The notes beneath the pieces are model-generated. The model searched no databases. It saw only the letters and a program-made list of their open reading frames with translations, and had not been told where the DNA came from. Source: a virus. Taken from it: DNA of 34,366 nt. The DNA is taken from the IMG/VR virus record IMGVR_UViG_3300037041_000289, positions 1 to 34,366 of that record; one strand, written 5' to 3'. The translations under genes were made by a program, and so were the position numbers. Of the stretch, positions 1 through 34,366 are shown one piece after another (position 1 is the stretch's first letter; every line of letters begins with the position of its first letter).

Positions 1-62
1 TAAGATAGTTATGCGCAATTTGATTTTTTTCATTATCTCTCATGTTTTCAATCTTTTAACTG
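1..62. repeat. Terminal direct repeat, left copy
   Basis: These 62 bases are identical to positions 34305-34366. An exact overlap at both ends of a contig is what an assembler leaves when a circular or circularly permuted molecule is sequenced through its own join. The repeat contains no gene. On the circle it belongs to the intergenic region between the end of the primase gene and the start of the gene at 34283. A true physical terminal repeat is possible, but 62 bases is more typical of assembler overlap. Confidence 0.9.
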
Positions 63-81
63 TTTTTAGGTTAGTTCAATC

Positions 82-171
82 TGGACAGCTTGCCACCTAC
101 AAGGCTGTCCAAAAATTAGCAAAAATCGGCTGTGTTCCAATAGTGGTGTGCTTTACAGAGGATTGGACAGC
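82..171. repeat. GCTGTCCAA iteron-like repeats, left cluster
   Basis: Copies seen: CTGGACAGC at 82-90 (inverted), GCTGTCCAA at 104-112 (direct), and TTGGACAGC at 163-171 (inverted). A degraded form, GGCTGTGTTCCAA, lies at 128-140. The 83-91 and 102-110 copies face each other and can pair with one bulged base (GGACAG with CTGTCC, then CTT with AAG). The motif is not palindromic itself, so the orientation of each copy is meaningful. Confidence 0.75.
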
Positions 172-189
172 CTTGAAGAAAAAAAATGC

Positions 190-241
<52 letters not shown>

Positions 242-267
242 ATATTATAGTAATAATAGAAAAGTAA

Positions 268-370
268 GATGTCCAAGCTGTCCAATGCTCTGAAAGGCTT
301 GTAAAATTAGGGGGTTGAATGGGACAGCTTTGTTTAATTTGAAGCTGTCCAAAGCTGTCCAAGCTGTCCA
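268..370. repeat. GCTGTCCAA iteron-like repeats, right cluster
   Basis: Copies: a variant ATGTCCAA (269-276) directly followed by GCTGTCCAA (277-285); an inverted copy, GGACAGCTT (322-330); then GCTGTCCAA at 344-352, 354-362 and GCTGTCCA at 363-370, spaced 9-10 bases apart so that they lie on one DNA face. GGACAGCTT (322-330) and AAGCTGTCC (342-350) form a perfect 9-bp inverted repeat with an 11-base loop, able to form a cruciform or an RNA hairpin. The last copy ends two bases before the primase stop codon. No T-tract follows the hairpin on the minus strand, so a simple terminator is unlikely. Confidence 0.8.
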
Positions 371-371
371 C

Positions 372-2495
372 TTATGTTGGTATTCTGGTGACATAGTACA
401 TCATGACTTTTGAATTATCCTTTGTCCTGCGCTGCTTTTCGTAGCCTAAACTGGTTAAGATTGATCCGATGCGCTGCAAGTTCAGATGCGTTAGCTTGGT
501 CTCTGCAATCAGTGATTGCTGTATATCGGTGAGTGACATCCAGTCCCCATAAGATGTGGCAGAGCCAGGAGTTAGCTTCTTGTGGATGAGATCCTCCTCT
601 GGTGTCGAATGTTTAAAGATATCGGTGGACTCATTAAGATCCTCAATATCTTGGCGCAGGATGGTGGAGTCATAGCCGGCCCGGTAGAGTGCATAGAGCT
701 CCCTCCAGAGATCCATCTTATTCACTTTGTTGTATAGCTCCTGATCAATATCATTGATGTGGATTGGTAGCTGCCGCCTATTGCCGGTTGGATCGTTTAA
801 AATCTGAGTCTCATTGGATGTGCCGCAAAATACTGCAAGCCGCCTCATGTCCACAGATACCCTACCGTATGGCTCCCGGATATTGATAAACTCCTTTGAT
901 GTCAATTCCTTGAGTCGCTTCTCCTCCTTTTTTGACTTCCCTCCGTACTCATCATCCAGGATAATTAATTTTTTACACATCAAGATCTCATCATCCTTGC
1001 CGGCATCCATCTTTGATTCTGCGAATAGGTAGCGTAGCTCCTTTGGTAGCAGATAGCGAAACCAGTGAGTCTTTCCTGTGCCTTGCTTCTCTCCGCTAAA
1101 GATCAGCACCAATGGTGAGTGCTGACCGTATGCGGATGCCACCACAGAAACAAGCCACTTGCCAATCCATTTGTCAAAGTTTGGAGTATCAGATACCACG
1201 CTGTTGATTAGCATGTCCACATTTGGATATTCGGTATCAGTGTGCAGTTCCTCCTCAAAAAACTCATGGAGTGGATTGTAAGTCTCAATCCGATTGGAGA
1301 AAATGATGGATGTGATCAGGTCTTTTGTGGTCTCTTTAAAGATTGCTTTGCAGTCCAAAAAGATTGAGTTAAGATCGGTGTCATCAATCGGCTTGCCATC
1401 AAGCTCAACATTGCGAGTCACCACGTTTTTTCGAAGTGGATAAGTCTTTATAAATGCCGCAATATCAGCACTTACATTCTCACTTTTGTATTTGATATCC
1501 TTGACAACTATCTCATTGACAACTTCAGCCGATTGCTGCTCCGATACACCCGAATCAGTGAGAGATTTCATGATGTCCTCTGGAGACATTCCAGAGGCCC
1601 TAAGTGATGTCACTGAGCGCATTAGCTCCTTTGACTCCTCAGAGTATATTGTGATGCCGTTCTGCTTGGCATGGTAATATAAACTACCAATGGAAGATTT
1701 TTTCCCTTTCGACTCAGAATGGTTCTTTAAACATGCTGAAAATTGGGCATCGCAATCTATGCTGTTGTACTTAGAGGAGTGGCTGCTTAAGGTGTGAAAG
1801 TAGTCACGGCCACCTTCTCCAAACTCACTCACCAAAGAATAGGCGATTGATACCCACTCAGAGTAATCCTCACAAAGATTTAGGCCCTTGCGATCCATTG
1901 CCTCAATCATGGCATCGAAGTCGGATTTAATCACTGCCACCTTCGATATCTTGCGATCCTTTGGCTTAGGCAGGTACTTCTTAAAGATCACTGCCTTGGT
2001 GTTGATGTGGATCCAAGGATCATAAGATATGAATCGGGCCCTTGAGACATTCTTGCCTGACTGATCCACAATGAGCTGATAAGAATTATAAAGGTAGGAG
2101 GCTATGCCGTTGAAGGCATCGTAATGCCTGCTGCCATCAATCTTGAATATCAGGCACAGCCCATTGCCACCGATGGAGACAAAGGCAGCATAAACATGCG
2201 GATCAGCCTGCACTAACTTCTTGACATCTTCCGGCTGCTCCAGATTGTCAATGTCAATGGCTATAAATCCAGAATGGGCACGTAGGCCATCATCATTGGG
2301 AGCACTGAAGGAGCCAGAGACACGAACTAATGGAGCTGACTTTTTTCTGTTTGCCTTTTTATCTTTGTCTTTTTCGGCCCTTACATTGAGCACGATGTCC
2401 TGCCACTTTCCGGTGCGCACCCCTTCCAGAAAGGATGACACCTCAATGTCCACATCAGTGGTGTCATAGATATTGTTATACTGAGATATGATCAT
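372..2495 (-). CDS. Primase-helicase (VirE/BT4734-like, AEP plus P-loop ATPase)
   Basis: A 707-residue replication protein that probably primes and unwinds phage DNA. The N-terminal part looks like an archaeo-eukaryotic-type primase or BT4734/VirE-N domain: an acidic AIDIDN motif near residue 80, SIGGNGL near 108, and HYDAF shortly after. A helical region around residues 210-290 resembles primase C-terminal linkers. The ATPase domain has Walker A (GEKQGTGKTHW, about 466-476), Walker B (KKLIILDDEYG, about 507-517) and a later CGTSNE sensor-like motif, as in VirE/VapE proteins. It is the last gene of the early operon, starts in a TAATG overlap with the VRR-NUC gene, and ends directly beside the candidate origin repeats. 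No DNA polymerase accompanies it, so the host enzyme is presumably used. Confidence 0.85.
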   Translation of the reverse strand: MIISQYNNIYDTTDVDIEVSSFLEGVRTGKWQDIVLNVRAEKDKDKKANRKKSAPLVRVSGSFSAPNDDGLRAHSGFIAIDIDNLEQPEDVKKLVQADPHVYAAFVSIGGNGLCLIFKIDGSRHYDAFNGIASYLYNSYQLIVDQSGKNVSRARFISYDPWIHINTKAVIFKKYLPKPKDRKISKVAVIKSDFDAMIEAMDRKGLNLCEDYSEWVSIAYSLVSEFGEGGRDYFHTLSSHSSKYNSIDCDAQFSACLKNHSESKGKKSSIGSLYYHAKQNGITIYSEESKELMRSVTSLRASGMSPEDIMKSLTDSGVSEQQSAEVVNEIVVKDIKYKSENVSADIAAFIKTYPLRKNVVTRNVELDGKPIDDTDLNSIFLDCKAIFKETTKDLITSIIFSNRIETYNPLHEFFEEELHTDTEYPNVDMLINSVVSDTPNFDKWIGKWLVSVVASAYGQHSPLVLIFSGEKQGTGKTHWFRYLLPKELRYLFAESKMDAGKDDEILMCKKLIILDDEYGGKSKKEEKRLKELTSKEFINIREPYGRVSVDMRRLAVFCGTSNETQILNDPTGNRRQLPIHINDIDQELYNKVNKMDLWRELYALYRAGYDSTILRQDIEDLNESTDIFKHSTPEEDLIHKKLTPGSATSYGDWMSLTDIQQSLIAETKLTHLNLQRIGSILTSLGYEKQRRTKDNSKVMMYYVTRIPT

Positions 2496-2893
2496 TATCG
2501 GCCTGCAAGATAGTTATCAATTATATCAATACACTGATCAAGGCCCACTCCGAATGTCGCTTTATAGCCTGCTCTGTGCAGCATTATCAATACCTTATTC
2601 TGCTGCTCCAGGTGCTGATCTGATCTAAGACTGCCATCCTTTTTGAAGATGGCCACACCCTTCTTTTTAATCTCAATAAACAGTCCACAGTAGGTGCCGT
2701 TTGGGTAGGCAATAAAGAGATCAGGATATCCAGTCCATGGATTGAGATACTTGTGGTGCTTAGCCTGGTACATGGACATCTTCATGCCGGCTGCAAAGTC
2801 AAAGCGGAAGATCACATCTGGATATTTTATTAACATGAAGTTTGAGATGGCCTCGTAAATGTCGGACTCTCTGTGGGATAGGATCTTTTTCAT
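2495..2893 (-). CDS. VRR-NUC domain nuclease
   Basis: 132 residues, the full size of a stand-alone VRR-NUC protein (a PD-(D/E)XK nuclease fold). The catalytic pattern is visible: GYPDLF with Asp58, then FIEIKKKG with Glu74 and Lys76, followed by an EQ..VL..L..AGY segment and a FGVG strand, all typical of the family. Such phage proteins are thought to cut branched or damaged DNA, or act as Holliday-junction resolvases. The start overlaps the preceding gene in an ATGA junction and the stop overlaps the primase start, so the pair is probably translationally coupled. The exact substrate cannot be told from sequence. Confidence 0.8.
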   Translation of the reverse strand: MKKILSHRESDIYEAISNFMLIKYPDVIFRFDFAAGMKMSMYQAKHHKYLNPWTGYPDLFIAYPNGTYCGLFIEIKKKGVAIFKKDGSLRSDQHLEQQNKVLIMLHRAGYKATFGVGLDQCIDIIDNYLAGR

Positions 2894-3102
2894 TGCTCCA
2901 ATCTTTTATTCATTGGGATAAAGTCAGATCCATTGCCATGTACTGTCTTAATGAAGTCCACCTCCACCTTTGCTGAGTTGATGATCACCTGTGCGATGTC
3001 TGCTATTGCCTTAGCTTTGTCGAGCTCCATGTCACCCTCTTTTACCATCTCAATTACTTCAAAAAGGTGATCTCTTAAATGTTCAATTTTGTTCTTTGCC
3101 AT
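2890..3102 (-). CDS. Small conserved phage protein of unknown function
   Basis: 70 residues, charged and mostly helical. It resembles small early phage proteins that begin with a LRDHLFEVIE helix and contain AKAIADIAQVIINSAKVEVDF. Such proteins commonly lie among phage replication and nuclease genes, and some are annotated as regulators, but I would not assign a role. It overlaps the HNH gene by about 20 bases upstream and the VRR-NUC gene by an ATGA downstream, showing it belongs to the early operon. Confidence 0.7.
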   Translation of the reverse strand: MAKNKIEHLRDHLFEVIEMVKEGDMELDKAKAIADIAQVIINSAKVEVDFIKTVHGNGSDFIPMNKRLEQ

Positions 3103-3688
3103 GATTTTTAATTATTTTTTTAAGTTTTGAAATTGCTTTTAATGATTGCTGCACCTCCATTGGGTAGCGTTGTATTGAATTGCGGAGCATGTGCTCCTTG
3201 CGATCAACTAAGATAAGATTCTCAATATCTAAATTGCTGCGATTGCCATCTTTAAATATTACAATTTTTCCATCCGGCACCGGGCCATTCTCATTCTGCC
3301 ATGTAATCACATGGATCATCTTCCATACATTTGGATCATTGACCTTCATCCAGTGATATCCATCAGCATCAATCCTGCTCCATCCCACAGGTAGATAATT
3401 TTTAGGCATTTGCCCCTTCTGGAATTTAGTGTGGCTCGGTATCTTTGATCCATCTGTTTTGATTCCTTTATTCCAAGGGATGTGGCCTTTGCCGAATTGA
3501 GTCTTTATACCACTTAGATGGTAGGTATCTTTCGACATCTGCCGGATGGCCTCAATTGGCTTTTTTAGGCCCATAGCTGCTGCCAAACGGTACACCCTTG
3601 ATATTGGGATGTTAAGATGTGCCGCTATGTCTTTTGCCGTTTGTGTGGCATAGTGCTGCCTGATGTAGTTACTTTCCAAATTCTCCAT
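3083..3688 (-). CDS. HNH endonuclease with N-terminal helix-turn-helix
   Basis: About 201 residues. The N-terminus (TAKDIAAHLNIPISRVYRLA) reads as a helix-turn-helix of the kind found at the ends of phage homing nucleases. A central FQKGQMPKN...PVGWSRIDADGYHWMKV segment and a C-terminal half with HVITWQNENGPVPDGKIV, then KDGNRSNLDIENLILV, match the HNH_3 pattern (His, Asn, Asn-Leu). I chose the ATG at 3688; an upstream frame start at 3700 is only TTG. It overlaps the PD-(D/E)XK gene by 20 bases. It may be a free-standing homing nuclease that invaded the early operon, or a functional part of phage DNA metabolism. Confidence 0.8.
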   Translation of the reverse strand: MENLESNYIRQHYATQTAKDIAAHLNIPISRVYRLAAAMGLKKPIEAIRQMSKDTYHLSGIKTQFGKGHIPWNKGIKTDGSKIPSHTKFQKGQMPKNYLPVGWSRIDADGYHWMKVNDPNVWKMIHVITWQNENGPVPDGKIVIFKDGNRSNLDIENLILVDRKEHMLRNSIQRYPMEVQQSLKAISKLKKIIKNHGKEQN

Positions 3689-4259
3689 CGAATTGATCAA
3701 TAAACTTCATGATTAATCCATAGGCATGCTCAATCTCCTGTGCATTGTGCCGGTAAAGGTACAGGTCTTTCATCTTGCCTGACTTCTTAACTTTAGGTGG
3801 CACCCCGATGTAGTAAAAATTTGCAGGATCATAGCCCATTATCATCGAATACCAAACGGCCTGCACATGATTGACATGCTTGATCATATCGGAGGCAAAG
3901 GCCTCCACGTTCTTGGCTGTGGTAGTCTTAACATCGGCAATGATCTGCATCTCCTTGTAGCAGATATCCATCATGCCCTTTGCCAGTACCTTCTTTTCTC
4001 CAAAGGTAATCTCCGACACCACAATCAATTCCTTCTCTGAGTCATCGAAGAGCATTGACATAAGCGGATGCTCATGGATGGCATCATAAACTTTTTGCGC
4101 CTCCTTGGTCATTTGTCCATAAGGTGTCTCTAAAAGCTGATAGTGAAAGGAGGCCCCGGCATCCAGGGCTCCTTTCGCATGGCTAATGTCTCCAGTGTAG
4201 TGGCGTTTAATGCGGCTTGCACTTATTGCCGGATAGTTGATATATTCTTCTCTGGTCAT
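3669..4259 (-). CDS. PD-(D/E)XK exonuclease, RecE/Cas4-like (DUF3799 type)
   Basis: 196 residues. It begins with a short SASRIKRHY segment and GASFHYQLLE, as in exonuclease VIII-type phage nucleases, followed by the active-site pattern AKGMMDI (Asp98) and IIADVKTT (Asp109, Lys111), then an HVQAVWYS helix with the conserved Gln. These proteins chew 5' ends to make single strands for annealing. A probable SSB and a coiled-coil protein are encoded upstream in the same operon, as in recombination modules, but I do not recognise a RecT or Erf annealase. It starts with an ATGA overlap with the gene upstream. Confidence 0.8.
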   Translation of the reverse strand: MTREEYINYPAISASRIKRHYTGDISHAKGALDAGASFHYQLLETPYGQMTKEAQKVYDAIHEHPLMSMLFDDSEKELIVVSEITFGEKKVLAKGMMDICYKEMQIIADVKTTTAKNVEAFASDMIKHVNHVQAVWYSMIMGYDPANFYYIGVPPKVKKSGKMKDLYLYRHNAQEIEHAYGLIMKFIDQFDGEFGK

Positions 4260-4549
4260 GGCTTATAAACAAAATTAAAATATTGCTCTCCTAATTGCAG
4301 CCCATCCAGTGCGCCCTCATTAAAGGCATCCACTATCTGCTGCTTTTCGATGTCCAAAAATTGATGGAAGGTACCTACAAAGGTACGGCCTGTCTCAGTG
4401 TGAACATCGAATAATGATGGATGTAATTCCTGCACTAAGCTGAATGCTTCCTGGAGTGCTGTCTTTTTTACCCTTGCTGCCTTTGCCTGCTCAATGGCTG
4501 CCTTAGCCGATTGAATGTGCTGTCCTATTGGTGTGGTACGTTGTTTCAT
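4256..4549 (-). CDS. Small phage protein with EKxxI-AFxxG C-terminal motif
   Basis: 97 residues. An N-terminal Ala/Lys-rich helix (residues about 10-35) leads to a C-terminal segment DIEKQQIVDAFNEGALDG followed by EQYFNFVY. This C-terminal motif recurs in the gene at 33647-33844 of this same genome and in many small phage proteins of Bacteroidota; the function is unknown. Its start overlaps the stop of the HTH gene by four bases and its stop overlaps the nuclease start, so it is cotranslated with the recombination genes. Confidence 0.65.
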   Translation of the reverse strand: MKQRTTPIGQHIQSAKAAIEQAKAARVKKTALQEAFSLVQELHPSLFDVHTETGRTFVGTFHQFLDIEKQQIVDAFNEGALDGLQLGEQYFNFVYKP

Positions 4550-4965
4550 ATCTCTTCGTATGTTGTAACTGGTTTCTGAATTCTATACCCTAAGCTCTTA
4601 AGATGTGATATCATATCTTCCACGCTAACCGGATTGAATTCAATTTTTGCTTGTGTGGTGGTATCATGATGCAGCACCTTAAGAACTTTGCAAAATGCAT
4701 CAAATGATTTGCTGCTTAATCTTGATCCTCTTGCTATTTGATTATAAGCACTGTCTCCATAACCGGCCTTCAAAGAAAGCTCTGACTTATTTAATCCTTT
4801 CTTTATTCTGGCTTTTTCAAGCACTTCCATTATTTCATGATGATTGAGCTTAGTGAATGCATAGTTAATTCCAAGCCTCATAATTCCAGTCACTGCTGCT
4901 GTTTTAGAATAGTCAATGTTTGCATCCATTAGATGCCGTTTGATAATTTGAGTTGATGTTTCCAT
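4546..4965 (-). CDS. Helix-turn-helix DNA-binding protein (XRE/Cro-like)
   Basis: 139 residues. Residues about 45-95 read as a Cro/C1-type fold: IMEVLEKARIKKG, then NKSELSLKAG, then GDSAYNQIARGSRLSSKSF followed by DAFCKVLKVL. The middle helices match the HTH positions (Leu-Ala at helix 2, a short turn, then the recognition helix). Flanking N- and C-terminal segments do not match anything I recognise. It is the only clear HTH regulator candidate in the early operon and might bind the palindrome at 34293-34307 or sites near 7300; that is a guess. It may be a transcription regulator rather than a lysogeny repressor, since no integrase is present. Confidence 0.65.
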   Translation of the reverse strand: METSTQIIKRHLMDANIDYSKTAAVTGIMRLGINYAFTKLNHHEIMEVLEKARIKKGLNKSELSLKAGYGDSAYNQIARGSRLSSKSFDAFCKVLKVLHHDTTTQAKIEFNPVSVEDMISHLKSLGYRIQKPVTTYEEI

Positions 4966-4967
4966 GT

Positions 4968-5627
4968 TTATCTGATTGATTGAGATTTAACTTCTGTTAG
5001 TTCGATTCCTGCAATGTGATCCACTGCCATCTGCTTCATGGATGTGGCAAGGTTTTTAATCAGCTCATCAGGATTGAGCTTGCCTGCTGCGAATTGTACT
5101 GACAGGACTTTAATCCAGTCCACCTCACCAACAATTTTGGCTTTGATGGTAGTTCTGATATTGAAAGTCTTATTGGTCTCCACCGATGTGGCAAATAGCT
5201 TATCTGTGAAGGCACCCATGATATCAGACACCGATTGAGATTTAGCGAGTGCTGCTGCTGCTTCCGCCTTAATCTTTGCTTCTGCCTCAGACTTGATGCG
5301 CTCCTGCTCATTATGGTACTCCACCATTCTGCCCTTTGCCTTGGTGATGAAGTCAGCCATTGGCTCACAGGTGAACTGCTCTAATCGGATGACCTCTTTT
5401 TTGTACAGGTCAAGCGGCTGAGTGACTTGCTTGCGTGCTGCTTCGATGTACTTAATAACATCATTAACAATCTTGATGGCATAGGCCATCTCATTGTACT
5501 GCTCGGCAGAGCCGACTGGCTGCTCATGGTACTTAACAATTATTGATTGAGCATGCAGCACTTGTGGATCATTAATGGCCTGGTAGATTTTCTCCACCGG
5601 AATTGTGATTTTTGCGATTGAATTCAT
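4968..5627 (-). CDS. Coiled-coil early protein of the recombination/SSB operon
   Basis: 219 residues. The middle (about 60-135) is a long charged coiled coil (KQVTQPLDLYKKEV, then EYHNEQERIKSEAEAKIKAEAAA), and the C-terminal part has TTIKAKIVGEVDW followed by a helical segment. This is the layout of phage coil-containing proteins (DUF1351-like) found beside exonuclease, annealing and SSB genes. The biochemical role is not established; it probably acts as a partner in the phage DNA-repair complex. It lies between the probable SSB and the HTH gene, with a 69-base gap upstream that contains a strong hairpin. Confidence 0.6.
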   Translation of the reverse strand: MNSIAKITIPVEKIYQAINDPQVLHAQSIIVKYHEQPVGSAEQYNEMAYAIKIVNDVIKYIEAARKQVTQPLDLYKKEVIRLEQFTCEPMADFITKAKGRMVEYHNEQERIKSEAEAKIKAEAAAALAKSQSVSDIMGAFTDKLFATSVETNKTFNIRTTIKAKIVGEVDWIKVLSVQFAAGKLNPDELIKNLATSMKQMAVDHIAGIELTEVKSQSIR

Positions 5628-5659
5628 ATCTTTAAGGGTTCGTTATTTTGAGTTACTAT

Positions 5660-5688
5660 AAGGGAGGGCATGTCATGGGCCCTCCCTT
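5660..5688. terminator. Strong hairpin between SSB-like and coiled-coil genes
   Basis: AAGGGAGGGC (5660-5669) pairs perfectly with GCCCTCCCTT (5679-5688) across a 9-base loop. Read on the minus strand, in the direction of the genes, no T-tract follows, so it may be a processing site, an mRNA 3'-end stabiliser or a partial attenuator. Read on the plus strand it is followed by TTGTTATTTTT and would make a good intrinsic terminator, although no plus-strand gene ends here; it could block antisense transcription. Confidence 0.55.
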
Positions 5689-5696
5689 TGTTATTT

Positions 5697-6437
5697 TTAG
5701 AATGGCAAACCGGTGTCATTAGATGAGCCAAAGAGATCATCAAGATCAGTGGCAGTATCATCCAGTGTGGACTTGCTCACGTATGGCTTGCCTCCTTTGG
5801 GCACCTCAGCAGGCACAATATTGGTGGCGAATCCAGTGCCATATTCTTGAGCCACGTTTACCTTTGGCTTATTCTCAGAGGCTAATCTTGCGGCCCACTC
5901 ATCAGACTTTGCAATGTCATCCTGCATGAACTCTGGCAGCTTATTAAATACCTCCTCATTGTGTTCAGTGGTATCATAGCAGATAGTCTCATTAATCTGA
6001 TCAGGGCAGGCCATGCCTTTAGGCATTGGCGCAATGCTCATGATGTTTACAAAGGTGCGGCCATCGGCTAAGGTGTTGTGCCCAAGGTTAAGCATGCAGG
6101 GCATGCCGGCCAATTTAAACAGGTCAAGGTCTGATGCCTGCTTATCGGTCATCTTTTTGCCAAGCCATGACTCAATAAATTTGCGCATGATTGACTTGTC
6201 AGACATTGACAAATTCATTATTGTTTTGGCCATGAATGGCTGCTCACCTTTTTCGGGGGAGAATGTGGTGAGCTCGTTTGGCAGCTCAAATACAAATTGT
6301 ACTTTGCGCTTCTTGTTCTGCCACTTCTCGTCAAAGGTGGTGCCTTTGTCAATGATCTGGTAGCATCTTGCTACATGAGTCCCTTCTGGGGCGAGCTGTT
6401 TTGTGCCGGTGCTACCGGTGCTGATTGGTGCTTTCAT
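5697..6437 (-). CDS. Probable single-stranded DNA-binding protein
   Basis: 246 residues. The body (about 15-150) contains EGTHVARCYQIIDKGT, KVQFVFELPNE, EKGEQPFMAKT and MPCMLNLGHN, a pattern I associate with phage SSB-like proteins with an OB fold. The strongest evidence is the C-terminus: an acidic linker (DLDDLFGSSNDT) ending in GLPF, like the conserved acidic tip by which bacterial SSBs recruit partners. It would coat single strands made by the exonuclease and primase-helicase encoded downstream. The gene precedes the coiled-coil protein, as in other recombination cassettes. Confidence 0.7.
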   Translation of the reverse strand: MKAPISTGSTGTKQLAPEGTHVARCYQIIDKGTTFDEKWQNKKRKVQFVFELPNELTTFSPEKGEQPFMAKTIMNLSMSDKSIMRKFIESWLGKKMTDKQASDLDLFKLAGMPCMLNLGHNTLADGRTFVNIMSIAPMPKGMACPDQINETICYDTTEHNEEVFNKLPEFMQDDIAKSDEWAARLASENKPKVNVAQEYGTGFATNIVPAEVPKGGKPYVSKSTLDDTATDLDDLFGSSNDTGLPF

Positions 6438-6457
6438 AAAATATAAGGGTTTAAAGA

Positions 6458-6751
6458 TTACGCTTGTAGGGCCTCAAGGACTCCTTGATGTACTGCTTCC
6501 ACTGCGAAGGTGTAGGCATGATGGAACTCCTCAATGGTGCAGGAGTCAAAGATACGGATATCGTATGGCACACCATACTCTTGTTCTCTGTTGTACTGTC
6601 TGGCAAGCTGTGCACTCTTAGAGTCATAGCGCACCATCATGCCCTTGCGAGGGCCATCATTGATGATAATTGTGAGCACCCCTGCAAGGTGATCGTAGTG
6701 AAAGTATTCTGTTGATTCGAGATTCTTGAAGATTGTAACTGCTTTTGTCAT
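6458..6751 (-). CDS. Hypothetical early protein
   Basis: 97 residues, not recognised. Beta-rich at the start (LAGVLTIIINDGPRKGMMVRY) and helical at the end (EEFHHAYTFAVEAVHQGVLEAL), with a slight acid excess. It has no membrane segment and one Cys (residue 71). It lies 12 bases after the stop of the upstream gene and 20 bases before the SSB-like gene, consistent with membership of the early operon read from the promoter at 7302-7332. Confidence 0.65.
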   Translation of the reverse strand: MTKAVTIFKNLESTEYFHYDHLAGVLTIIINDGPRKGMMVRYDSKSAQLARQYNREQEYGVPYDIRIFDSCTIEEFHHAYTFAVEAVHQGVLEALQA

Positions 6752-6763
6752 GATTTATAGTTG

Positions 6764-6988
6764 TTAAAAGTAAGATTCAATAAGTTCGCCTGTTTCGATG
6801 TCAATTTTTTCGGCCCATACATTCACAATCGCTGCATATTCTTTGGCCTTTTCTTTGGCATATTTAAGCTCAAATAAATCGGTGGGAGGCACTTCACGCT
6901 CATACCCAATAAAGTCATTCATTGTCTTATGCCAAATTAGGTTCTGGCCGGTTGCACTGTAAGCAAAAATTTGGATTTCTGTTTTCAT
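6764..6988 (-). CDS. Hypothetical small early protein
   Basis: 74 residues, not recognised. A beta strand at the start (TEIQIFAYSATGQ) is followed by a charged helix (FELKYAKEKAKEYAAIV) and an acidic C-terminus. It has no Cys and no membrane segment. It is the second gene of the early operon, after a 57-base gap that contains a GC-rich hairpin. Confidence 0.6.
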   Translation of the reverse strand: MKTEIQIFAYSATGQNLIWHKTMNDFIGYEREVPPTDLFELKYAKEKAKEYAAIVNVWAEKIDIETGELIESYF

Positions 6989-7019
6989 TATGTTTTGATT
7001 TTTGGATTGTTTGAAAGGT

Positions 7020-7038
7020 GGGCGGTGGTTAGCCGCCC
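7020..7038 (-). terminator. GC-rich hairpin, possible attenuator
   Basis: GGGCGG (7020-7025) and CCGCCC (7033-7038) form a 6-bp GC stem with a 7-base loop in the gap after the first early gene. The bases that follow on the minus strand (ACCTTTCAAACA) are only weakly T-rich, so partial termination or RNA processing is more likely than full termination; the rest of the early operon lies downstream. Confidence 0.35.
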
Positions 7039-7045
7039 GGTGGGG

Positions 7046-7270
7046 TTAGAATAAAGAGCAGATTTCGTTTGAAGTTTCTATTTTGTGACGATTACAATAG
7101 CATTCAAGTTCTTTTGAAAGGCCATCAAATTCGTCAAATGTAATTGTGTTTAATCGCAAGGAAATGGCTAATCTGTAAGCATATCCAAAAGCATTAATTG
7201 TTTCGCCTACTTCTGGCATCTCAAGAAGTGCATCTCTAAAATTTTCGAAAGGTTGTGCTGTTGTGTTCAT
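7046..7270 (-). CDS. Hypothetical protein, first gene of the early operon
   Basis: 74 residues, acidic and helical, not recognised. Visible segments are FRDALLEMPEVGETINAFGYAYRL near the start and FDEFDGLSKELECYCNRH, with a Cys-x-Cys and one further Cys near the end. It is the first gene behind the strong promoter at 7302-7332, with a leader of about 30 A-rich bases. First genes of phage early operons are often host-takeover proteins, but nothing in the sequence proves that here. Confidence 0.65.
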   Translation of the reverse strand: MNTTAQPFENFRDALLEMPEVGETINAFGYAYRLAISLRLNTITFDEFDGLSKELECYCNRHKIETSNEICSLF

Positions 7271-7301
7271 GGCTGTGTGTTTTTATTGTTGTTTTGTTTG
7301 A

Positions 7302-7332
7302 CAAATGTACACCCATTTATTGAATATGCAAA
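7302..7332 (-). promoter_or_regulatory. Early promoter, Bacteroidota consensus
   Basis: On the minus strand: TTTG (7332-7329), a 19-base spacer, then TACATTTG (7309-7302). This matches the Bacteroidota -33 TTTG and -7 TAnnTTTG elements with their usual spacing. It lies in an AT-rich 126-base gap (7271-7396) and reads into the early operon from 7270 down to the primase. The predicted leader is about 30 bases and rich in A and C. It is the best-matched promoter in the window. Confidence 0.75.
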
Positions 7333-7396
7333 TACATAATCAATAATTATAAAAAATAATTTACAAAGTGCTGTAAATCAACAACAAAATTTTCAC

Positions 7397-8074
7397 TCAA
7401 GGTGCTGCCACTGCCAGCCCAAATCCAAGCAACATCCCCACACCAATCTTGAATCCTGTGGTCTCATACCATCTTGGAGGCTTCCTTACTACAAAATTAC
7501 TCATGCCAGTGACTACCACATTGGGATTGTCCACCCTGATGCGCACCACCGGATCACTCTTTTTGATTAACCTATTAAACAGCCCATTTCTGAGCGTATC
7601 TCCAAAGGCCACAGTGTAAGTGGTGGGAATGATTAAAGAATCAATCTGGAGGCTTCCTAAGCGATTAATCTCACCACCAATTGTGAGGTGCTTATCCTTT
7701 TTATAGAATGGTATTGGCAGCTTAAGGTATGGAAAGGAGTCAATGTAAACCGGATCGGCAAGCTTGATCTCTGTCTTTATAACTGTTTTAGTCTTATACT
7801 TCACCACCTCTGTTGGCTTGCGCATTTCCATCATCTCAATTTCCTCAAGCAGTGCCTCCTCCAGTTCAGCATGCTGCACAATTCGGATGCCCTGGCTGAT
7901 GAGATTGGATGAGTCCTCTGCCATCCTGCGCACAAGTTTATCCTTATACTCAATCATGGTTTTAAGATCGGCCTCTGCTGCCTTCTGATTCTGGCAGGAG
8001 CGAAATGTGAGCAGCAATAAGATCAGAATTGTGACACCATAAATTGCATGATGCTTAAGAGTGGTCTCGGACAT
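7397..8074 (-). CDS. Membrane protein with coiled coil; spanin-like candidate
   Basis: 225 residues. An N-terminal membrane helix (about 12-25, GVTILILLLLTF) is followed by a Cys and a long charged helix (about 30-90), a beta-rich middle (residues 95-190), and a short hydrophobic C-terminus (GFKIGVGMLLGFGLAVAAP). Proteins of this build occur near lysis genes of Bacteroidota phages. A protein anchored at both ends with a periplasmic coiled coil could disrupt the outer membrane like a spanin; that is inference. It lies three genes after the probable holin and overlaps the 61-residue gene by 20 bases. Confidence 0.6.
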   Translation of the reverse strand: MSETTLKHHAIYGVTILILLLLTFRSCQNQKAAEADLKTMIEYKDKLVRRMAEDSSNLISQGIRIVQHAELEEALLEEIEMMEMRKPTEVVKYKTKTVIKTEIKLADPVYIDSFPYLKLPIPFYKKDKHLTIGGEINRLGSLQIDSLIIPTTYTVAFGDTLRNGLFNRLIKKSDPVVRIRVDNPNVVVTGMSNFVVRKPPRWYETTGFKIGVGMLLGFGLAVAAP

Positions 8075-8240
8075 GGCTTAAAATTTCATTAAATTTAGCC
8101 AAATAACTTGATTTATCCTTGAGCTGATCCATTAAGATCTGGCTCACCACATTAAGCGGCATGTCACGCTCAATCATATACACCACCAATACCTTAACCA
8201 ATCTCTCATCGCATTCAATATCTGTTGCAGGCAGGCTCAT
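8055..8240 (-). CDS. Hypothetical 61-residue protein
   Basis: 61 residues, helical (RLVKVLVVYMIERDMPLNVV, then ILMDQLKDKSSYLAKF), one Cys, not recognised. A TATCTTTG promoter element ends exactly four bases before its ATG, so it is probably read from its own leaderless transcript, which would also carry the spanin-like gene that overlaps its end by 20 bases. Confidence 0.6.
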   Translation of the reverse strand: MSLPATDIECDERLVKVLVVYMIERDMPLNVVSQILMDQLKDKSSYLAKFNEILSHVRDHS

Positions 8241-8244
8241 GCAA

Positions 8245-8252
8245 CAAAGATA
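8245..8252 (-). promoter_or_regulatory. TATCTTTG promoter, four bases before ATG
   Basis: Minus-strand TATCTTTG followed by TTGC and then the ATG at 8240. It matches the Bacteroidota -7 element TAnnTTTG. With a start site a few bases downstream, the mRNA would begin at or next to the ATG, so the transcript would be leaderless. No clear -33 TTTG is seen at the ideal spacing. Confidence 0.6.
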
Positions 8253-8253
8253 T

Positions 8254-8820
8254 TTAAATTTGTCTTGTGGCTTTCTTCACCAACAATTTTACCACCTCAT
8301 CAAGCCGATCCACTGATGAGGCAATCATGATCATGATGCCACTTTTCTCCTGCTCAGTGGCCTCTGGATGGTCAAGCAGCATTCTCACCAATCCACCGAT
8401 TGAAGTAAGCGGCTGCCTGAGCTCATGGCTTAACATAAATCTGAACTCCTCCAGAAGCACCTTCTGTCTCTCATGCTCATGGGCAGAGATTGATGTCACA
8501 TCCACAAGTTGAATCCCAATAAAATGCAGGCTGTCCATGATGGAATAAACATTCCACATATTGTATCTTTCTGATCCAATCTTTTGCTTGGTTTTGGCAT
8601 ACACCCTGACAGCATCAGGAGTATTTTTTTTTGCCTTCTTGATGGCCCTTAGCAGCTCATCCTTATCACTATCATGTGCCGCAATGTCCATGATATTGGA
8701 TGGCTTGATGTGGCTGCTATATTCTTTGAATAAATCATTAGAGGCCACTATGCCACCATCCTGATCGGATATGACATAGAATAGATCAATGGATGAGTCC
8801 AGGATATGCAGGCTTGCCAT
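8254..8820 (-). CDS. PAS domain plus histidine-kinase dimerisation domain, no ATPase
   Basis: 188 residues. Residues about 10-108 read as a PAS sensor domain (FYVISDQDGGIVASNDLF near the start, FIGIQLVDVTS at its end). Residues about 115-185 read as a HisKA/DHp domain with the H-box FMLSHELRQPLTSI; the phospho-acceptor would be His132, followed by Glu-Leu-Arg-Gln-Pro. The protein stops there: no N, G1 or G2 boxes, so no catalytic ATP-binding domain. It could be phosphorylated by a host kinase and act as a phosphate sink or dominant-negative partner in host two-component signalling. It lies in the lysis region and has its own TATCTTTG promoter. I see no frameshift that would explain the missing domain. 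Confidence 0.8.
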   Translation of the reverse strand: MASLHILDSSIDLFYVISDQDGGIVASNDLFKEYSSHIKPSNIMDIAAHDSDKDELLRAIKKAKKNTPDAVRVYAKTKQKIGSERYNMWNVYSIMDSLHFIGIQLVDVTSISAHEHERQKVLLEEFRFMLSHELRQPLTSIGGLVRMLLDHPEATEQEKSGIMIMIASSVDRLDEVVKLLVKKATRQI

Positions 8821-8824
8821 ATCA

Positions 8825-8832
8825 CAAAGATA
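8825..8832 (-). promoter_or_regulatory. TATCTTTG promoter, four bases before ATG
   Basis: Minus-strand TATCTTTG, then TGAT, then the ATG at 8820 of the PAS-HisKA gene. The spacing is the same as at 8245, 17864 and 34036. It implies separate, probably leaderless, expression of the signalling protein rather than simple read-through from the lysis genes. Confidence 0.6.
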
Positions 8833-8850
8833 CGTTAAGCCATTAAACTT

Positions 8851-9255
8851 TTATGACAATTCTTGTTTGAGCTCATTAAACAATTGAGCCCATGATGGAG
8901 CACAAGTGATGGCATACTTAGCAGCAACAGCCAACATGAATGTGAAGGTAAGCGAATTGCAAAGTAAATCAATATTCATAGGCTGTTCAATTTCTGGCTG
9001 ATTTCTTACTTGGTGAATCTTGATCGTGTGGTACGTTGATTCACTTAATAAAGATACATCAACAGGCTGAATTGAGTCAGCAGGCAGATCAATTATTTTT
9101 TTGATTGGCAGCACATCAGCCACATCAATGGGCAAAGTATCGGCTGCAATGGTGTCCTGATGCATAACTGTTGGCACTACCTCAACAATTGGCTTCACTG
9201 GATGGTTAAGGCAGTGGCCCGGATTGTTGCATTGTATGGTGTCAGTTGGTATCAT
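8851..9255 (-). CDS. Hypothetical protein of the lysis region
   Basis: 134 residues from the ATG at 9255, which overlaps the end of the probable holin gene by 14 bases; the open frame continues upstream to 9327 but that part lies inside the holin gene. It has a Cys pair near the start (CNNPGHC), a long Pro/Asp/Ile-rich extended middle, and a hydrophobic stretch near the C-terminus (TFTFMLAVAAKYAI). The extended middle plus a membrane-like segment would suit a cell-envelope protein. I cannot assign it to a family. Confidence 0.5.
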   Translation of the reverse strand: MIPTDTIQCNNPGHCLNHPVKPIVEVVPTVMHQDTIAADTLPIDVADVLPIKKIIDLPADSIQPVDVSLLSESTYHTIKIHQVRNQPEIEQPMNIDLLCNSLTFTFMLAVAAKYAITCAPSWAQLFNELKQELS

Positions 9256-9445
9256 TGCTGTTGGTTTTAGGGATGTAGCCTGCTGCCACCATTGCTGCGA
9301 CAATAGCGGCCAAAGTCTCGACCTCAATCTTTTTTAAGATCAGCATAAAGACAGACACCAGGATCACAAGGGAGCCAATGGTCGGCTTCCAATGTTTCAA
9401 AATGATGTTGCAGATCTTACGTGCTTTGGTAGGCTTCCGACTCAT
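9242..9445 (-). CDS. Probable holin
   Basis: 67 residues: a basic N-terminus (SRKPTKARK), a first membrane helix (about 22-38, TIGSLVILVSVFMLIL), and a second hydrophobic segment (about 43-58, ETLAAIVAAMVAAGYI), ending in a short polar tail. Size, two membrane segments and position 50 bases after the lysozyme gene fit a small phage holin. The lysozyme has no export signal of its own, so a holin is needed. A TAAATTG element lies four bases before the ATG, a near-match to the leaderless promoter pattern. No specific holin family is recognised. Confidence 0.65.
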   Translation of the reverse strand: MSRKPTKARKICNIILKHWKPTIGSLVILVSVFMLILKKIEVETLAAIVAAMVAAGYIPKTNSNDTN

Positions 9446-9495
9446 GGCTCAATTTACGAATGATTGGGCCAATGTGTTAATTGAATTTAGCCCCT

Positions 9496-9951
9496 TTATT
9501 TACAAAGTGAGAAATACAGATTGGCTTCCTCTCGCCTTCGAGTCACCAGACCGGACAGCACCTTGCCACCGCCTCGCACCCACTTTTGGAACTCATCCAC
9601 AATGGATGGATCAGCAGCATTCACTTTGGCCTTCTTTAAAAGTGTGGACTTAATAAATGCACCTGTGCCCACATTGTAAGTGAATGATACAAGTGCATCG
9701 AATTGACATTGGTTAAGGTTAGGTAAATGCCGATTGACAGCAGCCTCGAAAGATTCCAGACTGGCAAGCAGTAATTGAGTGGCCTCTTTTTCGCTGCTTA
9801 ATTTTTCGCCTAAAATTACCTTGCGGCCATCAGTATATCTGGTATTGCCATACCCGATGGTGGGCACCCCTGCCGGGCACAGGTAGCTGCTCAATCTCAA
9901 GCCCTCATGCTTCTTAATTATTGCCAGACCTTGTGCCGATGTCGAGCGCAT
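9496..9951 (-). CDS. Endolysin, GH24 lysozyme (T4-like fold)
   Basis: 151 residues, the usual size for this family. The catalytic triad is in place: Glu16 (in KKHEGLRL), Cys25 and Thr31 (GVPTIGYGNT). The E-8-C-5-T spacing equals that of T4 lysozyme with Cys in place of Asp, a known variant. A QCQFDALVSFTYNVGTGAF helix and TRRREEANLY close the fold. It cleaves the glycan strands of peptidoglycan. There is no signal or signal-anchor segment, so release depends on the holin encoded next. It follows the small fibre-tip gene with a two-base gap, so lysis is transcribed with the late genes. Confidence 0.92.
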   Translation of the reverse strand: MRSTSAQGLAIIKKHEGLRLSSYLCPAGVPTIGYGNTRYTDGRKVILGEKLSSEKEATQLLLASLESFEAAVNRHLPNLNQCQFDALVSFTYNVGTGAFIKSTLLKKAKVNAADPSIVDEFQKWVRGGGKVLSGLVTRRREEANLYFSLCK

Positions 9952-9953
9952 TA

Positions 9954-10451
9954 TTACAATACTAAATATTGAACGGTGATATAAATGTATTGAAAGGCAT
10001 TACCTATATTGGCATTTTTTAAATAGATTTTTGCAGTATTATTTACTGTTTCTGCCTGCAACCCCCATTGAATTAAATCGGCTGTAACAGCATCATGTGC
10101 CACAATACCTACTAAATCTTTTACATTGCTAAAGTTTGATGGCACAGGTAGGCTCAATTCAAATTCTGCCTCCGTTTCCGCAGCATCTAAAGCTACTTCT
10201 AAAAAGTAGGTGCAATTAACAACGTCGTTAACGCGGCTATAATATGCAGCTAAAGGCGTTACAACCTCGTTAAAGGTTTCATTTGATACGGTAGGGGTAA
10301 ACGTTCCGCTATCAAATTGCGGCAAACCTGAATATATATTTTGCACTTCAATCTGTTTAGATTGATTAGCGGTTGCATCTACGATATACATAATATCGCT
10401 CGGGTCAGCTGTGCCTAATGTAGTTAAGTCGGTTACTTTAACGCCTGCCAT
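9954..10451 (-). CDS. Tail-fibre accessory / adhesin-tip protein
   Basis: 165 residues. The N-terminus (KVTDLTTLGTADPSDIMYIVD, then SKQIEVQNI) resembles the short adaptor seen at the start of many phage fibre proteins, and the rest (YYSRVNDVVNCTYFLEV, ELSLPVPSNF) looks like a beta-rich trimeric fibre tip. It may be a second receptor-binding protein or a cap on the large fibre. It belongs to the compositionally distinct block (about 9954-12300) that has many CpG and no GATC, which suggests it was exchanged together with the distal fibre. Confidence 0.6.
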   Translation of the reverse strand: MAGVKVTDLTTLGTADPSDIMYIVDATANQSKQIEVQNIYSGLPQFDSGTFTPTVSNETFNEVVTPLAAYYSRVNDVVNCTYFLEVALDAAETEAEFELSLPVPSNFSNVKDLVGIVAHDAVTADLIQWGLQAETVNNTAKIYLKNANIGNAFQYIYITVQYLVL

Positions 10452-10474
10452 AGTTGGTTTATTTAGTTGCTAAT

Positions 10475-10702
10475 TTACAAAGAATTTAAATAGGTAATTG
10501 CATCGCTAACCAACGTAAACTTATTATCGTTTAAAGTATAATCAGCTATCGTAATACAATATATGCCCTGCTCGGTGTTTAGGCTAAATGAATTATCATC
10601 ATTGCGTTCCCATTTAGGCTCGAATAAATTAGCCGTTATATCCGACTGACTTACGTTGCTGTAAAAGGTAGCTACGGTTGCGCTTATATTTATATTTATC
10701 AT
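10475..10702 (-). CDS. Hypothetical protein between fibre genes
   Basis: 75 residues, beta-rich, not recognised (NINISATVATFYSN at the start, DNKFTLVSDAITYLNSL at the end). Its ATG overlaps the fibre stop, so it is translated right after the fibre, and it shares the distinct base composition of that block. Possible roles are fibre chaperone or small fibre subunit; neither is supported directly. Confidence 0.55.
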   Translation of the reverse strand: MININISATVATFYSNVSQSDITANLFEPKWERNDDNSFSLNTEQGIYCITIADYTLNDNKFTLVSDAITYLNSL

Positions 10703-13506
10703 AGCTTTTCAATTAGGTAAAATGAAGTACGAACGGTGTCCGCTGTTGCTGTGGTAATTTGGGTCATGAAAATAATATATTGGTCAACAGTCCAATTTAC
10801 GTTAGCACTAATTACCGCAGGGCTTGTAAATGTAAAATCGTCGCTTACGTTGACGTTTGAAAACGCCTCGGTATTAGTTGCTGACTTAATTGCTAAATTA
10901 CGCTGCATTTGATTAGTTAAATTTGTCGAGCCTGCGATACTTAATAAACCGAGCTGAATAGCGCCCGTTAAAGAAGCCGTTGTATTAATGTATAATTTAA
11001 AGGTTGAGCCTGATGCCGTACCCGTTTTTCGAGTTCGCCAAGATATTCTAATGATGTCACCAACCGCAAAGGTGTTGGCCGGTATTAATTGGCTTGCACT
11101 TATCTGCTCTGATGCCACCCCTGTGATGGATGTGCCATCTGTGGTGCTCTTGTAAATCACAGGCCCACCGCTTGGTAACGTAGCTAAACTGCCATCCCCT
11201 CGCACGTACTGCGATGTCGTGCCGCTTGGAGTGTTAAACTTGCCATTGAAGGTGCTCCAATCGGTGCTGCTCAATTTACCTGTATTGGTAGCTGATGCCA
11301 CAGGTAGATTAAAAGTGTGCGTGCTGCTTGCCGATGTAATGCCGAAGTCTGTGCCAGCCGTGCCAGTTGCAAAGTTCTGTACTTGTGCAGTCAAGCCATT
11401 TAGTGCGTTTAGCCCTGTAGTGAACGTGGTGATTATTTGGCAAAGATTATTATCTTCCGTATGCAGCGTAATGTTTCGCCCCGATGTGGTTACGAAAATG
11501 CGTACTGCGAGCCTATCGGTTGCAAGCAGAACCGTGCTTGGTACTGCAAGCGCACTAACGTATAAATCGACCACCGTGCCGCCTGTAATTGCTTCGGGGT
11601 TTGTAGCCCCTGAAGATATGAGTGTAAACGTTGCGCCATCGTACTTATATAATTCAATGTAAAAGCTCGGATTGCCACCGCCACTCGATGCGTTGAAGTA
11701 TGTTTCAAAGTTCCAATTACCTGAAGGGATTGCTAAGAGGTTCGGGTCGCCTGCATCGGTAATGAATTGCGCTATGTAGCCATTGCCCTGCGCATTGGTT
11801 CGTGTGAAGTTCGTACCCGCTCCAAGCACAGGCACTCGGCTCATTTGGAAGTAAGCATTGCCGCCTATTGTACCCTGACTGATTGAGCCGTTGAGGTAGT
11901 AATTAACCGATGCGCCACCGCCGCCGCCGAGCGGAAAGTTCGCAAGGCTGCCATCGCCTCGAATATATTGGCTCACTACTCCGTTGGCTGTTATGTCCAC
12001 GCTCGGGGTTGTGGTATTATTCGGCACATTAACGCTGAACGCTGGGTTAGTCGGGTTAGGAACGGTAGCCGCTACCGATGTTACCGTGCCATTGGTCAAA
12101 GCTGGAAACGGCGTAGGCGTTCCTGTGCCATCGAGATAGTCCGAAGCCGTGCCTGTTGGCACATCAAACTTATTTGCAAAGCTCGTGAAGTCAGCCGAGG
12201 TCAAATAGCCATCATCGAACAAGTTCGCAGGCTGTATGCTTATGTCAGGCGTAGTGCCACCGCTTGAGAATATCGGCGAGGTTGCCGTTACATTGGTGAC
12301 TGCTCCACTGCTTACCACTGCCCAAACTGCTGCGCCAATTGTGGCATCAGAGCAAAGATAGACAGTACCATCATCAAGGCTCCATCTTGAGCCAACCACA
12401 TAGCCCTTGCTTGAATCATCTGTTGGCTGTGGTACAAAGGTGAAATTGTGAGTGACATCCCTAATGGTGAATCCATCCTGCTCCATGTAATACAATCGGC
12501 CTGCTTCCCACTTCAGCTCATAGCTAATTGAGCATAGTTGAGCTGTGCCCTTTGCGCCTCCAAGCCCTGCATCGGTTGTTCCTTTGCGAAAGCGTGCGCC
12601 ATTATCAAAGGAAAGCCCTGCCGTTCCAATGAAGTCAATGTCATTGGTAGTACTGTTTCCGATGTCAGTCACATCTTGCAAGTCCTGACTGCCACCTCCA
12701 CCGCCTGGCACATTCACCTCCACCACTCCAGGTGAAGTTAATGAGGCAGTCACTCCTGCCCCTGTGAAATTCAATGTGGTGGTATTGGTGCTCACATTTG
12801 AGCCCTCCTCTTGCGTTGTAAGTGGTGTGCCACCACCGCCTCCGATGGCCACAAGTGGATCTGAAGGTGTACCATTGCCGGTGATTGTCACCCCATCAAC
12901 AGCCACCTCAGTCAAGCAAGGTGTGCAAGGCTCGAAGTCAGGGAGTGGAATGTCACCTGTGGCACAGGTATCATAACATCCATCCTCACTTCCGCTTACC
13001 ACATTAATATCAATATCAATTGTGACAGATGCCCACTCATAATTTGCAGTCAGGCTCTTGATCTCATTGGTGTACCCATTAGGCACCACCTCATAAGACA
13101 CCACACCGATGGCTGTCTTAAATTGTGGATCAGTTCCGCTAATTAATTTAAGCACCCTTGATGCAATCCAATCCTGTGCGTCAGCAGAGTCACATGGCAG
13201 ATGGCTCTTGCGCACCACTGCATTGGCAGATAGGCTGTATCTGGTCTCATACATTGATTTGCAGCCTGCCAATTTAAAGGTCTCAATCTTGCTGACTGAT
13301 ATCTTGCCACGTTTGGCCCAAAACAATGTGCCCTGTTTAGCATCAAAATTAGTCACAGGGATTGCCTGCCCATTGCCGATGTAGTGAATCCAAGCTTTGT
13401 CATTGCCATCAGCAGCAAGCTCTGAAAGCCCGTATATCTGATCAAAGATATTGCCTGCTTTAATGCGTTGATTTAATCTGTCAATTATGGTAGATAGTAA
13501 ATTCAT
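10699..13506 (-). CDS. Large tail fibre / receptor-binding protein
   Basis: 935 residues. The N-terminal part (to about 200) is a globular attachment region with paired Cys (CYDTC, EPCTPC near 180-200). The rest is Gly/Ser/Thr-rich with repeats: SQYIRGDGSLANFP (about 512) and SQYVRGDGSLATLP (about 765), each preceded by a related unit (SADFTSFANKFDVPTGT; STDWSTFNGKFNTPSGT). These repeats are typical of fibres in Bacteroidota phages, and the protein probably binds the host surface. From about residue 405 onward the DNA changes: CpG becomes roughly three times more frequent. This suggests the distal part came from another phage. It starts in an ATGA overlap with the gp10-like gene. Confidence 0.75.
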   Translation of the reverse strand: MNLLSTIIDRLNQRIKAGNIFDQIYGLSELAADGNDKAWIHYIGNGQAIPVTNFDAKQGTLFWAKRGKISVSKIETFKLAGCKSMYETRYSLSANAVVRKSHLPCDSADAQDWIASRVLKLISGTDPQFKTAIGVVSYEVVPNGYTNEIKSLTANYEWASVTIDIDINVVSGSEDGCYDTCATGDIPLPDFEPCTPCLTEVAVDGVTITGNGTPSDPLVAIGGGGGTPLTTQEEGSNVSTNTTTLNFTGAGVTASLTSPGVVEVNVPGGGGGSQDLQDVTDIGNSTTNDIDFIGTAGLSFDNGARFRKGTTDAGLGGAKGTAQLCSISYELKWEAGRLYYMEQDGFTIRDVTHNFTFVPQPTDDSSKGYVVGSRWSLDDGTVYLCSDATIGAAVWAVVSSGAVTNVTATSPIFSSGGTTPDISIQPANLFDDGYLTSADFTSFANKFDVPTGTASDYLDGTGTPTPFPALTNGTVTSVAATVPNPTNPAFSVNVPNNTTTPSVDITANGVVSQYIRGDGSLANFPLGGGGGASVNYYLNGSISQGTIGGNAYFQMSRVPVLGAGTNFTRTNAQGNGYIAQFITDAGDPNLLAIPSGNWNFETYFNASSGGGNPSFYIELYKYDGATFTLISSGATNPEAITGGTVVDLYVSALAVPSTVLLATDRLAVRIFVTTSGRNITLHTEDNNLCQIITTFTTGLNALNGLTAQVQNFATGTAGTDFGITSASSTHTFNLPVASATNTGKLSSTDWSTFNGKFNTPSGTTSQYVRGDGSLATLPSGGPVIYKSTTDGTSITGVASEQISASQLIPANTFAVGDIIRISWRTRKTGTASGSTFKLYINTTASLTGAIQLGLLSIAGSTNLTNQMQRNLAIKSATNTEAFSNVNVSDDFTFTSPAVISANVNWTVDQYIIFMTQITTATADTVRTSFYLIEKL

Positions 13507-14060
13507 CCTCTGTTCATTGCATTAATGATCTGTTCGACTATTTGATTTGCATGATCTTGCAGCATCTCCTCCTGCTCCTCTTTTGTGGGCAGAAAGATTT
13601 GCCCATACTTAGCTTCCAATCCATCAATCTTTGGCACCTGATCGGTAGGTATTAAGATGGCAGCCTCAAGGCCCTCAGTCAATACTTCAGCAGCTAAAAA
13701 TCCACCCTTTAATTTGCCGGTTAATTCAAGAGGCAGCTTGCGTGATGTGCCGCTTTTTAATTCGGCATAACCTCCTGGAAAGTATAAGGACTCAATTGGC
13801 TCCCCTGTCTTACCCTTCTTAAATTTTGATGGTGCTGAGGCCAATGATCTTGGACTCACATAAATTGGAGTGGTGCTGTATGGCTTGGTAGGTAGCTTAT
13901 CTCCTGCCGTATTTTTGCCACCGCTTGAACCAGTTCCAAAGATCCTCTTAAACATGATCCGCTTCATCTCACGTACTGCCGAATACAATGGAGTGAACTT
14001 AGATGTCCATCCATCATACAAGCTGTTTAAGCTTTGTTCGATCTCAGCAGGTGTGGCCAT
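13503..14060 (-). CDS. Head-tail joining / tail-completion protein, gp10-like
   Basis: 185 residues. The layout (N-terminal helix with LNSLYDGWTSKFTPLYSAVREMKRIMF, then PLELTGKLKGGFLAAEV, then EAKYGQIFLPTKEEQEE and a C-terminal helix) resembles HK97 gp10-type or phage virion morphogenesis proteins, which complete the head-tail junction. Its position after the capsid and capsid-neighbour genes agrees. The start overlaps the upstream stop in a TAATG junction. The assignment is from pattern only. Confidence 0.55.
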   Translation of the reverse strand: MATPAEIEQSLNSLYDGWTSKFTPLYSAVREMKRIMFKRIFGTGSSGGKNTAGDKLPTKPYSTTPIYVSPRSLASAPSKFKKGKTGEPIESLYFPGGYAELKSGTSRKLPLELTGKLKGGFLAAEVLTEGLEAAILIPTDQVPKIDGLEAKYGQIFLPTKEEQEEMLQDHANQIVEQIINAMNRG

Positions 14061-15106
14061 TATGGAAGGGCAGTGACGTACTTCATGTTCTTTCTACAAT
14101 CCCAACAATGATTATCATCAGGCAGCCTCATATTCTGAAGCATGGCCCCAAGCTCCTCACCGTATCTGGTGGCAGCAATATCTCTGGCAGCCACAATGCC
14201 CTCAAAGGCATCGGCTGTGGCAAATAGTTTCTGCCCTCTGTTGATGGTCACTGTGGTATTCACCCTTTGATTAGGGCTCACTGTGAGCGCATAATTGTAA
14301 ATCTCCACAGCAGTGGCATAGGCTAAAGGCAAAGCCATCAGCCCACCGATTGAGCACAGCCACCCTTGCCTGTCACAATTTACATTGTAATTGACTGACA
14401 TGCCTCCAGTGTACTTCTGATTTGATGAGCTCAATACATTGGTTCCATCAGTGGTGAGCTGAATCCCCACTGCATCCACAAACGGGCAGATGTGGGCCTC
14501 TCTCACACCACCGCCACAGCTCAGGCAGGCACCCTTCTTGGTTATAAACTTAGCAGCATTCATTGTCATCTCATAGACAATGGCAATATCAAGCTTGCGC
14601 CTGGCTGATGTGAATGTCTTACCTAAGAATTGATCAAGCCCTCCCTCTGAATAAGTGATGGTTTCAATCAGCTTGCCTGTTATCATATCAAAGATCAGCA
14701 CCGGCACATTGGTATTAGCAGCATCAATGGCAAGATTGATATCTGATAAATAAAAGTTTAAGAATGCCAGGCTATTTGGATCAATCTTTAATCTGATGCC
14801 TGCATAGTTACCTGCACCAAGAGCAGTCTGCACATTGGCATAATTGGTGAGCACATGGCCCACCCTTTTGCCCTCAATGACAGTATCAGATTTCATCATT
14901 GGAGTCAGCCTGGTGAGCACATCAGATGACAGCTTGCGCCATGCAAAGGCCCTTTTATCTTCAAAGAGCTGCTTGCCCTGATCGTATTGATCAGTGATGA
15001 GCTGCCCTAAAAAAGTAGTGTTGATTCCAAGCTCATCAATGTATAAGCCTGTGGATGGTTCGGCTGAATCACAGCCTCTCAAGCCAAGTAAAGATTCAAT
15101 GCACAT
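14060..15106 (-). CDS. Conserved capsid-neighbour virion protein
   Basis: 348 residues from the ATG at 15106 (MCIESLLGLRGC); the frame is open to 15145 but that part is upstream of or inside the promoter and terminator. The opening GLRGCDSAEPSTGLYIDELGI is a signature I associate with a protein that commonly follows the major capsid gene in Bacteroidota phages; its role (connector, decoration or tail component) is not known to me. It is Cys-rich, with CLSCGGGVREAHIC in the middle and CWDC at the end, which may bind metal or form disulfides. It is read from its own promoter (15121-15128), so it is probably made in quantity. Confidence 0.7.
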   Translation of the reverse strand: MCIESLLGLRGCDSAEPSTGLYIDELGINTTFLGQLITDQYDQGKQLFEDKRAFAWRKLSSDVLTRLTPMMKSDTVIEGKRVGHVLTNYANVQTALGAGNYAGIRLKIDPNSLAFLNFYLSDINLAIDAANTNVPVLIFDMITGKLIETITYSEGGLDQFLGKTFTSARRKLDIAIVYEMTMNAAKFITKKGACLSCGGGVREAHICPFVDAVGIQLTTDGTNVLSSSNQKYTGGMSVNYNVNCDRQGWLCSIGGLMALPLAYATAVEIYNYALTVSPNQRVNTTVTINRGQKLFATADAFEGIVAARDIAATRYGEELGAMLQNMRLPDDNHCWDCRKNMKYVTALP

Positions 15107-15120
15107 CTGCTTGTTTTTTA

Positions 15121-15128
15121 CAAAGATA
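15121..15128 (-). promoter_or_regulatory. TATCTTTG promoter of the capsid-neighbour gene
   Basis: Minus-strand TATCTTTG with 14 bases to the ATG at 15106. Its first T is also the last base of the U-tract of the preceding terminator, so the two signals abut. No good -33 element is visible because that position is occupied by the terminator stem. Confidence 0.6.
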
Positions 15129-15155
15129 AAAAAAAAGGGCCGCACATGGCAGCCC
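15129..15155 (-). terminator. Intrinsic terminator after the major capsid gene
   Basis: On the minus strand, GGGCTGC (15155-15149) pairs with GCGGCCC (15143-15137) around a CATGT loop, with one G-U pair, and is followed at once by a run of eight to nine T. It begins 28 bases after the capsid stop codon. It should end most capsid transcripts and set the capsid apart as a single-gene unit. Confidence 0.85.
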
Positions 15156-15182
15156 TCTTTTTAGTTAAACAATCTCGCCCAA

Positions 15183-16232
15183 TTATGGAGCAGGATTTAC
15201 GATTGATACGCAGTTCACATAGTTCACACCTGCAAACTTATCAGCAGCCTCATAAATGTCAGTTGGCAATGTTACGATCTTACCAGTTGTAGTCAATACA
15301 ATTGATAAGTTACCGCAATCATCCTTCATTGTCAAGTCACAAGGTACTCCTGCCGGTGTAAACACCAAAGTCTTAGAGTAGTTGCTTCCTGCCACTGGAG
15401 TGATGCCAGTATTCCAATCAGCCAAGTTGAAAGATAGCCACTGGATTGCTCCTGCTGTGGTCACCAATGCTCTATTCTGCGAGCCTTGAGCAGCAGCTAA
15501 ACGTGCATCATAAGCGAAGCCAAAGCCGTTCTGCTGAGTGATAGCAAGAAGATCAAGGCCGTACTGTGAACAACAGCCTGCTGCCATTGCATTTGCATAA
15601 CGCTGCATCGCAGCACCACCGAATGCCACAGGAGCACCTGGATAGTTAGCCATGCGAGTTGCCTGCTGAATATCAGCAATTGCAAATGGATTAGGCTCAG
15701 TTGCGCCATTCATGGTTGCAATCTCTAAGCAGTCAGAAGATACTGTGTAGAAACCTTCCACATCAGTTCCCCAATTACCGATCTCAGCAACAGCTTGAGT
15801 TGCAGCAGCAGATGCCACCTTGCGATCAAGCACATCCATCAAGCGCATTACTGACTCAAGTACATAGCGAGAATTCTCTTGGCAGTGACGTGCGATATCA
15901 GCAGCGTTAATAAGCTGTGATGCAATGTAAGTATCTGTGGTGTCCACAGTGTAGGTGGTAGTGCTGTCACCATAATTGTTTTCAGAAGTACAGGTAAGGA
16001 TATCACCTGCCTCAGTCACTTCTGTTTCTGGCAATCGCTGAATCCAGCGTGCTTGAACGGTCTTAAGTTTACCACCGCCTGGAGATACCTCAGTGCGGAT
16101 TAATTTTGAATTTTCTGGAGAGAGTAGAAATTCCAAAAATGGAAGTTGCTCTCTTTGGCCCACTTCAATAAAGAGCTCAGATAATGACATCTGAACATTA
16201 GGGCATTCTGAAAGAATACGTGAAATTGACAT
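15183..16232 (-). CDS. Major capsid protein
   Basis: 349 residues from the ATG at 16232 (MSISRILSECPNVQ). The open frame runs to 16295 but that part falls in the leader after the promoter at 16331-16338, so the internal ATG is preferred. The start followed by LPFLEFLLSPENSKLIRTEVSPGGGK and QRLPETEV is what I recognise from major capsid proteins of Bacteroidota phages (HK97-fold expected). It follows portal, MuF-like and scaffold genes, as expected, and is bracketed by terminators (16352-16386 and 15129-15155) with its own promoter and a leader of about 98 bases, consistent with very high expression. It has several Cys (GCCSQYG, PCDL, DDCGNL). Confidence 0.85.
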   Translation of the reverse strand: MSISRILSECPNVQMSLSELFIEVGQREQLPFLEFLLSPENSKLIRTEVSPGGGKLKTVQARWIQRLPETEVTEAGDILTCTSENNYGDSTTTYTVDTTDTYIASQLINAADIARHCQENSRYVLESVMRLMDVLDRKVASAAATQAVAEIGNWGTDVEGFYTVSSDCLEIATMNGATEPNPFAIADIQQATRMANYPGAPVAFGGAAMQRYANAMAAGCCSQYGLDLLAITQQNGFGFAYDARLAAAQGSQNRALVTTAGAIQWLSFNLADWNTGITPVAGSNYSKTLVFTPAGVPCDLTMKDDCGNLSIVLTTTGKIVTLPTDIYEAADKFAGVNYVNCVSIVNPAP

Positions 16233-16330
16233 AGTTAAAATGTAAATGGTTTGCCTTGAATTATTAGGCTTCAAGGTTCTGCCTACATTGCACATATAAG
16301 TGTGTGCTCACTACGTCATCACAGAAGCCA

Positions 16331-16362
16331 CAAAGATAGTAAATAATATTACAAAAAGTCAA
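16331..16362 (-). promoter_or_regulatory. Major capsid promoter with long leader
   Basis: Minus-strand TTG (16362-16360), a 21-base spacer, then TATCTTTG (16338-16331). The -33 element lies inside the foot of the upstream terminator. The leader (about 16325 to 16233) can form CCTTGAA/TTCAAGG (16254-16276) and GCACA/TGTGC hairpins, which may stabilise the mRNA. This is unlike the leaderless promoters elsewhere in the genome. Confidence 0.7.
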
Positions 16363-16386
16363 GGGCCTGCATTTCTGCAAGCCCTT
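16352..16386 (-). terminator. Intrinsic terminator upstream of the capsid promoter
   Basis: On the minus strand AAGGGCTTGCA (16386-16376) pairs with TGCAGGCCCTT (16371-16361), 11 bp with one G-U pair and a GAAA tetraloop, followed by GACTTTTTG. It is a very clear terminator: strong stem, stable loop and T-tract. It insulates the capsid gene from the upstream operon and ends the putative small transcript starting near 16415. Confidence 0.85.
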
Positions 16387-16427
16387 TTGCCCAAACTATA
16401 AGTATGACAATACTTGAGACAAATATA
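16353..16427 (-). ncRNA. Candidate small RNA between two terminators
   Basis: A minus-strand TATATTTG (16427-16420) could start a transcript at about 16415 that would end at the terminator at 16352-16386, giving an RNA of roughly 60-65 bases with no reading frame. Its 5' part folds as AAGTAT-TGTC-ATACTT (16415-16400) and its 3' part is the GAAA-loop terminator hairpin. Hairpin plus intrinsic terminator is the usual form of a small RNA. No good -33 element is seen, so this is speculative. Confidence 0.3.
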
Positions 16428-16431
16428 AATA

Positions 16432-16461
16432 ATTAAGGGCCACATTGCTGCGGCCCTTAAT
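16432..16461 (-). terminator. Hairpin terminator after the YCARSAG gene
   Basis: ATTAAGGGCC and GGCCCTTAAT (16461-16452 and 16441-16432) form a perfect 10-bp stem, with a further G-C inside. A modest AT-rich tail (TATTTATATTTG) follows on the minus strand. It lies 45 bases after the stop at 16506 and probably ends the portal-to-scaffold transcript, with the second, stronger terminator at 16352-16386 as back-up. Confidence 0.65.
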
Positions 16462-16505
16462 CCAAAATCAGAACAAACTTAAAAACAGTCTCGAATACAA
16501 ATATA

Positions 16506-16778
16506 CTAAGGCAAATCTATTTTACCAAAAAAAGGTCTTTCATCCACTGATCTTTTTCCCTCACAGCTCCAGAGCTGCCTTGCCCACCAATTGGCTGATC
16601 CTTTGGCAGCAGGAATGCCGGCACTCCTGGCACAATATGAATTGCCTGCATCTGTGCCCGGCTTAATCCGGTAGCCAGATGCACCAAAGTGTATCTCATT
16701 GCCATCATCATCAGTGGCCTTGTACTTCTTATCAGCCCGATCTGAGGCTGTCACATTGTACCCTTCATAAATTGGCAT
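16506..16778 (-). CDS. Small YCARSAGI-motif phage protein
   Basis: 90 residues. It starts MPIYEGYNVTASDRADKKY, then HFGASGYRIKPGTDAG, SYCARSAGIPA, and a C-terminal WARQLWSCEGK. The YCARSxGI core followed by a WxC or similar motif occurs in small proteins encoded near structural genes of diverse phages and large viruses (DUF6321-like); the function is unknown. The two Cys flank a basic segment and could bind metal or DNA. It overlaps the 51-residue gene by 14 bases and is followed by terminators, so it closes the portal-scaffold operon. Confidence 0.7.
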   Translation of the reverse strand: MPIYEGYNVTASDRADKKYKATDDDGNEIHFGASGYRIKPGTDAGNSYCARSAGIPAAKGSANWWARQLWSCEGKRSVDERPFFGKIDLP

Positions 16779-16920
16779 GGTTAAAAATTTTATTGTTAAG
16801 ATAAGTCAAAACAATATCAAGAGCCTTGGTCAAATCTTTAGGATCAACTTGCATATTTGTTGATCCCTGCCTCCATTCAGCATGCTGCTTTAATATCTGA
16901 TAGGCTTGCTTGATTGTCAT
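16765..16920 (-). CDS. Small conserved phage protein (HAEWRQG motif)
   Basis: 51 residues (MTIKQAYQILKQHAEWRQG at the start, then MQVDPKDLTKALDIVLTYL). Proteins with an L-K-x-H-x-x-WRxG turn and a second helix are common in Bacteroidota phages and prophages; the function is unknown. The start forms an ATGA overlap with the scaffold stop (16917-16920) and its stop overlaps the next gene by 14 bases, so the coding call is well supported by context despite the size. Confidence 0.75.
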   Translation of the reverse strand: MTIKQAYQILKQHAEWRQGSTNMQVDPKDLTKALDIVLTYLNNKIFNHANL

Positions 16921-17738
16921 TTTGAAAAGAATCTTGGATTGATACCTCTGATCTTTTTATCATTGCCACTTTCAATCGGTGGGATGATTGCACCTGGTCT
17001 GGCCACCCTTTGGCCGGCTGTTGGATTTTTCATAATGATGCCGGCTGCTGTGGCCTCTTGAAGTAGCACATCAGAAAGATTCAAGAATGATCCTGCTTTC
17101 TCCTTTGACTTCAATCGCTCACCTGACTTCTTATCTTTTACAAAGACATTGCCATCCTCCTCCAGATCGATTGCGTATTTCTCACCAATGGTGGCCTTGA
17201 AGCCTTTAATTGTAAACTCATTTACCGATGGATCAAGCTTGATTGATGAGAGCTCTTTCTCAAAGGTATGATTGATCTTAGTCTGCTTCTGCTCCTCTGC
17301 CATCTTCTGCTTGAATGTCTCAAATTGATTGATGGCATCTTGCCTTGCTGAGTCAATATCTGTGACCTTTTTCTCCAGTGATTTATATTTCTTTTCCCAC
17401 TCTTTCACAAGTTCCTCCGATCCTGACTTATCAGCACGTTGCTGCCACTCCTCTTGCTGCTTCTCGTATGCATCCCTTGCTTTTTCTGATGCCATGCGAA
17501 GCACATCCTGTGCCTTCTTATCCTTGAAGTCATCCTCTGTCAAGGTTACTCCAAAGGGCTCAAATGCACGCTTGGCCACATGAGCAATGGTGCCATTGAT
17601 CTTGCCGATCTTTTCGTTTAGTTCTTTAGAATTAACCCAGTTCTCCTGAAATTTCTCCTTTGCTTCCTCCAGGTTTTCTGCTTCGTTTAGGTTTAGAAAG
17701 CTCAGTATCTCCATCGCTTCCTCTGGTTTGATTGCCAT
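16917..17738 (-). CDS. Scaffolding protein (probable)
   Basis: 273 residues, mostly charged helix: a coiled-coil stretch from about 85 to 165 (RDAYEKQQEEWQQRADKSG, WEKKYKSLEKKVTDIDSARQ), then a small beta-rich segment (FTIKGFKATIGEKYAIDLEE) and a basic C-terminal tail (KKIRGINPRFF). Such proteins lie between MuF and capsid genes and guide procapsid assembly. The N-terminus overlaps the 3' part of the 75-residue gene by 107 bases in another frame. No protease motif is seen, so proteolytic maturation of the head would need a host or unrecognised protease. Confidence 0.7.
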   Translation of the reverse strand: MAIKPEEAMEILSFLNLNEAENLEEAKEKFQENWVNSKELNEKIGKINGTIAHVAKRAFEPFGVTLTEDDFKDKKAQDVLRMASEKARDAYEKQQEEWQQRADKSGSEELVKEWEKKYKSLEKKVTDIDSARQDAINQFETFKQKMAEEQKQTKINHTFEKELSSIKLDPSVNEFTIKGFKATIGEKYAIDLEEDGNVFVKDKKSGERLKSKEKAGSFLNLSDVLLQEATAAGIIMKNPTAGQRVARPGAIIPPIESGNDKKIRGINPRFFSK

Positions 17739-17859
17739 AAATATTAGGTGTGTTAATTGGTTGCAGTTTTAATTCCCTTGCCCCTCTCTTAAACATAGAT
17801 TCGGCCACCATGTCGGAGGCTTGAATAATTCTGCCATCTGATAGGATCAGGTATCTCAT
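17632..17859 (-). CDS. Small protein overlapping the scaffold start
   Basis: 75 residues. It opens MRYLILSDGRIIQASDMVAE, then a basic middle, and a low-complexity tail of Lys, Arg, Ser and Gly (SKPKRSRKPGGSKGE). A TATCTTTG element lies exactly four bases before its ATG, with a TTG at the -33 position (17894-17892, 20-base spacer), so it is read from its own leaderless transcript, which continues into the scaffold gene. The last 35 codons overlap the scaffold in another frame. Function unknown; the tail may bind DNA or RNA. Confidence 0.55.
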   Translation of the reverse strand: MRYLILSDGRIIQASDMVAESMFKRGARELKLQPINTPNIYGNQTRGSDGDTELSKPKRSRKPGGSKGEISGELG

Positions 17860-17863
17860 GGCT

Positions 17864-17894
17864 CAAAGATAAACAATTTGAAATTGCAAAACAA
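17864..17894 (-). promoter_or_regulatory. TATCTTTG promoter, four bases before ATG, with -33 TTG
   Basis: Minus-strand TTG (17894-17892), a 20-base spacer, TATCTTTG (17871-17864), then AGCC and the ATG at 17859. This is the best example of the leaderless pattern with both promoter elements present. It would drive the small protein, scaffold and following genes up to the terminators near 16350-16460. Confidence 0.7.
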
Positions 17895-18806
17895 TTAGTC
17901 AATAAATCCCTCAGCTCTTGCCCTTGCCTTAACCGATTCGGGCACCTTATTGTCTGGCACTGGCACAAGATAGTGCCTGCAATTCCACCCCCCTACTAAG
18001 GTAAAAATTGATTTGCTATCTGTGCCATCTATGCGCCCGGCCCATGTGCCATTCCTGATGTCATTTATTCCACCGCTATTTTCCCCATCACCCCATGCTT
18101 CAATCTCTTGACGATGATATATCTTGCCTTCCCTGTGCTCACAGAAGGGCCTTGTTGTAGGTATCTCACCTCCAAGATATTCAAACCACTCAAGGCCAAG
18201 CTCATCATTGATGGCTGCTGAGTAGCTGCGATCTGCCACCGCCTGAGCAGTGATGGCTGTGGTCTTTATATTGGCAAGCAGCCTGCCATCATTAGTCTCG
18301 GTTCCTGTCACCAATCCCTCCAATGCATTGACTGCCTCCCTCAGTGGAGCCCTTGCTGCAATGTTGGTGGTGAGCTGCTCTAAAAATGGCTGAGTGAATC
18401 TCTGATCAAGCCCTGCCCCGAAAAAGGTATTGATGGCATTCTGCTTTGATATCTGGATCAGTTGCTTCTGTACTGCTGTTGGCTCAAAGGATGCCTCAAA
18501 CTTTTGCGCAATCTCAGTGGATAGCTGCACACCTGCATCAATGGAATCAAGAAAGTCCTTAACAGCAGCCCGATAATCACTGCCTGCCAGTACCTTCTTG
18601 AGCTCATCTGCTATCTGTCCAATCCTTGCAATGTTGCCCTCAGTCTGCTCAATGTTGCCGGATGCACTTACATCCATCTTATCAAGCAGAGGCCGGATCT
18701 TTTTCCATGCCTCTGCCTGAGTCTTTATGGCAGCAGTCTCAAGCCTCTTTGGTACTTCCTCAAAGAGTCTTATTTTTTCTTTTACCAGTTGATCAAATGA
18801 TGCCAT
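17895..18806 (-). CDS. MuF-like head morphogenesis protein
   Basis: 303 residues. The N-terminal half is helical; the C-terminal part carries the MuF-type pattern: NDELGLEWFEYLGGEIPTTR, then RPFCEHREGKIYH, then TLVGGWNCRHYLVPV, with the conserved Cys, His and Arg. These proteins lie on the inside of the portal-proximal head and often enter the cell with DNA. The start overlaps the portal stop by 14 bases, which supports a coupled portal-MuF pair, the usual order. Confidence 0.8.
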   Translation of the reverse strand: MASFDQLVKEKIRLFEEVPKRLETAAIKTQAEAWKKIRPLLDKMDVSASGNIEQTEGNIARIGQIADELKKVLAGSDYRAAVKDFLDSIDAGVQLSTEIAQKFEASFEPTAVQKQLIQISKQNAINTFFGAGLDQRFTQPFLEQLTTNIAARAPLREAVNALEGLVTGTETNDGRLLANIKTTAITAQAVADRSYSAAINDELGLEWFEYLGGEIPTTRPFCEHREGKIYHRQEIEAWGDGENSGGINDIRNGTWAGRIDGTDSKSIFTLVGGWNCRHYLVPVPDNKVPESVKARARAEGFID

Positions 18807-20700
18807 TCAATAACTCCTGCTGTGCCTGCTGTATTGGATCAAGCTGCTCTCTCACCTTTTCGGCTGCGATACGTCTAAGGGCAATCACCTGATCTTGGAA
18901 TGGCAAATCAATAAATCTCTGTGCGCCCTCTGTTGGTATGTGGTTTCTGATGAGCTCCATGATGAGCTGTGGTGCTGAGTGATGCAGCACATCTTGCCAC
19001 TTCTCAACGGTACCATTGGCAATCCTTGCCACGATATCAGCAGAGTTCATCAGCAATAACTCATCAGTGTTAATGATTAGATCATAGATTGCAGATGTTT
19101 CTTCATCAGTGTAATGGATGGCCCTGATGTAATTGTACACATTGGAGAAAGTAATTGATGGAGGCACCCCTGCCTTTACACCTTCAGCAATAATTGCAAG
19201 ATAGTCCGATGGTGTGCTGATGTCGAATGATGTCGGATAAACTAAATTGACACCGCCAAAAAATTCACCATATCGCATCCGCCCCATTGTCACCAGACAG
19301 AACTCATAAAGATTAAATATCTGATCAGAGACAGGCTTGATGAAGGCATACAGTGCCCTCAATTTATTCAATGATCCTGTGGCTGTTGATGCCTCGCCAA
19401 TGGTTCCGCTTTCATCAGATGCAGGCAGGTGAAGTATTCTCCTTGCCTTGCTCATCTGCTGCTCAATCTCTGTGCGCAAAAAGTTCAATGTGTCCATTGG
19501 TGGACTCACGAATTTAAGGTACTCACCAGAGAGGCTGCTGTCTCCTTCTGACAATGATGTCTTAGGCTTGATCAACAGCATCCCTGTTGGTGAGAATCTG
19601 CTCTTTACCCCTGAGCCATTACAGCTTTGGCAGCTCCGATATCCTCCATTGATTGGATCAAAGATGCGCCCATCCTGGCACTTGTTCCCTTCCCGATCCA
19701 TAAACTCACAGATCTCACCTAATGCCACCATGAAAGGGAAGGCACTTGTGGCCTTGCTGATCTGAAGGTATGACTCATCAAGGATCACCTGATCAAGCAA
19801 TGGCACTGCTGTGATGAAAGGACTCTGGAAGGCAATCTCACCGCCAACCATTTGAGGCATCCCCTCAAGCTTGTGGCATGGCACATATCCAAGATTGTGG
19901 CTGAAGTAAAGCACAGGCTCACTGAACTCAAGTTCTGACTTCTTGCCCACCTGATATACCTTCCAGATATTCATATTGTCATAAATCTCAAGGACAATGC
20001 CTGCCTTCTCCATCTTGCTGCCCAACTTAACATCTGATCTGTCATCAGTGATCACCATGTAATACTCACCATACTTCTGCCCCACAATGCTCTTGCATGA
20101 ATAGTATTCGGGCATTGGCCTGATTAGCTCATTAGATACGATCTCCTCACCTTCCTCATCAATTACGGTGTCAATATCTTGTGGCTCAATGGCAATGATG
20201 CCATTGGGATCAATGAGCTTTAATGTGGGCACCATTGACTTCATGAACATTTCAAGTGAGCCAAATCTTTCAATCTCTGAATTGACAAATCTTTGAAATG
20301 TGTCCTCTCCAAAGATTGGCTCAAGCTCCTCATTGTACCTGATGCTCCAATTCTGATCCGCAAAGGCCCGGCTGATTGTGGCCTTGAAGTCCTCAAATAC
20401 ACTTAATGTGGTAGGCTTATAATTAGCTTTGATGTATTCAGCCTGTGCATCGGTTTGGTTTGGAGCCCTCACATTCAATAGATGTGCAGGGTAAATGTCA
20501 GGCCGGGTGTGCGGCAAGATGCTATCATACATCTTAGCGGCATAGTTGTACCCCGGCCAATACTCAGGATATTGACTTACTCCAGTTCTCTCCTTGGTTA
20601 TTGGATTGACAGGAGTCCTTGCAGATGCAGCCTCCCACCCTTTGTGCAGGGCAGAAAACTTGCGCACAATCTTGTCAATCTCCTCAATACTTAGTGCCAT
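18793..20700 (-). CDS. Portal protein
   Basis: 635 residues, of portal length. It begins with SIEEIDKIVRKFSALHKGWEA and contains long helical segments, including SKARRILHLPASDESGTIGE and KLRALYAFIKPVSDQIFNLYEF, as in portal stems. The gene lies directly before the MuF-like gene. Unusually, residues about 330-360 carry a Cys-rich insert (CEF...GNKCQDGRIF...CQSCNGSG) with a DnaJ-type CxxCxGxG half-motif, which probably binds zinc. Portal identity rests on size, position and helix pattern rather than one diagnostic motif. Confidence 0.75.
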   Translation of the reverse strand: MALSIEEIDKIVRKFSALHKGWEAASARTPVNPITKERTGVSQYPEYWPGYNYAAKMYDSILPHTRPDIYPAHLLNVRAPNQTDAQAEYIKANYKPTTLSVFEDFKATISRAFADQNWSIRYNEELEPIFGEDTFQRFVNSEIERFGSLEMFMKSMVPTLKLIDPNGIIAIEPQDIDTVIDEEGEEIVSNELIRPMPEYYSCKSIVGQKYGEYYMVITDDRSDVKLGSKMEKAGIVLEIYDNMNIWKVYQVGKKSELEFSEPVLYFSHNLGYVPCHKLEGMPQMVGGEIAFQSPFITAVPLLDQVILDESYLQISKATSAFPFMVALGEICEFMDREGNKCQDGRIFDPINGGYRSCQSCNGSGVKSRFSPTGMLLIKPKTSLSEGDSSLSGEYLKFVSPPMDTLNFLRTEIEQQMSKARRILHLPASDESGTIGEASTATGSLNKLRALYAFIKPVSDQIFNLYEFCLVTMGRMRYGEFFGGVNLVYPTSFDISTPSDYLAIIAEGVKAGVPPSITFSNVYNYIRAIHYTDEETSAIYDLIINTDELLLMNSADIVARIANGTVEKWQDVLHHSAPQLIMELIRNHIPTEGAQRFIDLPFQDQVIALRRIAAEKVREQLDPIQQAQQELLNGII

Positions 20701-20773
20701 TTAAAATATTGTTAGTTGGTTTTTCAATGATGTTTGAGCCACAGCTCTTGCTTCTACAATAGTTTGGTTTCAT
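20684..20773 (-). CDS. Possible tiny protein between methyltransferase and portal
   Basis: 29 residues (MKPNYCRSKSCGSNIIEK at the start), with ATG two bases after the methyltransferase stop and TGA 17 bases inside the portal gene. The gap is otherwise empty and genes are tightly packed, so a tiny gene with a Cys-x4-Cys pair is plausible. Equally it could be a chance frame. No SD or promoter decides. Confidence 0.35.
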   Translation of the reverse strand: MKPNYCRSKSCGSNIIEKPTNNILNGTKY

Positions 20774-20775
20774 GG

Positions 20776-21372
20776 TTATCGCTGTATTAAAGAGAGGCCT
20801 CTGCCCTCTGATGTGTTCAATGTTATTGTGTTGTACTTATAGTGATTGACATACTCAATCAGCTTCTTAACATCAGGAATGTGGATGGTGTCATGGTAGG
20901 CTATCACACCGCCCGGCTTGATCACTCTCTCAATCTCTTTAAACTCTGGCAGGATATTATCCCATGAATGATCCCCATCCACAAAGATAAAATCAAAGTG
21001 ATGCTCTGGCATATTGGCAAGCACCTTGATCGACTCACCTAAGATAAAGTTCCATCCCTTGCCGGCCTTGTTAAAGTCAAGCTTACGATAATCATTGATG
21101 TCAATGCCAGTGTACTTGCCGCCAATCGGTAGGGCCTCAATCATCTTAACCGATGTCTCACCTTCGAATACTCCAATCTCAAGGATGTTCTTGTAGCCGT
21201 TCATCTTAATCAATGAGCCAATGAATTGGCACACATCAATCTCACTGTTCCAATCGTGTCTGGCTTCCTCTTTAAAGGTGGCAGTGGTGACAATCTTTTT
21301 TTCAGCCTTCGGTTTAGTGGCCTCTGACTTCTTTGGCCGCCCTGCTTTCTTTTTAGCGTTTTGGGTCTGCAT
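20776..21372 (-). CDS. SAM-dependent methyltransferase with N-terminal AT-hook-like tail
   Basis: 198 residues. Residues 8-26 are Lys-rich with an AT-hook-like AGRPKKSE core. The rest is a class I methyltransferase: motif I ILEIGVFEGETS (63-74), acidic loop YTGIDIN (Asp91), motif IV FDFIFVDGDHSW (Asp132, His135), and IKPGGVIAYHD. It resembles the Methyltransf_24 group that methylates small molecules, sugars or rhamnosyl hydroxyls. It lies immediately after a glycosyltransferase, with the genes overlapping by 20 bases, so the two probably act on the same glycan. DNA methylation is less likely since no DPPY-like motif is seen. Confidence 0.8.
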   Translation of the reverse strand: MQTQNAKKKAGRPKKSEATKPKAEKKIVTTATFKEEARHDWNSEIDVCQFIGSLIKMNGYKNILEIGVFEGETSVKMIEALPIGGKYTGIDINDYRKLDFNKAGKGWNFILGESIKVLANMPEHHFDFIFVDGDHSWDNILPEFKEIERVIKPGGVIAYHDTIHIPDVKKLIEYVNHYKYNTITLNTSEGRGLSLIQR

Positions 21373-22303
21373 GTTTATTTGAGATTATTCGGTGAATAAA
21401 ATATTTGTGCATCTTGTTTTCCTCCCTCATCCATGACTTGAGCAGCCTATCAAGCCACTCAATGTAAAAGGCAGGTGTGAAGCCCTGCCCACCATAGTAA
21501 GATTGAAGATAGTACAATTGTGTGACCTGTGCATAGTTCATGCCCCTGCGATCTGTGAAGTGGATGAAGCCAATCTCTGCATAATCATTCCGGCCCACCT
21601 TCCCGATTGCAGGATCCATTCCTAACTTTGCCAGGGCGCAATTCATGTATAGCTCATCTGGCTGCCCACCGCCCCACTTGGTGCGGAGCTTATGCACCGG
21701 GATTGGATTGTGATGGTAATAATCTTGAGCCACCTTAAACAAGTTGAATGACTCATTGCACTTTTTAATATATTGAATGCTGCTGTTGATGGCAGGCAGC
21801 ACAGTCTTTTCATCAAAGTTGTATTGACTCCAAATGTCATCAGCCCATGCCCACTGCATAGAGTCAATCTTGCGCCCCTGATCAATAGTGTGATATCCTA
21901 CACAATGGCTTGCATACGGTTTGCCACTTTGGATCAGCACATCAATCATTGGCTGAATGTCTTTTAATGCCACTGCATCCACATCTAAATAAACATTATG
22001 TGTGAATGGCAGGTAGTAATACAGATTAACCTTTGCCTTACCTGGATCAATCTTTTTATTGGTGTAAAGGTTCTCCTGCAAGATGGGCCGGATCACATCC
22101 ACCACCTCATGCAGATCACCACAGTATTTGTCCACATCCTCCTTGCTTTCTACCAAGCAGGCAATTTGGATGGACTTATTAAACCTCTTAATTGAATATG
22201 CTAAGTTGTAAGCAGCCCAATAATATTGAGGCCTGCCAAATGCCATGAGCACCACCCCTGTATCAGAGGCAGTGCTGTGGCTTATTTGTTGGCTTGGTTC
22301 CAT
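21353..22303 (-). CDS. Glycosyltransferase, GT-A fold
   Basis: 316 residues from the ATG at 22303 (an in-frame GTG precedes it). A Rossmann-like start (DTGVVLMAFGRPQYYW, then NLAYSIKRF) leads to the metal-binding DVD motif (YLDVDAVAL, 107-109) and a later GGGQPDELYMNCAL and GFIHFTDRRG, as in GT8- or GT-A-like enzymes. It would transfer a sugar from a nucleotide donor to an acceptor. It is encoded between the probable tail tube and the methyltransferase in the virion operon, with a TGATG overlap upstream, so virion protein or host-surface glycosylation is more likely than DNA modification. Confidence 0.8.
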   Translation of the reverse strand: MEPSQQISHSTASDTGVVLMAFGRPQYYWAAYNLAYSIKRFNKSIQIACLVESKEDVDKYCGDLHEVVDVIRPILQENLYTNKKIDPGKAKVNLYYYLPFTHNVYLDVDAVALKDIQPMIDVLIQSGKPYASHCVGYHTIDQGRKIDSMQWAWADDIWSQYNFDEKTVLPAINSSIQYIKKCNESFNLFKVAQDYYHHNPIPVHKLRTKWGGGQPDELYMNCALAKLGMDPAIGKVGRNDYAEIGFIHFTDRRGMNYAQVTQLYYLQSYYGGQGFTPAFYIEWLDRLLKSWMREENKMHKYFIHRIISNKHADPKR

Positions 22304-22842
22304 CACGAGAATACACCTGGAGGAGCATCATACTGTGAAGGGATATTTTTATCCCTCCAAGAGAATGTTACCTCATAACGCTGAAGCTCATTATTCTGCT
22401 CAGGAATGATGAAGTTGGCAGATGTGGTAATGCCCACAGATGGATTGATGTAAATCACCTTACCAGAGTCGCAAGCATAGGCCAAGATCCAGGCTATCCT
22501 GCGATTGTTTACATCATTCCAAAAAGCATTATTCTCATCTGTCACGTTTGCATCATATAAAGTGGCAGTACGATCTTCATTGATACGGATTGGAGTTCCG
22601 CATCCGATTGGTGAATCAACTGTTACCGGTGATCCGGCAGGAAGAGCAAAGCGGATATCTTGAATCAATTTTGCTGTGCCGGCTGATATTAAGGCATTGA
22701 CCTCAGTCTCATCTGAAGGATCAACTAATTCAGTACCGCATGCACCCACAAGAATTGCAGAAACACCGCCAAGCTTATAATCATTACAGTTGATCAGGTT
22801 GTGGTCAAGCAGCGACGAATCGCAATAACTAACGCATCCCAT
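22303..22842 (-). CDS. Probable major tail tube protein
   Basis: 179 residues. It opens MGCVSYCDSSLLDHNLINC with four Cys within the first 36 residues, has a beta-rich body (RTATLYDANVTDENNAFW, then RIAWILAYACDSGKVIYI) and a final strand typical of tail tube or sheath-like proteins (ELQRYEVTFSWRDKNIP). The gene has its own strong promoter with a leader of about 75 bases, as the major capsid has, which points to an abundant protein. Placement after the tape measure and tail proteins is unusual for a tube gene, so a different abundant virion protein remains possible. Confidence 0.5.
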   Translation of the reverse strand: MGCVSYCDSSLLDHNLINCNDYKLGGVSAILVGACGTELVDPSDETEVNALISAGTAKLIQDIRFALPAGSPVTVDSPIGCGTPIRINEDRTATLYDANVTDENNAFWNDVNNRRIAWILAYACDSGKVIYINPSVGITTSANFIIPEQNNELQRYEVTFSWRDKNIPSQYDAPPGVFS

Positions 22843-22921
22843 TTTGTAAGAATTTAAAATTTGGCTCTGCCCGGTTGAATAGGATGAGCAGATTAATCCT
22901 ACATAGCTGCGATGACTTTCA

Positions 22922-22950
22922 CAAAGATAATAAATTTATTGTTGATACAA
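22922..22950 (-). promoter_or_regulatory. Promoter with long leader for the probable tail tube
   Basis: Minus-strand TTG (22950-22948), an 18-base AT-rich spacer, then TATCTTTG (22929-22922). The element lies partly in the 3' end of the upstream gene (stop at 22936). The leader to the ATG at 22842 is about 75 bases, as for the capsid promoter at 16331. Confidence 0.7.
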
Positions 22951-24579
22951 GTTAATGTTATTCTGAGTCAATAATCTGTCACCATCCTGTGCCAATATAA
23001 ACGGCTCAGTGTCCAGATCCAAGATTGATGGAAGGCAGTTGGCATCGGCTGCCACACATACTGTCTTACGCACAAGTGTATTCTTTTTAATTAAATCAAT
23101 GGTTATGCTTCCTAAATTGTCTGCATCATTGTACTCAATATCTGGAAAGGTATTTTCAGCCGGTGCATACACATCCCCATTGATGTAAACGTTATCGAAA
23201 AAGAAAACAATGGATAAGAAGTCAAGCACATACTCTGGCATGCGCTCAAAGTAGAATGTCCACTTCTTTACAATGTCGGCATAAGGTGTGACTGTGCGCC
23301 CCGATGCATACCTGAAGATGTCAGAGTCCACCACATACTGAGCCCTAAACTTGCGGCCCTGCAATCTGATGCCAGGCAAGAATGATGTGCCATTGAAGGC
23401 AAGCCCAAATTGATTCTCAGCATTGCACCCCTCAATTTTGAAATACTTGCAGTCATCAGAGTAATCTCCAATGTTCACCTCATCGGTGTACTTATCATAG
23501 ATTGCATGCTCCTTGTAGGCCCTGGCTGTTACATAAGTAAGTTCAATACCGCCCGGCACAGTGGCACCAAACTGAGCACCACTTATTCCAATTGGGCCCG
23601 ATTGAGTCGGAGTAACATTAAAGGTGTAGGTGCCTGATGCCGTTATGAATGAGCCATAGCCAAGGCCATCCACCGAAAATTTAAAGCGTGCATTGCTGAT
23701 TGAGCTCACAATGATAGTCACCGAATATTCCACATCTTCACAGAACTCAGTCACAGATGTCAAGGTTGCAGCATCTCCTAATGTGGTGAATGCGATATCT
23801 GCCTGACCGCCTCCGACATTCCAATTGTTGGTGCCTGTTACGATTGCACCAGTCCACCCAATTGGCTCGCACCCGATGCACATCGGATCACCATTGAAGT
23901 ATGGATTGTACACATAATACTGCCCACAAGTGTTGGTGCAATAATCGGCAATGGCTAAACGGTAGCAGCCCGGCTCAATAGCAACATCTGCAAGGTTAAT
24001 GGCAGCAGTCAGGTATTGATCAGATGTGGTGAGCACAGGATCAAACCTCTCCACCACAGCCAATGTCACCGGATCCACCAAGCCCACGAACAGCCCGCCG
24101 TTTGGCACAGGCACCACTGAGTCAATTGTGAATGAGCCATTGAATGGACTTGCCCCACTGAATAAAGACAGCACCAAAAGATTGGATGTAGTGTTGGCTG
24201 TGCTCAAATATATCTGATGTGTGCCAGGTGCTGTGATGGACAGGATCCCACCGCCCACCAATACCACATCAAGTATGCCAGTGATCTCTGTCACTGTTAC
24301 TGTGAGCAGCACATTCTGCACCACATCGAATCTCCTATAATATTGAATGTAGCCACCCGATCCACCGGTGGAGCTGATGGTGCTGCCCGATTGAGTCCAT
24401 GTGCCTTGCAGCAGCTCACTGTCAAACTCCACATTGCCACACTGCCCTGCCTCAAGCTGAAAGAATAGTTGATCATCAAAGTCAATGTACTGATTGTAAT
24501 CTGTATTACAATTCGGGCATGGCTCAGATAGTACGGTATTGAATACTATTGGCTGATTAGGTATGGAAGTGTAGCTCAT
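22936..24579 (-). CDS. Tail structural protein, carbohydrate-binding-like
   Basis: 547 residues, beta-rich. It begins with SEPCPNCNTDYNQY, followed by Cys-containing segments, and has repeated jelly-roll-like stretches (GNVEFDSELLQGTWTQSG; NVGGGQADIAFTTLG). That pattern, in a gene after the tape measure, suggests a baseplate or tail-tip protein, perhaps sugar-binding. The start overlaps the upstream stop in an ATGA junction. The exact role is not recognised. Confidence 0.55.
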   Translation of the reverse strand: MSYTSIPNQPIVFNTVLSEPCPNCNTDYNQYIDFDDQLFFQLEAGQCGNVEFDSELLQGTWTQSGSTISSTGGSGGYIQYYRRFDVVQNVLLTVTVTEITGILDVVLVGGGILSITAPGTHQIYLSTANTTSNLLVLSLFSGASPFNGSFTIDSVVPVPNGGLFVGLVDPVTLAVVERFDPVLTTSDQYLTAAINLADVAIEPGCYRLAIADYCTNTCGQYYVYNPYFNGDPMCIGCEPIGWTGAIVTGTNNWNVGGGQADIAFTTLGDAATLTSVTEFCEDVEYSVTIIVSSISNARFKFSVDGLGYGSFITASGTYTFNVTPTQSGPIGISGAQFGATVPGGIELTYVTARAYKEHAIYDKYTDEVNIGDYSDDCKYFKIEGCNAENQFGLAFNGTSFLPGIRLQGRKFRAQYVVDSDIFRYASGRTVTPYADIVKKWTFYFERMPEYVLDFLSIVFFFDNVYINGDVYAPAENTFPDIEYNDADNLGSITIDLIKKNTLVRKTVCVAADANCLPSILDLDTEPFILAQDGDRLLTQNNINLYQQ

Positions 24580-26576
24580 GGCAGAAGTTTATTTGATCTC
24601 AATTCAAATTGTGTATTCTTGCGCATCACAGATTGGATATTGATATTCTGGATGTATGTTGGTATGGTAGCCACCGGATCATCCTTGCGGCCCAATAGTA
24701 TTGGCTTGGATGGCTCAGATGCGATGGCATTGATCTCTTGCATGGATAGCGGCCTGTCAAATTTATAGGTGTAGGCCTTAACATCATTGATGTCAACCGA
24801 CTCAAGCTGTGATGGTAATAAAGGAACTCCTGATCCACTAAATTGAGTTCTATAAACTGTGCCTGAGGGTATATCAGTCCATTGAAACAATACGCATTGC
24901 TGCACAGGTGGGCCTGGATCTTGTAAGCTGCCTGATGCATCTGCTTTTATTCTATCGCCTGCATTGCATACAAATGATGCAGTCACTGTTGTTTGAACAA
25001 ATGAAGCAGCTACTGATGTAACAGTTGGGCCCTCATAAACAAATACCTCTTCATCAGTTGAAGTCTGATGTCTGATTAAAGCTTTGCTAAATTTATTGCC
25101 AGTTGTAAATACAGCATCAAATTGAACAATTAAGTTGAAGGTGTAAAATCCAGTATAAGGTATAACATAGACAGTTCCATCAAAGTTGTTGCCTGCATCA
25201 CTTAATTCATTAGGGAAGTTTAAATAATTTCCACTGAATTCAAGATATGAAGTAAATGCTCCATCATCAATATCCCAACACTGAGTATCTACTGTGGCTC
25301 TTGCTTGAAATACCGTTGATGCAGGACTGAATCCGGCTAAAAATGAATAAAGAGAATTAGGATATCCATTAATCCAATTAGCACTTACTTGATCATTTGT
25401 GAAGTTGCCATTATAAACATACTGCCCGATTGAATAAGGATCAAACTGTTGAGCCACTAAGCAATCAGGATTTACACCAAAATCAATAAACCTTGATTGT
25501 ATTATAAAGTAATCATTTTCATAATCTGTTGATGCATATCTTACAACATTCTCAATTGCATTAGTGTCAAATATAATTGTCGGAGTCTGAAGGTTAAGCT
25601 TTGCCGATGTATTGCACTCGCCAACAAATCCAAAGGTCTCATTACGGAATCCTCTGAATGCTGTCTGTATAAACGAACAAGCTGAATTGCCATCATTACA
25701 TTGCTGCGCCTCAAGCACCACCTCATTACCAAATTCAACAGCTTGATAAAGCATGCTCCTATCAAAGCTCATCTCAATATTTGGTTGATCATAAAGATTA
25801 GCTGATGCACCAGATTGAAAAAAGTAAGATAATGGCTCTATCCTTAACAGTGGTCTGCCATTGGCTTGCTTCTCGAAGCCCATCCCCAGATTGAGCTTTG
25901 ACCTCATGGCAGCATATAATGGCTCAAAGGTTGCATTCATTTGAACAATTGCTCTTTGCCTTAAGCTTCTTCCAATTGTATAAGCAGGCACATTGAAGTC
26001 AGGCTTTACCACCTTTAAATAATTAGACTCAAAGTCCACAAGATTGTCAGTCATACATGCAATCAGATGCTTAAACACATCATACACAGGATAGCCATAA
26101 GCGCATGAAGATTCAATTACTCCTGTTGGTGGATTGAATATCTCAAGCCTTCTCAAAAATGGAGAAGTAATTGCTGCACCATTTTTTGAAGTGGTGAGCT
26201 CAAGCGAGAAAGGTATGGACTTATTATTGTTTATCTTGGTGCTGAAGGTCTCATCATACATCTTTGTCTTAACCTGACATTTGTCAAGTAAAAATAAGCA
26301 CTCAGTCACTATGATGTACCCATCCACCAATGGCTGCCATGTTCCGGCTGCACACTTGTACTGCACACTTAGCCGCACCAGTTCGCAATATCCATTGACC
26401 TCAAGCTTGGTGTATAAGTAGTCATACACATCACCACCAAAGATTAGATCATTGCCGAATGATACCACCCTTGCTCCGATGCTGTCCTCTGTGCTGATAG
26501 TGATGGCAAACTCTTCCGGGTTCAATGGCTGCCCTCTGTCAAGGCCATCAATAATAAACTTTAATTCTACTGCCAT
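24576..26576 (-). CDS. Large tail protein, probably distal tail/baseplate
   Basis: 666 residues, beta-rich. It begins AVELKFIIDGLDRGQPLN and then a segment that reads like a baseplate or distal-tail component (EDSIGARVVSFGNDLIFGG; YDYLYTKLEVNG). It follows the tape measure directly, which is the usual place for distal tail and tail-tip genes, and overlaps it by 10 bases. It could carry the tail-associated hub, but no enzymatic motif is visible. Confidence 0.6.
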   Translation of the reverse strand: MAVELKFIIDGLDRGQPLNPEEFAITISTEDSIGARVVSFGNDLIFGGDVYDYLYTKLEVNGYCELVRLSVQYKCAAGTWQPLVDGYIIVTECLFLLDKCQVKTKMYDETFSTKINNNKSIPFSLELTTSKNGAAITSPFLRRLEIFNPPTGVIESSCAYGYPVYDVFKHLIACMTDNLVDFESNYLKVVKPDFNVPAYTIGRSLRQRAIVQMNATFEPLYAAMRSKLNLGMGFEKQANGRPLLRIEPLSYFFQSGASANLYDQPNIEMSFDRSMLYQAVEFGNEVVLEAQQCNDGNSACSFIQTAFRGFRNETFGFVGECNTSAKLNLQTPTIIFDTNAIENVVRYASTDYENDYFIIQSRFIDFGVNPDCLVAQQFDPYSIGQYVYNGNFTNDQVSANWINGYPNSLYSFLAGFSPASTVFQARATVDTQCWDIDDGAFTSYLEFSGNYLNFPNELSDAGNNFDGTVYVIPYTGFYTFNLIVQFDAVFTTGNKFSKALIRHQTSTDEEVFVYEGPTVTSVAASFVQTTVTASFVCNAGDRIKADASGSLQDPGPPVQQCVLFQWTDIPSGTVYRTQFSGSGVPLLPSQLESVDINDVKAYTYKFDRPLSMQEINAIASEPSKPILLGRKDDPVATIPTYIQNINIQSVMRKNTQFELRSNKLLP

Positions 26577-29500
26577 TGGTATCTGTTATCTGTGCCGTTA
26601 ATATTGATGGTGGTCTTCTGCTTGCTAACTACCTTGGTAAGTTTATCAAGCTTCTTTTCCACACCCTTTGCATTCAATGTGGCATTAACCTGCACACCTC
26701 TGTCTTTCTTGGCCGCAAAGTCAAGCAAGGCAGGCCGCACATATCTCTGATCAATGTATTTCTTGAATGCATCACTGCTTCGATTCATGGCATCCAATGC
26801 ATCCCGGTGTCTGGTGGCAGATTGCTTATTCACCACAAACTCACCTTTCTCAGCTTCGATAATTGTACCGCCTGCCTCATGGCTGCGACCTCCCACAGGG
26901 CCACCCTTCTTGAACTTAGGCAGTGGCTGCGCTTGGATGGCAGCAAGCTGTACTGCACCACTTGCAACAGCAAAGGCTGACCATGGTAAACCAAAAGTAA
27001 GTGGTGATGCTGCCACAGCAGTATTGACTGCCTGAGCTGTCTTAATAATCACATCAAAGATTGCAATGCCTCTGTCAAGCTTTGCCTGCTTTAATTTCTC
27101 AGCAGCAATCTGTGCATTGGTTCTTTTTTCCAGTGCCTCCCGTTTGCGTTGCTTATCAATTTCGCTTTCCAATCCTTTGTTGATATTGTCAAGCTCTGCC
27201 TGGCTTGCCTCCTGTATCTCAGTGATACGCTGCTCTGATGCTGCCTTTTGCAGATCAGCCAATCCTTTAAATAAATCTCCCACCTCTTGCGCTACCTTAA
27301 GGGCATTGTCAATTGTATCTGTGGTGCTCTTTATACTCTCTGCCCTGATCGCCGCTTGTGTCTCAGCATTGATCAGCTCAAGCTGTGCAGCAAGCTCCTT
27401 GGCATCTGTGATGTTATCAGTGGCAGCCTTGCGCCTGCGCTCTGCCTCCAGTTCGATCAAGGCAATCCTGCGATCAAGTGAGCTGCCCTCAATGATCTCA
27501 AGCCGCTTAAGGTTCGCCTCCCTAGTGTTGAACTCTGACTCAATCCTTTTATTGTTCTCCTCCTTGATCTCCTCATTGAGCTGCTTATTGAGGCCCTTCA
27601 ATATCTCTGCATAACGCTTTTCAATCTCAACCTTATCGGCACCTGTCTCATTGATGGCAGCAAGCTCTAAGGCAAGCTGTGCATTGGCAGCATCAATCTG
27701 TTGCTGAGTGGTGGCATCGGCTTGTGCCTTGGCTGCCTCCAGTGCTTTCTCCAATTTATCTTTGGCAGCTTGTTTATCAATCTCCTGCACTTTGTTGGTG
27801 GCATCTTCTTGCACTTGTATAATTGCTGACTGCAATCTTTGCTGTGCCTCAAGTTCCTCCTGGCTGCCTGCCTTAAATCTTGCCTCTCTAAATTTCTTTT
27901 CAAGCTCGATGATCTTATCATTGGCCTCATTAAGCACCTTTGATCTTTCATCCAGAGTATTCACAAATGCCTCAAGTTCTGCTGCTGCCAGTTCCTCCCT
28001 TGCTTTCTTTTGATCCTCTGCTGCTTTCTTTGCGGCCTCGGTTGCTTTGTCTGATGCTGCCTTGCGCTTGGCCTCACGATCTGCATTGAGCTTCTGCTCT
28101 GCTTCAGATGCAATGCCTGCTGAATTTTCAATGATTTCTGCTTCTTTCAATTTAGCAGTGGCTAATCCTGCCACCACTTCTGATTGTGCCTTTTTCTCAG
28201 CCGATACTCTTTCTCTGGCATTCTCCTCAATGCCTGCTGTTGTTGCTGCAAATGTTGCTGTTGTTAATGTGGCTGCCCCTCCAATCAATCTATTGAATCC
28301 TGCTACTGCATCACTTATAAAGGTCTGAATCTTCTCACCAAATCCTGTGGCCTCCTCACCTGTTACCGTTGCCGCTTCTGCTGCTAATGCAGCCGATTGA
28401 GCTAATAAAGCCTGAGCCTGTGCTCTTGCTTTGGTGGCTTCAATGTATGCATCTTTCTTTCTGATGTACTCCTCCTGAGCCTTATTAAAATCTGTCTGCT
28501 TGCCAAACGAATCTCCAAGTGTATCATTGAATATCTGTAATGCTTCCTCTTGAGATATCACTCCCTGGCTTGCAAGCTCAAAGGCATTGCCTGTCTTTTG
28601 CACTTCCTCATTGGCTGCCTGTATTGCACTCCTTGATTCTTGCAGTGCCTTGCCTAATGCCCTGCTGCTGTCTGATGTACCTCTGAATACATCCTTCAAC
28701 TTATCGAAGTTAGCAATCACAGCACCGATTGCCACAATCAATGCACCTATTCCTGTTGCTGCCAATGCCAACCTAAATGCTTTCAATGCGCCTGTTGATG
28801 TACCGACCACAACCGAATAGGCTCTTTGCGCTGCACTAAGCACAGCAAGCTTTACAGCACTTTGCCCGGTTAACTTATCTGCAATCTCCCTCACTCCATT
28901 GGCAATGGCTGTGATAGCTGTGGTCTTAGCAATTACTTCATTGAGCGCCTCTGACTCATCACCGAACAAAGCAGCAGCACCTTGTGCCACTTCAAAGCCT
29001 GATGCCAATGTGCTCACTGCTCCCACTGCTGCATCAAACTTGAATGTGTCGGAGGCAAGCACCCTCACTCGTTCCCTGGTATCTCCGATCTGATCCTCAA
29101 GCTTTGCGGCTTGTAAGGTCAGCTTTTGGAACTCATCGCTGTTCTCTTTGCCTGCCTGCTCAAGCTGACTGAGCTCCTGCTTCAATTGCCTAAGCTGCCC
29201 GGTGAGTGACTTCTGTTTTGTCTCTGTCTTATCGTAGGTATCATTCAGCTGCCGTTGCTGATTGTTCACCTCAGCAATCTGGCTCTTGATGGCAGCCTGC
29301 GCTGCTGCATTATCTTTGAAGGCCTTGCTCACTCGATTGCCAGATGCAATCAAATCCACCTGCTCATCTTGCAGCTTCTTTAAATTAGCAGTCAGCTTGA
29401 GGCTTTCATCATTGAGCTGCTTCAGTGCATTCTTTACTTGGCTACTTCCAAATGCAGCAGCAGCCGCACCGCCTATCTTCTTAAACTCATCAGCCACCTT

Positions 29501-29620
29501 CTTACTGGTGTCCTCAGCTTCCTTAACTAATACTTCATTGGTTTGGGTAATCTTGCCAACAGCAGCATTGAGGCCCTCTGCATTGGCTTTATAAATGATC
29601 TCAACTTCTGCTGCTGCCAT
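26567..29620 (-). CDS. Tape measure protein
   Basis: 1017 residues, the second-longest gene and the longest coiled-coil protein. Heptad-rich helices fill most of it (LKKLQDEQVDLIASG, QLRQLKQELSQLEQAG and the long Ala/Lys/Glu-rich region around 470-800), with a hydrophobic segment (IGALIVAIGAVIANF) at about 290-306. The C-terminal part has FKKGGPVGGRSHEAGGT and a KGEFVVNKQSA motif seen in tape measure proteins. It sets tail length: at about 0.15 nm per residue the tail would be near 150 nm. It follows the frameshifted chaperone pair, the standard siphovirus arrangement. Confidence 0.88.
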   Translation of the reverse strand: MAAAEVEIIYKANAEGLNAAVGKITQTNEVLVKEAEDTSKKVADEFKKIGGAAAAAFGSSQVKNALKQLNDESLKLTANLKKLQDEQVDLIASGNRVSKAFKDNAAAQAAIKSQIAEVNNQQRQLNDTYDKTETKQKSLTGQLRQLKQELSQLEQAGKENSDEFQKLTLQAAKLEDQIGDTRERVRVLASDTFKFDAAVGAVSTLASGFEVAQGAAALFGDESEALNEVIAKTTAITAIANGVREIADKLTGQSAVKLAVLSAAQRAYSVVVGTSTGALKAFRLALAATGIGALIVAIGAVIANFDKLKDVFRGTSDSSRALGKALQESRSAIQAANEEVQKTGNAFELASQGVISQEEALQIFNDTLGDSFGKQTDFNKAQEEYIRKKDAYIEATKARAQAQALLAQSAALAAEAATVTGEEATGFGEKIQTFISDAVAGFNRLIGGAATLTTATFAATTAGIEENARERVSAEKKAQSEVVAGLATAKLKEAEIIENSAGIASEAEQKLNADREAKRKAASDKATEAAKKAAEDQKKAREELAAAELEAFVNTLDERSKVLNEANDKIIELEKKFREARFKAGSQEELEAQQRLQSAIIQVQEDATNKVQEIDKQAAKDKLEKALEAAKAQADATTQQQIDAANAQLALELAAINETGADKVEIEKRYAEILKGLNKQLNEEIKEENNKRIESEFNTREANLKRLEIIEGSSLDRRIALIELEAERRRKAATDNITDAKELAAQLELINAETQAAIRAESIKSTTDTIDNALKVAQEVGDLFKGLADLQKAASEQRITEIQEASQAELDNINKGLESEIDKQRKREALEKRTNAQIAAEKLKQAKLDRGIAIFDVIIKTAQAVNTAVAASPLTFGLPWSAFAVASGAVQLAAIQAQPLPKFKKGGPVGGRSHEAGGTIIEAEKGEFVVNKQSATRHRDALDAMNRSSDAFKKYIDQRYVRPALLDFAAKKDRGVQVNATLNAKGVEKKLDKLTKVVSKQKTTININGTDNRYQWQ

Positions 29621-30376
29621 TTTTTTGCTGCTTTATGAACAGCTCAAATTTAAGTAAATAAGTTGAAACATCGGAGCTCATCAGTTCTTTGAACTCCACA
29701 ATGTTACCACCGCAAAGATTGATGACTTGCTGCCGTAGCTCATCGGCTACTTTTTTCGCCCGGTGTCCAGGTGAGTATTCAAGTGGGTTAGTGCCTGTGT
29801 CAATTTTCGTTGTGCCTCCACGTTGTACTCCCACAAGATCTGAAAGTCTTGTGGAGACATAGTGAGCAAGGGCATCAGTGGATCTATATCCAAGCGTGTA
29901 AAAAAATCATGCGATGCCTCCTTGCACATCGCCTCAAATAAAGTTAGCTTCTGCTGATGGATATCGGGATCAATCTGCCCGGGATCCTCATCCTCCCTCA
30001 CCACCCATGTGGCTGCAAGGTTAAGCAACAGGTCACGATGGATCACAGTGTCCTGCCTCTCCCTGATCACATGGATGTATGTGGCCACCACTGCTGCATT
30101 CTTTGGATTGGACAGCCCGGCACTTAAGGCCCTTTCCATGCCACTCAATATCCTGTCCATCTCTGATCCACTTAGCCCTGAGCTTATGCGCTCCATCAAT
30201 GACATGGACATGCTGAATCTCTCCAGTGGCAGATTCAATTCTTTCGGGAATCGGTAGTAAGTATGGCCCTCATGCTTGAACAGTTCCACCATCGGGCGCA
30301 GTGGCTTGGGCTCTTTGCGTTTAATTAACCAACCAATTAATTGCAGTCGCTTTACGAAGCTTGTTAATGATTTCAT
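29601..30376 (-). CDS. Tail-assembly chaperone GT, made by -1 frameshift
   Basis: The 209-residue frame ends at TAG (29749-29747). Just before it, the minus strand reads CG A AAA AAG TAG, a canonical A AAA AAG slippery heptamer (29756-29750). Slipping back one base puts ribosomes into the frame that continues VADELRQQVINL and runs 49 more residues to 29601, giving a 258-residue fusion. The extension is helical (FKELMSSDVSTYLLKFELFI) and ends inside the tape measure start. A frameshifted G/GT chaperone pair just before the tape measure is a conserved siphovirus feature. Sequence right after the site can form GTAGC/GCTAC or GCCG/CGGC hairpins. Confidence 0.75.
29747..30376 (-). CDS. Tail-assembly chaperone G (zero-frame product)
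   Basis: 209 residues. The segment KEPKPLRPMVELFKHEG, then HTYYRFPKELNLPLERF, followed by helical regions (MDRILSGMERALSAGL; LLLNLAATWVVREDED), resembles tail chaperones of Bacteroidota siphoviruses. It holds the tape measure protein during tail assembly and does not enter the virion in known cases. The start at 30376 overlaps the upstream gene by 56 bases; an ATG at 30292 is the alternative, but KRKEPKPLRP just before it looks like part of the protein. Confidence 0.65.
   Translation of the reverse strand: MKSLTSFVKRLQLIGWLIKRKEPKPLRPMVELFKHEGHTYYRFPKELNLPLERFSMSMSLMERISSGLSGSEMDRILSGMERALSAGLSNPKNAAVVATYIHVIRERQDTVIHRDLLLNLAATWVVREDEDPGQIDPDIHQQKLTLFEAMCKEASHDFFTRLDIDPLMPLLTMSPQDFQILWEYNVEAQRKLTQALTHLNTHLDTGRKK
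29750..29756 (-). promoter_or_regulatory. A AAA AAG slippery heptamer for -1 frameshift
   Basis: In the zero frame the codons are CGA AAA AAG TAG, so the heptamer A AAA AAG is correctly phased and the stop codon lies directly after it. The same heptamer drives -1 frameshifting in dnaX. Six consecutive A followed by G lie within an 88-base overlap of two open frames, and the alternative frame stays open for 49 further codons. Confidence 0.75.
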
Positions 30377-30572
30377 CGAGATTGTCTTTTACTTTTAGTT
30401 CGGTATTATTCATGAGCACAATGGTGCTGTGCTCTTCATCATCGGGCTGATATGCATGACTTATGTCATCTGTGTTAAGGAGGAAGTCAATCTCTTGCGG
30501 ATTCCGGTTTAGTACCTCATTGATCTCATCATCAAATCTCAATGCCTTCACCAGTATGAATCCATGTATCAT
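30321..30572 (-). CDS. Small FlbD-like protein
   Basis: 83 residues from the ATG at 30572, one base after the preceding stop; the open frame extends upstream to 30638 within that gene. The pattern MIHGFILVKAL, LLNTDDISHAYQ, then TIVLMNNTELKVKDNLDEII resembles FlbD-type small proteins and similar phage proteins (strand, active loop, a strand with Asn-Asn, then V-K-x-x-x-x-E-I). The function is not established. It lies between the Cys-rich protein and the tail chaperone in the late operon. Confidence 0.55.
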   Translation of the reverse strand: MIHGFILVKALRFDDEINEVLNRNPQEIDFLLNTDDISHAYQPDDEEHSTIVLMNNTELKVKDNLDEIINKLRKATAINWLVN

Positions 30573-30573
30573 G

Positions 30574-30783
30574 TCACCAGAGATCAATCGGGCATTGCTC
30601 ATCCTTGACTCTTGTTTTGGCAGGCAGGAAGCAGCCACACTCCTTGCAAGTATTGGTGAGCTTGATCTTATTCGGGCACAGGTTGCACATCGGCATCCTG
30701 GTCTCCATCAGGTCTCTGCTCTCCTTGGTGTCTATGGCCCACAGCCACCATCCTTTGTAAATTGATATCAACTTCTTTAGCAT
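30574..30783 (-). CDS. Small zinc-ribbon-like protein
   Basis: 69 residues from the ATG at 30783 (the preceding in-frame start is TTG). A basic, hydrophobic N-terminus (KKLISIYKGWWLWAIDT) precedes METRMPMCNLCPNKIKLTN, then CKECGCFLPAKTRVKDEQCPIDLW. The Cys spacing (CxxC, then CxxCxC and a final C) matches a common phage small zinc-binding protein (DUF6171-like). Its role is not known; its position between TerL and the tail genes is often seen. It overlaps the upstream gene by seven bases. Confidence 0.7.
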   Translation of the reverse strand: MLKKLISIYKGWWLWAIDTKESRDLMETRMPMCNLCPNKIKLTNTCKECGCFLPAKTRVKDEQCPIDLW

Positions 30784-31121
30784 ACGCAATCAATTAAGTT
30801 TATCACTCCAGTATCACCTGGATCAATATTGCTGTTCACCACGCTAAAGCTTATACAGGTGTATTCCTGCTCACAGATGGTGAAGCTGTCACATGACATC
30901 AAGCTGATGGTGTACCCTTGCAATGGATCAATCTTTATTTCACTAATGGTGATCATGCCATCCCCATCTGACTCAACAGGAAAGGATTGGATTCGACCTG
31001 TGGCATTGTGCTTGATGTTTACCTGGTAGCCTGTCTCTGGTGCCACCACGCCAAAGGTGATCCCACTGGCACACTGATCAACAATGATCCCCGAATCAAA
31101 GCATGGACTGCATACGCTCAT
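30777..31121 (-). CDS. Cys-rich probable virion protein
   Basis: 114 residues, eight Cys: SVCSPCF at the start, one in DQCAS, then a beta-rich middle and a C-terminal group (LMSCDSFTICEQEYTCIS, and CVC at the end). The body (TGYQVNIKHNATGRIQSF and DGMITISEIKI) reads like an Ig-like or tail-related beta domain. It may be a small structural protein stabilised by disulfides or metal. The start overlaps the TerL stop in an ATGA junction. Confidence 0.55.
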   Translation of the reverse strand: MSVCSPCFDSGIIVDQCASGITFGVVAPETGYQVNIKHNATGRIQSFPVESDGDGMITISEIKIDPLQGYTISLMSCDSFTICEQEYTCISFSVVNSNIDPGDTGVINLIDCVC

Positions 31122-32395
31122 AAGTATCGTTTAAGTATTGCGTTTACAAAGTAACGGAAACAATCTAAAAAGTCAGCACGCTCTGTTAAATTTTTACGAT
31201 TGCTCTTTATGATCTGCCCATCAGCATTACACTGCACCTGCTTGGCATCAAAGACAAAGCCCTTGCACCGCTTGCTGTTCACCTTGATATCTAACTTGCG
31301 CAATGCAGCATTGCAATCAATCCTGCTATTGTAGTGAGTAGGATTGGCAGGGATCAGGAATTGGCTGTCCGATAATTGCAGCCTCCGCTTGATCTGTGTG
31401 TATGCACTTGAATTGTCACGTTGCTGCACAGTGCCACCTTTGCCCATTGCATCGCCAGTTATCCTGATGAGGCCCATCGGCACACCAAGGGCAAGCACAG
31501 CATCACAGAAGGCATCCACGCTGCCCTTCTCAATCTTGATCTCATCCACCACATTGGCCCCTCTGCCGGTGTGCTGAATCACCAGGGCGCACAGTGGATT
31601 GATATTGAAGTCCACGCTGATGTGCACAGGCACGTTGCTGTTGAACTGCACACTGTCATCAATGTGCTTCTCATCGGCCCACTCATACAGGAATGGATTA
31701 GACACCTCATCCATCACATCCCAATCCCCTTCCACAAATCGGGCATACTGCACAGGTGGCAACTCCTTTAGGCTCTCAAGATATTCAGCAGGGATGTGCG
31801 GATTATCGGTAATCTTGGATGGTATGAATGTCCACCTTTGCGGCAGTGTGCCTTCCTTGTATCGCTCATAGATGATTGACTTCACCCAATTATTGGCAGG
31901 ATTGCAAGTAGCCAGGCAGATGATCGGTGGCTTGCCCTCTGCCTTGTTCCAGGAGCCAATCCTTTCCTGCACCTTGTAGAAGGTTTGCTCCTGGAGCTCA
32001 TTCACCTCATCCAATCCTGCCCCGTTTACCTCAAGCCCTTTGAATCGGTTTAAGTCCTTATCCTCATCAAAGGACTCAGCCATAAACATCAGCTCAGATC
32101 CATTGATAAACTGCACCACCTGTGTATCTCTATTCCATGAGCTCACATACTCATTAATGCCATCGGCTAAGATTGAGCTGAAGGATGGAAAGGTGGTACG
32201 CTTAAGATCAGGCAGTGACTTACGGATGATCACCCACCTGCTGCGAGGATATTGCAATGACAGGTAAGTTAATGTGAGCAGGAGCCAGTATGTCTTACCA
32301 CCTCTGATGGCCCCTCCGAATACAATCACTCGGTAGTCTCCTGATGCTGCTGCATCAAAGGCAGTGCTCTGCCTGCCGGTTAATTCATACTGCAT
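31118..32395 (-). CDS. Terminase large subunit
   Basis: 425 residues from the ATG at 32395; the open frame extends back to a TTG at 32398. The ATPase motor shows Walker A FGGAIRGGKT (Gly27-Thr35, with Lys34), Walker B GAGLDE (Asp129, Glu130) and ATCNP (162-166, coupling motif). The C-terminal nuclease domain shows HISVDFNINP (first Asp), ITGDAMGKGG (second Asp) and the final acidic region around LDCFRYF. It cuts concatemers and pumps DNA through the portal. The start overlaps the stop of the small membrane-protein gene in a TGATG junction. Confidence 0.95.
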   Translation of the reverse strand: MQYELTGRQSTAFDAAASGDYRVIVFGGAIRGGKTYWLLLTLTYLSLQYPRSRWVIIRKSLPDLKRTTFPSFSSILADGINEYVSSWNRDTQVVQFINGSELMFMAESFDEDKDLNRFKGLEVNGAGLDEVNELQEQTFYKVQERIGSWNKAEGKPPIICLATCNPANNWVKSIIYERYKEGTLPQRWTFIPSKITDNPHIPAEYLESLKELPPVQYARFVEGDWDVMDEVSNPFLYEWADEKHIDDSVQFNSNVPVHISVDFNINPLCALVIQHTGRGANVVDEIKIEKGSVDAFCDAVLALGVPMGLIRITGDAMGKGGTVQQRDNSSAYTQIKRRLQLSDSQFLIPANPTHYNSRIDCNAALRKLDIKVNSKRCKGFVFDAKQVQCNADGQIIKSNRKNLTERADFLDCFRYFVNAILKRYL

Positions 32396-32511
32396 CAATC
32401 CTCCTCATCATCATAATCAGGCATCGTGTCCTTGATCATAACGAACATAACCAGAGCAATACATAAGATGCCGGCTGTAAGCATCAAGCCTATGATCAAT
32501 CCTTTAAGCAT
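32395..32511 (-). CDS. Tiny membrane protein between TerS and TerL
   Basis: 38 residues: MLKG, a hydrophobic helix (LIIGLMLTAGILCIALVMFV), then an acidic tail ending DYDDEED. It overlaps the TerS stop by eight bases and the TerL start by one base, a tight coupling that supports a real gene although it is very short. The single membrane helix with an acidic cytoplasmic tail is unexpected between two packaging genes. Function unknown. Confidence 0.6.
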   Translation of the reverse strand: MLKGLIIGLMLTAGILCIALVMFVMIKDTMPDYDDEED

Positions 32512-32806
32512 CGGGCTCCTTTGTCTTAATTATCACAAGTGGCTCTGTGGTCTTAAGGGTGGTCTCACTCGTTTGCTTTGGCTTGCCATAGCCACGATCA
32601 AGCAGCAGCTCGGCAGCCCTGGTGTCACCTTTCTTGGCCTTGGCATGAAGGGCAAGCAGTATCTCCTCAGCAGCAGTCAGCCCATCCTTATTCTCTTTGC
32701 CCAATACATTGGCAAGCAGGATGTGAAGGTCTGGCAGCTTAGGTGGTCGGCCACCACCGTTGTTGCCTCCTGTCTTAAGTTTACCGCCGTTTCTGCCTTC
32801 TCTCAT
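32504..32806 (-). CDS. Probable terminase small subunit
   Basis: 100 residues. It begins with a Gly/Asn/Lys-rich segment (GRNGGKLKTGGNNGGGRPPK), typical of DUF5681-like small terminases, followed by a helix (LHILLANVLGKENKDGL), then AAEEILLALHAKAKKGDTRAAELLLDRGYGKP. It would recognise packaging sites and recruit TerL, encoded just downstream. An 11-base tandem repeat lies just before its start. Confidence 0.8.
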   Translation of the reverse strand: MREGRNGGKLKTGGNNGGGRPPKLPDLHILLANVLGKENKDGLTAAEEILLALHAKAKKGDTRAAELLLDRGYGKPKQTSETTLKTTEPLVIIKTKEPDA

Positions 32807-32810
32807 GTTT

Positions 32811-32830
32811 ACGGGATTTTAACGGGATTT
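32811..32830. repeat. Tandem repeat of ACGGGATTT before TerS
   Basis: ACGGGATTT occurs at 32811-32819 and again at 32822-32830, with an 11-base period, in the gap between the HAD stop and the TerS start. Two helically phased copies immediately upstream of a small terminase gene could be a binding site for TerS itself or a regulatory site. Two copies only, so chance is possible. Confidence 0.4.
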
Positions 32831-33141
32831 CAATTATCAAACAATCTGGCTCTTGCATTAGTGAACTCTTCAATCTTATCAATCTGCTCCAGGCTATTGT
32901 CATAATGCAAGTCAATATCCAATCTGTCAATGGTGCGCCACTTATCTGCTCCATTGGTGAAGTAAACACGCAAACGAGGGATGTTAAGCTTTTGAGCTAT
33001 CTCATACACCTCAGCAGATGCTCTTTCCTCATTTCGGGCCGTAATGATAAATACATCATCACCTCTGTCAATTGCTCTTTGTGCGATTAACTGACCGGCC
33101 TCAGTGTCCAGGACTCCATCTATGTCAAAGCTAATTCTCAT
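32830..33141 (-). CDS. Small HAD-superfamily phosphatase-like protein
   Basis: 103 residues, a minimal HAD domain without a cap. Motif I FDIDGVLDT (Asp6 nucleophile, Asp8), motif II IITARN (Thr34), Lys67 in ADKWRTI, and motif IV LDIDLHYDNS (Asp77, Asp81) are all present. Such phage proteins may hydrolyse nucleotides or phosphate ends; the substrate is unknown. It starts in an ATGA overlap with the upstream 46-residue gene. Confidence 0.75.
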   Translation of the reverse strand: MRISFDIDGVLDTEAGQLIAQRAIDRGDDVFIITARNEERASAEVYEIAQKLNIPRLRVYFTNGADKWRTIDRLDIDLHYDNSLEQIDKIEEFTNARARLFDN

Positions 33142-33278
33142 TTGCGCCTTTTGCTTCTGTATTTCTCAGCCTCTGCGTAAGCAATGGCTGTGGCTTGCTC
33201 AGGTGAATACCCTTCCTCAATGAGCTTTCGGATGTTCATCTGAATAATCTGTGGGCTGTCTCCTTGGAATAATGGCAT
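33138..33278 (-). CDS. Small conserved protein (GYSPEQATAIAYA motif)
   Basis: 46 residues: MPLFQGDSPQIIQMNIRKLI, then EEGYSPEQATAIAYAEAE and a basic tail. The GYSPEQAxAIAYxxA helix is found in small proteins of many phages, often near head genes. The start lies four bases after a TAAATTTG element, and its stop overlaps the HAD start by three bases. Too short for common ORF cut-offs but well supported by motif and overlap. Confidence 0.7.
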   Translation of the reverse strand: MPLFQGDSPQIIQMNIRKLIEEGYSPEQATAIAYAEAEKYRSKRRK

Positions 33279-33279
33279 G

Positions 33280-33657
33280 TTACAAATTTAAAGATATTTT
33301 TTCAATTATAGTGGCCTCATTGATTGAGTTCACCTCAAAGCCCAATCTCATCAGCTCAGTGTACTGGCTTGGATATATAATCAGGTTTAAGAATTTATGA
33401 TCATAGTGGACTTTGACAGTGAACACATCATTGTCCTGCTCATCAATGTTCTGGAGCAACAGGCCAAACTTGTACACATCATCCTCACAATTGATCAATG
33501 TCTTATTGATATTGATGTAAGTATCAATGCTGTGCTCAGGTATTGCAACCGCTAATTCATACTCAAGGCCCGGATGTGTAAGGTACCCAAAAAGGTATGA
33601 GCTGCCATTGAACTCTGACTTAATGAGCACCCCTGCTCTGATCCGCTTAGTCCTCAT
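33280..33657 (-). CDS. Hypothetical protein
   Basis: 125 residues from the ATG at 33657 (MRTKRIRAGVLIKSEF), which overlaps the upstream gene by 11 bases; the frame is open further upstream but inside that gene. Beta-rich, with LEYELAVAIPEHSIDTYI and FTVKVHYDHKFLNLIIYPS. No family recognised, no membrane segment. Confidence 0.6.
   Translation of the reverse strand: MRTKRIRAGVLIKSEFNGSSYLFGYLTHPGLEYELAVAIPEHSIDTYININKTLINCEDDVYKFGLLLQNIDEQDNDVFTVKVHYDHKFLNLIIYPSQYTELMRLGFEVNSINEATIIEKISLNL
33283..33290 (-). promoter_or_regulatory. TAAATTTG element, four bases before ATG
   Basis: Minus-strand TAAATTTG, then TAAC and the ATG at 33278. It lies inside the last codons of the upstream gene (the TAA of the spacer is its stop codon). 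It fits TAnnTTTG with the four-base spacing seen at the other leaderless promoters, but the coding overlap makes coincidence possible. Confidence 0.4.
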
Positions 33658-33844
33658 AGCTCTCAAAGTTTTCAAAGTAGTAAGCATCAGCATTTGATTT
33701 TGGACTGTCCTGCCCGGCTTCAAATGCCTCAATGATCATCTTCTTTTCAATCTTCTGTGCTTCGATCAGCAGCTCCAGTGTTAAGGTGCGGCCATTGGCC
33801 ACCTCTGTGAATAGCCACTCAGTGGCCCTTAGATTAGCATCCAT
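33647..33844 (-). CDS. Small protein with EKxxI-AFxxG motif (paralogue of 4256-4549)
   Basis: 65 residues from the ATG at 33844 (MDANLRATEWLF), preferred over the upstream ATG at 33889, which lies well inside the upstream gene. It contains EVANGRTLTLELLIEAQ, then KIEKKMIIEAFEAGQDS and an aromatic C-terminus (ADAYYFENF). This pattern is widespread in small Bacteroidota phage proteins and matches the C-terminal part of the gene at 4256-4549. Function unknown. Confidence 0.65.
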   Translation of the reverse strand: MDANLRATEWLFTEVANGRTLTLELLIEAQKIEKKMIIEAFEAGQDSPKSNADAYYFENFESYED

Positions 33845-34031
33845 AATGTTCTGATTTTTGTGTTTTAGTTTGATGCGAGATTGTTTCAAGGTAGTTAGCC
33901 ACCATCTTGTAGATGATTAGCTTATGCGATATTGGCACACGCAAAGTGATGTTTATGGTAGGCTCACCATATTTTGGCTTGCGCCCTGCCCCTGCCCGGA
34001 CACCACCTCTTGTGCTTTTGACTGTTTGCAT
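33834..34031 (-). CDS. Small DNA-binding protein (GAGRKP type)
   Basis: 65 residues. STRGGVRAGAGRKPKYGEPT is the basic arm common in small phage and plasmid DNA-binding proteins; the rest (NITLRVPISHKLIIYKMVANYL) reads as a beta strand plus helices, like a ribbon-helix-helix repressor. It is a candidate for binding the palindrome at 34293-34307 before the first gene. Its own TATCTTTG promoter lies four bases before the ATG. Confidence 0.65.
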   Translation of the reverse strand: MQTVKSTRGGVRAGAGRKPKYGEPTINITLRVPISHKLIIYKMVANYLETISHQTKTQKSEHYGC

Positions 34032-34035
34032 GTTA

Positions 34036-34043
34036 CAAAGATA
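34036..34043 (-). promoter_or_regulatory. TATCTTTG promoter, four bases before ATG
   Basis: Minus-strand TATCTTTG (34043-34036), then TAAC and the ATG at 34031, the same geometry as at 8245, 8825 and 17864. It gives the small DNA-binding protein a separate transcript that is probably leaderless. Confidence 0.6.
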
Positions 34044-34046
34044 AGT

Positions 34047-34283
34047 TTATTTGATTGCGTTGTGCAGTTTGATGTTGTTTTTTTTAAGAAGCTTGATCCA
34101 ATCATAGCACCTGAGCAGGTACCAATACTCTGCTGATGAGTGAGCCCTGGCATGATTAAGTTGCTGCTTGTAGCTCTCATGGGTGCGCCTGGTGCTGTGG
34201 TATCTGATCGGCCCATCCACAAGCGGCCCATCATCTGGAGTCAATTCATTCATTGCCTTGCGGATTTTATCGGGTAGTGTCAT
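34047..34283 (-). CDS. Hypothetical protein, first gene after the candidate origin
   Basis: 78 residues, basic and helical (MTLPDKIRKAMNELTPDDG, then RTHESYKQQLNHARAHSSAE, and a KLLKKNNIKL tail), not recognised. Its start lies four bases after TAAATTTT, a near-match to the -7 element, overlapped by a perfect palindrome (34293-34307). It is the first gene transcribed after the origin-like region. Confidence 0.6.
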   Translation of the reverse strand: MTLPDKIRKAMNELTPDDGPLVDGPIRYHSTRRTHESYKQQLNHARAHSSAEYWYLLRCYDWIKLLKKNNIKLHNAIK

Positions 34284-34287
34284 GGTG

Positions 34288-34307
34288 AAAATTTATAGCG
34301 GCTATAA
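34288..34307 (-). promoter_or_regulatory. TAAATTTT promoter element overlapped by a palindrome
   Basis: TAAATTTT (34295-34288) stands four bases before the ATG at 34283, as in the other leaderless promoters but with T in place of the final G. TTATAGC-G-GCTATAA (34293-34307) is a perfect inverted repeat with a one-base centre that overlaps the TA of the -7 element. Such a palindrome over a promoter is a natural repressor site. Its right end enters the terminal repeat, so it is complete in this window but continuous with the origin region on the circle. Confidence 0.55.
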
Positions 34308-34366
34308 GATAGTTATGCGCAATTTGATTTTTTTCATTATCTCTCATGTTTTCAATCTTTTAACTG
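34305..34366. repeat. Terminal direct repeat, right copy
   Basis: Identical to positions 1-62. Together they show that the sequence closes on itself and that the region 34284-34304 is continuous with 1-371. Confidence 0.9.

Follow-up and report, generated by a model that had tools for sequence, protein, structure and literature searches.

A PAS-DHp protein without a kinase catalytic domain is conserved among the lysis genes of a phage lineage

Introduction

What use could a phage have for a DHp domain that lacks its own catalytic domain? This testable question is raised by a 188-residue protein encoded in the window, by which we mean the whole 34,366-nt stretch of viral DNA analysed here (IMG/VR record IMGVR_UViG_3300037041_000289). 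An initial annotation, made from the sequence alone, described the protein as a PAS-like domain followed by an intact H-box, ending right after the dimerisation helices, with its own promoter in the lysis region. It regarded phage-encoded histidine-kinase fragments as rare, and proposed that the phage may intercept host two-component signalling or couple it to lysis timing. We refer to the protein as PAS-DHp.

Results

The window genome and its probable host

The window record looks like a closed, complete phage genome of about 34.3 kb, because an exact 62-bp direct repeat is found at both of its ends (1-62 and 34305-34366). The genome encodes a terminase, a portal, a tail tape measure protein, a lysozyme and a VapE/primase-like protein. 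The primase has matches in Cellulophaga, Nonlabens and Flavobacterium phages of 35-38 kb (33-35% identity), and the terminase shows 31% identity to Flavobacterium phage 11b. Judging from these distant matches and from the TAnnTTTG promoter-like boxes described below, the host of the phage is probably a member of the Bacteroidota. Elsewhere in the genome, a short protein with DNA methyltransferase PHROG matches is encoded at 20776-21372, between the portal and other structural genes, and several relatives have it too.

A predicted PAS fold is joined to a DHp hairpin

The HisKA profile (PF00512) matched residues 129-177 of PAS-DHp with E=8.4e-8 and 32.6 bits, above the Pfam cut-off of 26.9, which places the H-box SHELRQP and its His132 within a DHp domain, as the initial annotation had read them. 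Hpt was not among the Pfam matches listed for the protein at E<=1; HisKA was found instead. The NCBIfam models of complete PhoR/PnpS kinases aligned to residues 16-181, that is to the PAS and DHp parts only, and scored far under their full-length cut-offs. The best solved relative by sequence was 3a0r, "Sensor protein", which we take to be ThkA of Thermotoga. The protein has no transmembrane segment.

The PAS domain was recognised by its predicted fold, since the Pfam PAS profiles did not match the window protein and matched few relatives weakly (PAS_9 in 5/53, PAS_3 in 1/53), and the TIGR00229 PAS profile reached E=0.033, below its cut-off. AlphaFold gave a poor model from a 12-sequence alignment (pLDDT 57) and was rerun with 53 homologues, yielding a mean pLDDT of 76.5. 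In this model, residues 13-105 adopt a PAS topology (pLDDT about 70-94), which superposes on the ARNT PAS-B domain with a Z of 14.8 and 1.9 Å over 95 residues. Two long helices, 113-149 and 156-187, were predicted with moderate confidence (pLDDT about 58-78) in this monomer model, giving the helical hairpin of a single chain. The top Foldseek matches were LOV-histidine kinases; their whole-chain TM-scores were low (about 0.4) and the rmsd large, probably owing to a different angle between the domains.

Table 1 Features of the PAS-DHp locus in the window
Feature	Position	Strand	Evidence
PAS-DHp CDS, stand-alone, 188 aa, ATG start, TAA stop	8254..8820	-	HisKA match passes Pfam cut-off; common end in 184 distinct full-length homologues
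PAS domain, residues 13-106, predicted fold	8503..8784	-	AlphaFold topology; superposition on ARNT PAS-B
Helical hairpin of DHp (HisKA), residues 113-188, stopping where linker to catalytic domain would begin	8257..8484	-	HisKA in 53/53 members; predicted helices
Codon of phosphoacceptor His132; H-box SHELRQP, with Glu133 and Gln136 adjacent	8425..8427	-	Conserved in homologues
TATCTTTG, Bacteroidota-type -7 box, 4 nt upstream of PAS-DHp ATG	8825..8832	-	TAnnTTTG motif
Second TATCTTTG box, 4 nt before ATG of 61-aa gene	8245..8252	-	Sequence motif
Endolysin (phage lysozyme), upstream in same cassette	9496..9951	-	Phage_lysozyme match in Pfam, 2.6e-39; close to PAS-DHp in all 130 loci with flanks
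67-aa holin candidate, one strong transmembrane segment	9242..9445	-	124/130 loci; peak hydrophobicity 2.11; candidate holin by its position
ORF between holin candidate and PAS-DHp	8851..9327	-	77/130 loci
61-aa protein directly downstream of PAS-DHp, possible partner	8055..8240	-	126/130 loci; no family match
225-aa protein (g7397), hydrophobic N- and C-terminal segments	7397..8074	-	130/130 loci; spanin-like by position only; no family match

The phage encodes neither a catalytic domain nor a receiver

In the six frames of the complete window genome, neither the catalytic domain (HATPase_c) nor the receiver of response regulators (Response_reg) was detected at E<=1, while all 14 control genomes were positive. 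Both were likewise absent at E<=0.1 from 34 related records, mostly of 32-40 kb. A G1-box-like pattern had a single match in all six frames, at 18723, in a frame broken by stops, and the check for an ATPase domain in a neighbouring frame, recommended at the outset, found none. Thus, HATPase_c with its N, G1 and G2 boxes is missing both in cis, where the protein ends after the DHp, and elsewhere in the phage. Since the catalytic domain was searched for and is absent, PAS-DHp belongs to the HisKA domain family and has a predicted PAS fold, but is not a complete histidine kinase. Nor is a complete two-component system present, as no cognate receiver was found in the window genome or in the 34 relatives. 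With neither a catalytic domain nor a receiver of phage origin, the DHp can undergo phosphate chemistry only with host proteins, and any phosphate must come from the host.

Compared with the known kinase HK853, the protein presumably ends where the second DHp helix passes into the linker to the catalytic domain. This placing agrees with the end of the homologues, which in all 184 have their stop 54-58 residues after the His (56 in the window protein); the anatomy noted initially (PAS and DHp with an intact H-box, a missing catalytic domain and a place in the lysis region) is a conserved trait of the family. Phosphotransferases of the Spo0B/ChpT kind consist of a DHp followed by a degenerate catalytic-like domain, and PAS-DHp, ending 56 residues after its His, is not one of them.

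The homologues are under purifying selection

When viral contigs were scanned, 324, 167 and 344 relatives came up, and the supposed rarity of phage histidine-kinase fragments is wrong for this lineage, given the 324 from one scan. The 361 loci fetched yielded 184 distinct full-length proteins with 47-100% identity, and HisKA was matched at E<=1 in all 53 dereplicated members. His132, Glu133 (H+1), Arg135 and Pro137 are each present in 184/184, whereas H+4 (Gln136 in the window protein) is Gln in 182 and His in two, and never Thr or Asn. The median pairwise dN/dS is 0.08 (0.064 in the DHp), and PAS-DHp is under purifying selection. Entropy is lowest around the His (mean 0.22 bits). The loop of the hairpin (2.51) and the N-terminal half of its second helix (1.97) are variable, but conservation returns in the final eight residues (0.72), showing that the C-terminal end is not ragged.

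Two scans of GTDB genomes revealed no close bacterial relative that would point to a host kinase of origin or target. There was no homologue among the cultured phages of the collection searched. Plasmid matches were distant sensor-kinase-like proteins. From the matches labelled as Listeria phage, we examined one, OR847096. It is an unverified contig from wastewater, its response-regulator/kinase pair is complete and bacterial, and we rejected it as a phage homologue. This record (OR847096.1, "Listeria phage LM 4-11-1") carries the bacterial response-regulator/kinase operon along with a helicase-like gene and is probably a mislabelled bacterial contig.

PAS-DHp is a core gene within the lysis cassette

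Neighbourhoods were counted in the 130 loci with enough flank (Table 1). The endolysin and g7397 are near PAS-DHp in every one of them, in agreement with the lysis-region location proposed initially. To avoid circularity, the core status of the gene was evaluated in loci picked through a capsid-like gene that is unrelated to it and lies at a distance of about 7 kb. PAS-DHp was present in 58/58 capsid-selected loci that reach its place, and 22 further contigs end too early. No locus with at least 8.5 kb downstream was without it, and in the seven loci that have the endolysin but no PAS-DHp, the contigs stop before the expected place. Because every capsid-selected locus that is long enough has it, PAS-DHp is a core gene of the phage lineage and not a scattered accessory. 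As a separate observation, the ORFs 8851-9327 and 9242-9445, both between the endolysin and PAS-DHp, overlap by 86 nt in different frames; such overlaps are shown by spanin pairs.

The promoter box claimed for the gene, TATCTTTG, does lie 4 nt before its ATG, but a TAnnTTTG box 4-5 nt before the start is kept in only 66 of the 148 distinct upstream regions, and other subclades have no box there. An own promoter for PAS-DHp is thus plausible in a part of the family. Within the window, TAnnTTTG boxes stand exactly 4 nt before an ATG at 34043, 33290, 17871, 8832 and 8252 (minus strand), and seven boxes occur at 3-5 nt spacing, where simulation gave 1.1 on average and never more than 5 in 200 runs. 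This motif pattern suggests near-leaderless transcripts for several genes of the window.

Discussion

We propose that PAS-DHp is the stub of a sensor kinase in the cytosol, made up of a PAS sensor and a DHp phosphoacceptor, and that it belongs to the core of its lineage and acts in trans on host two-component signalling, namely on histidine kinases and response regulators; to this proposal, taken as a whole, we give about an even chance. The DHp would form homodimers or pair with a histidine kinase of the host, and a host catalytic domain would phosphorylate His132 in trans, with the PAS domain tuning this phosphorylation. Late in infection, the protein may then draw phosphate from host response regulators, or redirect it to them, for the purpose of lysis timing or of silencing an envelope-stress or defence response. 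The interception of host signalling put forward in the initial annotation stands as the best-supported inference on function, given that the phage has no catalytic domain or receiver and that the His and the kinase-specific Glu are invariant. A coupling to lysis timing may be read from one thing, the conserved position within the lysis cassette.

The residues next to the phosphoacceptor bear on the direction of the chemistry. In four HisKA kinases, CrdS and HK853 among them, the kinase reaction depends on Glu at H+1 but the phosphatase reaction does not; phosphatase needs Thr or Asn at H+4 in the HisKA kinases studied, and CrdS N375Q has no measurable phosphatase while about 60% of its kinase activity is left (PMC3510030). 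Because in the phage family Glu(H+1) is invariant and H+4 is Gln, not Thr/Asn, acceptance of phosphate is favoured over phosphatase activity, and the invariant Glu is consistent with a His that a catalytic domain phosphorylates in trans. Since Glu at H+1 is common among HisKA proteins generally, its conservation may be partly inherited or structural. These residues also weigh on an alternative that we consider unlikely, in which the DHp dephosphorylates a host response regulator and so switches the host response off. For EnvZ, a DHp without its catalytic domain is said (in work by Zhu et al. from 2000) to be capable of phosphatase activity, and an intact H-box and dimer surface would suffice for it. 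A phosphatase, however, would have no need of the invariant Glu, and the Gln found at H+4 in 182/184 homologues (His in two), in place of the Thr/Asn of the studied kinases, is the very residue with which CrdS N375Q shows no measurable phosphatase.

Binding alone might also suffice to disturb the host, if PAS-DHp entered mixed dimers and thereby blocked the host histidine kinase in them, phosphorylation of its own His being unimportant. RetS-GacS and ChrS-HrrS are known heterodimers (PMC12189002, PMC9491836), and the phage protein PIT4 interacts with host kinase domains (PMC10714779); we nevertheless hold this explanation to be doubtful, as homologues of 47-100% identity share His132, Glu133 and most of the H-box without exception, and pure binding does not call for this. 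The place of the gene, between the endolysin and holin candidate on one side and g7397 on the other (130/130 loci), with the conserved 61-aa protein directly following (126/130), could instead point to a sensor for lysis timing, in which the PAS domain reads the redox or energy state and the phospho-state of the DHp controls its binding to one of the neighbouring lysis proteins, with the result that host signalling gates lysis. The argument is from position, however, and an operon place can mirror late expression only; we regard this reading as distinctly improbable. It is improbable as well that PAS-DHp is an obligatory part of the lysis cassette in a whole lineage of environmental phages, with host kinases phosphorylating it, the PAS domain reading the cell state and the phospho-state gating lysis or redirecting the host envelope response. 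We know of no two-component input described so far that is wired into phage lysis. Finally, the absence of the catalytic domain would be expected of a non-functional remnant of a captured host kinase, to which we give next to no credence: the dN/dS of 0.08, the constant length and end and the universal presence refute a decaying remnant.

Returning to the proposed phosphoacceptor acting in trans, we know of no report in the open-licence literature searched that describes a phage core gene built in this way. The conserved kinase-less state and the constant place among the lysis genes are what is surprising here; the function is what we infer. If PAS-DHp takes phosphate from host kinases, the signalling state of the host would feed directly into the late programme of the phage, and bacterial phosphorelays could be rerouted with a natural tool that evolution has already tested.

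Among known systems, PAS-containing HisKA sensor kinases have the same order of PAS then DHp, the H-box HELRxPLT and the phosphoacceptor His. Those of the PhoR/PnpS type, 3a0r and the LOV-kinases (4gcz, 8a52) are the best NCBIfam, PDB-sequence and Foldseek matches of PAS-DHp, respectively. In contrast to these kinases, the phage-encoded protein of 188 aa has no catalytic ATP-binding domain, ends at the hinge, lacks a transmembrane segment and carries Gln for Thr/Asn at H+4. In Corynebacterium glutamicum, CA-frameshifted ChrS forms heterodimers with HrrS, in which HrrS phosphorylates, and heme tolerance is raised (PMC9491836). ChrS is likewise a kinase without a working catalytic domain that takes effect via a partner kinase, but it is a laboratory-evolved bacterial mutant and not a natural phage family. 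RetS of Pseudomonas aeruginosa pairs with GacS in a heterodimer, inhibiting GacS and siphoning off its phosphate (PMC12189002), and is thus also a DHp protein acting on another kinase by heterodimer formation and phosphate uptake, but it is a hybrid kinase and belongs to the host bacterium. Host histidine kinases are also the target of PIT4 from Pseudomonas phage LSL4, as we propose for PAS-DHp, but this 131-aa protein, according to its authors, lacks conserved domains and has no homologue in related phages (PMC10714779), and it is not a PAS-DHp protein. The Rap-phi/Phr-phi pair of Bacillus phage phi3T, a Rap-Phr quorum-sensing system predicted to act on host signalling (PMC8027211), is a phage-encoded host-signalling module too, but no PAS or HisKA is reported for it. 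In the literature that we found, phage interference with host two-component systems is the work of accessory genes, whereas here a core phosphoacceptor module is located between lysis genes.
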